The position numbers and the translations under genes were made by a program. This document shows positions 1-64,000 of a stretch of 64,000 nucleotides of DNA, one piece after another. Source of the stretch: an uncultured Pelagibacteraceae bacterium. GTDB lineage: Bacteria > Pseudomonadota > Alphaproteobacteria > Pelagibacterales > Pelagibacteraceae. The DNA is taken from contig CACHLB010000004.1 in NCBI GenBank assembly GCA_902580505.1, forward strand, positions 1 through 64,000, written 5' to 3'. The notes under the pieces were generated by a model. The model was not told the DNA's origin and did not search any database. It saw only the letters and a program-made list of their open reading frames with translations. Every line of letters begins with the position of its first letter. The first letter of the stretch is position 1.

Positions 1-2
1 TT

Positions 3-1070
3 GAACTTGCAACAAAAATTTCAAAACATACACCAGGGAATTTAAATAGAATTTTTTATACAATTTGTGGATCTACTGCTGTTGAGACTGCAATAAAAAT
101 TGCAGTTGCATATCATAAAGCAAGAGGTGAAGGACATAGATTTAGGTTTGTTGGAAGAGAAAGAGGCTATCACGGCATGAATATCGGAGCTACTTCTGTT
201 GGTGGAATGATTAACAATGTGAAAACATTTGCCAATGTTTTAATGCCGGGTGTTCTTCATATGAGACATACACATTTACCAGAACATAGATTTGTTTCAG
301 GTCAACCTGAAACAGGCGCAGAGATGGCAGAAGACCTTGAAAGAATTTGTACAAATTTTGGATCAGAGAATATAGCAGCTTGCATTGTTGAACCAATTGC
401 TGGATCAACAGGAACTTTAGTTCCACCAAAAGGATATTTACAAAGACTAAGAGAAATTTGCGATAAGCATGGTATTTTATTAGTTTTTGACGAAGTTATT
501 ACAGGTTGGGGAAGAACAGGTTCGCCTTTTGCATCGCAAGAATACGGAGTTACCCCAGATATTATTACAATGGCAAAAGCTACAACAAATGGAATAAGTC
601 CTTTAGGTGCAGTGGCGTGTAAAGAAGAAATTTACGATACGGTTATGGATGGATCTCCAAAAGGAACAATAGAATTATTTCATGGTTACACTTACTCTGG
701 AATTCCTGTCTCAGTAGCTGCAGGCTTAGCGGTTCAAGATATTTTTGAAAAAGATGATATCTTTAATAGAGCAAAAAATTTATCTCCATATTTCCAAGAA
801 GGTTTAATGTCTTTAAAAGATATTGATGTTGTTGATAATATAAGAGGTTATGGAATGATGGGTGGTATTGATATTAAAATGCATAAAAAACCTGGAGCAG
901 CAGGATTTACATGTTTCAAACACTGTTATGATGCAGGAGTTAACTTTAAAGCGACTGGAGATTGTTTAATTATTGCTCCAATGTTTATCTGTGAAAAAAA
1001 ACATATTGATGAAATAATCGAGAAACTAAGAACTGGTATAACCAACTATTCTAAAAGCAAAAAAAATTAA
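3..1070 (+). CDS. omega-amino acid--pyruvate (beta-alanine/taurine-type) class III aminotransferase, 5' truncated by window edge
   Basis: Open frame continues upstream of the listed ORF to the window edge (ELATKISKHTPGNLNRIFYTICGSTAVETAIKIAVAYHKARGEGHRF...); class III PLP motifs LLVFDEVITGWGRTG and ITMAKATTNG. Confidence 0.85.
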   Translation, partial: ELATKISKHTPGNLNRIFYTICGSTAVETAIKIAVAYHKARGEGHRFRFVGRERGYHGMNIGATSVGGMINNVKTFANVLMPGVLHMRHTHLPEHRFVSGQPETGAEMAEDLERICTNFGSENIAACIVEPIAGSTGTLVPPKGYLQRLREICDKHGILLVFDEVITGWGRTGSPFASQEYGVTPDIITMAKATTNGISPLGAVACKEEIYDTVMDGSPKGTIELFHGYTYSGIPVSVAAGLAVQDIFEKDDIFNRAKNLSPYFQEGLMSLKDIDVVDNIRGYGMMGGIDIKMHKKPGAAGFTCFKHCYDAGVNFKATGDCLIIAPMFICEKKHIDEIIEKLRTGITNYSKSKKN

Positions 1071-1079
1071 TTTAATTCT

Positions 1080-2198
1080 ATGAAAATCGGGGTTCCAAAA
1101 GAAATAAAGCCTCAAGAAAATAGAATTGGACTCACGCCTGAAAGTGTAAAGACATTAACTTCTAATGGCCACGAAGTTTTAATTGAAAATAATGGAGGTT
1201 TTGAAGCAGGATTTGAAAACGATCATTACATATCAAGTGGAGCAAAAATAGTTAATACAGCTGAAGATATATTTAACGACTCTGACATCATCGTTAAAGT
1301 TAAAGAGCCACAATCTAGTGAAGTAAAAATGATAAGAGAAAATCAAATTGTTTTTACATATCTTCATCTTGCTGCAGCCAAGGAACTGACACAAGGCTTA
1401 ATAGACAGCAAATCAATATGCATCGCTTATGAAACAGTTACAGATAATAATGGAAGACTTCCTTTGCTAGCACCAATGAGTGCAGTAGCCGGAAGAATGT
1501 CAGTTCAAGCAGGTGCACATTGTTTAGAAAAAAATCAAAAAGGTCGTGGTCTTTTGTTAGGAGGAGCACCTGGCGTAGAGCCTGGAAATGTTGTTATACT
1601 TGGAGGTGGAGTAGTAGGAGAAAATGCTGCGATAATTGCAACAGGCATGAAAGCCAAGGTTAATATTGTAGATAAATCTGAAAAAAGATTAAACGAACTT
1701 TCCCAAATATTTGGAGACAAAATAATTCCCAACTTGAGTGATAAAACTGATTTAGAAAAATTAATTTCTGAATGTGATTTGTTAGTAGGAGGAGTTTTGA
1801 TACCTGGTGCTGAGGCGCCAAAATTAGTTACAAAGAATATGTTAAAAAAAATGAAAAGAGGATCAGTAATTGTAGATGTTGCAATTGATCAAGGAGGATG
1901 TGTTGAAACTAGTAAACCGACTACTTTTGCAGAACCAACTTTTATAATAGATGATATAATTCATTATTGCGTTGCAAATATGCCCGGTGGCGTTCCAAGA
2001 ACATCAACAATTGCATTGAATAAAGTAACACTTCCTTTTTTATCTAAATTAGCAAAAGATGGGTACTTAAAAGCTTTAAATGATGATCAAAATTTTCAAG
2101 CAGGATTAAATATATTTAAAGGAGGTGTTACTCATAAAGCTGTAGCTGATGTATTTGGTCATGATTATTTGCCAGCTCAAAAAGCATTGCTTAATTAA
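1080..2198 (+). CDS. ald: alanine dehydrogenase
   Basis: MKIGVPKEIKPQENRIGLTPESV N-terminus, VVILGGGVVGENAA nucleotide-binding motif. Confidence 0.95.
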   Translation: MKIGVPKEIKPQENRIGLTPESVKTLTSNGHEVLIENNGGFEAGFENDHYISSGAKIVNTAEDIFNDSDIIVKVKEPQSSEVKMIRENQIVFTYLHLAAAKELTQGLIDSKSICIAYETVTDNNGRLPLLAPMSAVAGRMSVQAGAHCLEKNQKGRGLLLGGAPGVEPGNVVILGGGVVGENAAIIATGMKAKVNIVDKSEKRLNELSQIFGDKIIPNLSDKTDLEKLISECDLLVGGVLIPGAEAPKLVTKNMLKKMKRGSVIVDVAIDQGGCVETSKPTTFAEPTFIIDDIIHYCVANMPGGVPRTSTIALNKVTLPFLSKLAKDGYLKALNDDQNFQAGLNIFKGGVTHKAVADVFGHDYLPAQKALLN

Positions 2199-2320
2199 AA
2201 TCCCTAATTTTTCTTGCTTTTTCATAAATTGACAAAAAAAAAATTAATTCTATATAGCAGTCATAATTTAAAAAATTATTCCTGAATTTAACATTCATTT
2301 ATTTCTCTCTTTTTTGTTGA

Positions 2321-2350
2321 ATTCACCTCCTCGAAAGGGGAGGTAAAAAG
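2321..2350. terminator. Hairpin between convergent genes (possible bidirectional terminator)
   Basis: ACCTCC tcgaaagg GGAGGT stem between the stop codons of two convergent genes. Confidence 0.6.
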
Positions 2351-2353
2351 GAA

Positions 2354-2728
2354 TTATATCCCTTTGCTTATTAAATTATATATTTGGTCTTTATCAGTTA
2401 AACCAATTTCTCTTGCTACTTCACTTTCACCTTTAAAAACTACTATTGTAGTCCAATAATTTACACCTAAAGCTTTAGCAATATCTTCATGTTCTGTTTG
2501 CTCATAGAATAAAAATTCTACATCCTTAAAGTCTTTCATTGCTTGATCGAAAACCTTTGTTTGTGCTGCGCAAGTTGAACAATATTCATTCCAAGAATTA
2601 ATAACAATTGTTTTACCAGATTTTTGAATTTCAAATAATTTTTTCAGATCAAAGTTTGTGGTTTTTTCAAAACCAAATGAGATATTTGGTATCAAGAATA
2701 AAATAAAAAAGACAAAATATTTTTTCAT
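2354..2728 (-). CDS. secreted thioredoxin-like protein
   Basis: Signal peptide; NSWNEYCSTCAAQ CxxC motif in thioredoxin-like context. Confidence 0.7.
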   Translation of the reverse strand: MKKYFVFFILFLIPNISFGFEKTTNFDLKKLFEIQKSGKTIVINSWNEYCSTCAAQTKVFDQAMKDFKDVEFLFYEQTEHEDIAKALGVNYWTTIVVFKGESEVAREIGLTDKDQIYNLISKGI

Positions 2729-2741
2729 GAGCTCTATTTAA

Positions 2742-3269
2742 TTATCTGGTCATTCTTTTCAAGATGTTTTCTTTCAAAAATATTTGATGAAACAAAACTG
2801 CAAAAATATGCAATGAGATTAAAACTATTAATGTATAATTTGAAATAACGTGAACATTGTAAAATTGATCTGCTAAATCAAAGTTATCTTCAATCCTTAA
2901 TTTAAAAATAAAAAAATTTAGTTTTTCACCATTAAATAGCTTTTTTAAAATTCCTGATGTTGTTATTGTTAAAAGTGCGACATAAAGAGCGAAATGATTC
3001 AATTTCGCAATCAAGTTTTGTCCAAAGAATGCCTCAGGCATTAGTTTTGGGGACTTGCTAAAAAATTTATAAATTAACCTAAATAAGGTTATGTAAAATA
3101 TAGATATTCCAACAATTACGTGCACATTTTCTATAGTTATTCTTAAATCTGAAAAATCCAATCTGACTAAAATAAACCCCATTGGTATCTGAGCAATTAG
3201 AAGGAGCAAAGTGAACCAATGGAAAAATTTAGCTAACCAACTATATTGTAATGCTATACTATTCGCCAT
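2742..3269 (-). CDS. cytochrome b561 family membrane protein
   Basis: YSWLAKFFHWFTLLLLIAQIPMGFIL and later conserved His in four-helix membrane architecture. Confidence 0.8.
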   Translation of the reverse strand: MANSIALQYSWLAKFFHWFTLLLLIAQIPMGFILVRLDFSDLRITIENVHVIVGISIFYITLFRLIYKFFSKSPKLMPEAFFGQNLIAKLNHFALYVALLTITTSGILKKLFNGEKLNFFIFKLRIEDNFDLADQFYNVHVISNYTLIVLISLHIFAVLFHQIFLKENILKRMTR

Positions 3270-3732
3270 GAGCTATTTTATAAAAATAAATAATATTTTC
3301 AAAATAATGTTTATTGTAGCACTTTCTTTTTCATTTAACTCTAATGTTTTATCAGAAGAAAGCGCAAAAGACATAATAAAGAAAAGAAAATCTTTATTCA
3401 GTCAAAATTATAAACTAGCAAAAAGAATTAGTATTTTGCTTAACGAAGTTGAAATTGAGGACTCAAAAAAACTAATGATTAGAATGAGTGATAATTATTT
3501 GGAATTATTAACTTTGTTTCCTGAAAATACAAAAGAGGGACATGGAACAGAGGCTTTACCAATTATTTGGGAAGAAAAAGATGAATTTAATGCTCTAATG
3601 AAAAAATCATCTGATCAAATGATAAAACTAGCCTCAATTATTGAAGACCAAGATGATTTTAGAGCAGCTTTGAAACAATATATGTGGTCGAGCTGTAAAG
3701 CTTGTCATAGCAGATATAGGGCTCCACACTAA
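3268..3732 (+). CDS. cytochrome c' family protein (start probably 3268, internal to listed ORF 3211)
   Basis: Signal peptide after Met at 3268; C-terminal CKACHSRYR heme motif. Confidence 0.75.
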   Translation: MSYFIKINNIFKIMFIVALSFSFNSNVLSEESAKDIIKKRKSLFSQNYKLAKRISILLNEVEIEDSKKLMIRMSDNYLELLTLFPENTKEGHGTEALPIIWEEKDEFNALMKKSSDQMIKLASIIEDQDDFRAALKQYMWSSCKACHSRYRAPH

Positions 3733-4160
3733 TGAAAAAGTATTTTTTTATTTTTATTGTTTTATTTTATGCAGATACTGCTTTCTCTCATTCGCACTAC
3801 CCCATAACTAGAGATTCATTAGAAGCAATTAAAAGTGGCAAGATATTATACAATCAATATTGTGTTTCTTGTCACCAAGCAAATTTAGCTGGAGCTACAA
3901 ATTGGCAAGGTTTAGATGAAGATGGGCATAGAAAAGCACCGCCTTTAAATGGAACTGGTCATACTTGGCATCATACAGATGAGTTACTGCATAGAATGAT
4001 AAAGTATGGATTTGCTAAATTGATAAAAAATTATGAAGGCAAGATGATGGGTTTTGGCGACAAAATAAGTGATGAAGGTATTGATAATATTCTTTCATAT
4101 ATTAAATCTTATTGGAAAGATGATATTTATGAATATCATTTAGAAATGAGTAAACAATGA
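3732..4160 (+). CDS. cytochrome c class I-like protein
   Basis: Signal peptide; YCVSCHQANLAGA heme motif. Confidence 0.8.
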   Translation: MKKYFFIFIVLFYADTAFSHSHYPITRDSLEAIKSGKILYNQYCVSCHQANLAGATNWQGLDEDGHRKAPPLNGTGHTWHHTDELLHRMIKYGFAKLIKNYEGKMMGFGDKISDEGIDNILSYIKSYWKDDIYEYHLEMSKQ

Positions 4161-4600
4161 GTTCAGAAACAATTAATTTTAATTGGTCGTGCAAACATAC
4201 TTGGAAAAGAAGCGCAAAAAATACTGCTTGGTGTTTACTAGGCTGTGCAATTGGTGACTTTGGAACTATATTGTATTTTCAGATAACAGGAATTCCCTGG
4301 CCTGTTTTAGCCATCATGACTTTAGCGATTATCAATGGTTTGATTACAAGTATTGTTTTAGAAACTATAATTTTACTAAGACAAAAACTTGATTTTTCCA
4401 AAGCATTAAAGACTGCACTTGGTATGAGCTTTATATCAATGGTCAGTATGGAAATAGCCATGAACCTCACAGATGTAATTTTAACAGGTGGAGCTATTTT
4501 AAATTGGTGGGTAGTACCAATAATGCTTTTAGTTGGATTTTTAACTCCATGGCCATACAATTATTGGAGATTAAAAAAATATAATATTGCTTGTCACTAA
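4157..4600 (+). CDS. DUF4396-like membrane protein
   Basis: Multi-TM protein, WKRSAKNTAWCLLGCAIGDFGTI, EIAMNLTD. Confidence 0.55.
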   Translation: MSSETINFNWSCKHTWKRSAKNTAWCLLGCAIGDFGTILYFQITGIPWPVLAIMTLAIINGLITSIVLETIILLRQKLDFSKALKTALGMSFISMVSMEIAMNLTDVILTGGAILNWWVVPIMLLVGFLTPWPYNYWRLKKYNIACH

Positions 4601-4633
4601 AAACATCTCTATATCAAATTAAGGCCTCAGATA

Positions 4634-5569
4634 ATGACTAAAGATTTAATAACAATTGATAGCCTTTCAAAGGTATACGACAATGGATTTAACGCTTTAA
4701 AAACTGTTAATTTAAATATAAAGCAAGGTGAAATTATTGCTATGCTTGGACCAAATGGAGCTGGCAAAACTACACTGATAAGTATTGTATGTGGTATAGT
4801 TAAACCAACTTCTGGAGTAATTACAGTAGATGGTTTTGATATTATAAAAGATTATAGAGAAACAAGATCAAGAATAGGACTGGTCCCCCAAGAAATTTCA
4901 CTAGAACAATTTGAAACAGTGTTTAACAATGTTTCATATTCAAGAGGCTTATACGGAAAAAAGCCAAACCCACAACATATAGAAAAAGTTCTAAAAGATT
5001 TTAGTTTATGGGATAAAAAAGATTTAAGGTTAAATCAGCTTTCAGGAGGAATGAAAAGACGTGTAATGATAGCAAAAGCATTATCTCATGAACCTTCGAT
5101 ATTATTTCTTGATGAACCAACGGCAGGCGTAGATGTAGAATTGAGAAAGGATATGTGGAAAGTTGTAGAGGGATTAAGGAAAACTGGAGTAACTATAATT
5201 TTAACAACACACTATATTGAAGAAGCAGAGGCAATCGCAGACCGAGTTGCTGTAATTAATCAAGGAGAAATAATTGTTGTTGATAATAAAATAGATTTAT
5301 TAAAAAAAATGGGTCATAAAAAATTAACCATTGAATTACAAGATAAAGTCGAAAAAATTCCATCAGAACTTGATGAATATAATCTATCAATCTCTAATGA
5401 TAATTATTCGTTAATTTACAACTACAACTTACACGCTGAAAGAACAGGTATCACAAAGATGCTTCAAGATTTAAAAAATGCAGGTTTGAGGATGAGAGAT
5501 TTAAAAACAGAGCAAAATAATCTTGAAAAGATTTTTGTGACATTGGTAAAGGAAAATAATGAGGATTAA
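4634..5569 (+). CDS. ABC transporter ATP-binding protein (ABC-2 type)
   Basis: Walker A GPNGAGKTT, LSGGMKRR signature, LFLDEPTAGVD. Confidence 0.95.
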   Translation: MTKDLITIDSLSKVYDNGFNALKTVNLNIKQGEIIAMLGPNGAGKTTLISIVCGIVKPTSGVITVDGFDIIKDYRETRSRIGLVPQEISLEQFETVFNNVSYSRGLYGKKPNPQHIEKVLKDFSLWDKKDLRLNQLSGGMKRRVMIAKALSHEPSILFLDEPTAGVDVELRKDMWKVVEGLRKTGVTIILTTHYIEEAEAIADRVAVINQGEIIVVDNKIDLLKKMGHKKLTIELQDKVEKIPSELDEYNLSISNDNYSLIYNYNLHAERTGITKMLQDLKNAGLRMRDLKTEQNNLEKIFVTLVKENNED

Positions 5570-6326
5570 TTTTTACGCATTAAGAGCAATTTATTTTCAT
5601 GAAATGGATAGATTTAGAAGAACATTAATACAATCTCTTCTTTCTCCAGTTTTATCTACTTCATTATACTTTATAGTATTCGGCTCGGTAATCGGGGATT
5701 ATGTACAAAAAATTGATGGCATTAGTTATGGCTCTTATATAGTTCCAGGATTATTGATGTTAACATTATTAACGCAATCTATCAGTAACACTTCTTTTGG
5801 AATTTTTTTTCCTAAATTTAATGGAACAATTTATGAAATTTTAGCAGCTCCAATTTCTACTGTAGAAATTGTAATTGCTTATGTTGGTGCAGGTGCAACT
5901 AAAACCTTAATTGTTGCTGCAGTAATTTTCTGCACTTCACTTTTCTTTGCAGAAGTAAATGTAAAGTTTCCTTTACTAATGATTTTCTTATTAATTCTAG
6001 TTGCTTTTACTTTTGCTTTGTTTGGGTTTTTAATTGGACTTCTTAGTAAAAATTTCGAGCAAATGTCTATAATACCAACAATTGTCATAACACCAATGGT
6101 ATTCTTAGGTGGAAGTTTGTATTCGCTAGATATGCTCCCAAGTTTCTGGCAAACAGTCACTTATTTTAATCCTGTTGTATATTTAATTAATGGGCTGAGG
6201 TTTGCATTTTATGGAGTTTCTGATTTTGATATTTGGATAAGTATTTCAACAATGTTTATATTTTTAATTGCATGTGTAACTCTTGTCTCAATTATACTTA
6301 AAAAAGGTTATAATATAAAAAATTAA
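5559..6326 (+). CDS. ABC-2 type transporter permease
   Basis: Multi-TM; overlaps and follows ATPase; ABC-2 permease features (GGSLYSLDMLPSFWQ). Confidence 0.9.
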   Translation: MRINFYALRAIYFHEMDRFRRTLIQSLLSPVLSTSLYFIVFGSVIGDYVQKIDGISYGSYIVPGLLMLTLLTQSISNTSFGIFFPKFNGTIYEILAAPISTVEIVIAYVGAGATKTLIVAAVIFCTSLFFAEVNVKFPLLMIFLLILVAFTFALFGFLIGLLSKNFEQMSIIPTIVITPMVFLGGSLYSLDMLPSFWQTVTYFNPVVYLINGLRFAFYGVSDFDIWISISTMFIFLIACVTLVSIILKKGYNIKN

Positions 6327-6327
6327 T

Positions 6328-6495
6328 TTGACTGTTGACCAGATAATTCCTGCAATATTTTTAATATTAGTCTTAATATTAGTTCTACCTAATTTTCTCA
6401 GATCAAACTCAAATATTAAACAATTGATATCTAATTTTTCAATTTGGATAATAATTATACTTGTTATATTTGGATTGATGTATTTTTTGATGTAA
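6328..6495 (+). CDS. small two-TM protein (55 aa, TTG start), not in the ORF track
   Basis: LTVDQIIPAIFLILVLILVLPNFLRSNSNIKQLISNFSIWIIIILVIFGLMYFLM*; starts right after the permease stop. Confidence 0.5.
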   Translation: MTVDQIIPAIFLILVLILVLPNFLRSNSNIKQLISNFSIWIIIILVIFGLMYFLM

Positions 6496-6503
6496 ATAGA
6501 TTT

Positions 6504-6668
6504 ATGATTAAATTTATTCTTCCAGCAGTACTATTAATTTTAATTATTATTTTCTGGGAAAAAATTAATGAATTTTTATTAAGCAAATTTAAAATTAAAC
6601 TCAATTACATAGCTGTCATCATATTAGTTTTAATATTAGTGGTTTTATCTTTATTACTATATTTCTAA
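6504..6668 (+). CDS. small two-TM protein (start probably 6504 inside ORF 6444)
   Basis: MIKFILPAVLLILIIIFWEKINEFLLSKFKIKLNYIAVIILVLILVVLSLLLYF. Confidence 0.5.
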   Translation: MIKFILPAVLLILIIIFWEKINEFLLSKFKIKLNYIAVIILVLILVVLSLLLYF

Positions 6669-6674
6669 TTTATA

Positions 6675-7418
6675 ATGGAGATAAATTTATTATTCTTTAT
6701 TAGCGTTGTTCCAGCTATCGTATTATATGGAATTGCTAAGTCAGGTTTAGGTGGATCAATATCATTAATTTCAGTTCCATTAATGACAGTAGTAATGCCA
6801 TTAAATCAAGCACTTGCAATTATTTTACCAATATTAATTTTTTCAGACATTATTGCAGTTTATAGATTTAGAAGAGAGTTTGATTTTGGAACACTTAAAT
6901 TAATAGTTCCATTTGCAGCTATTGGAATAATAATTGGCTCATTTACATTTACTTATTTTTCTGAGGATTTGCTTAAGTTAATAGTTGGAATAATGGGTTT
7001 TTTATTTTCTGGTCATTATTTTTTATTTAAAAAAGAAAAAACTATACCGGCAAAAAAAAACTTTTTTAAAGGGGCTATTTGTTCATCCATTGCTGGTTTT
7101 TCAAGTTTTTGTGTTCACGCGGGAGGAACTCCAACAAGTCTTTATTTGCTTCCACTAAGAATGAAAAAAGAAATTTATGTTGGTACAAGAATTATTTTTT
7201 TTAGTTGTGTAAATCTAATTAAGCTTCCTCTGTATGTTTATTTATCTATGATGAATTTTGATACTTTATATCAATCAGTTACTCTCTTTCCCTTAGCGCT
7301 TATTGGAATATTTATAGGTTATAAATTACTTAAAATAATTGAGGAAAATTTATTTTATAATATCATTTACGCTTTAATTCTTGTTAGTAGTGCTAAGTTA
7401 ATAATTGATTTCATTTAA
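6675..7418 (+). CDS. TSUP (TauE/SafE) family permease
   Basis: Multi-TM with GLGGSISLISVPLM and FSSFCVHAGGTPTSLYLLP, typical of TSUP repeats. Confidence 0.75.
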   Translation: MEINLLFFISVVPAIVLYGIAKSGLGGSISLISVPLMTVVMPLNQALAIILPILIFSDIIAVYRFRREFDFGTLKLIVPFAAIGIIIGSFTFTYFSEDLLKLIVGIMGFLFSGHYFLFKKEKTIPAKKNFFKGAICSSIAGFSSFCVHAGGTPTSLYLLPLRMKKEIYVGTRIIFFSCVNLIKLPLYVYLSMMNFDTLYQSVTLFPLALIGIFIGYKLLKIIEENLFYNIIYALILVSSAKLIIDFI

Positions 7419-7434
7419 TCTTTGAATTAAATTG

Positions 7435-7498
7435 CAAATGGGGTGCCAGAAGGCTGAGAAATACCCTTAGAACCTGTCCGGTAATTCAGAAAGGGAAA
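7435..7498 (+). promoter_or_regulatory. TPP (thi-box) riboswitch
   Basis: GGGGTGCC-AGAA-GGCTGAGAAATACCCTTAGAACCTGTCCGGTAATTCAGAAAGGGA matches the thi-box consensus (CTGAGA, ACCC, GAACCTG, AGGGA) immediately before a symporter start codon. Confidence 0.95.
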
Positions 7499-8929
7499 AT
7501 GAATAATTTAAATATAATCAATCAATCATCAGCAATAATATTAATTATTTCAATTTCTTTAATATTTGTTTTTATTGGAATTTATTTTTCAAAAAAATTT
7601 AAAGGACTTAATAATTATTTAGTTGCAAACCGTTCGATTGGAACTTTATCCTTAACAACAAGTCTTGTTGCTTCAGCACTTGGTGCTTGGATTTTATTTG
7701 GACCCGCATCAGCAGCAACATGGGGAGGAATTGGTGCAGTGATTGGTTATTCACTAGGAACTGCATTTCCACTCTTTATTTTAATTTATCTTGGTAAAAA
7801 ATTTAGAACTAGTTATCCGCAAGGCAAAAGTATTATTGAAATAATAAGATTAAGATTTGGACCAAATCTTTATAAACTAATTTTAGTTTTTTCCATTTTT
7901 TATATGACAATCTTTTTAATCGCTGAAGTTACTGCTGTAGCTTTTTTAATTAATTACATATCTGGTACTGAGTTGTGGATTACCTCTTTAATAGTAATAT
8001 CATGTTCGTTACTTTACACATTATATGGAGGTTTAAGAGCATCCTTAATTACAGATAATATTCAATTTTTTGTATTTACAGGACTTTTAATAATTAGTTT
8101 GATTTTTATTACCTCAATTGAAACAAACGATTTTAACTTTGAAATTATTAAAAATAATAATCCGCATTTGTTAAGTTTTAGTTATCTCCCAAATTATACT
8201 GCCGGTTTAACTTTCTTTATAGCTGTTGCTGCAACTAATCTTTTTCATCAAGGTAATTGGCAGAGAGTTTATGCTGCAAAAAATTACGAAGTTTTAAAAA
8301 AAAGTTTAATATTTTCATTTTTAATAATATTACCAATAGTCTTTTTTATGGGATTTAGTGGTTTAGTAGCTGTCTCTCAAGACTCTAATGTGATACCTGA
8401 TCTTGCATTTTTCTCAATCTTATTAAAAGAAAATTTAATAATATTTTCAGTCATTGTAATAATTTTAGCTATCTCTTTAACAATAAGTAGTATTGATACT
8501 TTAATAAATGCTATTTCAAGTTTGGTAATAGTAGATGTAGATAAAGTATTAAATTTAAAAAATAATCATTTAAATATTTCAAAACAATTTGTTATTTTTC
8601 TTTCGGTCATAGCTTTTTTAGTTGCATCAAAAGGATTTAGTATTCTTTATTTATTCTTAATTGCAGATTTATTTTGTTGTGCGGCTGTTCTAAGTGTTTT
8701 TTATACTTTTTATTCAAAATCTTATGATGAAAAAAATGCTTATGTTTCTATATTAATAGGATTAATTGCAGGACTATTATTTTTTCCAAGTCCTGATTTT
8801 TCTATATCAATATTATTTGGCATAATTTTGCCAATGGATTTAGCACCATTGTATATTTCTCAATCTCTTTTATTTTGTTCATTTATTGCGGCAACTTTAT
8901 CACCAATAATTGCATGGAAATTGAAATAA
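7499..8929 (+). CDS. thiV: sodium:solute symporter, candidate thiamin-precursor transporter (ThiV-like)
   Basis: SSS family 13-TM protein directly under a TPP riboswitch; SAR11 ThiV has this arrangement. Confidence 0.8.
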   Translation: MNNLNIINQSSAIILIISISLIFVFIGIYFSKKFKGLNNYLVANRSIGTLSLTTSLVASALGAWILFGPASAATWGGIGAVIGYSLGTAFPLFILIYLGKKFRTSYPQGKSIIEIIRLRFGPNLYKLILVFSIFYMTIFLIAEVTAVAFLINYISGTELWITSLIVISCSLLYTLYGGLRASLITDNIQFFVFTGLLIISLIFITSIETNDFNFEIIKNNNPHLLSFSYLPNYTAGLTFFIAVAATNLFHQGNWQRVYAAKNYEVLKKSLIFSFLIILPIVFFMGFSGLVAVSQDSNVIPDLAFFSILLKENLIIFSVIVIILAISLTISSIDTLINAISSLVIVDVDKVLNLKNNHLNISKQFVIFLSVIAFLVASKGFSILYLFLIADLFCCAAVLSVFYTFYSKSYDEKNAYVSILIGLIAGLLFFPSPDFSISILFGIILPMDLAPLYISQSLLFCSFIAATLSPIIAWKLK

Positions 8930-8970
8930 TTGATGTTTATTAAAAACCTAATTATTGTATAATTTAATAA

Positions 8971-10080
8971 ATGCTCAATTTTATATTACCATTTATTGTA
9001 TTAATTGTTGTTGTTGTTTTCATTCATGAATATGGACATTACTATTTTGCAAAAAGATATGGTGTTGGTGTAACAGATTTTTCGATAGGTTTTGGTCGAG
9101 AATTATTTGGATGGAACGATAAATCAGGGACAAGATGGAAAGTTTGTTGGATACCACTAGGCGGTTATGTAAAATTTTTCGGAGATAGGAATGTATTCTC
9201 ACAAGCAGATCAAGAGGAACTACTAAAAAAATATAGCAAAGAAGACCAACATAAATTATTTGTAACAAAACCTCTTTACCAAAGAGCCTTAATTGTTGCT
9301 GGAGGACCATTGGCTAATTTTATATTAGCTATAGTCATTTTTACTTTTATATACATGTTTGCAGGTAAAGATTTTACACCTGCTGTAATTGATGAAGTAT
9401 TAAAAGATAGTCCAGCAGAAGTTGCTGGAATGCAAAAAAATGACGTTATTATTGAAATAGATAATACAAAAGTAGAGAGTATTCTTGATGTTTCTAAATT
9501 AATAGCAATGTCAACATCAGAATTTATCGATTTTAAAGTTTCAAGATATGACCAGGAGATAATATTAAAAGTAAAGCCAAATTTTGTTGATAGCGTTGAT
9601 GAATTAGGAAACAAACTAAAGAAAAGGATGGTAGGTATTAAACTTAGTCCTTATAACAATCAAATAACACATAAAAAACTTGGACCTGCACAAGCTTTAC
9701 TTCAATCATTTAATGAAGTTTATTTTGTAACAACTTCATCACTTAAATATCTTGGATCAATGTTTACAGGGGCAGGGGACAGTTCTCAATTGGGTGGTCC
9801 AATTAGAATTGCTAAAATTTCTGGCCAAGTTGCAGAATTTGGAATTATACCTTTTGTCAGTATGATGGCATATATTTCTATAAGTTTAGGACTAATTAAC
9901 TTATTTCCTATACCTTTATTAGATGGAGGACATCTGATGTTTTATGCATTTGAAAAAGTATTAGGTCGTCCTTTAAGTCAAAAAACACAGGAAGGTTTTT
10001 TTCGAATCGGAATGTTTTTGTTGTTATCTTTGATGTTTTTCGCAACATTTAACGACCTTAAAGATTTAGGCTTATTTTAA
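8971..10080 (+). CDS. rseP: RIP metalloprotease RseP
   Basis: HEYGHYYFAKRYG zinc motif, PDZ region, NLFPIPLLDGGHL. Confidence 0.95.
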   Translation: MLNFILPFIVLIVVVVFIHEYGHYYFAKRYGVGVTDFSIGFGRELFGWNDKSGTRWKVCWIPLGGYVKFFGDRNVFSQADQEELLKKYSKEDQHKLFVTKPLYQRALIVAGGPLANFILAIVIFTFIYMFAGKDFTPAVIDEVLKDSPAEVAGMQKNDVIIEIDNTKVESILDVSKLIAMSTSEFIDFKVSRYDQEIILKVKPNFVDSVDELGNKLKKRMVGIKLSPYNNQITHKKLGPAQALLQSFNEVYFVTTSSLKYLGSMFTGAGDSSQLGGPIRIAKISGQVAEFGIIPFVSMMAYISISLGLINLFPIPLLDGGHLMFYAFEKVLGRPLSQKTQEGFFRIGMFLLLSLMFFATFNDLKDLGLF

Positions 10081-10232
10081 GGCTTTTTTAATAGCTAAAA
10101 AAACATTGGATTTATTGACTTTTTTTACCACTATATATTGCTGTTCAAAAAAAAATATATACTAAAAAAAAGCTTGAATTATCAATGATTTTGTTAAGTA
10201 TAGTTTCATAAACCTTTAAAACCGGAGCTAAA

Positions 10233-10508
10233 ATGAACAAAAAACAATTAGTAGCAAAGCTAGCTGGTTCGTTAAATCAAAGTAAAGCTGATGCAGAGCG
10301 TACTTTTGATACTATTACGAATACTATACTAGATGCGTTGAAAAACGACGATTCTGTAAAGATTGCAGGTTTTGGTACATATAAAGTGGCTAAAAGAAAA
10401 GCCCGAATTGGACGTAATCCAAGAACTGGAGAGCAAATCCAAATCGCTGCTTCTCAAAAGGTAAAGTTTTTACCTGCTAAAGCACTTAAAGAAGTATTTA
10501 ACAAGTAA
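10233..10508 (+). CDS. hup: DNA-binding protein HU
   Basis: 91 aa; MNKKQLVAKLAG, GFGTYKVAKRKARIGRNPRTGEQIQI. Confidence 0.95.
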   Translation: MNKKQLVAKLAGSLNQSKADAERTFDTITNTILDALKNDDSVKIAGFGTYKVAKRKARIGRNPRTGEQIQIAASQKVKFLPAKALKEVFNK

Positions 10509-10517
10509 ATCTCATTT

Positions 10518-10562
10518 AACAGCCTTTATTAGGAATGGTAAAATTCTTAATAAAGGCTGTTT
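10518..10562 (+). terminator. Terminator-like hairpin after HU
   Basis: AACAGCCTTTATTA ... TAATAAAGGCTGTT perfect 14-bp stem. Confidence 0.8.
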
Positions 10563-10631
10563 CTACATGCAAAAACTGCATATCTATTTTTAACAACAAT
10601 CATTAGTTTTTATTTTTTTTAAAATTATAAG

Positions 10632-10657
10632 AACCTCTTTTTAACAATGGAGGTTAA
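10632..10657 (+). promoter_or_regulatory. SD-sequestering hairpin upstream of amt
   Basis: AACCTC tttttaacaatg GAGGTT, the 3' arm being the Shine-Dalgarno GGAGG just before ATG 10658. Confidence 0.4.
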
Positions 10658-11959
10658 ATGACTAAACATTTAAAAAAACTTGTCGGTCCTTTAGTAAGTT
10701 TGTTTTTCTTACTAAACATGACAAGTGTAGGTTATGCCGAATCTACAGTCTCTGCAGAAGTTGGATTTATTTTTAATACATTTCTATTTTTAGTTTGTGG
10801 TTTTCTTGTCATGTTTATGGCTTGCGGATTTGCGATGCTAGAATCAGGAATGGTAACTTCAAAAAGTGTATCTGTAATTTGTGCAAAAAATATAGGATTA
10901 TTTTCTATCGCTGGAATTATGTTCTGGATGGTTGGTTATAATCTAGCATATGGAATTCCAGAAGGTGGCTATATAGGAACATTCACACCGTGGTCTGATG
11001 CAAGTGCTGTTGATACAGGATATGCAGATGGTTCGGATTGGTATTTCCAAATGGTATTCTGTGCAACAACAGTATCAATTGTATCTGGTACGTTAGCAGA
11101 AAGAATTAAATTATGGCCTTTCTTCTTATTTGCAGCAATTTTATCAGGAATCATTTATCCAATTGTCATGGGATGGCAGTGGGGTGGTGGCTGGTTAGCC
11201 GCTTTAGGTTTCTCTGATTTTGCTGGTTCAACTCTTGTACACTCAACTGGTGGTGCTGCAGCTTTAGCAGGTGCTATGTTGTTAGGTGCAAGAACAGGAA
11301 GATTTGATAAATCAGGTGCAGCTAAGCCAATGAGACCATTTGCAGCTTCTTCTATACCTTTGGTAACAGTTGGAGTATTTATTTTATGGTTAGGTTGGTT
11401 CGGTTTCAACGGTGGTTCACAGCTTGCTATGGGAACTTTCGATGATGCAGTAGCTGTATCAAACATATTTATTAATACAAACTTAGCAGCGTGTGGTGGT
11501 GTTTTAGCAGCAGCAGTAATTACTAGATTAATGTATGGTAAAACTGATGTAGTTCAAATGCTTAACGGTGCGATTGGTGGATTAGTTGCAATAACAGCTG
11601 AACCATTAGCGCCAGCACCTATAGCAGCAATATTCATCGGTGCGATCGGTGGATTAATAGTAGTGTTTGGAACAAAACTATTATTCTCATTTAAGATTGA
11701 TGATGTTGTTGGTGCAATACCAGCTCACTTATTTGCTGGAGTTTGGGGAACATTAGCTGTTCCACTGACAAACTCTGATGCAAACTTTAGTGCACAGTTA
11801 ATCGGTGTAATCTCGATCAACGCATTTGTTTTTGTAGTATCATACATTGTATGGGCAATTATGAAAAACACTATGGGTATCAGATTAAGTAAAGAGGCTG
11901 AACTGAAAGGTACAGACGTAACTGAAACTGGTGTAATAGCTTACGCTATAAGAGACTAA
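10658..11959 (+). CDS. amt: ammonium transporter
   Basis: Amt family motifs GWQWGGGWLAALGFSDFAGSTLVHSTGGAAALAGA, FNGGSQLA. Confidence 0.97.
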   Translation: MTKHLKKLVGPLVSLFFLLNMTSVGYAESTVSAEVGFIFNTFLFLVCGFLVMFMACGFAMLESGMVTSKSVSVICAKNIGLFSIAGIMFWMVGYNLAYGIPEGGYIGTFTPWSDASAVDTGYADGSDWYFQMVFCATTVSIVSGTLAERIKLWPFFLFAAILSGIIYPIVMGWQWGGGWLAALGFSDFAGSTLVHSTGGAAALAGAMLLGARTGRFDKSGAAKPMRPFAASSIPLVTVGVFILWLGWFGFNGGSQLAMGTFDDAVAVSNIFINTNLAACGGVLAAAVITRLMYGKTDVVQMLNGAIGGLVAITAEPLAPAPIAAIFIGAIGGLIVVFGTKLLFSFKIDDVVGAIPAHLFAGVWGTLAVPLTNSDANFSAQLIGVISINAFVFVVSYIVWAIMKNTMGIRLSKEAELKGTDVTETGVIAYAIRD

Positions 11960-11985
11960 ATTTAACTCCCTCCCTTAAGTTAAAC

Positions 11986-12017
11986 TAAAAAGGCCCCGTA
12001 AATGGGGCCTTTTTTTA
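11986..12017. terminator. Bidirectional terminator
   Basis: AAAAAGGCCCC gtaaat GGGGCCTTTTTTT between convergent amt and bcp. Confidence 0.9.
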
Positions 12018-12467
12018 TTAAACTGTTTTTAAAAATTCTAACACTTCTTTTGCGTGGTCTTTAACTTTTACTGAACGCCACTCTTTAATAATTTTGTCAT
12101 CTTTTAATAAAAATGTACTTCTTATTAATCCCATAAATTCTCTACCCATGAATTTTTTTTTACCCCAAACTTTGTAAGCTTTAATCGCTTCTTTCTTAAC
12201 GTCTGCTACCAAATCAAATTTAATTTTAAATTTATCTCTAAATTTTTCATGACTTTCCATACTATCTTTAGAAATACCAATAACTTCACAGTCTAGTTTT
12301 TTAAATTGTGAAAGTAGAGAATTGAAGTCTTTTGTTTCAATTGTGCAGCCTGGCGTATTATCCTTTGGATAGAAATATAAAACTTTATATTTGCTTTTGA
12401 TTTTTTTTAACTCTAAAAGTTTTGAATTAGTTGATGGGATTTTGAAATTAGGAGCTTTATTTGGCAT
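12018..12467 (-). CDS. bcp: thioredoxin-dependent peroxiredoxin (Bcp)
   Basis: YFYPKDNTPGCTIETKDFN. Confidence 0.93.
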   Translation of the reverse strand: MPNKAPNFKIPSTNSKLLELKKIKSKYKVLYFYPKDNTPGCTIETKDFNSLLSQFKKLDCEVIGISKDSMESHEKFRDKFKIKFDLVADVKKEAIKAYKVWGKKKFMGREFMGLIRSTFLLKDDKIIKEWRSVKVKDHAKEVLEFLKTV

Positions 12468-12510
12468 ATTTTTTCGTAGATTAAAATTTATAATGATGTA
12501 TTAAACCTTT

Positions 12511-12897
12511 ATGAGCATTAAATCAGCACAAACATTGGTCGCAGAAGCTTTGACAGAAATCAAGACACTTTCTCCAACGGAAGCATTGGAGATGGTAAAC
12601 AGTGATAAATGCAATTTAATTGACATAAGAGATATTCGAGAACTTGAGAAAATGGGAAGAATAGAAAATTCTCATCACATTCCTAGAGGGATGTTAGAGT
12701 TTTGGATGGATCCAGATAGTCCTTACTTTAAAGAAGGCAAGATAGATATGAACAAAGAAATGGTTTTATTTTGTGCAGGTGGATTAAGATCTGCACTAGC
12801 TACAAAATCATTGAAAGATATGGGGTTTGAAAAAATTTCACATATTGACGGTGGCTTTTCTCAAATGAAGAGCAGTGGCTTTAAAGTAGAGAAATAA
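12511..12897 (+). CDS. rhodanese-domain protein
   Basis: LIDIRDIRELEKMGRI and LFCAGGLRSALA. Confidence 0.9.
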   Translation: MSIKSAQTLVAEALTEIKTLSPTEALEMVNSDKCNLIDIRDIRELEKMGRIENSHHIPRGMLEFWMDPDSPYFKEGKIDMNKEMVLFCAGGLRSALATKSLKDMGFEKISHIDGGFSQMKSSGFKVEK

Positions 12898-12900
12898 AAA

Positions 12901-13374
12901 TTAATCAAATAAACTTATTCTCTTTGCGAAAAAAATTCTTATCACCCAGTATATAAATAATCCTAAAGGACCAATAAAATATGTGATTATTAAAGGAAAA
13001 AAGACTAGAATTTTTGACATATAAAACCTCTGGCTATCTCTAACAATCCAAGATCCACAAAACAAATTTATAGCTAAGAAGTGCGTCCAAAATAAAATTA
13101 AAAACTCATTATTCTCAAAAAGCTCAGCAAGATCATAAAAACTTAAATATAAAATAAAGTTTTTATCAAAATCATATCCGGCAAAAAAGAATATATATAA
13201 TAGATAAACATAAACACTTGCCAAAATAAATGTTGGAATTATTGATGTAACAAATAAACCACAAACTTTAGTTTGTGGAAAAATAATAAGCATTAACCAA
13301 AAAGGTATTACACCTATATTCAACCACATATAGATCATTTCTACTGTAAAAAATGCAGATATTTGTTCAATCAT
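12901..13374 (-). CDS. ABA4-like (DUF4281) membrane protein
   Basis: LNIGVIPFWLMLIIFPQTKVC and INLFCGSWIVRDSQRF...GPLGLFIYWVIR resemble the ABA4-like family. Confidence 0.65.
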   Translation of the reverse strand: MIEQISAFFTVEMIYMWLNIGVIPFWLMLIIFPQTKVCGLFVTSIIPTFILASVYVYLLYIFFFAGYDFDKNFILYLSFYDLAELFENNEFLILFWTHFLAINLFCGSWIVRDSQRFYMSKILVFFPLIITYFIGPLGLFIYWVIRIFFAKRISLFD

Positions 13375-13401
13375 CAGGGTTATATTATATTAAATGCAAT
13401 A

Positions 13402-13965
13402 ATGATTCCTATAAAAAATAAAAAAAAAAACTTAGAAGCGACAATTGATGAAATGCGCAACTTTGCACTTAATTATGTAGAAAAATTTGCGCCATCAAAA
13501 CAACAGCTAAAAACATATCTTTTAAAGAAATATTTAAGATCTAAAGTTGATAATGTTAAAAGAAGCAATATTTCAGATCTGATCGAGATAGTAGCTGAAG
13601 ATTTAGAAAAATCTAAATTTATAAATGATAAATTTTATTCAGAAACAAAAGCGAAAAGTCTAATCCAAAGAGGTTCATCAATAAATAAGATTAGAAATTA
13701 TTTAATAAGCAAAGGAGTTGGAGAAAAATACATAAAAAATACAATTGAACAAATTAATGAAAATAATGAAGATCAAGATTTTTTTTCAGCCATAAAAGTT
13801 TGTAAAAAAAAAAGAATTGGTCCTTCAAGAACTGAAGATAATAGACCTTTATTCTATAAAAAAGACATTGGTATATTAGCAAGATCTGGATTTGATTTTG
13901 AAGTTTCCAGAAGAGTAATGGAATTAGATAAAGAGGAATATTTGAAAATTATAAATCTTCTTTAG
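13402..13965 (+). CDS. recX: regulatory protein RecX (start probably 13402)
   Basis: ALNYVEKFAPSKQQLKTYLLKKY..., KLIQRGSSINKIRNYLISKGVG-type repeat architecture. Confidence 0.75.
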   Translation: MIPIKNKKKNLEATIDEMRNFALNYVEKFAPSKQQLKTYLLKKYLRSKVDNVKRSNISDLIEIVAEDLEKSKFINDKFYSETKAKSLIQRGSSINKIRNYLISKGVGEKYIKNTIEQINENNEDQDFFSAIKVCKKKRIGPSRTEDNRPLFYKKDIGILARSGFDFEVSRRVMELDKEEYLKIINLL

Positions 13966-14098
13966 ACTTTTTATTCTTTTCTTCTAAATAATACTGAATT
14001 TTGTTTTTGATATAGTTTTTTACCATCACAAATACTATTAATCCAAAAATTGATACAGAAACTATTATAATTAATATTATTCTTAATTGTTCGCTCAT
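13949..14098 (-). CDS. small membrane protein (49 aa), not in ORF track
   Basis: MSEQLRIILIIIVSVSIFGLIVFVMVKNYIKNKIQYYLEEKNKKSKEDL*; one TM helix, stop overlaps recX 3' end. Confidence 0.55.
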   Translation of the reverse strand: MSEQLRIILIIIVSVSIFGLIVFVMVKNYIKNKIQYYLEEKNKKSKEDL

Positions 14099-14868
14099 TA
14101 AATATTTTTATTTCTTTTCAAAATTATACTAGGATTTTTAAAATTTTCTTTTCCGTAAAGTATTTCATTTCCCTCAAAATCTGTAACTATACCCCCTGCA
14201 TTTTCAAGAATAGCATGCCCAGCTGCTATATCCCATTCACATGCTCTAGGCTCTGCAACATAGCCGTCGTATTCATTTGAAGCTATTACACAAAATTTTA
14301 AAGAACTTTTCATCCTTTTAAATTCGCTAACATTCATTGTTTGATATATTTTATTAATTTCAGGTTTTAGTTTATTTGAATATGATACAAATTTAAGTTT
14401 ATTATTTGAAATTTTTGAACAGTCTAATTTTACATGTTTATTGTTAATAATTTCAAATGAACAACCTTTCTCATAAGAATAAAATAATCTATTTTTAGCT
14501 GGTGCATATATTATACCTGCTACTGCTCGATTATTAATTATTAAACCAGCATTTAGAGTAAATTCGTCAAGATCATTAATATAATCATAAGTGCCATCAA
14601 TTGGATCTATTAGCCAAAAATTTTTTAAATCTTTCTTGGATTTATTATGACTAGTTTCTTCTGATACAATCGGTATTTGAGGAGTTAAGTTATTTATTTT
14701 TTCAGTTAAAATTCTATTAACTTCAAGATCACCATTGCTAACAGGTGTGTTATCTTCCTTAATTTCTTTTAATAAGCCTTTTTTTCTTAATTCTATTGAA
14801 ACTTTTCCTGCGTATAAAAAAGTGTCAATCAGATTTTCTATAGCTGCCTTTGTTTCGATTTGTTTCAT
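14098..14868 (-). CDS. cysQ: 3'(2'),5'-bisphosphate nucleotidase / inositol monophosphatase family
   Basis: PIVSEE, FWLIDPIDGTYDYIN, EWDIAAGHAILENAGG. Confidence 0.88.
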   Translation of the reverse strand: MKQIETKAAIENLIDTFLYAGKVSIELRKKGLLKEIKEDNTPVSNGDLEVNRILTEKINNLTPQIPIVSEETSHNKSKKDLKNFWLIDPIDGTYDYINDLDEFTLNAGLIINNRAVAGIIYAPAKNRLFYSYEKGCSFEIINNKHVKLDCSKISNNKLKFVSYSNKLKPEINKIYQTMNVSEFKRMKSSLKFCVIASNEYDGYVAEPRACEWDIAAGHAILENAGGIVTDFEGNEILYGKENFKNPSIILKRNKNI

Positions 14869-15036
14869 TTATTCTAACTTTTCTAATTCGATATTTTTAG
14901 CATTGATAACTTTTTTTCCTACATTTTCGAAATTCACAGTTACTTTTTCTTTAATAATTGACTGTACTTGTCCTATTCCCCAATCTTTATTATTAGGATT
15001 TATAACTTTATCACCTGGTTCAAAATCTAAAATCAT
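14869..15036 (-). CDS. DUF3553 family protein (55 aa), not in ORF track
   Basis: [55 protein letters not shown]. Confidence 0.8.
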
Positions 15037-15077
15037 TTGATTTTACTTATAATAGAAATGAGTATAAATACCACCAC

Positions 15078-16196
15078 ATGAATTTAGAGTTAAACTCAAT
15101 TGGATTAGATAAGAAACCGTCTGATACAAAAGTAATTGTAGCTATGTCTGGTGGTGTAGACTCATCTACAGTTGCAGGTTTGATGAAAATGCAAGGATAT
15201 AATGTTACCGGCATAACATTAAAACTATACAACGATAGTAAAGAAGTTGTTAAATCAAAAGTATGTTGCTCAGGCCAAGATGTTATAGATGCAAAAAGAG
15301 TTGCTCATAAATTAGATATTGATCATAAAATTCTTTATTACCAAGATAAATTTAAGCAAGGTGTTATTGATAATTTTGTAGAAAGTTACTTAAAAGGAGA
15401 AACTCCAATACCATGCGTACAGTGTAATCAAACTGTCAAATTTAAAGATTTGTATGAAGTTGCTAAAGATTTAAATGCTGATGCTTTGATTACAGGTCAT
15501 TATGTAAAAAATATAACAATAAATGAAAAAAATAATATGTATAGAGCAGTAGATGAAAATAGAGATCAAAGTTATTTTCTATTTAATACTACAAGAGAGC
15601 AATTAAATTATTTACGATTTCCATTAGGTGGAATGTTAAAAAATGAAACTAGAGAAATTGCTAAAAAACTAAATTTAAATGTTGCAGATAAGCCAGATAG
15701 TCAAGATATATGTTTTGTTCCTAACGGAGACTATTCGTCAGTAATAAAAAAGTTTAAGCCAGATTCTTTAAAAAAAGGTAATATTAAAAATTTAAATGGT
15801 GAAGTAATAGGCGTTCATGATGGAATTATAAATTTTACTATTGGTCAAAGAAAAGGAATTAAAGTATCTGACAAAGAGGCATTATATGTAATTAAAATTG
15901 ATGCAGAAAATAATGAGATAATTGTTGGAGGAAGAGAACATCTAGGAAAAAAGAAAATTAATTTAAAAAATATTAATCTATTATCCGATAAAAACGAATT
16001 AAATGAAAATATATTAGTCAAAGTCAGGTCTACAGGAAAGTTATTAAGCGCCAATGTAAATTTTATAAACAAGAATGATGCTGAGGTAAATTTAGATAAT
16101 TCTGAAGATGGTATTTCACCTGGACAAGCATGTGTCTTTTATAAAAAGGACCAATATGGTCACAAAGTTCTTGGTGGTGGTTGGATTAAAGAATAA
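15078..16196 (+). CDS. mnmA: tRNA-specific 2-thiouridylase MnmA
   Basis: [35 protein letters not shown]. Confidence 0.96.
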
Positions 16197-16202
16197 TTAA
16201 TT

Positions 16203-16286
16203 TTACTTTTTCTTATTCTTTTTTCTTGCTCTTCTTTTCTTAGAGCCCATTTTTCTTCGGCCTCTATGCTTTTTAGGGTATCCCAT
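16203..16286 (-). CDS. 27-aa extremely basic peptide
   Basis: MGYPKKHRGRRKMGSKKRRARKKNKKK*, preceded by GGAG at SD distance; 16 of 27 residues K/R. Confidence 0.6.
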   Translation of the reverse strand: MGYPKKHRGRRKMGSKKRRARKKNKKK

Positions 16287-16361
16287 AATCTCCTTAGTTT
16301 TACAATTTTATTGACTTATTTGAGGGATATAGCATTGTCAATATAACTAATCAATTTTTTT

Positions 16362-17540
16362 ATGGTTAATTCAGTTAAAACTTTTTTAAAACAAGTAGGA
16401 AAAGATTATCAAAATCAGTCAGTTAATCCGCCAGTAGTAAGAGCTTCAACAATAATATTTAAAACTCTTCAAGATATAAAGAAAACACAAAGTAATTATA
16501 AAAAAAATCCCTTAAGCAAAAATTTTGATTATGGTAGAAAAGGAACATCAACAACTTTTGCACTACAAGAACTATTAAGAAAAATTGAAAATGCTTATCA
16601 AGTTTATTTAACACCAACAGGATTTGGTGCAGTTTTTCTTGGAGTGATTAGTGTTGTAAGACCTGGTGATGAAATAATTATAACGGACTCAGTCTACTCT
16701 CCAACAAGATTTTTAACCGAAGACTATTTAAAAAAATTCAATATTAAAGCAGTATTTTATGATCCAAAAAACTTAGATGACTTAAAAAAAAAAATTACAA
16801 ATAAGACTAAACTTATTTTTGTAGAAAACCCAGGAAGTAACACATTTGAATTTCAAGATTTAAAAAAAATATTATCTTTTGCTAAGAATAAGAATATTTA
16901 TACAGCTATTGATAACACCTGGGGAACACCTTATTTAATCAAGCCTTTAGATTTAGGTTTTGATATGTCTATAGTTTCAGCGACAAAATATTATTCTGGT
17001 CATTCAGATGTTATGGGTGGCAGTTTAGCTATTAAAAAAAGACTTTTTAAAGAAGTGGAATTAAGTCAAAAAGCAGTTGGTTTAAGACTAAGCCCTGATG
17101 ATGCCTATTTAATTATGAGAGGACTAAGAACATTAGATATTAGGCTAGACAAGCATCAAGAAAATACAATCAAGGTAGCTAATTTTTTGAGTAAACAAAA
17201 AAAAGTTAAAGAGGTTTTTTACCCAATTAAAAAAAATATTAAACAATACAAAATGTGGAAAAAGTATTACTCAGGATCATCTGGATTAATGGGTGTAAAA
17301 ATTATTTCTAAAAATAAAAACTCTGTAATTAAATTTTTGAATAAACTAAAATTATTTGCCCATGGTTACAGCTGGGGAGGATTTGAAAGTCTTGCTTTAT
17401 ATCAAGACAAATTGGCACTGGGTAATAGGAGCTACACAAAGCTGAGTAATAACGAACATATTATAAGATTGCATATTGGTTTAGAAGACCCAAATGATTT
17501 GATTGCTGACATTAAACAGGCTATTAAATCTGTAAGATGA
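16362..17540 (+). CDS. metC: cystathionine beta-lyase / Cys-Met metabolism PLP enzyme
   Basis: NPGSNTFEFQDL, AIDNTWGTPYLIKPLDLGFDMSIVSATKYYSGHSDVMGG. Confidence 0.88.
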   Translation: MVNSVKTFLKQVGKDYQNQSVNPPVVRASTIIFKTLQDIKKTQSNYKKNPLSKNFDYGRKGTSTTFALQELLRKIENAYQVYLTPTGFGAVFLGVISVVRPGDEIIITDSVYSPTRFLTEDYLKKFNIKAVFYDPKNLDDLKKKITNKTKLIFVENPGSNTFEFQDLKKILSFAKNKNIYTAIDNTWGTPYLIKPLDLGFDMSIVSATKYYSGHSDVMGGSLAIKKRLFKEVELSQKAVGLRLSPDDAYLIMRGLRTLDIRLDKHQENTIKVANFLSKQKKVKEVFYPIKKNIKQYKMWKKYYSGSSGLMGVKIISKNKNSVIKFLNKLKLFAHGYSWGGFESLALYQDKLALGNRSYTKLSNNEHIIRLHIGLEDPNDLIADIKQAIKSVR

Positions 17541-18757
17541 ATGACACCAAATTTTTTCCAACAAAAAAAGCATTAGTTACTGTAATAGCTGCATCTGCTG
17601 TTGTTATTATTGCATTAGGAATAAGACAAACTTTTGGAATGTTTTATTTTGATTTTGCAACTGATTTAGATATCACCATAACACAGTTCGGCTTTACAAT
17701 GGGATTACAGCTCTTATTGTGGGGTGTTTTCAGTCCTATGTTTGGAATTATTACGGATAAGTATGGTGGTAATATTGCAATCTTTATTGGATTTGTTTTT
17801 TATTTATTAGCAATTTTATTATTCTATTCAGGTTTTAATACTGGTTATTATTTTACTATAACAATTGGAATATTAGTTGGTGTTGGACTGGGATCTACAG
17901 CTATCAGTATACCTGTTTCAGTTGTTGCAAAACATTTTCCAGTATCAAGCAGAACAATAGCAACAGGAATAGTAACCTCAGCAGGATCTTTTGGATATTT
18001 TATATCACCATTGATCACTAGATATTCACTTGTTGAACATGGGTGGGAAAATACAATGTTATTTTTCTGTTTCTTTTTAGGTCTAGGATTAATAGTAGCA
18101 TTATTTGTTTCAACACCAAAAATACCTGTCGGTACAAATCAAAATAACAATCAAACAGCTAGAGAAGCTTTAAAAGAGGCTTTTTCAAATAAAAGTTACA
18201 TCTATCTTACTTTAGGTTTCTTTGTATGCGGTTGGCACATTGCTTTAGTAGCAACTCATATACCCACTTACATGATTGATAAAGGATTACCAGATTGGTG
18301 TGCAGCAATGGTTTTGGCTTTAATTGGACTTTTTAATATGGTTGGAACAATTACAAGTGGATATCTTGCAACTAGATACAGTCAAAAAATTTTATTAAGT
18401 GCAATTTATCTACTAAGAGGAGTATCAATTATTTATTTCATATTCCTACCACCAAGTGTTTTTAATTCAGTAATCTTTGGAATAACATTTGGAATGTTGT
18501 GGCTATCAACAGTTCCACCAACAAATGGAATAATAGGCAAGGTATTTGGAACTAAGTATATCGGATTATTATATGGAATTGTTTTTGTAAGTCATCAAAT
18601 TGGATCTTTTTTAGGAGCTTATTTGAGTGGAGTTTTCTACGAACTTAACGGCAATTTTGATTATGCTTGGTACATATCTATCGCATTATCTATTTTTGCT
18701 GGTTTGATACATTTACCTATAAAAGAGAAGCCAATTGAAAGACCGCAAATCGCATAA
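17537..18757 (+). CDS. MFS transporter
   Basis: 12-TM pattern, GIRQTFGMFYFDFATDLDITITQFG, FGIITDKYGG. Confidence 0.9.
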   Translation: MNDTKFFPTKKALVTVIAASAVVIIALGIRQTFGMFYFDFATDLDITITQFGFTMGLQLLLWGVFSPMFGIITDKYGGNIAIFIGFVFYLLAILLFYSGFNTGYYFTITIGILVGVGLGSTAISIPVSVVAKHFPVSSRTIATGIVTSAGSFGYFISPLITRYSLVEHGWENTMLFFCFFLGLGLIVALFVSTPKIPVGTNQNNNQTAREALKEAFSNKSYIYLTLGFFVCGWHIALVATHIPTYMIDKGLPDWCAAMVLALIGLFNMVGTITSGYLATRYSQKILLSAIYLLRGVSIIYFIFLPPSVFNSVIFGITFGMLWLSTVPPTNGIIGKVFGTKYIGLLYGIVFVSHQIGSFLGAYLSGVFYELNGNFDYAWYISIALSIFAGLIHLPIKEKPIERPQIA

Positions 18758-19949
18758 ACTTAAATTTAACCCGTATTTAGAAAAACTTTATCAGTCGGAT
18801 AAGCCACTGATAATCTACAAAGTTGATAATGGTTATGACATTTATACAGATTTTTCTAAAAAAATTAATTTAACAAAAAAAAATATACATAAATTTTTAA
18901 ACTCTTTTGAAAGAATGAAATTTAAAAAAGAAACTGATCAATATGTTGGTTTTTTTGGATATGAAATTTTAAATTATTTACTTGGTATTAAAATTAGCAA
19001 ACAGTCTAAAAATGGTTTTTATAAAGGAGTTTTTTACAAACCAGAAACAATCATTAAAATAAGAGATAATATTTCAATATTTTCAAATAAAAAAAAGCAC
19101 GAATTTAATAATTATTTTAAACCAACTAAAATTTTATCACCCTTTAAATTAAATATTAAATATCAAAAATACAAAAAAATATTTGATATTTTTTCAAAAA
19201 AAATAAGACAAGGAGAAACATATCAAATAAAAATTTGTACAAAATATCGTAATAAATCTTCAATAAATCCAATTAATTTTTTCTGGAGATTAATGAAGTC
19301 AAATGCTTCGCCAGAATCTTTTATGATAAGAGATAAAAATTATTCTATTGTAAGCTGCTCACCTGAAACTTTATTATTAAAAAAAGGTAATAAAATTATT
19401 ACAAAACCTATTGCTGGCACATTAAGAAAAAGTAAAAAATCTAACAGATCTAGTGCCTTAAAGTTTTTTAGAAATAACATTAAAGAGACTAAAGAACATA
19501 ATATGATTGTTGATATGGAAAGAAGTGATTTATCCAGAGTTTGTGTTCCAGGAACAGTAAAAATTGATAAAGAAAAGTATGTTGAGGAATACAGACACTT
19601 ATTTCATTATGTTACAACCATATCTGGAAGCTTATTAAAAGGTATGACTATAAAAAATATTATCAAATCTATGATGCCTGGTGGATCAGTCATAGGCTGT
19701 CCAAAAGTACGAACTTTGGAATTATTAAATCAACAAGAAAAAGAGAATAGAAATATTTTTACAGGTAGTTTTGGCTATATAAAATTTAATAAAGATATGA
19801 GATTTAACATAATAATAAGATCTATACTAAATTATAAAAATACATCAGAAATATCTGCAGCATCTGGAGTTGTATTAGATAGTGCAGCAAAAAAAGAATT
19901 TAATGAAAATTTTATCAAAGCAAAATCATTATTAGAATTATTTAAATGA
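18735..19949 (+). CDS. pabB: aminodeoxychorismate synthase component I
   Basis: Chorismate-binding motifs RQGETYQIKICTKY, KPIAGTLRKSK, MMPGGSVIGCPKVRTLELL. Confidence 0.88.
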   Translation: MKDRKSHKLKFNPYLEKLYQSDKPLIIYKVDNGYDIYTDFSKKINLTKKNIHKFLNSFERMKFKKETDQYVGFFGYEILNYLLGIKISKQSKNGFYKGVFYKPETIIKIRDNISIFSNKKKHEFNNYFKPTKILSPFKLNIKYQKYKKIFDIFSKKIRQGETYQIKICTKYRNKSSINPINFFWRLMKSNASPESFMIRDKNYSIVSCSPETLLLKKGNKIITKPIAGTLRKSKKSNRSSALKFFRNNIKETKEHNMIVDMERSDLSRVCVPGTVKIDKEKYVEEYRHLFHYVTTISGSLLKGMTIKNIIKSMMPGGSVIGCPKVRTLELLNQQEKENRNIFTGSFGYIKFNKDMRFNIIIRSILNYKNTSEISAASGVVLDSAAKKEFNENFIKAKSLLELFK

Positions 19950-20512
19950 TTTATATAATAGACCATCAGGATTCATTCACATGGAATGTAGTTCATCAAT
20001 TCTCTCAGTTTGATAAAGTTTATTGTTCAAATTATTTTGAAATAAATAACAGTTTATTAAATAAATCTAATACAATTGTATTATCTCCTGGACCCGGTTC
20101 ACCCAAAGATTATCCAAATACTTCAAAAATTTATAATAAATTTAAAGGAAGAAAAAAAATCATAGGAATTTGCTTAGGGTATCAGCAAATATTACATTGT
20201 GAAAATGCCAAAATTATTCAACAAAGGAGAATATTCCATGGTTATCAATCTGAAGTAAAAGTTGTTTCGAATAAATCCATCTTTAGAAAGAATTCTAAAT
20301 TTAAAGTCGGAAGATATCATTCACTTAAGCTTCAAGAGCCATTTATTAAAGAAAATTTTGATATTACTATGAGATGCGCTAAAACTAATATTGCTATGGC
20401 TTTTGAAAACAAAACAGATGATGTATATGGTTTTCAATTTCATCCAGAATCTTTTTTAACAACAAATGGTAAAATTCTTATTAAAAAAATCTTACAGTCG
20501 AAAAGATCTTAA
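19946..20512 (+). CDS. pabA: aminodeoxychorismate synthase glutamine amidotransferase
   Basis: LSPGPGSPKDYP, GICLGYQQI, GFQFHPESFLT. Confidence 0.9.
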   Translation: MIYIIDHQDSFTWNVVHQFSQFDKVYCSNYFEINNSLLNKSNTIVLSPGPGSPKDYPNTSKIYNKFKGRKKIIGICLGYQQILHCENAKIIQQRRIFHGYQSEVKVVSNKSIFRKNSKFKVGRYHSLKLQEPFIKENFDITMRCAKTNIAMAFENKTDDVYGFQFHPESFLTTNGKILIKKILQSKRS

Positions 20513-21242
20513 AGAAAAAGAATTCAAAGATCTATGGAATGCCAATGGGGTATTTACAACTATGTGGATCTATGGAAAGCCTCAAAAGATTTTATTTTTT
20601 AAAGAACACATAACAAATCTCATTAAGTCTACTAAAAATTATAAAATTTATGATCGAAATTTAAAAAGAAATATATTTAAAATAATTAAATCAAATTTAA
20701 ATAAACAAAAAAATTATAATCATTTATTGAGAATTGCAGTTACCAAAAGTTTAATTTCTATTTCTTTAAGAGATAAATTAAAAATTAAAAAAAATCTTCA
20801 GTTAAAGCTAGTCAATTACAATAGAATTAAACCTGAGCATAAAAATCTGAAGTATAAATTTATTTTAAAAAATTTATCTAAAATGGATAATTCAAAATCT
20901 GATATTGCTCTTTGTTCAAATGGAAAAATTCTAGAAACAGGAACTTCAAATATTATTTTCATTAAAAATAATAAATACTATTCACCTATAAGAAAATTTT
21001 ATAGAGGAGTAAATCTTAAGTTTTTTGAAAAAAATTTTAGGATAAAAAAAACTAATATTAATATTAATAATTTAAATCAATATGAGGAAATACTTCTAAT
21101 CGGATCTGGAAAGGGAGTTTCCACAGTTTCATCTATAAAAGAGAAAAACTGGAATAGAAAAAAATATAAATCCTATGAAATTTTTGTAAGTAAATATCAA
21201 ACTCAAATATTAAAACAAAAAAAATTGAGTAATTATTTATGA
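20466..21242 (+). CDS. pabC: class IV aminotransferase, 4-amino-4-deoxychorismate lyase-like
   Basis: ALCSNGKILETGTSNIIFIKNNKYYSP; follows pabB-pabA; start uncertain. Confidence 0.75.
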   Translation: MVKFLLKKSYSRKDLKEKEFKDLWNANGVFTTMWIYGKPQKILFFKEHITNLIKSTKNYKIYDRNLKRNIFKIIKSNLNKQKNYNHLLRIAVTKSLISISLRDKLKIKKNLQLKLVNYNRIKPEHKNLKYKFILKNLSKMDNSKSDIALCSNGKILETGTSNIIFIKNNKYYSPIRKFYRGVNLKFFEKNFRIKKTNININNLNQYEEILLIGSGKGVSTVSSIKEKNWNRKKYKSYEIFVSKYQTQILKQKKLSNYL

Positions 21243-21637
21243 GAAATCCTAATAACCCGTGCATATTCTGTTTTACAAAGAAAAAAGAATATCTTTTTGA
21301 AAACGAACTAGCTTATGCAACGACTGACACTTACCCTGTATCAAAATTTCATTCACTTATTATTCCAAAGCGATGTGTTAAAAATTATTTTGATCTAACC
21401 TCAAAAGAAATCTTAGCGTGCAATAAATTAATAAAGAAACTGAAAAAAAAAATTGAAATGAACGATAAATCTGTAAAAGGTTTTAATATTGGTACCAATT
21501 CAGGAAAGGTTGCTGGACAATCTATTAATCATTGTCATATTCATCTGATTCCAAGACGAAAAAATGATGTTAAAAATCCTCAAGGCGGTGTTCGAGCTGT
21601 AATTTCTGCTAAACAGCATTATGTAAGGAAAAAGTAA
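21239..21637 (+). CDS. HIT family protein
   Basis: CIFCF zinc site; NHCHIHLIPRR HIT motif. Confidence 0.93.
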   Translation: MRNPNNPCIFCFTKKKEYLFENELAYATTDTYPVSKFHSLIIPKRCVKNYFDLTSKEILACNKLIKKLKKKIEMNDKSVKGFNIGTNSGKVAGQSINHCHIHLIPRRKNDVKNPQGGVRAVISAKQHYVRKK

Positions 21638-21743
21638 ACTTTATTAACATTTTTTTCATCAGATGAGATTATTAGTCAGTTGAACTAATATTTTTTATAG
21701 ATTATGAGCTTAGATTAGTATTATATTTAGCGGAGATAATAAT

Positions 21744-22538
21744 ATGTTTACAACAAATCCATTTGCTGTCCTTTCCTCGACAGTTCCTTCAATTGCTTTG
21801 CAAGCATTTGTTTTTTTGATGTTAGCATTAGTAGTGATTGGAACACTGATGGATATTATTCATAAGAAGAATGTAAAATATTTTTTTAATAATGCTAAAA
21901 AAGCAAAAAAAGCAGCAAGTAGAGAATTAAGTCTTGGAGAGAAAACAGCGATAATTTCTAAAACTGTAGTGCATGATATTGGAACTACATCTGAATTAGG
22001 TTTGGGTAAAAGAAGATTTGCACATGTTTTAGGAATGTATGGAACAATATTATTTTGGATTGGTTCAGGTGTTATGATATTTGGATATTCTTCTCCTAAT
22101 GCTGTAACCCCAACTATATGGCCAATCATTTGGCACGCTGGTGCAATTTTAACTTGCCTTGGAGCTTATTGGTTTTGGTTCTTTTTAAGAGTAGATGTAT
22201 CTGCTGAAGCTCACTCAGTTTTTAGAATCATAAAAGCAGATTTATTTGTTTTAGCTTTAGTATTATCTTCTACGTTTGGTCTAGCTTGGTCGTATTTCCA
22301 ATATTCAGGATCTACTGGTTTAAGTATTTTGTTTTTAATTTTGTTTGCTGTAGCTAACATAGTCTTATTTGGAGGAGTTTACTGGTCTAAATTTGCACAT
22401 ATGTTTTATAAACCAGGTGCTGCAATCCAAAAAAATTTAGCAGAAGCAGATGGATCTAGAGATAATTTACCTCCACCTGCAGATGCTCCGGAGCAATTTG
22501 GACTTGGAATTAAACGTGAGGCACCAAAGCACTATTAA
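21744..22538 (+). CDS. aprM: AprM-like membrane anchor of APS reductase
   Basis: Membrane protein directly upstream of aprBA; HVLGMYGTILFWIGSGVMIFGY. Confidence 0.8.
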   Translation: MFTTNPFAVLSSTVPSIALQAFVFLMLALVVIGTLMDIIHKKNVKYFFNNAKKAKKAASRELSLGEKTAIISKTVVHDIGTTSELGLGKRRFAHVLGMYGTILFWIGSGVMIFGYSSPNAVTPTIWPIIWHAGAILTCLGAYWFWFFLRVDVSAEAHSVFRIIKADLFVLALVLSSTFGLAWSYFQYSGSTGLSILFLILFAVANIVLFGGVYWSKFAHMFYKPGAAIQKNLAEADGSRDNLPPPADAPEQFGLGIKREAPKHY

Positions 22539-22577
22539 TATGATTGATAAAATTTTAAAGAAAGGTAATAAATAGAT

Positions 22578-23048
22578 ATGTCAACTTTTGTATACATGAC
22601 GAGATGTGATGGTTGTGGTCACTGTGTAGATATATGTCCATCAGATATCATGCACATAGACGAAACTATTAGAAGAGCAAAAAATATAGAGCCAAATTTT
22701 TGTTGGGAATGCTATTCATGCGTTAAAGCATGTCCTAACCATGCAATTGATGTAAGAGGATATGCTGACTTTGCTCCAATGGGTCATAGTGTTAGAGTTA
22801 GAAGAGAAGAAGAGAAAGGAACTATCTCTTGGAGAATTAAATTTAGAAACGGTACAGAGAAGAATTTTGTATCACCAATAACAACAAAACCTTGGGGAAA
22901 ATTCATACCAAAATTAGCTGAAGCAGATACTCCTAATCAAGGAGAGATTAATTCACAAATTTTATATAATGAGCCACATGGTTTAAATACTGAAAAAGAT
23001 TTACCAACTTTAGATAAGAATTCATTTAAGCAAGGCGTTTATTATTAA
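22578..23048 (+). CDS. aprB: adenylylsulfate reductase beta subunit
   Basis: TRCDGCGHCVDICPSDIMHID and CWECYSCVKACPNHAIDVRGYADFAP. Confidence 0.95.
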   Translation: MSTFVYMTRCDGCGHCVDICPSDIMHIDETIRRAKNIEPNFCWECYSCVKACPNHAIDVRGYADFAPMGHSVRVRREEEKGTISWRIKFRNGTEKNFVSPITTKPWGKFIPKLAEADTPNQGEINSQILYNEPHGLNTEKDLPTLDKNSFKQGVYY

Positions 23049-24907
23049 TGGCTAAGCACAAAACTATCATCGAAGAATGTGACGTACTAGTTGTCGGTGG
23101 AGGTATGGCTGGAACGGGGGCTACCTTTGAGGCAAGACACTGGGGAAGAGATTTAAAAATAATCTGTGTAGAAAAAGCAAACATAGATAGAAGTGGTGCC
23201 GTTGCACAAGGTCTTTACGCTATTAACTGTTATATGGGAATGCAGTGGGGCGAGAATATGCCAGAGGACCATGTACGGTACGCTAGAAATGATTTGATGG
23301 GTCTTGTTAGAGAAGATTTAGGTTATGACATGGCACGTCATGTAGACTCAACTGTTCACATGTTTGATGAATGGGGTCTTCCAATGATGAAAAATAAAGA
23401 AACTGGAAGATACCAAAGAGAAGGCAAGTGGCAAATAATGATACATGGTGAAAGCTACAAACCAATTGTAGCTGAAGCTGCAAAAAAATCTGCTGATAAA
23501 ATTTATAACAGAATAATGATTACTCATCTTTTAAAAGATGAAAAAAATCCAAACCGAATAGCTGGTGCAGTTGGATTTAATGTTAGAACTGGAAATTTTC
23601 ACGTATTTAAATCAAGAACAGTAGTTGTTTCTGCTGGGGGAGCATCTCACATATTTAAACCAAGAGCAGTTGGTGAAGGTATGGGTAGAACATGGTATGC
23701 ACCTTGGAGTAATGGATCTGCTTATGCATTACCTATTCAAGCAGGGGCAAAAATGACTCAAATGGAAAATAGAATTGTTCTTTGTAGATTTAAAGATGGT
23801 TATGGTCCAGTTGGAGCGTATTTCTTACATTTAAAAACTTATACTCAAAACGCTAATGGCGAAAATTATGAGAAGAAATGGTATGAAGCTACTAAAGAAT
23901 TAGTTGGTGAGTATATAGACCATCATCCAACACCAACTTGTTTAAGAAATCATGCATTTATTCAAGAAACAGCGGCAGGTGGTGGACCAATCCACATGGT
24001 TACAAAAGAAGCTTTCCAAGATCCGCACTTAGAAACGGTTGGATGGGAAAACTTCTTGGGTATGACAGTTGGACAAGCAGTAGTTTGGGCGTCTCAAAAT
24101 ATTGATCCAAAATATACAAATCCTGAATTAACAACCTCGGAGCCATATGTAATGGGATCTCATGCTACATGTTCAGGAGCATGGGTTAGTGGACCAGAAG
24201 ATATAGCGCCTGATGAATATTTTTGGGGATACAATAGAATGATGACTATTGATGGATTATTTGGAGCAGGAGATGCAGTTGGTGGAAGTGCTCATAAGTT
24301 TTCATCTGGTTCATTTACAGAAGGAAGGTTAGCATCTAAAGCTGCTGTTAAATATATTCAAGATAAAAAAGCTGATGATATCGAAGTTTCTGATGCACAA
24401 TTAGAGAAGCTTAAAGAAGAAATCTTTAAGCCAATTGAAAATTATACAGTTGGCAGAAATGAAATTACTGGAGGAACAGTTTCTCCTAGCTATATTTTAC
24501 CTATACAAGGGCTACAAAGACTACAAAAAATTATGGACGAATATTGTGGTGGATTAACAAATAATTACATGACAAATGACAATCTACTTAAAAAAGGCTT
24601 AGAACAGCTACAATTACTTCAAGAAGACTTAGATCATGTCGGAGCTGAAGATTATCACCAATTGATGAGAGCATGGGAACTTAAGCATAGAGCTGTAACA
24701 TCAGAATGTGTTGCTCATCATACGTTATTTAGAGAAGAAACTCGTTGGCCAGGCTATTATTATAGAGGCGATCATATGAAACTTGATGATGAAAACTGGC
24801 ACTGTTTAACTGTTTCTAGAAGAGATCCTGAAACTGGAAAATTTGAAATGGAGAAAAAGCCTGTTTATCATATCGTTGATGATAAAGAGAAGAAGCAAGC
24901 TTCCTAA
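23048..24907 (+). CDS. aprA: adenylylsulfate reductase alpha subunit
   Basis: VVGGGMAGTGATFEARHWG, GLYAINCYMG, GDAVGGSAHKFSSGSFTEGRL. Confidence 0.96.
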   Translation: MAKHKTIIEECDVLVVGGGMAGTGATFEARHWGRDLKIICVEKANIDRSGAVAQGLYAINCYMGMQWGENMPEDHVRYARNDLMGLVREDLGYDMARHVDSTVHMFDEWGLPMMKNKETGRYQREGKWQIMIHGESYKPIVAEAAKKSADKIYNRIMITHLLKDEKNPNRIAGAVGFNVRTGNFHVFKSRTVVVSAGGASHIFKPRAVGEGMGRTWYAPWSNGSAYALPIQAGAKMTQMENRIVLCRFKDGYGPVGAYFLHLKTYTQNANGENYEKKWYEATKELVGEYIDHHPTPTCLRNHAFIQETAAGGGPIHMVTKEAFQDPHLETVGWENFLGMTVGQAVVWASQNIDPKYTNPELTTSEPYVMGSHATCSGAWVSGPEDIAPDEYFWGYNRMMTIDGLFGAGDAVGGSAHKFSSGSFTEGRLASKAAVKYIQDKKADDIEVSDAQLEKLKEEIFKPIENYTVGRNEITGGTVSPSYILPIQGLQRLQKIMDEYCGGLTNNYMTNDNLLKKGLEQLQLLQEDLDHVGAEDYHQLMRAWELKHRAVTSECVAHHTLFREETRWPGYYYRGDHMKLDDENWHCLTVSRRDPETGKFEMEKKPVYHIVDDKEKKQAS

Positions 24908-24916
24908 CCATTTTAG

Positions 24917-25267
24917 ATGAGTATTGTCGACAAATCAGACGAAGAAATCATTAAAATTGCTGATCCTATCTGGGATAACATGGTTAGATGTTCCAACATG
25001 AAAGATTATGGTGGTTTTACCAGGGATTTATCATCACAAATGCTTTACGGGGCCAACGAAGTAGAGTTAGGTAAGCAATGGGCAAGCAATAAGCTGATCT
25101 CAAGCCTTAAAGAGGGGTGTAAGGCTATAGGCTGTCTAAGAAGAGGCTTGTACGTAACTGTTATATATAAACAAAACAGTACAGAGATACCTGGAGACTT
25201 TTTAGGTCGGCTTGTCCTTGGAGAAGAGGGAGATGAGGTCAAAGTCTTCGGGGCAACTATTTTTTAA
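24917..25267 (+). CDS. hypothetical protein in apr operon
   Basis: 116-aa ORF 9 nt after aprA stop. Confidence 0.75.
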   Translation: MSIVDKSDEEIIKIADPIWDNMVRCSNMKDYGGFTRDLSSQMLYGANEVELGKQWASNKLISSLKEGCKAIGCLRRGLYVTVIYKQNSTEIPGDFLGRLVLGEEGDEVKVFGATIF

Positions 25268-25318
25268 ATTTAATTAAATATTATTTGCATTTAATAAAAC
25301 TTGTGGTAGTCCGCGGGT

Positions 25319-25465
25319 ATGCTTCAAGCTTTTAATCAAAATATTAAGAAAATCCCTTTATTAGTTTCAAATCAGCTTTCAAAAATAATTAAATCTTTTC
25401 TTTATCTTTTTATATTTTTTACTTGGGCAATTATAATCCTAGGAACATTTCAAAATTTTATTTAA
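25319..25465 (+). CDS. small single-TM protein (48 aa), not in ORF track
   Basis: MLQAFNQNIKKIPLLVSNQLSKIIKSFLYLFIFFTWAIIILGTFQNFI*. Confidence 0.45.
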   Translation: MLQAFNQNIKKIPLLVSNQLSKIIKSFLYLFIFFTWAIIILGTFQNFI

Positions 25466-25516
25466 TTTATTCTTATAATCATTGACTTTGGATTATGAGA
25501 GGAATAGTTAGATTGT

Positions 25517-26602
25517 ATGGAATATTTTCTTCCAATAGCTCAAGTCGAGATTAACATACTCTTCATATTTGGTTTAAGTTTAGCAGTTGGTATTCTTTCA
25601 GGATTGTTTGGTGTAGGCGGAGGATTTTTAATGACACCATTTTTAATATTTTTAGGTATTCCACCTGCTTATGCAGTTCCAAATGAAGCAAGCAATATTT
25701 TAGGAACATCAGTATCAGGTTCAACCACCCATTATTTAAAAGGAACATTAGATTATAAAATGGGATTGATGATTGTAGTAGGAGGAACTATCGGAACTTT
25801 GCTAGGAATCTTAACTTTTTCTTATTTTCAGGATATTGGAAAAATAAACATCGTTATCTCATTGGCCTACATGTATATCTTAGCTATACTTGGAACTTTG
25901 ATGCTTATTCAAGGAGTATCAGAAATTGATAAGGCTAGAAAAAAAATTGTTGTAAGAAAAAAATTACATACGCATTATTGGATACATGGACTTCCTTTTA
26001 GAATGCGTTTTAAAAAGTCAAAGGTTTATGAAAGCGCATTTACTCCAATTATTATTGGTTTAATTGTAGGATATATCGCTGCAATTATGGGAGTGGGCGG
26101 TGCATTTATATTAGTTCCTGCAATGATTTATATTATTGGAATGCCAACCAAACTAATTCCTGGCACATCTTTGTTTGTTACAATATTTGTAAGTGCAATC
26201 GTAACCGTTCTTCATGCCTTTAATTACGGAACAATTGATCTTGTTTTAGTTTTTGTACTTATACTTGGCTCTATTATAGGTGTTCAGTTTGGTCAAAAAA
26301 TTGGTGAAAAAGTTGATAGCTCGGAATTTAAAACAATCTTAGCAGTACTTTTATTATTAGTTGGAATTGCAATTGCTTATGACACTTTTATTAAAGAAGA
26401 TGTAATTGTTGAAACAATGGTAAATGGAACTAAAAACCTCGGTAACATTGCACAGTTTATTTTAGATTATTCTAAAGACCTTCCAGTTTTTTATGGACTT
26501 ACATCAGTTGTACTAGCAGTAGTTCTTGGAATTGGAGCTGCAATTTTAAGAAATTATATTTCTAAATGGAATAAAGCAAGAGAAGCTAAGCTTAAAGCTT
26601 AG
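25517..26602 (+). CDS. TSUP family (TauE/SafE) putative sulfite/sulfonate exporter
   Basis: [26 protein letters not shown] and [21 protein letters not shown] paired TSUP motifs; sulfonate context. Confidence 0.88.
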
Positions 26603-27765
26603 GCACTTCTGTATAATTTAGTCATAACAAATTCTCTATGACCTAGTGCTTCAGCACAAGTTAATCTTCCGTTTGCAACTCTTATCGTGGCTTTAATTAA
26701 TTCATCACCAGCTTCATCTAAATTCATTTCTCTTGATAAGATTTTAGAAACATCAACATCAATATGCTCACTCATGGTTCTAGCAGTTAAAGGATTAGCA
26801 GTTAGTTTTACTACTGGTTCAATTGGGTTTCCAATAATATTTCCTTGTCCAGTTGGAAATAGGTGAAGATTAAATCCTCCTGCCGCTTGTAAGGTAACAC
26901 ATTCAGCAGCCGCTGATGAAGTATCCATAAAGTATAATCCAGGACCCTTGGTTGGTTCTTCTGCTGGCTCTAGTACATCAATGAATTTGCATCCTCCAAT
27001 TTTTTGAAAGTTTCCAAATGCTTTTTCTTCAATTGTAGTAAGTCCACCAGCTATGTTTCCAGCTGTTGGTTGACTTTCAGAAAGATCGTCTGTTGCTTCT
27101 TTTAAGATGAAATCATTATACGAACTCCAAGTTTTTCTAAACTTCTCTTGAGCCTCAGGAGTTTTTCCTCTTTTTTCACAAACAGTTTCAGCTCCTGTTA
27201 GCTCAGATGTTTCACCAAAACACAAATGAACACCAAGGGGCTCTAATTTATCCATTAAATTTCCAACTGTAGGATTTGATGCTAAGCCTGATGTTGTATC
27301 AGACTCTCCACATTTAACTGATATCCATAAGTCACTAATAGGACGTTCTTCTCTTTGTTTCTCAGATGCCCAAATTGAAAATTCTTGAGCTTTCTTAGAA
27401 ACTCTTGCAATTGTATCTATGTCTCCAACACCTTCTATACTAAAACCTTCAACTGGTTTTCCAGTCGTTGCAATTGCATCAACAATTCTTTTTGTCCATT
27501 TAGGCTCAATACCAATTACTATAACTGCTGCTACATTTGGATTTTTTCCTGTTCCAATCATTGTTCTAAAATGAAGCTCTAGGTCTGCTCCAAATTGTAA
27601 TCTTCCATAAGAATGTGGAAGTGCAATCGTACCTTTAATATTATTAGCTACAGCTTCAGCACAAGCATTTGAAATATCATCAACAGGTAGAATTATTACG
27701 TGATTTCTTGTTCCTGTTCTTCCATCTTCTCTTTTATATCCTAAAAACGTTTTTGGAATTTCCAT
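26599..27765 (-). CDS. suyB: (R)-sulfolactate sulfo-lyase large subunit (UxaA/altronate dehydratase family)
   Basis: [66 protein letters not shown]. Confidence 0.85.
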
Positions 27766-27766
27766 T

Positions 27767-28054
27767 TTACCACTTTTTAGTTTTTACGTTGTGAACATGT
27801 ACATGCTCACCTTTTTTAATTGATTTTACTACTTTGCCAATATCATGTCCGTATTTTAATATTGTATCTCCCTCGTTAAGATCAGTCATAGCAATTTTAT
27901 GACCTAAAGGTATTTCATCCATCGATTGAATTTTTACTGATTTATCATTTTCCATAATCCAGCAATCACAGTCTTGTTTAGGAGTAATCTTTTCAATAAC
28001 TACAACACCTACATTGTCTTTTTCATCGTGGATTATAATATCTGTGCCAGCCAT
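27767..28054 (-). CDS. suyA: (R)-sulfolactate sulfo-lyase small subunit (SAF domain; start probably 28054, listed ORF begins 28087)
   Basis: [16 protein letters not shown]...[27 protein letters not shown]; paired with suyB. Confidence 0.85.
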
Positions 28055-28144
28055 TGTGACGATTTCTTTGTTTGAAATTCGATCCAATTTATATATGAAT
28101 TGATCACTTTGACAATTAAAAAATAGAATTAAGAAGGATTTGAT

Positions 28145-29929
28145 ATGGCTAAAATGACAACCGAAGAAGCTTTTGTAAAAGTTTTACAAATGCATGGTAT
28201 CGAACATTCTTTTGGTATTATCGGTTCTGCATTCATGCCTATTTCTGATCTTTTCCCAGAAGCTGGAATAACTTTTTGGGACGTTGCTCATGAAACAAAT
28301 GGTGGATTGATTGCTGATGGTTATACGAGAGCAACTGGAAAAATGTCAATGGTGATTGCTCAAAATGGTCCAGGCATTACAGGACTTGTTACACCAATAA
28401 AAACTGCTTATTGGAATCATACTCCACTACTGTTAGTTACACCACAAGCTGCAAACAAAACTATGGGCCAAGGTGGTTTTCAAGAAGTAGAGCAAATGAA
28501 TTTATTTAAAGACATGGTCTGCTATCAAGAAGAAGTTAGAGATCCATCAAGAATGGCAGAAGTATTAAACAGAGTAATAGAAAAAGCGTTTAGAGGGTCA
28601 GCGCCCGCGCAAATAAATGTGCCAAGAGATTTTTGGACACAAGTTATAGATATAGAATTACCTCCAATTGTAAGATTTGAAAGACAAGGTGGTGGAAAAG
28701 ATGCTGTTGATAGAGCTGCGAAATTATTATCAGAAGCAAAATTCCCTGTAATTTTATCTGGGGCGGGAGTTGTTATAGGTGACGCGATTGATGATTGTAA
28801 AAAATTAGCAGAAAAGCTTGATGCGCCTGTATGTAATGGATATCAACATAACGATAGCTTTCCAGGAAGCCATCCATTAGCTGTTGGTCCATTAGGTTAC
28901 AATGGATCTAAAGCTGCAATGGAGTTAATTTCAAAAGCTGATGTAGTTTTAGCATTAGGAACAAGATTAAATCCATTTTCAACATTACCAGGATATGGAA
29001 TTGATTACTGGCCAAAAGAAGCAACAATTATTCAAGTAGATATGAACCCTGATCGTATTGGTTTAACTAAGAAAGTTACAGTTGGTATTTGCGGTGACGC
29101 TAAAATGGTAGCTCAACAGATATTAGAAAAACTTTCATCAAATGCTGGAGATAATGGCAGAGAAGACAGAAAAAATCTAATTCATCAAACAAAATCTGCA
29201 TGGTTGCAAACTCTTACAAGTTTAGATCATGAGGATGATGATCCAGGAACTGTTTGGAATAAAGAAGCAAGAGAAAGAGATAAAGATAGAATGTCTCCAA
29301 GACAAGCATGGAGAGCTATTCAAGCTGGGATGCCAGAAGATGTTATAATTTCAAGTGATATTGGAAATAATTGTGCAATAGGTAATGCATACCCAACATT
29401 TGAGAAACCAAGAAAATATTTAGCACCAGGTTTATTTGGACCTTGTGGTTATGGATTTCCATCTATTCTTGGAGCAAAAATTGGGTGTCCAGATACTCCA
29501 GTTATAGGTTTTGCAGGTGATGGAGCATTTGGAATAAGTATGAATGAAATGAGTTCGTGTGCAAGAGAAGAGTGGCCAGCAATAACAATGGTAATTTTTA
29601 GAAATTATCAATGGGGCGCTGAAAAAAGAAATTCAATATTGTGGTTTGATGATAACTTTGTTGGAACAGAGTTAGATCCAGAATTAAGTTATGCAAAAGT
29701 TGCTAATGCATGTGGTTTAAAAGGAGTTATTGCAAATACAATGGAAGAAACCACTAAAGCTATCAAACAATCATGTGAAGATCAGAAAAAAGGTATTACT
29801 ACATTTATCGAAATAATTCTAAATCAAGAATTAGGTGAGCCATTCAGAAGAGATGCTATGAAAAAACCAGTTAAAGTAGCTGGTATAAGCAAGAGTGATA
29901 TGAAGCCTCAAAAGTCTCTTGTTAGTTGA
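28145..29929 (+). CDS. xsc: sulfoacetaldehyde acetyltransferase
   Basis: ThDP enzyme; HGIEHSFGIIGSAFMPISDLFPEAGITFWDVAHETNGGLIADGYTRATG; GFAGDGAFGISMNE. Confidence 0.95.
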   Translation: MAKMTTEEAFVKVLQMHGIEHSFGIIGSAFMPISDLFPEAGITFWDVAHETNGGLIADGYTRATGKMSMVIAQNGPGITGLVTPIKTAYWNHTPLLLVTPQAANKTMGQGGFQEVEQMNLFKDMVCYQEEVRDPSRMAEVLNRVIEKAFRGSAPAQINVPRDFWTQVIDIELPPIVRFERQGGGKDAVDRAAKLLSEAKFPVILSGAGVVIGDAIDDCKKLAEKLDAPVCNGYQHNDSFPGSHPLAVGPLGYNGSKAAMELISKADVVLALGTRLNPFSTLPGYGIDYWPKEATIIQVDMNPDRIGLTKKVTVGICGDAKMVAQQILEKLSSNAGDNGREDRKNLIHQTKSAWLQTLTSLDHEDDDPGTVWNKEARERDKDRMSPRQAWRAIQAGMPEDVIISSDIGNNCAIGNAYPTFEKPRKYLAPGLFGPCGYGFPSILGAKIGCPDTPVIGFAGDGAFGISMNEMSSCAREEWPAITMVIFRNYQWGAEKRNSILWFDDNFVGTELDPELSYAKVANACGLKGVIANTMEETTKAIKQSCEDQKKGITTFIEIILNQELGEPFRRDAMKKPVKVAGISKSDMKPQKSLVS

Positions 29930-29960
29930 GATTAGTAAAATTTCATTATAAAAATAATTA

Positions 29961-31265
29961 TTGGATTTAATAAACAACAATTTCTGTGGATGGACAAGAC
30001 AACTTCCTGAGAGAAGTAATTTTAAATTACTAGATCAAGACATTTACTGTGATTATTTAATTGTAGGAGCTGGGTATACAGGATTATCAGCTGCTAGAAA
30101 ACTTTCAGATATAATGAAAGATAAAAAAATTATTCTCATTGATGCACAGTTAGCGGGTGAGGGTGGAAGTTCAAGAAATTCAGGCTATCTAGTTGATACT
30201 ACATTAAATGATGGTTTTACATCTAACAGCGATAAAGAGAATTATGTAAAAAAAACAAAAATATATCACCTGGGTATAGAAGCTGTTAGAAAATTTATAA
30301 AAGAATATCAGGTTGATTGTGATTGGAATGAATGTGGAAAATATTTTGCTTCCTCTAAAGAGCAAGATGAGACAAAAGCTCAATCGTTCAGCAAATTATT
30401 AAATAGTCTTGGTTTTAAAAATAAAATTTTATTTAATAAAGAGTTAACTGAAAAATTGGGAACGCCTTTTTATAAAATTGGAGTTTTTACCTCAGGAGGA
30501 ATTCTTTTAAACCCTGGTAAATTAGCTAGAGCAATGGTTGATACATTGCCAGATAATGTAAAATTATATGAAAATTCTCAAATTTATAATTGGAAAAAGA
30601 TTAATAACAAAATTGAATGTTTTACAAAAAAGCACAAAATAACTACTAAAAAAATTATTTTTTGCACAAACGGTTTTTTGAAATATTTGAATGTAAAAAA
30701 AAATTATAGTTTCCCAATCACATTAACTGCTAGTCTCACGAGAAAACTCACAGATAAAGAATTTAAAGATATAGGTTCTCCAAAAGAGTGGGGTGTTCTT
30801 CCTATAAGACCAATGGGTGCTACGATAAGAATGACTAAAGATAGGAGAATACTTATAAGAAATACTGCAGAGTTAAGAAACCCTTTTTCAATGAATAGAA
30901 ATGAATTAAATAAAAGAGCTGCAATTCATAAAGAAGGCATCAAGAAAAGATTTAAACAATTACCTGATAATATAATAGAGAGCAGTTGGTCGGGAATTGT
31001 ATGTAGAAGTGGTAATAGCTCTCAAATATTTGAAAAAATTGATGATAATATTTTTAGCGCAGGTTGTTACAATGGATCTGGCATTGGAGTAGGAACACTA
31101 TTCGGTGAACAAATAGCCTTAATGGCCTCTAATCAACAATCTAATGAAATAGAAGTAATACAACAAAGAAAAAAACCAAACTGGTTACCACCACAACCCT
31201 TTTTAAATTTGGGAATTTACACTAGATTAGCTTACGAAAGGATAAAAGCTCAAACTGAAATTTAA
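29961..31265 (+). CDS. FAD-dependent oxidoreductase (DAO family)
   Basis: DYLIVGAGYTGLSAARKL Rossmann motif; YNGSGIGVGTLFGEQIA; TTG start. Confidence 0.88.
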   Translation: MDLINNNFCGWTRQLPERSNFKLLDQDIYCDYLIVGAGYTGLSAARKLSDIMKDKKIILIDAQLAGEGGSSRNSGYLVDTTLNDGFTSNSDKENYVKKTKIYHLGIEAVRKFIKEYQVDCDWNECGKYFASSKEQDETKAQSFSKLLNSLGFKNKILFNKELTEKLGTPFYKIGVFTSGGILLNPGKLARAMVDTLPDNVKLYENSQIYNWKKINNKIECFTKKHKITTKKIIFCTNGFLKYLNVKKNYSFPITLTASLTRKLTDKEFKDIGSPKEWGVLPIRPMGATIRMTKDRRILIRNTAELRNPFSMNRNELNKRAAIHKEGIKKRFKQLPDNIIESSWSGIVCRSGNSSQIFEKIDDNIFSAGCYNGSGIGVGTLFGEQIALMASNQQSNEIEVIQQRKKPNWLPPQPFLNLGIYTRLAYERIKAQTEI

Positions 31266-31471
31266 TGAAAAAAAATTTAAAGCTTATAGTTTTTTTAGTA
31301 TTAGGAATTATAGCTCTTTACATCTCAACTAATTATTATAACGATTTTAATAGAAGCAAAACTATTAAAGCATGTATAATTGGAAAAGCTGAATTAGATT
31401 CTAAAAAAACTAAAGAGGACAGATTATCAAACGAACAAATTAAAAAATTTTGTGAAGATCAAATAAAATGA
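31265..31471 (+). CDS. small membrane-anchored hypothetical protein
   Basis: 68 aa, one TM/signal, two Cys; coupled start/stop with neighbours. Confidence 0.65.
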   Translation: MKKNLKLIVFLVLGIIALYISTNYYNDFNRSKTIKACIIGKAELDSKKTKEDRLSNEQIKKFCEDQIK

Positions 31472-32616
31472 TGAAAAAATCAAAAAGATCAGATGTTGAT
31501 CCATTTATAGTAATGGATGTAATGGAATCTGCTAGAATTGCAGAGGAAAAAGGTAAAGATATAATTCATATGGAGGTAGGGCAGCCAGGAACACCCGCAC
31601 CTAAGATTGCTAAAGATTATATTACTAATGAGATAAACAAAAACAATCTAGGTTACACAGTATCGCTAGGTCTACCTGATCTAAGAACAAAAATTTCAAA
31701 GTTATATGGAGATTGGTACAATTTAGATTTAAATCCAAATAGAATAGTAGTTACAACAGGGTCTTCCGGAGCCTTTATATTATCGTTTTCGGCATTGTTT
31801 GATAGTGGAGACAGAGTTGGAATTGGATCTCCAAGTTATCCTAGCTATAGACAAATACTAAAATCACTAAGTTTGGAAACTGTAGATATTCAAACTAAAC
31901 TTCAAAATAGATTTCAACCTGTTCCAGAAGATATTACAAATAATAATTTAAATGGAATTCTTGTTGCATCGCCTGCAAATCCAACTGGTTCTATGCTGGA
32001 TAAACAATCTTTAGAGAATTTAATTAATACTGCAAATGAAAACAATGTAAGCTTTATTAGTGATGAGATTTATCACGGAATACAATATGAAAATAATCCA
32101 ACTTCAGCTTTAGAGATTACAGATAATTGCTATGTAATTAATTCTTTTTCAAAATACTTTTCTATGACTGGTTGGCGAATAGGATGGATGGTTGTACCAG
32201 AAGATCATGTCAGACAAGTAGAAAGACTCTCGCAAAATTTATTTGTCTGTCCTCCACACGCAAGTCAAGTTACAGCTCTTGCTTCATTGGATGCAAATGA
32301 AGAGTTACAATCAAATGTAGAAGTATATAAAAAAAATAGAGAGATACTATTAGAGGAATTACCTAAGGCAGGATTAAAAAAGTTTTCACCACCTGATGGA
32401 GCTTTTTACATTTATGTTGATATATCTGAATATTCAAATGATAGCTTAGCTTTTTGTAAAAAAGTTTTAGATGAAGCAAATGTTGCAATAACACCAGGAA
32501 TTGATTTTGATCAAAAAAGAGGAAATTCTACTATACGATTCTCATACGCAAGAAGCACAAAAGATATAATAGAAGGTGCTAAGAGAATTAAAGATTTTAT
32601 GTCTAAAAATTATTAA
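31468..32616 (+). CDS. class I/II PLP aminotransferase
   Basis: ASPANPTGSML, ISDEIYHGIQY, NSFSKYFSMTGWRIGW. Confidence 0.93.
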   Translation: MMKKSKRSDVDPFIVMDVMESARIAEEKGKDIIHMEVGQPGTPAPKIAKDYITNEINKNNLGYTVSLGLPDLRTKISKLYGDWYNLDLNPNRIVVTTGSSGAFILSFSALFDSGDRVGIGSPSYPSYRQILKSLSLETVDIQTKLQNRFQPVPEDITNNNLNGILVASPANPTGSMLDKQSLENLINTANENNVSFISDEIYHGIQYENNPTSALEITDNCYVINSFSKYFSMTGWRIGWMVVPEDHVRQVERLSQNLFVCPPHASQVTALASLDANEELQSNVEVYKKNREILLEELPKAGLKKFSPPDGAFYIYVDISEYSNDSLAFCKKVLDEANVAITPGIDFDQKRGNSTIRFSYARSTKDIIEGAKRIKDFMSKNY

Positions 32617-32662
32617 AAGGGGTCAGCTCAATTGGTTATTACCAAAAGAGCTCCCCTTTTTT
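32614..32662 (+). terminator. Long terminator hairpin
   Basis: AAAAGGGG-tc-AGCTC-aa-TTGGT-TATT-ACCAA-aa-GAGCT-CCCCTTTTTT. Confidence 0.88.
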
Positions 32663-32960
32663 ATGCCATTTTGGCCAAATCCATCAAATGGATTTAGTTT
32701 GTGTTATTTTTAATATGTGATATCTCACCAGCTAAGTGTCAGGTGGCGTTATTCTAAGCATTTGCACCTCCTTCACTTATAAAAATAAGTTTTAGGTAGG
32801 TTGTATTCAACAAATTTATTTCTATTTTTTATAAATATATTATTTGAATACAACCTGTCTCTTTAGTAGATTCTCGATATCGAAATAATCAAAATATTCC
32901 CAAACTCTTAAATGAAACTTATGTCACAGAGACAGACAATAAATATATTTGTAATTAAAA
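32663..32960 (+). ncRNA. Candidate structured RNA / complex leader of unknown class
   Basis: Successive inverted repeats: AAATCCAT/ATGGATTT, GTGA/TCAC, CACC/GGTG, ACTTAT/ATAAGT, AGGTTGTATTCAA/TTGAATACAACCT, CTGTCTCT/AGAGACAG. Confidence 0.45.
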
Positions 32961-32964
32961 TCTC

Positions 32965-33156
32965 ATGAAAACGATATTTGTTATTGGATCAAAAAAACAT
33001 ACTCTAAAATACACAAGAAAAATGCCTGAGGGTGAAGTTAAGAAAATGAAATCTTTTGTTACAAACAAAGGGCAAAAACTTGAAAAAACTTCAAAATTTA
33101 AAATTTTAAAAGTATCAGACGACAAAACTTCAAGAACTTTCAAAATCAGTCTTTAA
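32965..33156 (+). CDS. small basic hypothetical protein
   Basis: 63 aa MKTIFVIGSKKHTLKYTRKMPEGEVKKMKSFV...; upstream of phr in same orientation. Confidence 0.6.
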   Translation: MKTIFVIGSKKHTLKYTRKMPEGEVKKMKSFVTNKGQKLEKTSKFKILKVSDDKTSRTFKISL

Positions 33157-33165
33157 TTATTTAAA

Positions 33166-34623
33166 ATGAACAAAATCGTATGGTTCAGGAACGATCTACG
33201 TGTATCTAATAATGATGCATTTAACGAAGCTGCAAAATCAGGAAAGATTTTACCAATTTACATATTTGATAAAGAGTATCACAAATTACCAACATCAAGC
33301 TCATTCCATTTAGATTTTTTAAAATCATCATTAGATGATTTATCAAAAACACTAAGTGAAAAATATAATGCTAAACTCAATATATATTATGGAGATACAT
33401 TAGAAATTTTAAGACACTTAACTGATGAATTTAAAATAAATGAGGTTTATTCAAATATAATATTCAAGAACATGTATATAACTAACTTAGATAAAGAAGT
33501 TAGTTTTTTATTTAAAGAAAAAAATATTAATTGGAAAATATCAAATCAATTTGGCGTTCAACTAAATCATAGAATAAGAAATAAATGGTCATATAATTGG
33601 AATAAATTCATAGATAGTGAAAGCATTAATTCAAATTTAAATTGTGAGTTCATTTCTGATAATTATGAAGAGGATTTATCAAAAATAGAAACAAATAATT
33701 TAGAAAATGGCAAAATTCAAATTGGTGGAAGACAAAAAGCAATTCAACTTTTAGATTCTTTCCTTAATGATAGATCAGAAAACTATCAAAAAGAAATGTC
33801 TTCACCAATAACAGGAGAAACTTCATGTTCTAGATTAAGTCCACATATTGCATTTGGAAATATTTCTATTAAAGAAATTTTTAAAAAAACTAATGATAAG
33901 TTAAAATCCAATTTATCTTTTTCAAAAAAGAAATCCTTAATTGCTTTTAAAAGTCGCTTAGCCTGGCACTGTCATTTTATTCAAAAGTTATATGATGAAC
34001 CAGAAATTGAATTTAGAAATATGAACAGCGCTTACAATGGAATAAGAGAAAATGATTTTAATGAAGATTATCATTTAGCATGGAAAAAGGGAACTACTGG
34101 TTATCCTTTTGTTGATGCTTGCATGAGGTACCTCAGAACTAATGGATGGATTAATTTTAGAATGAGAGCAATGTTAGTTTCATTTGCGTCTTATCAATTA
34201 TGGCTTGATTGGAAAAAAACATCAAAACATTTAGCAAAATTATTTACAGATTATGAGCCAGGTATTCATTATTCACAGTTTCAAATGCAATCAGGAACAA
34301 CAGGAATAAATTCAATAAGAATTTACAATCCAATTAAACAATCAATTGATCAAGATCCTACAGGAGAATTTATTAAAAAATGGGTTCCAGAATTAAAAAA
34401 CGTTCCAGGAAAATTAGTTCATGAACCATGGAAATTAACATTCATTGAACAAAAGGGAATAGATTTAAAAATTGGTAAAGATTATCCTTCACCAGTAGTT
34501 GATAATAAAATATCAACAAAAATTGCGAAAGAAAAAATCTGGAATGTTAAGAAAACAACAGAAGCAAAAATTATTTCAGCTGAAGTATTAAATAAACACG
34601 CGAGCTTATCTCAAAGAAGATAA
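33166..34623 (+). CDS. phrB: deoxyribodipyrimidine photolyase / cryptochrome family
   Basis: VWFRNDLRVSNNDAF, TGYPFVDACMRYLRTNGWINFRMRAMLVSFASY. Confidence 0.95.
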   Translation: MNKIVWFRNDLRVSNNDAFNEAAKSGKILPIYIFDKEYHKLPTSSSFHLDFLKSSLDDLSKTLSEKYNAKLNIYYGDTLEILRHLTDEFKINEVYSNIIFKNMYITNLDKEVSFLFKEKNINWKISNQFGVQLNHRIRNKWSYNWNKFIDSESINSNLNCEFISDNYEEDLSKIETNNLENGKIQIGGRQKAIQLLDSFLNDRSENYQKEMSSPITGETSCSRLSPHIAFGNISIKEIFKKTNDKLKSNLSFSKKKSLIAFKSRLAWHCHFIQKLYDEPEIEFRNMNSAYNGIRENDFNEDYHLAWKKGTTGYPFVDACMRYLRTNGWINFRMRAMLVSFASYQLWLDWKKTSKHLAKLFTDYEPGIHYSQFQMQSGTTGINSIRIYNPIKQSIDQDPTGEFIKKWVPELKNVPGKLVHEPWKLTFIEQKGIDLKIGKDYPSPVVDNKISTKIAKEKIWNVKKTTEAKIISAEVLNKHASLSQRR

Positions 34624-34625
34624 TT

Positions 34626-34763
34626 TTAATTACCGTAAGGTATTCCAACTAACTTTCCATTTTCATTATAAAAATAAAAAAAGTTCGGGTTTATTACTTT
34701 TGGCTTTTTTGAAAGCGTTTTAGATTTGTTTGTTGATTTATTTTTTTTTAATTTACGTTTCAC
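34626..34763 (-). CDS. small basic hypothetical protein (45 aa, GTG start), not in ORF track
   Basis: VKRKLKKNKSTNKSKTLSKKPKVINPNFFYFYNENGKLVGIPYGN*; stop 2 nt from phr stop, convergent. Confidence 0.4.
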   Translation of the reverse strand: MKRKLKKNKSTNKSKTLSKKPKVINPNFFYFYNENGKLVGIPYGN

Positions 34764-34874
34764 AACAAATAAATACTAAAAAAAATTAAGTAAACTATTG
34801 ATAACTTTTCAACCCAGATATGCATTTATTCTTAATCAATAAATTCAAATTAAGTATATCTATTCATTTACCTT

Positions 34875-37466
34875 ATGAAATTATCTGAATTATTTCAGCA
34901 AAATGGCTTTGATTTAGGAAGTCTAAAAGAATCTTTTGGACTAATAGATGGAATATCAGAGCACATAATAGCTGCAAGTGATGAAGTTTTAGCAAAGCAG
35001 CATCAAATTTCAGAAAACATTTATTTTTTAATTAAAGGCAAAGCTACATTTACCAAGTATTTTGAAACTAAATCTATAACCTTTGCAAAAATAACAAAGC
35101 CTGCAACACCATTAGGTATATCTGGACTTAATCAACCCAATAGATTTATGGGTGAAATATTTATTGAAGGTGGAACAGAATATATCTCGATAAAACTAGA
35201 TGATTTAAGAGATTTACAACAAAAAAATAGTAAACTTATATCAACATTATACTCAGCAATTTCTTTTTTTTCTTTCCAACTGCTTGTCTCTTCAAGAAAT
35301 TTAAACACTTTGTATAAAGATGATGAAATACAAATTTCTCCAGGCATCCCATCAGAAAAAAGTATTACAAATATACATAGAATTAAATCTGCTACTTTTT
35401 TTTCAACACTTACTGATAATGACTTAGAAAAGTTTATTAAATTAGGTAATATTAAGATGTATTCATCAAATCAATATATAGTTAAAGAGGGAGACGTTTC
35501 TAAAGGTTTAAAGATATTATTAAGTGGTAAAGTTGATGGCTTATTCCACAACTTTATTAATGGAAAAATAAGAAGAAATTTTAGAACTCTAACTAGAGCT
35601 GGTATTGCGCTAACTTTATCTTCAGGGAAAGGAGATTTTTTTAATCCATACACAATTAAATCTACTAGGGATACAAAAGTTTTACATATTTCTAACGAAG
35701 CACTTGAAAATCTGATTATTTCTGACCCAGAATTATCAATAAAGATTTTCAAAAGACAATTGTGGCAGTTAGGACGTTTTCAACAAAGTGCAACTGGTCT
35801 GACAAAATATTCAGCGGAAAACGAATTAGAATTTGTTAATTTATTATTGAAAGATAATACTGCAAGAATACCTGCTAGTTCTAAGTTATATAGTATTCCA
35901 CATTTATTGAAGAGTACTCATACTTACGCAATGGCATTTGATGTGGTTTACGAACTACTTATTAAAGGAAATGAAATAGAAAAATCATTATCTAGTTTAA
36001 TAAAAGATACTTTAAATAATTTAGAAAGAGAGTCTCGTTTCCACAGCCAATTAAATATTATTTATAATAGAGTTTCAAATTCTTCTAGTAATTCAGATAA
36101 AACAAAATTAAGAGAGTTAACCAATTCAAATTTCACCAAAGCTTTTGATAATGTTAAATATGTAATTAAGGGTTGGGAAAATTTGCCAGATGAACCAACA
36201 AATATTTTTTTCTACAATCACTTAGCAGCTATAGATGATAATCAGCTTGCAAATGGGCATTCGTTTTCAATCGACAGTCATTTCATCAGTTCAAAAATTT
36301 TATATCCAAAATATAACGATGGAGGCCAACGTATCGTTAGAACAAGTCGGAACACAGAATTTTGGAGATATAATTACTATGAAAATTTAGATTACATTTT
36401 TGTTCATACCCCAGAGTCTGATAAGTTGGACGAAAGCGAAGAGGAAAAGAAATTAAGAAAACAAAAGCTTTTTGACGAAGCTCAAAAGGTATTTAATCAA
36501 AAACAACCGATTGTAATTGCCCCCGAAGGAACATCAGAAACAGAAGATAATAAAACAATAACATCTCCAGGACCATTTAAAGCTGGAGCATTTAATCTTG
36601 CATTTAAACTGAATCCTAAACCAAAACTAATTCCAATTGCCCTTGCTAATTTTGATTATCCAGTTTCTAAAACAATATATTCAGCAGTTATTAAGGAGCC
36701 AATAACTATAAGTGATCATGTCAAAGATCCAGAAAATCAAGAGGAAATGAAAAGCTTCTTAGATAATTATAGAACCAAATTTAGATCTTATGTAGAAGAA
36801 GCAATTGATTTGGCTAAAAATGTTCAAGACAACATAGAAAAAATAGAAAATTTGAAAACTAATGTAAATTTAGTCAGTCCAGTTGAGGAAGAGTTTGAGC
36901 TCGACGTTAGAGAATTAGAACATAATTCTTTTCAACAGACGAAAACAAATAACAGTGTTGCCCTGTATGGAAGTTCGACTTTTAAAATGTGGGATAATGC
37001 TAAAAACGATTTATCAATAAATAATCTTTATAATTTAGGCTTTGGGGGTTCAACTTTAGTATCTTGTAGAAGATATTTTGATAGACTGGTTGCTCCTTTA
37101 AACCCATCTAATCTTTTCTTTTATGCTGGAGATAATGATATTGGTTATGGAATGGATAGTGATGAATTGTTAAAAGAATTTTTATTATTTTCTAATCAAG
37201 TTGAAGAAAAACTACCAAGAGCGAAATGTTTTTTTATTTCAATTAAGCCTAGTCCTTTTAGAAGGGATCTTATGACAACAATTTTAGATGCTAATTCAAA
37301 GATAAAAAAACACTTAACCAATTTAAAAATGTGGGATTACGTTGATATTACAACACCCATGATAAATGCAGGTTATGATAAGTTTTACGATGAAGATCCA
37401 TTACATATGAACGAACTTGGATACAGTTTATTAAGTAAGCTTGTAAGAGACAAAATTTATAATTAA
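34875..37466 (+). CDS. multidomain protein: cNMP-binding-like region(s) + PlsC-like acyltransferase + SGNH hydrolase
   Basis: YSSNQYIVKEGDVSKGLKILLSGKVDG (cNMP-like); NHLAAIDD (HX4D) and APEGTSE (acyltransferase); YGSSTF, GFGGSTL, AGDNDIG, DPLHMN (SGNH blocks). Confidence 0.8.
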   Translation: MKLSELFQQNGFDLGSLKESFGLIDGISEHIIAASDEVLAKQHQISENIYFLIKGKATFTKYFETKSITFAKITKPATPLGISGLNQPNRFMGEIFIEGGTEYISIKLDDLRDLQQKNSKLISTLYSAISFFSFQLLVSSRNLNTLYKDDEIQISPGIPSEKSITNIHRIKSATFFSTLTDNDLEKFIKLGNIKMYSSNQYIVKEGDVSKGLKILLSGKVDGLFHNFINGKIRRNFRTLTRAGIALTLSSGKGDFFNPYTIKSTRDTKVLHISNEALENLIISDPELSIKIFKRQLWQLGRFQQSATGLTKYSAENELEFVNLLLKDNTARIPASSKLYSIPHLLKSTHTYAMAFDVVYELLIKGNEIEKSLSSLIKDTLNNLERESRFHSQLNIIYNRVSNSSSNSDKTKLRELTNSNFTKAFDNVKYVIKGWENLPDEPTNIFFYNHLAAIDDNQLANGHSFSIDSHFISSKILYPKYNDGGQRIVRTSRNTEFWRYNYYENLDYIFVHTPESDKLDESEEEKKLRKQKLFDEAQKVFNQKQPIVIAPEGTSETEDNKTITSPGPFKAGAFNLAFKLNPKPKLIPIALANFDYPVSKTIYSAVIKEPITISDHVKDPENQEEMKSFLDNYRTKFRSYVEEAIDLAKNVQDNIEKIENLKTNVNLVSPVEEEFELDVRELEHNSFQQTKTNNSVALYGSSTFKMWDNAKNDLSINNLYNLGFGGSTLVSCRRYFDRLVAPLNPSNLFFYAGDNDIGYGMDSDELLKEFLLFSNQVEEKLPRAKCFFISIKPSPFRRDLMTTILDANSKIKKHLTNLKMWDYVDITTPMINAGYDKFYDEDPLHMNELGYSLLSKLVRDKIYN

Positions 37467-37475
37467 TATTTTTTA

Positions 37476-38024
37476 ATGAATTTTAAAAAATATCTATGGA
37501 AATGTAGATTGTTAGTCCTCAATACGCCTAATTACAGTCATCCAGAATATAAAAGATCAAAAGAATTGTATCAAAAAGAAATTAAAGGCTTTCACAAAAG
37601 GTATATAAAATTAGTTACGAAATTAGATAAATCAAAAAAATTTAAAGTTACTTTAATTGGTTTTGATGGCAAAATAAAAATTGAGTTAGATAAAATATAT
37701 ACAAAAAAAATCTTTGAAATAGTCGATAAAATGCCAATGAATAAACTAATCAAAGATAAAAAATTTAAACCATTAAATCTTTCTTTATTTTCAGATTATA
37801 AACCAGAGACAACCTTAAATGGCTTAGGTTTTAAAGATAAGGAGAAAGCATTATTTACTGTTTCAGCTATAAAAAAAAGACCAATAAAATATCAAGTAAA
37901 TGTTATTGCAACTATGTTAGGTAGAGCTAAAAATCATCCAAATAAAACAAAAGACATGAATGATGCAATAATTGTATTTAACAAATGGATGGAAAATTAT
38001 AAGAAAAATAAAAAAAATGATTGA
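37476..38024 (+). CDS. DUF4174-like N-terminal region plus small C-terminal conserved-looking domain
   Basis: LWKCRLLVLNTPN...KVTLIGFDGKIK; C-term GFKDKEKALFTVSAIKKRPIKYQVNVIATMLGRAKNHPNKTKDMNDA. Confidence 0.5.
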   Translation: MNFKKYLWKCRLLVLNTPNYSHPEYKRSKELYQKEIKGFHKRYIKLVTKLDKSKKFKVTLIGFDGKIKIELDKIYTKKIFEIVDKMPMNKLIKDKKFKPLNLSLFSDYKPETTLNGLGFKDKEKALFTVSAIKKRPIKYQVNVIATMLGRAKNHPNKTKDMNDAIIVFNKWMENYKKNKKND

Positions 38025-38214
38025 ATTCTTATTTAAAGTATCCTTGTTAATTCTTGGTTTAATAGTTATTAGATTTGGCATAATCCAGATTAGAAAGTAC
38101 AAAAAGGGAGAAATTAGATCAAAGAATAATATTTTTAGTCAAATTTCTTTTTTAATTTTCTTTGCTGCAATTATAGGGTTAGTTATTTATTCAATTCTAG
38201 GTTTACTTGAGTAA
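38017..38214 (+). CDS. small two-TM protein
   Basis: MIEFLFKVSLLILGLIVIRFGIIQIRKYKKGEIRSKNNIFSQISFLIFFAAIIGLVIYSILGLLE. Confidence 0.55.
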   Translation: MIEFLFKVSLLILGLIVIRFGIIQIRKYKKGEIRSKNNIFSQISFLIFFAAIIGLVIYSILGLLE

Positions 38215-38264
38215 GCTAATTTATCTCATATTATAATTTTTATATTCTAATAAAGAGCTTGAGT

Positions 38265-39692
38265 ATGAAAAAAATTATCTTCATTTTTCTCAGTATTTTA
38301 TCGGTATTTAATTATGCAAACGCTAAAGATTTTTTCCTAAATATAGCTGATCAAATAGCAGAAAATGAGTTTCGATTGAGTTATGGAGTTTCAGTTACCG
38401 ATGTAAACAAGGATAATAAATATGATTTTGTGGTAACTGGCTTTGGTTTTAAAAATCTAGCTCTTTCTTATAAAGATGGAAAATTAATAAATATAGTAAA
38501 TGAAAAAATATTTACAGATGAAGAAAGAAGAACAATTGGTGTCGCTGCATGTGATATCGATCAAGATGGCTATGAGGAAATATATTTTTTAAATACTGAT
38601 ACATATAGCGGATCAAAAATTTATTCTGATCGACTAATAGATTTAAATAACGATAAATTCGAGGATTTATTTGAAAAAGAAATCAATCAAAGTGAATTAA
38701 ACTTAACAGCTGGAAGGTCAGTAGTTTGTGTAGATAGAAATGGTGATGGTGCATATGGTATTTATGTAGCTAATTATGGAGGTCCTACTCGATTTTATGA
38801 ATTAATTAGAGATCGGATAAAAGACCAAGCTAAATTATTATCGATCGATAAAATTACTGGTGGTAGAGCTATTGTATCAGGACACATTCTTTCAGATAGA
38901 TCTGATATTTTTGCAGCAAATGAAAGAGGAGACAATTTTTTATACTATAATTCAAAAGGCTCTTTCCAAGATGTAGCTAAAGAGTATGCAGTTCAAGATA
39001 GATTTGAAAATGGTAGAGGCACAGCTTTAAGTGATCTTTTATATAGAGGACGATTAGATATTTTATCTTCAAATTGGGATGGAATGCATAGAGCATATGT
39101 TTTAGATGGTGATAAATTTAAAGATATATCAACATCTCCATACAACGATCCAACAAAAATAAGAACAGTTATTTCAGCTGATTTTGATAATGATGGATAT
39201 GATGAAATTTTCATGAATAATATTGGAGAACCGAATAAACTTTTCAAAGTTTTAGAGGGTGGAGTATTTAAAGAAATTAAAATGGAAAATGGTTTAGAGA
39301 CCGTTGGACTTGGAACTGGAGCAGCTGTTGCAGATGTTGATGGCGATGGAATTTTAGAATTATTAGTTTCACATGGAGAGTCAGGGTTTCAACCGTTAAC
39401 TTTATATAAAGCAGACATTAAAAACTTTAATTATCTACGTATTAAACCACTTAATCAGTATGGTGCTCCAGCAAGAGGTGCAACAGTAACAATGAAATCT
39501 AATAAAAGAATTCATTCAAAAACAATAGATGCAGGTTCAGGATATCTCTGTCAGATGGAACCCGTTGCTCATTATGGAATAAGACAAGGTGAAAAAGATT
39601 TTAAAGTTGAAATTAAATGGACTGATGGATCAATAGAAACATTTGATATTGATGAATTAAATAAAACTTACGAATTTAGACAAAAACTATAG
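38265..39692 (+). CDS. secreted FG-GAP/VCBS-repeat protein with ASPIC/UnbV-like C-terminus
   Basis: Signal peptide; DVNKDNKYDFVV, DIDQDGYEEIYF, DFDNDGYDEIFM repeats; GAPARGATVTMKSNKRI...VEIKWTDGSIETFD. Confidence 0.8.
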   Translation: MKKIIFIFLSILSVFNYANAKDFFLNIADQIAENEFRLSYGVSVTDVNKDNKYDFVVTGFGFKNLALSYKDGKLINIVNEKIFTDEERRTIGVAACDIDQDGYEEIYFLNTDTYSGSKIYSDRLIDLNNDKFEDLFEKEINQSELNLTAGRSVVCVDRNGDGAYGIYVANYGGPTRFYELIRDRIKDQAKLLSIDKITGGRAIVSGHILSDRSDIFAANERGDNFLYYNSKGSFQDVAKEYAVQDRFENGRGTALSDLLYRGRLDILSSNWDGMHRAYVLDGDKFKDISTSPYNDPTKIRTVISADFDNDGYDEIFMNNIGEPNKLFKVLEGGVFKEIKMENGLETVGLGTGAAVADVDGDGILELLVSHGESGFQPLTLYKADIKNFNYLRIKPLNQYGAPARGATVTMKSNKRIHSKTIDAGSGYLCQMEPVAHYGIRQGEKDFKVEIKWTDGSIETFDIDELNKTYEFRQKL

Positions 39693-39750
39693 GACAATAC
39701 TACTCATTATATAGTGTTGAAAAATTATAAAGCTTTTATATATCAAGCTT

Positions 39751-39894
39751 ATGACTATTTGTTCTTTATCATTATTAGCATTATTTGTTTCAGGAATTGT
39801 AATGTATCTTTTTAGAGAACCATCTGAGGAAGAATTAAAAAAATTCAATAGTAAAACTCAAGACCGAAGTAACTGGTCAAATATGGGTTTTTAA
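39751..39894 (+). CDS. small single-TM protein (47 aa), not in ORF track
   Basis: MTICSLSLLALFVSGIVMYLFREPSEEELKKFNSKTQDRSNWSNMGF*. Confidence 0.45.
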   Translation: MTICSLSLLALFVSGIVMYLFREPSEEELKKFNSKTQDRSNWSNMGF

Positions 39895-39905
39895 ATCATT
39901 TATTA

Positions 39906-40607
39906 ATGCATAGTATTAAAAATATACTTAGTCTTGTTATATTTGTTATTTTTTTTTCAATTCCAATAAATTCAGCAAATTCTCAAGAAAAAAACTATTA
40001 TCAAGATATCGTTAATGATTGGAATAAAATTTTCCCAGACAGAAATAGAAATGCTGCAGGTCCTAAATTTTTTAAATACATAATTGATAAAGATATCTCG
40101 TATGAAGATTTTGTAGAATATAATAAATTATATTGTGCAGTATCAGGTTCTTTAATAAGTCCAAATGCAGTACCAGAATATGTTTATTTGAGTGAAAATA
40201 ATACAGGTAAGAAGATATGTGGTGAATATTATAGATGCTGTATTCCATGCTCCTGTGATTTAATGAAATATTCAAAAACAACTAAGATGAAACACAAATT
40301 TAAAGGCATAGAAAAAGAATTTTATGTTTTTACAATTGAAAATCCTTGCGGGAAAACAGATTTTCCTGAAAGGGTAAACAAAAAATATTTTTGTAATGGC
40401 AATGATTTAGATACGAAACAAGTTTCTGTAATAGATGGAAAATTAGTTATTGGTCTATTACACAAAGCCAAAACCTGTACTCAATATAATGTTAATGCCA
40501 TAGACAGGCACCAAGTGACAGGCAGATATTGCACTCTTAGAAATAACACTCCATTAGATCAGCTTCAGTCAGGCATGGGAGATATATTCATTAAACTTGC
40601 AAGATAA
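39906..40607 (+). CDS. secreted Cys-rich hypothetical protein
   Basis: Signal peptide; KKICGEYYRCCIPCSCDLMKY cluster plus further Cys. Confidence 0.7.
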   Translation: MHSIKNILSLVIFVIFFSIPINSANSQEKNYYQDIVNDWNKIFPDRNRNAAGPKFFKYIIDKDISYEDFVEYNKLYCAVSGSLISPNAVPEYVYLSENNTGKKICGEYYRCCIPCSCDLMKYSKTTKMKHKFKGIEKEFYVFTIENPCGKTDFPERVNKKYFCNGNDLDTKQVSVIDGKLVIGLLHKAKTCTQYNVNAIDRHQVTGRYCTLRNNTPLDQLQSGMGDIFIKLAR

Positions 40608-40631
40608 CACCAAGATTATATATTCATCAAA

Positions 40632-40901
40632 ATGGTATTGTATAACGAAAAAATTAAACACCTTAGTTGTTCAGATTTAAGGGTATTTTTGAAAAGATTG
40701 GTTAAAGATAAGATAGAAAAAGAGTGGACCGAGGACTTCATTGATAATATGAACCTCGTAATAATCCCAAGAATGACAATAAAAAGACGTTACGAGAACA
40801 AGGGCATAGATATGTCAAGACTGATTGATAATCCTACCTACTATCAGCATGTAAAAAAGAGTGTCGACTCTAGAGGCAATCTTGAATTTAAAGATCGATA
40901 A
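40632..40901 (+). CDS. hypothetical protein
   Basis: 89-aa ORF in operon orientation. Confidence 0.5.
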   Translation: MVLYNEKIKHLSCSDLRVFLKRLVKDKIEKEWTEDFIDNMNLVIIPRMTIKRRYENKGIDMSRLIDNPTYYQHVKKSVDSRGNLEFKDR

Positions 40902-40989
40902 TTTTTTTCCGATACGCCAATTTAATCCCTAGCACTGCATTCATATTTTCTATAAGCTGTTTTAAAAAAAACAAACTTAAGAGGGAAAT

Positions 40990-41964
40990 ATGAACAAATA
41001 TTTTAAGATAATTGTTGTTTTATTATCGTCTCTATTTCTAAGTTTCTCAGCAAATTCAACTGAAGTAAAATTTGGACACGTAGGAAAACCTGGATCTTTA
41101 TTTTCTGCATCAGTTGATCATTTTGCTAAACTTGCAAATGAGAGATTAGGCAGCAAAGGAAAAGTAACTGTTTTTGGTTCTTCGCAACTTGGTAAAGACA
41201 AACAAGGAATGCAAAAACTAAAATTAGGTACAGTTAACATGTGGTTACCTTCATCAGTAATGGCATCTATTCATGATGAGTTTGGTGTATTTGATATGCC
41301 TTTCATTATTAAAGACAGAAAACACATGAATAAAGTTGAAAGTCAAGTTTTACCAGGAATGTTTAAAAATCTTGAAGATAAAACTGGATACAAAGTTATT
41401 GCTGTTTGGGAAAATGGATTTAGACATATCACAAACAACACTAGACCAATTAACACTCCAGGTGATTTAAAAGGAATTAAATTAAGAACACCAAAATCAA
41501 AATGGAGAGTTAAAATGTTCCAATCATATGGTGCAAACCCAACTCCAATGTCTTTCTCAGAAGTATTTACTGCTTTGAAAACAGGAACTATGGATGGACA
41601 AGAAAACCCATATGCTCAGATTGCTAGTGCTAAATTCCAAGAAGTTCAAAAATATTTATCAATCACAGGTCACGTTTACACTCCTGCTTATGTAACAGTA
41701 CATAAAGACCACTGGAGCAAACTTCCTGCAGATGTACAAAGTATTTTAGAGCAAGCTGCTAAAGATACACAAAAATTTGTGTACGCTGAAGCTGCTAATC
41801 TTGAAAAATCTTTATTGGGAGTAATCAAATCAGCTGGAGTTCAAGTTAACGAAGCTGACAAAGGTGCTTTCATTAGTGCAAGTAAAGGAATATACGATCA
41901 ATTCGCGTCTGAAGTACCAACTGGTGGTGCGTTAATTGATAAAGTATCGTCTTTAGCAAATTAA
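40990..41964 (+). CDS. dctP: TRAP transporter substrate-binding protein (DctP family)
   Basis: Signal peptide; NTPGDLKGIKLRTP; SFSEVFTALKTGTMDGQENP. Confidence 0.95.
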   Translation: MNKYFKIIVVLLSSLFLSFSANSTEVKFGHVGKPGSLFSASVDHFAKLANERLGSKGKVTVFGSSQLGKDKQGMQKLKLGTVNMWLPSSVMASIHDEFGVFDMPFIIKDRKHMNKVESQVLPGMFKNLEDKTGYKVIAVWENGFRHITNNTRPINTPGDLKGIKLRTPKSKWRVKMFQSYGANPTPMSFSEVFTALKTGTMDGQENPYAQIASAKFQEVQKYLSITGHVYTPAYVTVHKDHWSKLPADVQSILEQAAKDTQKFVYAEAANLEKSLLGVIKSAGVQVNEADKGAFISASKGIYDQFASEVPTGGALIDKVSSLAN

Positions 41965-41976
41965 CTTAATTTGTAA

Positions 41977-41999
41977 CAGGCCCTCTACCAGAGGGCCTG
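41977..41999 (+). other. Intercistronic hairpin without U-tract
   Basis: CAGGCCCTCT acc AGAGGGCCTG followed by A10, between dctP and dctQ. Confidence 0.85.
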
Positions 42000-42008
42000 A
42001 AAAAAAAA

Positions 42009-42518
42009 ATGACATTGCAAAAATTTATAAATTCTTACGAAAAAATATTAAAACTAATACTGTTTATAATGATGGTAGCATTAGCAGTAACAGTTTTACT
42101 TGGTGTTACTTTTCGTTTCGCTGGCAGTGCTTTGGTTTGGTACGACGAGGTTGCAGCCGTTCAACTTGCATGGATAACTTATTATGGTTCAGCTTATGCA
42201 GCTTTAAAAGGTTCTCATATAAGTGTTCCAAGTATTTTTAAAGCTTTTCCATTAGCACTTAGAAAAATTTTCTTTGTAGTGTCAAAATTAGTTGTTTATG
42301 GTTTTTTAATATTGTTGGCTTACTATGGTTATTTAGTTTTAACTCTTATAACAGGAGAGACTTTAGTAACATTAGAGTGGGTTCCCCAACCTTTTGTGCA
42401 ATCAGTTATTCCAATTGCATCATGTTTATTTATTTTATCTGAAACCTTAAGAATTCCCGAAGACTATAAAAATTTAGTTCTTCAAACAACAGGTGACGAG
42501 CAAACAGGAGATATTTAA
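42009..42518 (+). CDS. dctQ: TRAP transporter small permease
   Basis: VTFRFAGSALVWYDEVAAVQLAWITYYGSAYAALKGSHI. Confidence 0.93.
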   Translation: MTLQKFINSYEKILKLILFIMMVALAVTVLLGVTFRFAGSALVWYDEVAAVQLAWITYYGSAYAALKGSHISVPSIFKAFPLALRKIFFVVSKLVVYGFLILLAYYGYLVLTLITGETLVTLEWVPQPFVQSVIPIASCLFILSETLRIPEDYKNLVLQTTGDEQTGDI

Positions 42519-43801
42519 TGATAATTCTTACGATGTTTGCAGTCCTTCTACTTCTTTTATCTATCAATGTACCTATCGCTATTGGCCTTGCAGTAACAAC
42601 AATTATTGCAATGGTATTGAAGACGGGAACAAGTTTTCTAATTGATACGGCAATCGTTATGTTTGATGGATCAATGAAATTTCCATTGATTGCTATTCCT
42701 TTATTTATCCTAGCTGGATCAATTATGAATAGTGCAGGTATTTCTAGAAGATTAATTGCTTTTGCTTCAGCGCTTGTTGGATTTATCAAAGGTGGTTTAA
42801 GCATGATTAACATTGCTACCTCGATGTTTTTTGCTGAAATCTCTGGATCAGCTGTAGCAGATGTTGCTGCATTAGGATCTATTTTAATTCCAGCGATGAA
42901 GAAAAAAGGATACCCTGGTCCTTTCGCTGCTGCAGTAACTTCATCTTCAGCGTCTTTGGCAATAATTATTCCACCTTCAATACCAATGATTGTTTATGCG
43001 GTAATGGCTCAAAGCTCAGTAGTACAATTGTTTGTAGCTGGAATTGTTCCAGGTGTAATAGGTGGTTTCTTCCTAATGTTAGCAGCATATATTACTGCAA
43101 GACGTAAAAATTTTCCTGTTGAAGAAACATTTAATATTCCAAATGTAAAGAAAACTGCAAAAGATGCAGCTTTAGCATTTTTATTACCGATCATTATCTT
43201 AGGTGGAATTTTTGGAGGAGTTGTAACTGCAACTGAAGGAGCAGGTTTAGCAGTTGTAGCATCATTAGTTATTGGATTTATTTATAAAGAAATAGATTTT
43301 AAAAGATTATACGAGTCAGCTTGTGAGGGAGCAATTCAAACAGCTTCAGTAATGTTATTAGTAGCTGCATCTGTATTACTTGGTGAATTTTTAACAATTG
43401 AACAAATCCCACAAAAAGTTGCAGAGTCAATTATTGATTTTACAAATAATAAATATGCAGTCTTAGGAATACTTAATGTATTTCTTTTAGTAATAGGTTT
43501 CTTTTTACATTCAGTTGCTGCAATAATTTTAACAGTTCCAATTGTAATGCCATTAGTTAATGCGGTAGGTATTGATCCAGTTCACTTTGGTATAATTGTA
43601 ACTTTAAATTTAGCAATTGGTCAACAAACACCACCAGTTGCAAGTGTTCTAGTTACAGCTTGTTCCGTTGCGAAAGCAGACATATGGGATGTAACAAGAT
43701 CGAATATATCCTTTATATGTGTATTATTATTATTGTTAATGTTAGTAACTTATGTTCCAGCTATACCGATGACATTAGTTGAGTTTTTTTATAGGAGCTA
43801 A
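42518..43801 (+). CDS. dctM: TRAP transporter large permease
   Basis: IAIPLFILAGSIMNSAGIS, IIIPPSIPMIVYAV, IGQQTPPVASVL. Confidence 0.96.
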   Translation: MIILTMFAVLLLLLSINVPIAIGLAVTTIIAMVLKTGTSFLIDTAIVMFDGSMKFPLIAIPLFILAGSIMNSAGISRRLIAFASALVGFIKGGLSMINIATSMFFAEISGSAVADVAALGSILIPAMKKKGYPGPFAAAVTSSSASLAIIIPPSIPMIVYAVMAQSSVVQLFVAGIVPGVIGGFFLMLAAYITARRKNFPVEETFNIPNVKKTAKDAALAFLLPIIILGGIFGGVVTATEGAGLAVVASLVIGFIYKEIDFKRLYESACEGAIQTASVMLLVAASVLLGEFLTIEQIPQKVAESIIDFTNNKYAVLGILNVFLLVIGFFLHSVAAIILTVPIVMPLVNAVGIDPVHFGIIVTLNLAIGQQTPPVASVLVTACSVAKADIWDVTRSNISFICVLLLLLMLVTYVPAIPMTLVEFFYRS

Positions 43802-44584
43802 ATGAGCAAATTAATTAAAGTAAATAAAAAAAATAAACATTTAGTTGAGGTTGTTATCAATAGACCAGAAAAACTAAATGCAATGACTAAGCCAATGTGG
43901 ATTGAGCTTGGCAAAGTTTTCAAAAAGTTATCTAAAAATAAAAATTTAAGATGCATCATAATAAGAGGAGAGGGTGGTAAATCTTTTTCACCAGGAAATG
44001 ATATTGGAGAATTTAAAAAACAAAGGTCTTCATCAAAATTAGCAAAATCTTACGGCAAATTTTTACACGGAACACTTGGAGCAATTTTTGATTGTCCAAT
44101 ACCAACAATTGCTTTGATTGAAGGAATATGTGTTGGAGGTGGATTGGAAATAGCAGGATGTTGTGACATTAGAATTTGTGGCAAAAGCTCTAGGTTTGGA
44201 GTTCCAATTAAAAGATTAGGCTTAACAATGGCTGCAAAAGAACTTGAGGTACTTTTAAAAGTAACCAATTACACGACTGCAATGGAAATATTATTTGAAG
44301 GAAGAGTATTTGGAGCTGAAGAAGCGTTTCAGAAGAGGCTAGTTAATAGAGTAGTTAACGATAATGATGTTGAAAAAGAAGCTTATAAATCAGCTGAATT
44401 AATATGTGAAGGTGCTCCAAAAGTTGCAAGGTGGCATAAGCAATTTGCAAGAAACATTTTAAAAAATGGAAAAGTCACAGAAAAAATAAATAATCTTGGT
44501 TACAAATGTTACGATACCCAAGACTTTAAAATTGGATATCAATCTTTCTTAAACAAAACAAAACCAAAATTCAAAAATAAGTAA
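43802..44584 (+). CDS. enoyl-CoA hydratase/isomerase family protein
   Basis: NRPEKLNAMTKPMW, IEGICVGGGLEIAGCCDIRI. Confidence 0.93.
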   Translation: MSKLIKVNKKNKHLVEVVINRPEKLNAMTKPMWIELGKVFKKLSKNKNLRCIIIRGEGGKSFSPGNDIGEFKKQRSSSKLAKSYGKFLHGTLGAIFDCPIPTIALIEGICVGGGLEIAGCCDIRICGKSSRFGVPIKRLGLTMAAKELEVLLKVTNYTTAMEILFEGRVFGAEEAFQKRLVNRVVNDNDVEKEAYKSAELICEGAPKVARWHKQFARNILKNGKVTEKINNLGYKCYDTQDFKIGYQSFLNKTKPKFKNK

Positions 44585-44587
44585 TAG

Positions 44588-45781
44588 ATGACCGCATCAT
44601 TAAAAGGCATTCGTGTACTTGAGATGGCACAAATAATGGCTGGTCCGACTTGTGGACTATTATTATCTGATCTTGGTGCAGAGGTAATTAAAATAGAAAA
44701 GACACCTGGCGGAGATGATACCAGAAACTTCTTGCCACCAGAAATTAATGGAGAGTCAGCAGCTTTCATGATGATGAATAGAAATAAGAAAGGTATCGCA
44801 TTAAATTTAAAAGATAAAGATGGAATAGAGATATTTAAAACGATGGTAAAAAATTCTGATGTAGTTTTAGAGAATTTTAGAAAAGGGACATTAGAAAAAT
44901 TAGGAGTTGGTTATGATGTTATGTCAGAAATTAATCCTAAAATCATTTTATGTGAAATATCTGGATATGGCAGAACAGGTCCTTACGCAGATAAAGGAGG
45001 ATTTGATTTAGTCGCTCAGGGAATGAGTGGATTAATGAGTATTACTGGCGAAAGCAAAGATAAACCACCTATGAAAGTAGGTGCACCTATAACAGATATT
45101 ACAGCAGGTTTACTTGCGGCTAGTGGAATTTTAGCAGCATTAGTTCATAGAGAAAAAACGGGTGAAGGACAAAAGGTTGATACATCTTTATATGAAGCAG
45201 GTATTGTGCATACTTACTGGCAGTCAGCTATTGCAGGCGCAACTGGAGAGTCGCCTGGTCCTTTAGGATCAGCACATCCTTTAACAGCTCCTTATCAAGC
45301 ATTTAAAACAAAAGATAAATGGATAACAGTTGGTGCTTCAAATCAAAACACTTGGTTGATGTTACTCAAAGCAATTGGTCGTGAAGATTTGCAAGAAAAT
45401 GAAAAGTTTTCATCTAATTTAAACAGAAAACAAAATTTAAAAGAATTAGTAAATATTCTTAACGAAGAACTTGTTAAAAAAACTTCCAGTGAATGGTTAA
45501 AAATCTTTGATGATAATGGCTTACCATGCGGTCCCATAAACTCAATAACAGATATGTTTAAAGATCCTCAAACAATTGAAAGAGAAATGGTTATAGAAGT
45601 AGATAATAAAAAAGCTGGTAAAAGTACGGCTATTGGTATGCCAATTAAATTTTCAAAAAGTAAAACAGAAAAATCAAAAGGTGCTCCAAATTTAGGTGAG
45701 CATACAAAAGAAATTATGCAAATTTTTGGTTACAAAGATGACCAGATTGAAGATTTTTATAATAGAAAAGTAATTCTTTAA
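44588..45781 (+). CDS. CaiB/BaiF family CoA transferase
   Basis: GIRVLEMAQIMAGPTCGLLLSDLGAEVIKIEKTPGGDDTR, NRNKKGIALNLK. Confidence 0.95.
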   Translation: MTASLKGIRVLEMAQIMAGPTCGLLLSDLGAEVIKIEKTPGGDDTRNFLPPEINGESAAFMMMNRNKKGIALNLKDKDGIEIFKTMVKNSDVVLENFRKGTLEKLGVGYDVMSEINPKIILCEISGYGRTGPYADKGGFDLVAQGMSGLMSITGESKDKPPMKVGAPITDITAGLLAASGILAALVHREKTGEGQKVDTSLYEAGIVHTYWQSAIAGATGESPGPLGSAHPLTAPYQAFKTKDKWITVGASNQNTWLMLLKAIGREDLQENEKFSSNLNRKQNLKELVNILNEELVKKTSSEWLKIFDDNGLPCGPINSITDMFKDPQTIEREMVIEVDNKKAGKSTAIGMPIKFSKSKTEKSKGAPNLGEHTKEIMQIFGYKDDQIEDFYNRKVIL

Positions 45782-48681
45782 TTAACAGTTTCAAAAATTT
45801 TAAATAATAATTCTGAGACATGCTTACCTTTTTTCTCAGATAAATCAGATATTTGATGTCTGCAGCTTGTACCATTTGCAACTATAAAATCTTTTTCACT
45901 ACTATTATTGATTGCGGGTATCAAAGAAAGATTAGCCATTTTTTTTGATACTTCATAAGTCTTACTGTTATATCCAAATGAACCAGCCATTCCACAACAA
46001 CTAGACTCTATCATTTCATTCTTAATATTTAATTCTGATAAAAGATTAGTTAGCCCCTTCATTCTATCTTGTGATTTTTGATGACAGTGCCCATGGATTA
46101 ATACATTTTGATCAAACTTATTAGTTTTAATATTATTGTTATTTCTTATTTGTTCTAAAATAAATTCCTCAAGCAGATAAAATTTATTTTTTATTTGTTC
46201 TCTATTGTTTACATTTTTTAAAGTCTGATACTCGTCGTTAAATGTTAATAAACAGGATGGTTCAATACCTACAACTGGTAAATCAATGTAATTATTTTGA
46301 ATAACGTAATCATTAAATCTATTTAGCTCTTCAGAAGCCTTATCTAATTGACCGTAAGAGATATAAGTTCTTCCACAACAAAGGGGTCTCTTTAATTTAT
46401 CTTTACCAAAACTTGGTATAACTGCCTGATAACCAAATTTATTTAATACTTTAATCGCATAAACTAAATTTTCATTTTCAAAATTTATATTAAATGTATC
46501 TGCAAACAAAATTACTTTATTTTCTGATACTGTTTGACTGTCGTAAATTTCTCTTAATGCATTCTGGTTTTGAACTTCAGGCATAGACCTTGCTGTTGCA
46601 AAGCCAAACTTTTCAATAATTGTTGATATTAATGGTAGATTTTTAACCTTGTTGAATATAGGAGCAACAATCTTTAATAGCCAAATAAGTCTTGGCATAT
46701 CTGAGATAACTCTATCTTTAATTCGCATACTAAACTTTTTGTAGTAATGGGAAAGAAATTCAGATTTCATCTTAGCCATATCAACCGACATAGGGCATTC
46801 TCTTTGACAAGCTTTACAGCTCACACATAACTCCATGGTTTCATACATTTCTTTTGATGCAAATGAACCTTCTGGAAGCTGGTTTGATAAAGCTAATCTT
46901 AAAGTATTTGCTCTACCTCTGACTAAATCTTTTTCTTCTTTAGTTACTCTGTATGATGGACACATCACACCGGAATCTAATTTTCTACAAGCTCCATTGT
47001 TATTACACATCTCGACAGCATCAGAGAATTGACCCCAGTTAGACCAATCATAATGTGTATCTATATTTTCAGTTTGATAACCTGATTTGTATCTCATTAG
47101 AGATCTATCATTTGATTTAAATGGTCTAACGATTTTGCCAGGATTTAAAAGGTTTTTACTATCGAATGTATCTTTTATTTCTTCAAAAGCATTTGTGATT
47201 TTTTTACCAAACATCATTTCATGAAATTCTGATCTAACAATTCCATCACCATGCTCACCAGAATGAGAACCTTTATAATCTTTAACCATTTCAAAAGCTT
47301 CTTCAGATATAGATCTCATATTTTGTATATCTTTGTCAGATTTCATATTTAAAACTGGTCTTACATGAAGAGTTCCAACAGATGCATGAGCATAAAACAT
47401 TCCACTTGTTCCATATTTTTTAAATATTTCTTTTAATCTAGCTGTGTAGTCAGCTAAGTGTTCTAAAGAAACCGCACAATCTTCAATGAAGGCAACTGGT
47501 TTTCTATCACCTTTCATTGACATCAAAATATTTAATCCAGCTTTTCTTATTTCAAAAACTTCTTTTTGTTCTGAAAGATCTGAATAATATGAAAACTCGT
47601 TTTTTTTGTTTTGGTTTAAAACTAAATATTCTAGATCCTTTATTTTCTTTTCATATACACTTTTCTCGGTATCAATAAATTCTACCATCAAAACAGCTTC
47701 AGGATTTCCTTTAATGTATTTTTTTATACCACCAGCATACATTGGTATTTCTTTTGCTAAATTTAATAAATTTTGGTCCATCAACTCAACGCAAGTTGGC
47801 TTTAATTTTACAATCTCTTTTGATAATTCCATTGCTTGATGAAAATTATCAAAGTAGCAGACACCCAAAATTTTATTCTTTGGTATTTCAGATAGTTTTA
47901 ATTTTATTTTATTAAATAAAGATAATGTTCCTTCAGAACCAACAAGAAGATTTGATGAGTTGAAGCCTTCTGGATCAATTAGATCTATATTATATCCTCC
48001 AACCCTTCTTTGTGTTGTTGGCCAATTAGCATCAATTTCGCCTCCAACCTGTTGTCTCACATCTATGAATTTATCTATGATTTTATAGAGTCTATCTTGA
48101 TTGTTCTTTGTAGCTAAATAATTCTTATTTATTTGATCAAAATTAAATATGGAGCCATCATCCAATATTGCTTCAATTGCCAATACGTTATGAACCATGT
48201 TGCCATAATATAAAGATCTTGATCCACAAGAGTTGTTAGCTGACATCCCTCCAATAGTTGCTCTACTGCTTGTTGAAACGTCTACTGGAAACCAAAGTCC
48301 ATGAGGCTTCAAATAAGCATTTAGATGATCTAATACGACACCTGGCTGAACCCATACATATTTTTCTTCAACGTTAAGTTCTAAAATTTTATTTTGATGT
48401 TTGCTGTAATCGAGTACAACACTTTCGCCAACAGTCTGACCACATTGAGAACTTCCACCTCCTCTCGCTAATAGAGGTACAGAATTCTTTTGTGAATACT
48501 CCATTAAACTTAAAACATCATTGGTATCTTTTGGAAGAACTACACCAAGTGGTTTAATTTGATATACAGAAGCATCAGTACTGTATCTTCCACGTGAGAA
48601 TTCATCGAATAAAGTTTTTCCATCAACTTTACTACTAATTTCTTTGCCAATTTTTTGTATCTGATCTGAATTAAACCGCAT
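45778..48681 (-). CDS. FAD-linked oxidase / Fe-S / CCG-domain fusion (D-2-hydroxyacid dehydrogenase-like)
   Basis: FAD_binding_4 region LLARGGGSSQCGQTVGESVVLDYSKH; CVSCKACQRECPMSVD; HCHQKSQ and SSCCGMAGSFGY. Confidence 0.92.
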   Translation of the reverse strand: MRFNSDQIQKIGKEISSKVDGKTLFDEFSRGRYSTDASVYQIKPLGVVLPKDTNDVLSLMEYSQKNSVPLLARGGGSSQCGQTVGESVVLDYSKHQNKILELNVEEKYVWVQPGVVLDHLNAYLKPHGLWFPVDVSTSSRATIGGMSANNSCGSRSLYYGNMVHNVLAIEAILDDGSIFNFDQINKNYLATKNNQDRLYKIIDKFIDVRQQVGGEIDANWPTTQRRVGGYNIDLIDPEGFNSSNLLVGSEGTLSLFNKIKLKLSEIPKNKILGVCYFDNFHQAMELSKEIVKLKPTCVELMDQNLLNLAKEIPMYAGGIKKYIKGNPEAVLMVEFIDTEKSVYEKKIKDLEYLVLNQNKKNEFSYYSDLSEQKEVFEIRKAGLNILMSMKGDRKPVAFIEDCAVSLEHLADYTARLKEIFKKYGTSGMFYAHASVGTLHVRPVLNMKSDKDIQNMRSISEEAFEMVKDYKGSHSGEHGDGIVRSEFHEMMFGKKITNAFEEIKDTFDSKNLLNPGKIVRPFKSNDRSLMRYKSGYQTENIDTHYDWSNWGQFSDAVEMCNNNGACRKLDSGVMCPSYRVTKEEKDLVRGRANTLRLALSNQLPEGSFASKEMYETMELCVSCKACQRECPMSVDMAKMKSEFLSHYYKKFSMRIKDRVISDMPRLIWLLKIVAPIFNKVKNLPLISTIIEKFGFATARSMPEVQNQNALREIYDSQTVSENKVILFADTFNINFENENLVYAIKVLNKFGYQAVIPSFGKDKLKRPLCCGRTYISYGQLDKASEELNRFNDYVIQNNYIDLPVVGIEPSCLLTFNDEYQTLKNVNNREQIKNKFYLLEEFILEQIRNNNNIKTNKFDQNVLIHGHCHQKSQDRMKGLTNLLSELNIKNEMIESSCCGMAGSFGYNSKTYEVSKKMANLSLIPAINNSSEKDFIVANGTSCRHQISDLSEKKGKHVSELLFKIFETVN

Positions 48682-48698
48682 AAAACTTAATTAAAGGT

Positions 48699-49853
48699 TT
48701 ATTTATTTTTGTAAACCAGTTTACCGAACTTTTTTAACGCGGCCTCTGAAATCTCTAAACCTAAACCAGGTTTTTCATTTAAATGTATCCATCCATCACT
48801 CATTTTGTGTGGATTTTCAAATAATTGAGCTTGAAGAGGATCTCTTTCATCATCAAATGACTCAACAATTCTCCCAGCTGGAGTTGATGCTACTAATGGA
48901 GCATGAATATAACAATCATGATGTGGAGCTACATCTATATGATTTAATTCACACAATGCAGAAAGTTTTTTTCCATTAGTAAAACCACCAAACATTGTGC
49001 AATCAAATTGTAAAATTTGTATTGCCTCTTCTTCAATCATGGACCTGCATCCATAAATAGTTATTTCACTTTCACCACCTGACAATGGAATTTTGGTTTG
49101 CTTTGATAAAAGTTTTAAAGTTCTTCTATCATCTTCCCATCTAACTGGTTCTTCAATCCATGTAGGATTAAATCTCTCAAATTCTTTTACACCTTCAATT
49201 GCAGTTTTTAGATCCCATGCTCTATTGACATCAATCATTAAACCTTTTTGATCTCCTATTTCATCTCTAATAATCTCTAATCTCTTAGCATCTTCTTTGA
49301 TACTAAGTCCTCCAACTTTAACTTTAAAACTTTGATGACCGATATTTAATAATTTTTGAATTTCATCTCTTAATTCTTTTTCATCTTTACCATCTCTGTA
49401 GTAAGCACATGTAACATAAACAGGAATTTTATTTCTGTATCCACCAAATAATTTATACAATGGGATGTTTGATGCCTTTCCTATTAAATCCCAACAAGCA
49501 ATATCTAAAGCCGCTGAAATTCTGATTAATGCTTCTCTGCTCCAGCCTTTTTCGCTACTGGTTCGAGTATCAGTTAATTTGAAAATTTTTTCATAAATTT
49601 TTTCAGGACAAAATGGATCTTCTCCAATTATTAAATCTTGTAAGCCATTTGAAAATGGTTTGATGATAGGAGCAATATCAGTATAGCTTGTTGCTAAACC
49701 AAAGCCTGAATGACCATCTTTAGTTTTAATTTTAATTAAGAGTTCATTAGCTGTTGGTACAATAAAGTGACTAACCCAATGTGGCTTTACTTCATCTGGA
49801 TTATTAAGAACATAAACTTCTAAGCTATCAATTAAATTACTACTATTTGTCAT
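48699..49853 (-). CDS. enolase superfamily, mandelate racemase/muconate lactonizing enzyme-like
   Basis: SFKVKVGG, LMIDVNRAWDLKTAI, WIEEPVRWED, SGGESE, HHDCYIHAPLVAS. Confidence 0.92.
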   Translation of the reverse strand: MTNSSNLIDSLEVYVLNNPDEVKPHWVSHFIVPTANELLIKIKTKDGHSGFGLATSYTDIAPIIKPFSNGLQDLIIGEDPFCPEKIYEKIFKLTDTRTSSEKGWSREALIRISAALDIACWDLIGKASNIPLYKLFGGYRNKIPVYVTCAYYRDGKDEKELRDEIQKLLNIGHQSFKVKVGGLSIKEDAKRLEIIRDEIGDQKGLMIDVNRAWDLKTAIEGVKEFERFNPTWIEEPVRWEDDRRTLKLLSKQTKIPLSGGESEITIYGCRSMIEEEAIQILQFDCTMFGGFTNGKKLSALCELNHIDVAPHHDCYIHAPLVASTPAGRIVESFDDERDPLQAQLFENPHKMSDGWIHLNEKPGLGLEISEAALKKFGKLVYKNK

Positions 49854-49898
49854 ACATTATAAATTTGCTTATATAATTTCTTTAGCATATACAGCGGT

Positions 49899-51071
49899 AT
49901 GGCAATTTCAAATAATATAAGACCTGGTAGACATTTTTTACAAATTCCAGGACCAACAAACGTTCCAGATAGAGTTCTAAGAGCTATGGATTATCCAACT
50001 ATAGATCACAGAGGTCCTGACTTTGCTGAATTAGGATTAAGAGTTTTAGACCGAATAAAATTAATTTTTAAAACTTCTGAACCTGTAATAATTTTTCCAG
50101 CTTCAGGAACAGGTGCTTGGGAAGCTGCACTTGTAAACACTTTAAGTGCTGGTGATAAAATCTTGATGTTTGAAACTGGACATTTCTCAACTCTTTGGTG
50201 GGATATTGCTCAAAAATTTAAAATTGATGTAGACTTTGTTGAAGGTGATTGGAGAACAGGTGTAGATCCAAACATTGTTGAACAAAAATTAAAAGAAGAC
50301 AAAGATAAAAAAATTAAAGCAGTTTGTGCTGTACATAATGAAACTTCTACTGGTGTTACAAGTCGAATTGGAGAAATTAGAAAAGCTATGGATAATGCGG
50401 AACATCCAGCTTTATTATTTGTTGATACGATATCTTCATTAGGCTCTATTGATTATAGACATGAAGAGTGGAAAGTAGATGTAACTGTTGGTGGTTCTCA
50501 AAAAGGATTACTATTACCACCAGGACTTTCTTTTAATGCAATAAGTTCTAAAGCTTTAGAGGCATATAAAACATCTGAATTACCAAAATCTTACTGGGAT
50601 TGGGGACCGATGTTAGAAAACAATAAAAAAGGTTACTTTCCTTATACACCAGCCACAAATTTATTTTATGGTTTGGATGAAGCAATCAATATGCTTACAG
50701 AAGAAGGTTTAGATAATGTTTTCAAAAGACACAAAAGATTTGCAGAAGCTACAAGAGTTGCAGTCAATTCGTGGGGATTAGAAATACTTTGTAAAAATCC
50801 AGAAGAATACTCAGATTCATTAACAGCAGTAATGGTTCCAGATGGTCATGATGCGGATTTTTTAAGAAAAACTATTTTAGATCATTACAACATGTCATTA
50901 GGAACTGGACTTGCAAAAGTTGCTGGTAAAATTTTTAGAATTGGTCACCTAGGTGATTTTAACGAACTAATGTTAGCTGGAACGTTGGCAGGTGTTGAAA
51001 TGGGTTTAATGAAATCTAAAATACCTTATAAAAAAGGCGGAATACTAAAAGCATTAGAATACCTTTGTTAG
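49899..51071 (+). CDS. serine--glyoxylate (or related) aminotransferase
   Basis: RPGRHFLQIPGPTNVPDRVLRAMDYPTIDHRGPDF; GGSQKGLLLPPGLSFNAIS. Confidence 0.9.
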   Translation: MAISNNIRPGRHFLQIPGPTNVPDRVLRAMDYPTIDHRGPDFAELGLRVLDRIKLIFKTSEPVIIFPASGTGAWEAALVNTLSAGDKILMFETGHFSTLWWDIAQKFKIDVDFVEGDWRTGVDPNIVEQKLKEDKDKKIKAVCAVHNETSTGVTSRIGEIRKAMDNAEHPALLFVDTISSLGSIDYRHEEWKVDVTVGGSQKGLLLPPGLSFNAISSKALEAYKTSELPKSYWDWGPMLENNKKGYFPYTPATNLFYGLDEAINMLTEEGLDNVFKRHKRFAEATRVAVNSWGLEILCKNPEEYSDSLTAVMVPDGHDADFLRKTILDHYNMSLGTGLAKVAGKIFRIGHLGDFNELMLAGTLAGVEMGLMKSKIPYKKGGILKALEYLC

Positions 51072-51120
51072 TTGAATTTTAAAAATAGTTTCTTTTAAAA
51101 AATATTCATTAAAATATACT

Positions 51121-64000: not shown

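Follow-up and report, generated by a model that had tools for sequence, protein, structure and literature searches.

A translated, free-standing small RNA gene predicted in SAR11 bacteria (Pelagibacteraceae)

Judged by comparison with its relatives, the hairpin-rich intergenic gap described here contains a small RNA gene of SAR11 (Pelagibacteraceae) that is free-standing and had not been described before; it lies on the minus strand of the window (the whole 64,000-nt stretch of DNA that was analysed). A conserved promoter, a Shine-Dalgarno (SD) sequence and a very short ORF all lie on that strand, followed by three conserved hairpins. It is very probable that the RNA is both free-standing and translated. 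The combined reading, in which ribosomes translating this free-standing RNA are also slowed at a Pro-Pro-Asp/Glu (PP[D/E]) motif, is about evenly balanced between true and false.

Location, strand and extent

A covariance model of the family aligns at 32616-32779 on the minus strand over all 165 model positions (117.9 bits, E 5.5e-25). The 5′ end of the RNA in Table 1 was placed from the promoter spacing and the 3′ end from the last conserved hairpin, where the transcript would finish. The original prediction had implied the plus strand, and had missed the mini-ORF on the other one.

Table 1. Features of the predicted RNA gene and its upstream region.
Feature	Positions	Strand	Remarks
Small RNA gene	32615..32776	minus	~160 nt, free-standing; both ends predicted
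Upstream box GGTTGTATTCAA	32844..32855	minus	centre at about -73 from the predicted start; far arm of the 13-bp repeat
AT-rich block AATATATTT...AAATAAAT	32812..32843	minus	between the two 13-bp arms; conserved in alignment
Inverted second copy TTGAATACAACC	32799..32810	minus	near arm of the 13-bp repeat; overlaps the -35 box
-35 box TTGAAT	32805..32810	minus	part of TTGANN-N16/17-TANNNT
-10 box TATTTT	32782..32787	minus	17-nt spacer to the -35 box
Shine-Dalgarno AGGAGG	32767..32772	minus	kept by all g1, g5 and g7 members except one decayed copy
Mini-ORF MLRITPPDT*	32732..32761	minus	ATG CTT AGA ATA ACG CCA CCT GAC ACT TAG, 9 codons
CTG just 3′ of the stop codon	32729..32731	minus	invariant in Pelagibacter-type copies, not in other genera
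Hairpin 1, AAATCCAT/ATGGATTT	32677..32695	minus	two-sided changes in 5/6 pairs and 98.7% of cells paired (model-fitted); 1/6 in MAFFT
Hairpin 2, GGCCaaaaTGGC, GCC/GGC	32665..32676	minus	two-sided changes in 3/3 pairs (model-fitted), 1/3 in MAFFT
3′-terminal hairpin, AAAAGGGG-A-GCTC.../...GAGC-TGA-CCCCTTTT	32615..32660	minus	first described as a "strong terminator"

Folding of the gap compared with dinucleotide shuffles gave z-scores of -3.96 on the plus strand and -3.72 on the minus strand, and the minus-strand RNA by itself (32614-32776) gave -4.95. Such scores alone identify neither the strand nor the relevant repeats, and it is the comparison of relatives that decides. The seven inverted repeats and the terminator-like hairpin noticed originally are all present exactly where they had been placed, and their fates across relatives differ. 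Hairpin 1 and the hairpin at 32615-32660 are conserved with compensatory changes; the GTGA/TCAC and ACTTAT/ATAAGT repeats and the palindrome TCGATATCGA are not conserved. Hairpin 2, which had gone unlisted, is conserved. The terminator, taken at first for a separate element preceding the gap, is the RNA's own 3′ hairpin.

Distribution among Pelagibacterales

A DNA search gave matches in 21 of 61 related genomes, and 17 of the loci fetched align as a whole element. The alignable block covers 32.6-32.9 kb only, with different flanking genes in different relatives. The pattern GGAGG, ATG, PPDT, stop, CTG was found in 140 of 398 Pelagibacterales genomes, once in each, and a reversed control gave none; in the GTDB genome collection, the matches listed are all SAR11 records, nearly all titled Pelagibacteraceae. 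With a first covariance model, built from 28 members, a single-copy RNA was found in 75 of the 115 g1 (Pelagibacter-like) genomes at least 90% complete. A copy is also present in G066, which we take to be "Ca. P. ubique" HTCC1062. The RNA was found too in all five genomes of g7, the IMCC9063-type genus (G191 being taken as IMCC9063 itself). Both g5 genomes were added by a second model, which also gave one weak candidate among the three g6 genomes.

The RNA was not found in 14 g8 genomes, in 12 genomes of f2, the other family of the order, or outside Pelagibacteraceae among 395 Alphaproteobacteria genomes from 282 genera, under strict filters by which very distant relatives could be missed. Four weak model matches (G190, G184, G076 and G039; E 0.01 to 0.08) were treated as chance, and two of them (G190 and G184) lack the mini-ORF. 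A phage origin was rejected, as the exact pattern matches none of 2.9 million viral contigs.

The RNA is absent from 40 of the 115 g1 genomes. One copy, L227 (G166:C6:25789-25942), has lost its SD, in-frame ATG and promoter and partly kept its hairpins, and is apparently a decaying gene. Together these absences and the decayed copy indicate that the RNA gene is dispensable. A candidate distant member, L237 (G294:C9:6274-6442), encodes MFMPIPDT* and has a different downstream folding with a plain GGGGGC...CCCCC terminator; it adjoins a PsiE-like gene, as do the g5 copies.

Genomic context

Of 155 loci, 152 have a convergent gene downstream. The downstream genes belong to 16 protein families, and the upstream ones, which may lie on either strand, to 21. 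On this comparison, the RNA gene is an independent unit set in differing neighbourhoods. Control of the small basic protein and photolyase genes next to the gap, as had been proposed, does not fit neighbours that change from genome to genome. A riboswitch or other cis-regulatory leader was rejected for want of a consistent downstream gene, and an attenuator leader peptide because there is no same-strand structural gene downstream. The supposed switch between a 13-bp and an 8-bp stem fares no better. Both repeats lie upstream of the predicted transcription start, just 11 of 145 relatives have the 8-bp pair CTGTCTCT/AGAGACAG, and about 40% of them have lost one 13-bp arm, so that mutually exclusive conserved stems are not found.

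The 63-aa basic protein encoded before the photolyase (32965-33156, plus strand) has no Pfam match. Many RNA copies elsewhere (L010, L011, L012, L019 and others) stand beside a divergent gene for a conserved 59-aa membrane protein (IYAINIVAGFAGADYSFTNGE...), on the opposite strand, some 180 to 380 nt 5′ of the SD.

Promoter and upstream sites

A TTGANN-N16/17-TANNNT promoter pattern directly 5′ of the SD is found in 139 of 145 g1 elements, compared with 1.7% of shuffled sequences, although the relatives are not independent of one another. Its position would place the transcription start about 10 nt 5′ of the SD. Of the 13-bp repeat in the original prediction, only the far arm is constant: GGTTGTATTCAA is present in all 145 Pelagibacter-type elements with at most two mismatches (131 exactly). 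The near arm, TTGAATACAACC, is present in 83 of the 145 at the same threshold and has three to six mismatches in the rest. Since both arms sit in the promoter region and the near one is often lost, it makes better sense to regard the repeat as DNA control sites than as an RNA stem.

The box GGTTGTATTCAA is a probable transcription-factor site, judging from its conservation. In nine genomes it is nearly confined to the RNA locus, and no regulon was found for it there; the g7 and g5 copies do not have it. The AT-rich block between the arms resembles an UP element and may act as one. The upstream promoter block (TTGTATTCAA plus the AT-rich tail) has short additional matches at G021:C1:6516-6540, G036:C2:64963-65001 and G019:C4:54286-54312, which are possibly second sites of the same regulator.

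The mini-ORF

An in-frame ATG occurs in all 61 distinct SD-to-stop strings, which come from a search that set no condition on frame (a few strings are counted twice, where GGAGGAGG offers two SD registers; 56 entered the SD-pairing test below). The ORF follows the pattern M-x(0-6)-[P]P-[D/E]-T/I-stop. Variation in the final four codons and the stop codon falls on the third base of each, with the first and second barely changing: CCA/CCG at -4, CCT/CCA at -3, GAC/GAT/GAA at -2, ACT/ACA/ATT at -1, and TAG/TAA/TGA as the stop. The peptide is MSPPET* in g7 and MSPPEI* in g5, the ORF persisting through the change from D to E and an altered stop. Two divergent members, MLKLPDT* (L226) and the candidate L237, have a single Pro before the D. 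The N-terminus is free in length and sequence, giving totals of 6 to 11 residues, and the peptides have no signal peptide. The codon pattern indicates that the mini-ORF is under coding selection.

In many minimum-energy folds, the Pro codons (CCNCC) mask the SD (GGAGG). Selection for this was rejected: codon-randomised ORFs pair with the SD equally well or better (probability of SD pairing 0.76, compared with 0.69 for the actual ORFs). As the SD is not hidden by selection, translation appears to be wanted.

The 3′ hairpin domain

Three conserved hairpins are present, all 3′ of the stop codon. In a sequence-only alignment, 8 of 22 pairs changed on both sides, with 94.8% of cells paired; none of 500 shuffles reached the covariation score. 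A model-fitted alignment of 87 distinct sequences, which leans towards structure, gave changes on both sides in 17 of the 22, with 96.8% of cells pairing. Helices 3 and 4, which form the terminal hairpin, contribute two-sided changes in 9 of 13 pairs in the model-fitted alignment and 6 of 13 in MAFFT. The run of U residues expected of an intrinsic terminator follows the last hairpin in the window and is missing in many relatives, and this hairpin therefore seems to be a conserved domain and not only a terminator.

The suggestion that the gap holds an unlisted structured RNA is thus borne out by conservation in relatives and covarying stems. It is also consistent with Rfam 15, where the window and 16 related loci gave nothing above the gathering threshold and, at E values up to 5, only chance-level miRNA and snoRNA matches.

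A 24-nt hairpin 1 sequence, GAATTCATTTTTCTAAATGAATTC, is identical between the g7 copies (L221-L225) and the g5 copies (L233-L236), the rest of the RNA having diverged. This identity suggests a bound partner.

A possible ribosome pause, and alternatives

The reading preferred here is a programmed pause, which is plausible but tentative. A promoter with an always-present upstream regulator-type site would start a short transcript just before a strong SD; a ribosome would then translate 6 to 11 codons ending in Pro-Pro-Asp/Glu-Thr-stop, with the three-hairpin domain following. The peptide itself would not be the main product. The PP[D/E] codons would slow peptide-bond formation, as in the EF-P-dependent class of pauses, and hold the ribosome over the end of the ORF. 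This dwell time would be set by the translation state of the cell, and would in turn determine how stable the hairpin domain is, or how active in trans.

Ribosome profiling in E. coli places PPD and PPE among the strong EF-P-dependent pause motifs, with PPD only in the pausing set, although most PPX motifs there cause no strong pause and the upstream context has an influence (PMC4140641). The change from D to E between genera would keep the pause property. EF-P is present in each of the 15 near-complete genomes tested. The peptide is so short that a slow C-terminal peptide bond is likelier than a tunnel-sensing arrest peptide. The conserved bases in g1 extend to the CTG after the stop, at +15 counted from the second Pro codon, or about where a ribosome paused at that codon would end; this is suggestive only. 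A strict di-proline pause is weakened by the two divergent members with a single Pro before D. The codon signature would be the same for a functional peptide, and this also counts against the pause reading.

Such a peptide is the first alternative, possible but doubtful: the gene would be a very short mRNA whose M...PP[D/E]T product of 6 to 11 residues acts in trans, for example by C-terminal protein binding, with hairpins that only stabilise or end the message. Conservation of the amino acids, rather than the bases, of the last four codons across three genera would be expected of it, and the SD and promoter are strong. It accounts less well for an N-terminal half that varies in length and sequence and carries no signal peptide, for three hairpins that covary beyond the needs of a terminator, many of them without a U-run, or for the invariant CTG after the stop in Pelagibacter-type copies.

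In its most specific form, the pause proposal has a free-standing RNA, with no gene downstream, that holds ribosomes by the Pro-Pro-Asp/Glu pause it encodes, either as a trans-acting sensor of EF-P or elongation capacity working through the hairpins or as a reversible ribosome-parking RNA. This form is rather unlikely as it stands; its parking version would suit slow-growing, streamlined ocean bacteria without Hfq.

It is also unlikely that the RNA is a dual-function sRNA of the SgrS/SgrT type, pairing in trans as an antisense RNA with the small ORF incidental. The architecture of a dual-function sRNA (a free-standing gene, its own promoter, coding selection on the ORF) is found here at the sequence level, and the length of about 160 nt and structured 3′ end agree with one. 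Against it, Hfq was found in none of 16 Pelagibacterales genomes tested, with positive controls, which makes the classic sRNA model less likely, and no unpaired seed-like stretch outside the SD and ORF is conserved across genera. The conserved stretch CCACCUGACAC had no convincing complementarity to rRNA, in a comparison with rRNA stretches that lack the expected rRNA landmarks. An anti-SD sRNA motif on the plus strand (ACCTCCTT, of the rhizobial CCUCCUCCC type) was rejected, since it is the minus strand that carries the promoter, the SD and the codon pattern.

A cis-acting switch or leader on the plus strand, for which the stable plus-strand fold and a gap upstream of the small basic protein and photolyase genes had spoken, is highly improbable and already refuted by comparison, given the varying neighbours, the unconserved competing stems, and the conserved elements on the minus strand. 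Equally improbable, and effectively refuted by a coding pattern and three covarying hairpins that recur in three genera at unrelated positions, is a set of DNA-level elements only (a regulator site and a bidirectional terminator, with a coincidental ORF), despite one near-invariant promoter arm and a last hairpin located at gene ends.

Comparison with known systems

Leader peptides of the TnaC, SecM and MgtL/SpeFL type contain programmed ribosome pauses. The SAR11 RNA is similar in its very short ORF, its conserved C-terminal residues predicted to slow the ribosome, and the hairpins that follow. It differs in having no downstream gene to control, its neighbour being nearly always convergent, and in that conservation of exit-tunnel residues does not extend past the last four or five. 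Like alpha_tmRNA (RF01849), it is a structured RNA with a short reading frame; unlike it, the mini-ORF has its own SD and ATG, and the true tmRNA lies elsewhere. Identity with tmRNA was rejected, as alpha_tmRNA was found at other loci (220 to 228 bits) in each of the six SAR11 genomes tested and ARAGORN found none here.

The dual-function sRNAs SgrS/SgrT (PMC4021124) and VcdRP, with its 29-aa VcdP (PMC8672173), resemble the SAR11 RNA, predicted to be a free-standing small transcript with a small ORF. The SAR11 ORF differs in being just 6 to 11 codons long, in beginning no more than about 25 nt from the predicted RNA start, and in belonging to genomes without Hfq. Sinorhizobium rnTrpL/peTrpL derives from a trp attenuator and its peptide has a role in trans (PMC7298713). 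Both are alphaproteobacterial short peptides, the trans role being only a proposal in SAR11; unlike rnTrpL, the SAR11 locus precedes an operon in none of the 155 loci.

Meyer et al. (2009; PMC2704228) also compared SAR11 intergenic regions, and described the rpsB, rpsL, ffh, SAM-V and SAR11_0636 elements. The HTCC1062 copy (762689-762865, minus strand) lies inside a region of their Table 1, 762678-763012, between SAR11_0785 (+) and SAR11_0786 qacH (-), and the gene directions around the G066 copy match these. The table credits that region with 76 BLAST hits and lists no RNA for it; the region fell below the 200-hit cut-off and was not analysed further, and no motif is described for it (PMC2704228). 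Besides this paper, an iron-limitation study names the two locus tags. No other mention of it as an RNA was found in the available portions of the literature naming SAR11_0785/SAR11_0786.

Significance

On the comparative evidence, the RNA represents a new family, whose reading frame is strictly conserved and unusually small. To our knowledge, it is the first free-standing RNA with a conserved C-terminal pause-type motif. Few cells on Earth are as numerous as those of SAR11, which have very few regulators and almost no intergenic DNA. Despite this streamlining, a unit of about 300 bp, promoter and RNA together, is kept in most of the Pelagibacter genomes tested and in two sister genera. If the pause model is true, it would reveal how the state of translation is read out in a cell that has few transcription factors and no Hfq.

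Follow-up and report, generated by a model that had tools for sequence, protein, structure and literature searches.

A single open reading frame in a SAR11 genome that appears to join nucleotide-binding, acyl-adding and acyl-removing domains raises the question of whether these modules truly share one polypeptide and, if so, what they do together. The frame lies at positions 34875–37466 of the 64,000-nucleotide stretch of Pelagibacteraceae DNA that was analyzed (the window), on the forward strand, like the domains, motifs and DUF4174 gene located below by window coordinates. An initial annotation, made from the letters alone, had described it as an 863-aa protein with a cNMP-binding (CNB) segment, a PlsC-like acyltransferase and an SGNH hydrolase in that order, and had suggested regulated lipid remodelling or acyl exchange.

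Gene integrity, distribution and neighborhood

The frame opens with ATG and runs through 863 codons without an internal stop, and the opposite strand is closed and full of stops. All three Pfam families matched above their gathering scores. An AlphaFold (AF2) model built from 22 sequences (mean pLDDT 84.8, pTM 0.75) gave a pair of CNB beta-rolls followed by a stretch of helices, an alpha/beta acyltransferase and an SGNH domain. Together with Foldseek these results bear out the ORF and its module order, more fully given as tandem CNB, helical region, PlsC/GPAT-fold acyltransferase and SGNH hydrolase; every sequence motif quoted in the initial annotation was found in the protein. Hydropathy gave no transmembrane segment anywhere in the protein (highest 19-residue mean 1.53). 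A promoter and terminator scan returned no more than shuffled sequences did, and DNA repeats within the gene were limited to short, imperfect ones.

The gene is single-copy in its host assembly (1.09 Mb, 36 contigs, 86.5% complete), and other Pelagibacteraceae records carry near-identical copies. We recovered 86 orthologs spanning the full length, most of which come from separate single-cell assemblies, and pairwise dN/dS over the whole gene was about 0.03–0.17 and low in every module, with the first CNB domain the least constrained in most pairs. The gene is under strong purifying selection. A chance ORF, an assembly chimera or a decaying pseudogene is refuted by this ortholog set and is extremely improbable, given also that dN/dS is far below 1 and that distant lineages keep the same domain order; the three-module architecture on one polypeptide is close to certain. 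No relative was found in viral contigs or phage records, and we rejected a phage origin. A plasmid origin was likewise set aside: among the matches listed in plasmid records, only a Persicobacter gene pair (described below) covers most of the query, and the others listed match the SGNH part only.

Within the Pelagibacteraceae the gene occurs in 8 of 147 sampled genomes, from two genera. It is also present in 39 of 120 sampled genomes of a second alphaproteobacterial order, which we take to be the HIMB59/AEGEAN-169 group; there it is confined to one genus and conserved over its full length at 55–57% identity. The three-module order also occurs in two further, distant proteobacterial lineages, with full-length homologs at about 29–30% identity in five genomes of g397, a genus of another class of the phylum, and in three genomes of f117. 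CNB-acyltransferase proteins without an SGNH domain occur in f189 and f65 (loci L124, L125, L126), so the acyltransferase does not require the SGNH half. In f189, a PF05448 (AXE1, acetyl xylan esterase-family) gene lies near the stand-alone CNB-acyltransferase (L124 11903–12853, L125 6437–7459) and is possibly a different esterase partner.

The pairing of the two enzyme domains is independently supported by Persicobacter sp. JZB09 (Bacteroidota; locus L127), where they are encoded by separate adjacent genes: the gene for the CNB-acyltransferase part (655 aa) stops at 10893, and 1 nt separates it from the SGNH gene (209 aa), which begins at 10895. In a tree of SGNH sequences, the fused domains and the Persicobacter SGNH fall on one side with 93/95 support, with one long stand-alone row among them. 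This topology fits a single origin of the pairing, as far as a tree with long branches can suggest one, and is not proof of it.

Among the loci compared, no neighbor is common to all lineages, which leaves no universally shared gene to name a substrate. The sole gene close enough to suggest an operon encodes a DUF4174 protein (37476–38024), 9 nt 3' of the fusion ORF and outside it; it is conserved there in those Pelagibacteraceae loci whose sequence covers the site and is a possible operon partner. Directly upstream in the window is a photolyase-type gene (33166–34623, 485 aa). Photolyase genes adjoin or lie near the fusion gene in most Pelagibacteraceae loci and flank it on both sides in L006 and L007 (L006 143–1253 and 4073–5203); in the second order, many loci have one roughly 4 kb upstream (e.g., L063 586–2067). 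They are missing at L025, L030, L035 and L049 and from the distant lineages, and we therefore set the photolyase aside as functional evidence; its proximity may reflect a shared genomic neighborhood, not function. At those same four loci the 5' flank upstream of 6001 differs among close relatives (transport genes; a nitrilase-like gene in L025) and the downstream DUF4174 and FG-GAP genes are retained, which suggests a recombination edge on the 5' side. The interval between the DUF4174 and FG-GAP/UnbV genes (L009 8600–11021 and similar loci) is a small variable spot: extra genes, such as three related ORFs of 173–184 aa in L009, are present in some single cells and absent from others.

The tandem CNB module and its possible ligand

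The N-terminal part of the protein forms two CNB domains. CNB domain 1 (34875–35297, residues ~1–141) consists of a beta-roll and C-helix and is degenerate in sequence; CNB domain 2 (35367–35801, residues ~165–309) corresponds to the PF00027 match (1.7e-9, 37.9 bits against a cut-off of 27.5, best stretch 195–282). AF2 placed the beta-rolls at about 29–107 and 192–273, and Foldseek against the PDB retrieved tandem CNB proteins (PKA R subunits and PKG, best E 5.2e-11). TM-scores to these were low, mostly 0.33–0.38 by target for chains of that length, with rmsd of 12–22 Å, and we read this as two CNB domains differently placed relative to each other. The cNMP-binding-like segment of the initial annotation, and the second, degenerate copy that it suspected, are thus both real as folds.

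Its proposal of nucleotide sensing fared less well. The canonical CNB phosphate-binding cassette is FGE[LIV]AL..PR (PMC2246266). The corresponding cassette of CNB domain 1, TPLGISGLNQPNRFM (35106–35150, residues 78–92), keeps the Gly and Arg and has Ile in place of the canonical Glu (Trp in distant homologs). It reads LGISGLNQPNR in SAR11 and [IFL]GWSA[FL]R.P.R in most distant homologs, and LG[I/V/W]SxL..P.R across homologs where the canonical form has FGE..AL..PR, so that the Glu is replaced by Ile, Val or Trp in every homolog with this domain. No phosphate-binding cassette is recognizable in the alignment of CNB domain 2 in the SAR11 lineage, and the FGE motif is absent from both domains of the fusion protein. 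The fusion protein is also the sole PF00027 match in the host genome. Class III cyclases (PF00211) gave no match in the host genome (86.5% complete), nor did they in the six Pelagibacteraceae carriers searched, of which four are 97–99% complete; class I cyclases (PF01295) were found neither in these genomes nor in four of g397.

Because both domains lack FGE and cyclases of classes I and III were not found, control by cAMP or cGMP is unsupported, and the protein probably does not sense cAMP. A lipid-remodelling enzyme regulated by cAMP or cGMP through canonical sensing, as first proposed, could draw on the reality of the CNB folds, on the Gly and Arg retained in the first cassette, and on class III cyclases present in three carriers of the second order; set against the replaced Glu, the missing second cassette and the cyclase searches in SAR11, we consider it quite unlikely.

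CNB domains with other responses are known. Kinetoplastid PKA R subunits (6h4g, 6hyq) share the tandem CNB fold and altered cassettes with the fusion protein, and their CNB domains no longer respond to cAMP and answer instead to purine nucleosides (PMC10959531). The alterations differ, however: the kinetoplastid proteins have another residue in place of the Arg and bind ribose through an additional Glu, whereas the first CNB domain of the fusion protein retains the Arg and lacks the canonical Glu; the output domains differ as well. Further examples are CooA, which responds to heme, and CprK, whose ligand is of the chlorophenol type (PMC2246266). Several homologs show tandem CNB similarity to TIGR03896, a bacteriocin-type transport-associated protein; the fusion protein scores 18.3 bits against this model's curated cut-off of 161.05, over the CNB part only.

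The acyltransferase and SGNH hydrolase domains

A helical region (35802–36146; residues 310–424, helices 317–424) with no Pfam match, delimited by AF2, a second model and Foldseek, leads into the PlsC/GPAT-fold acyltransferase domain (36147–36842, residues 425–656). The PF01553 match of this domain (2.3e-7, 31.1 bits against a cut-off of 23, residues 502–590) spans the second half of the profile only (61–131 of 132). Plastid GPAT has a two-part layout in which helices precede the catalytic domain, as they do in the fusion protein. The second model, of residues 305–660 alone (mean pLDDT 85.9), retrieved plastid-type GPATs first (8ia1, 3.5e-7; 1iuq, 4.4e-7), followed by Thermotoga maritima PlsC (5kym, 9.1e-6). 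The GPAT alignments cover more than 350 columns, helical region included, but their rmsd across the entire fragment is ~12 Å, which makes the likeness to the two-part layout a loose one.

Beyond the fold, the domain shares with PlsC and plastid GPAT a candidate catalytic His, H449 (36219–36221), which falls on the His of motif I when aligned to T. maritima PlsC (5kym_A), and the PEG of motif III (E551-G552-T553, 36525–36533; Pfam and alignment). The APEGTSE block named in the initial annotation holds up, with PEG invariant in the aligned homologs and the residue after it variable (PEGT, PEGQ, PEGE, PEGN). Its reading of NHLAAIDD as HX4D survives only in part. The letters are present, with D454 (36234–36236) as the Asp; however, the match is lineage-restricted: this aligned position is D in the Pelagibacteraceae and E in the second order, whereas g397 has A or P and the stand-alone relatives have M, T or P; f117 also has E there, without the His. 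The conserved acid is instead D467 (36273–36275), 18 residues past H449 and, in the AF2 model, at the N-terminal end of the helix that follows (466–480). It is kept in each aligned homolog that retains H449, giving the family-wide motif NHL-x(n)-L[PA]N...D[STA][HQ]F. Both residues are conserved in SAR11 and the second (sister) order, in g397, and in the stand-alone relatives. D467 is thus our candidate for a displaced motif I Asp, and the alignment suggests an insertion between the acyltransferase His and Asp. In contrast to PlsC and GPAT (PF01553; 5kym, 1iuq, 8ia1), the fusion family has no conserved HX4D, and the protein has no membrane helices and carries CNB and SGNH domains.

A housekeeping PlsC role is ruled out, since an ordinary 232-aa PlsC gene lies elsewhere in the host genome. 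That gene (host assembly G000, contig 3, 64405–64785; L145 1339–2037) has HX4E (SHQSMFET) instead of HX4D and FPQATR instead of PEGTR. Profile comparison with it gave a weak match around motif III and none helping motif I.

The C-terminal SGNH hydrolase domain (36897–37463, residues 675–863) matched PF13472 at 1.1e-7 over residues 715–851, with 33.0 bits against a gathering score of 32.9. Its assignment is secure despite this 0.1-bit margin because of the structural and motif evidence. Foldseek returned SGNH esterases (1.5e-9; 7pzh at TM-score 0.85 by target length), the closest solved structures being sialate O-acetylesterases. By alignment, the catalytic set comprises the nucleophile S701 in YGSST (36975–36977), N754 in block III, GDND (37134–37136), and D841-P-L-H844 in block V, DxxH (37395–37406). 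S701, N754, D841 and H844, along with G725, are invariant in all aligned SGNH-bearing homologs, fused or stand-alone, and the four blocks listed in the initial annotation (YGSSTF, GFGGSTL, AGDNDIG, DPLHMN) are accordingly sound. All catalytic blocks and the fold are shared with SGNH/GDSL hydrolases (PF13472), among them the stand-alone proteobacterial proteins at L107, L108 and L137 and the solved structures 7pzh, 6njc and 3p94. The relatives are mostly stand-alone, several with an N-terminal hydrophobic stretch that by eye resembles a signal peptide, whereas the domain here is C-terminal in a protein with no such stretch. Because the SGNH family includes carbohydrate esterases, the substrate need not be a lipid.

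Conservation is uneven between the two enzymatic halves in one lineage. Genomes of f117 (L121, L122, L143) retain the SGNH residues but have neither the acyltransferase His nor D467, so coupled chemistry is not obligatory there. This loss, together with the constancy of the SGNH residues, the variable residue of motif III and the partial PF01553 match, favors an alternative in which SGNH esterase action is the main activity, under CNB control, and the PlsC-like domain mainly binds an acylated substrate or the membrane. Elsewhere, H449 and D467 are conserved together, and within SAR11 constraint on the acyltransferase domain is similar to that on the SGNH domain (dN/dS 0.02–0.06). Both findings count against this alternative, which we consider unlikely.

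Comparison with known systems and a proposed acyl exchange

The component families are all known, and their combination is apparently undescribed. The initial annotation knew of no enzyme with this order of domains, and neither did we find one in the literature searched, a scope that excludes preprints and most subscription journals; no NCBIfam model scored above its cut-off for the fusion protein. A survey of 30 CNB families, drawing on ocean metagenomes, makes no mention of acyltransferases (PMC2246266). Two groups of enzymes resemble the fusion protein in layout. In the AT3-SGNH proteins OafA, OafB and OatA and the MBOAT-SGNH pair PatA/PatB, an acyltransferase is fused to or paired with an SGNH domain (PMC7448272, PMC12148441). 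There the donor is a multi-pass membrane protein and the SGNH domain lies outside the cytoplasm, unlike the soluble PlsC fold with CNB domains found here, and the AT3 membrane domain (PF01757) gave no Pfam match in the fusion protein. Neuropathy target esterase and the PNPLA6-7 enzymes carry CNB domains on a lipid-acyl enzyme, as the fusion protein does. Papers on these enzymes include PMC5704489 and PMC6995513. Their catalytic domain is a patatin phospholipase, and they have neither an acyltransferase nor an SGNH domain; the patatin domain gave no Pfam match in the fusion protein.

The AT3 and MBOAT systems suggest an acyl relay, in which a soluble cytoplasmic PlsC-type donor would load an acyl group onto the SGNH serine, and from there the SGNH domain, acting as a transferase, would deliver it to the final acceptor. 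The known acyltransferase–SGNH pairs do hand over to the SGNH domain (PMC12148441, PMC7448272), and the fusion, with the adjacent Persicobacter genes, implies close cooperation. Yet the known relays carry acyl groups across a membrane, which a soluble protein lacking transmembrane segments has no need to do, and f117 keeps the receiving SGNH residues after losing those of the acyltransferase. We regard a relay as improbable.

Our leading, though unproven, interpretation is still regulated lipid remodelling or acyl exchange. That an acyl-adding and an acyl-removing fold sit together on one chain, as first claimed, is established by Pfam, AF2 and Foldseek, and a soluble or membrane-peripheral cytoplasmic enzyme of ligand-gated deacylation and reacylation is plausible though short of probable; its substrate, ligand and coupling we infer. 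The SGNH domain would deacylate a glycerolipid-type or other acyl-ester substrate, and an acceptor of the same class would then be reacylated by the GPAT/PlsC-fold domain with acyl-CoA or acyl-ACP as donor, the two activities being kept as a pair in one chain. The tandem CNB module may serve as an allosteric gate governed by a signal different from canonical cAMP/cGMP binding, or by protein contact. Our preferred guess for the acceptor is glycerol phosphate or a lysolipid, because the helical region and acyltransferase loosely resemble the layout of the soluble plastid GPAT. The most specific form of this proposal, with both reactions acting on one substrate pool in the cytoplasm under a gate with a non-canonical ligand, is a possibility that we consider rather less likely than not.

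SAR11 cells are among the commonest in the sea and their genomes are very small, so strong selection on an 863-aa accessory protein in some of them is worth explaining. The fused pair of SAR11 and the split pair of Persicobacter offer a means of studying how the two enzymes cooperate, and CNB domains without canonical cassettes, in genomes where class I and III cyclases were not found, make other CNB ligands testable on a soluble protein. If the exchange is indeed gated in this non-canonical way, it would represent a new regulated mechanism of lipid remodelling and a new class of CNB ligand; if acyl exchange under ligand control is correct, it would give a lineage with little regulation a new route of lipid adjustment.
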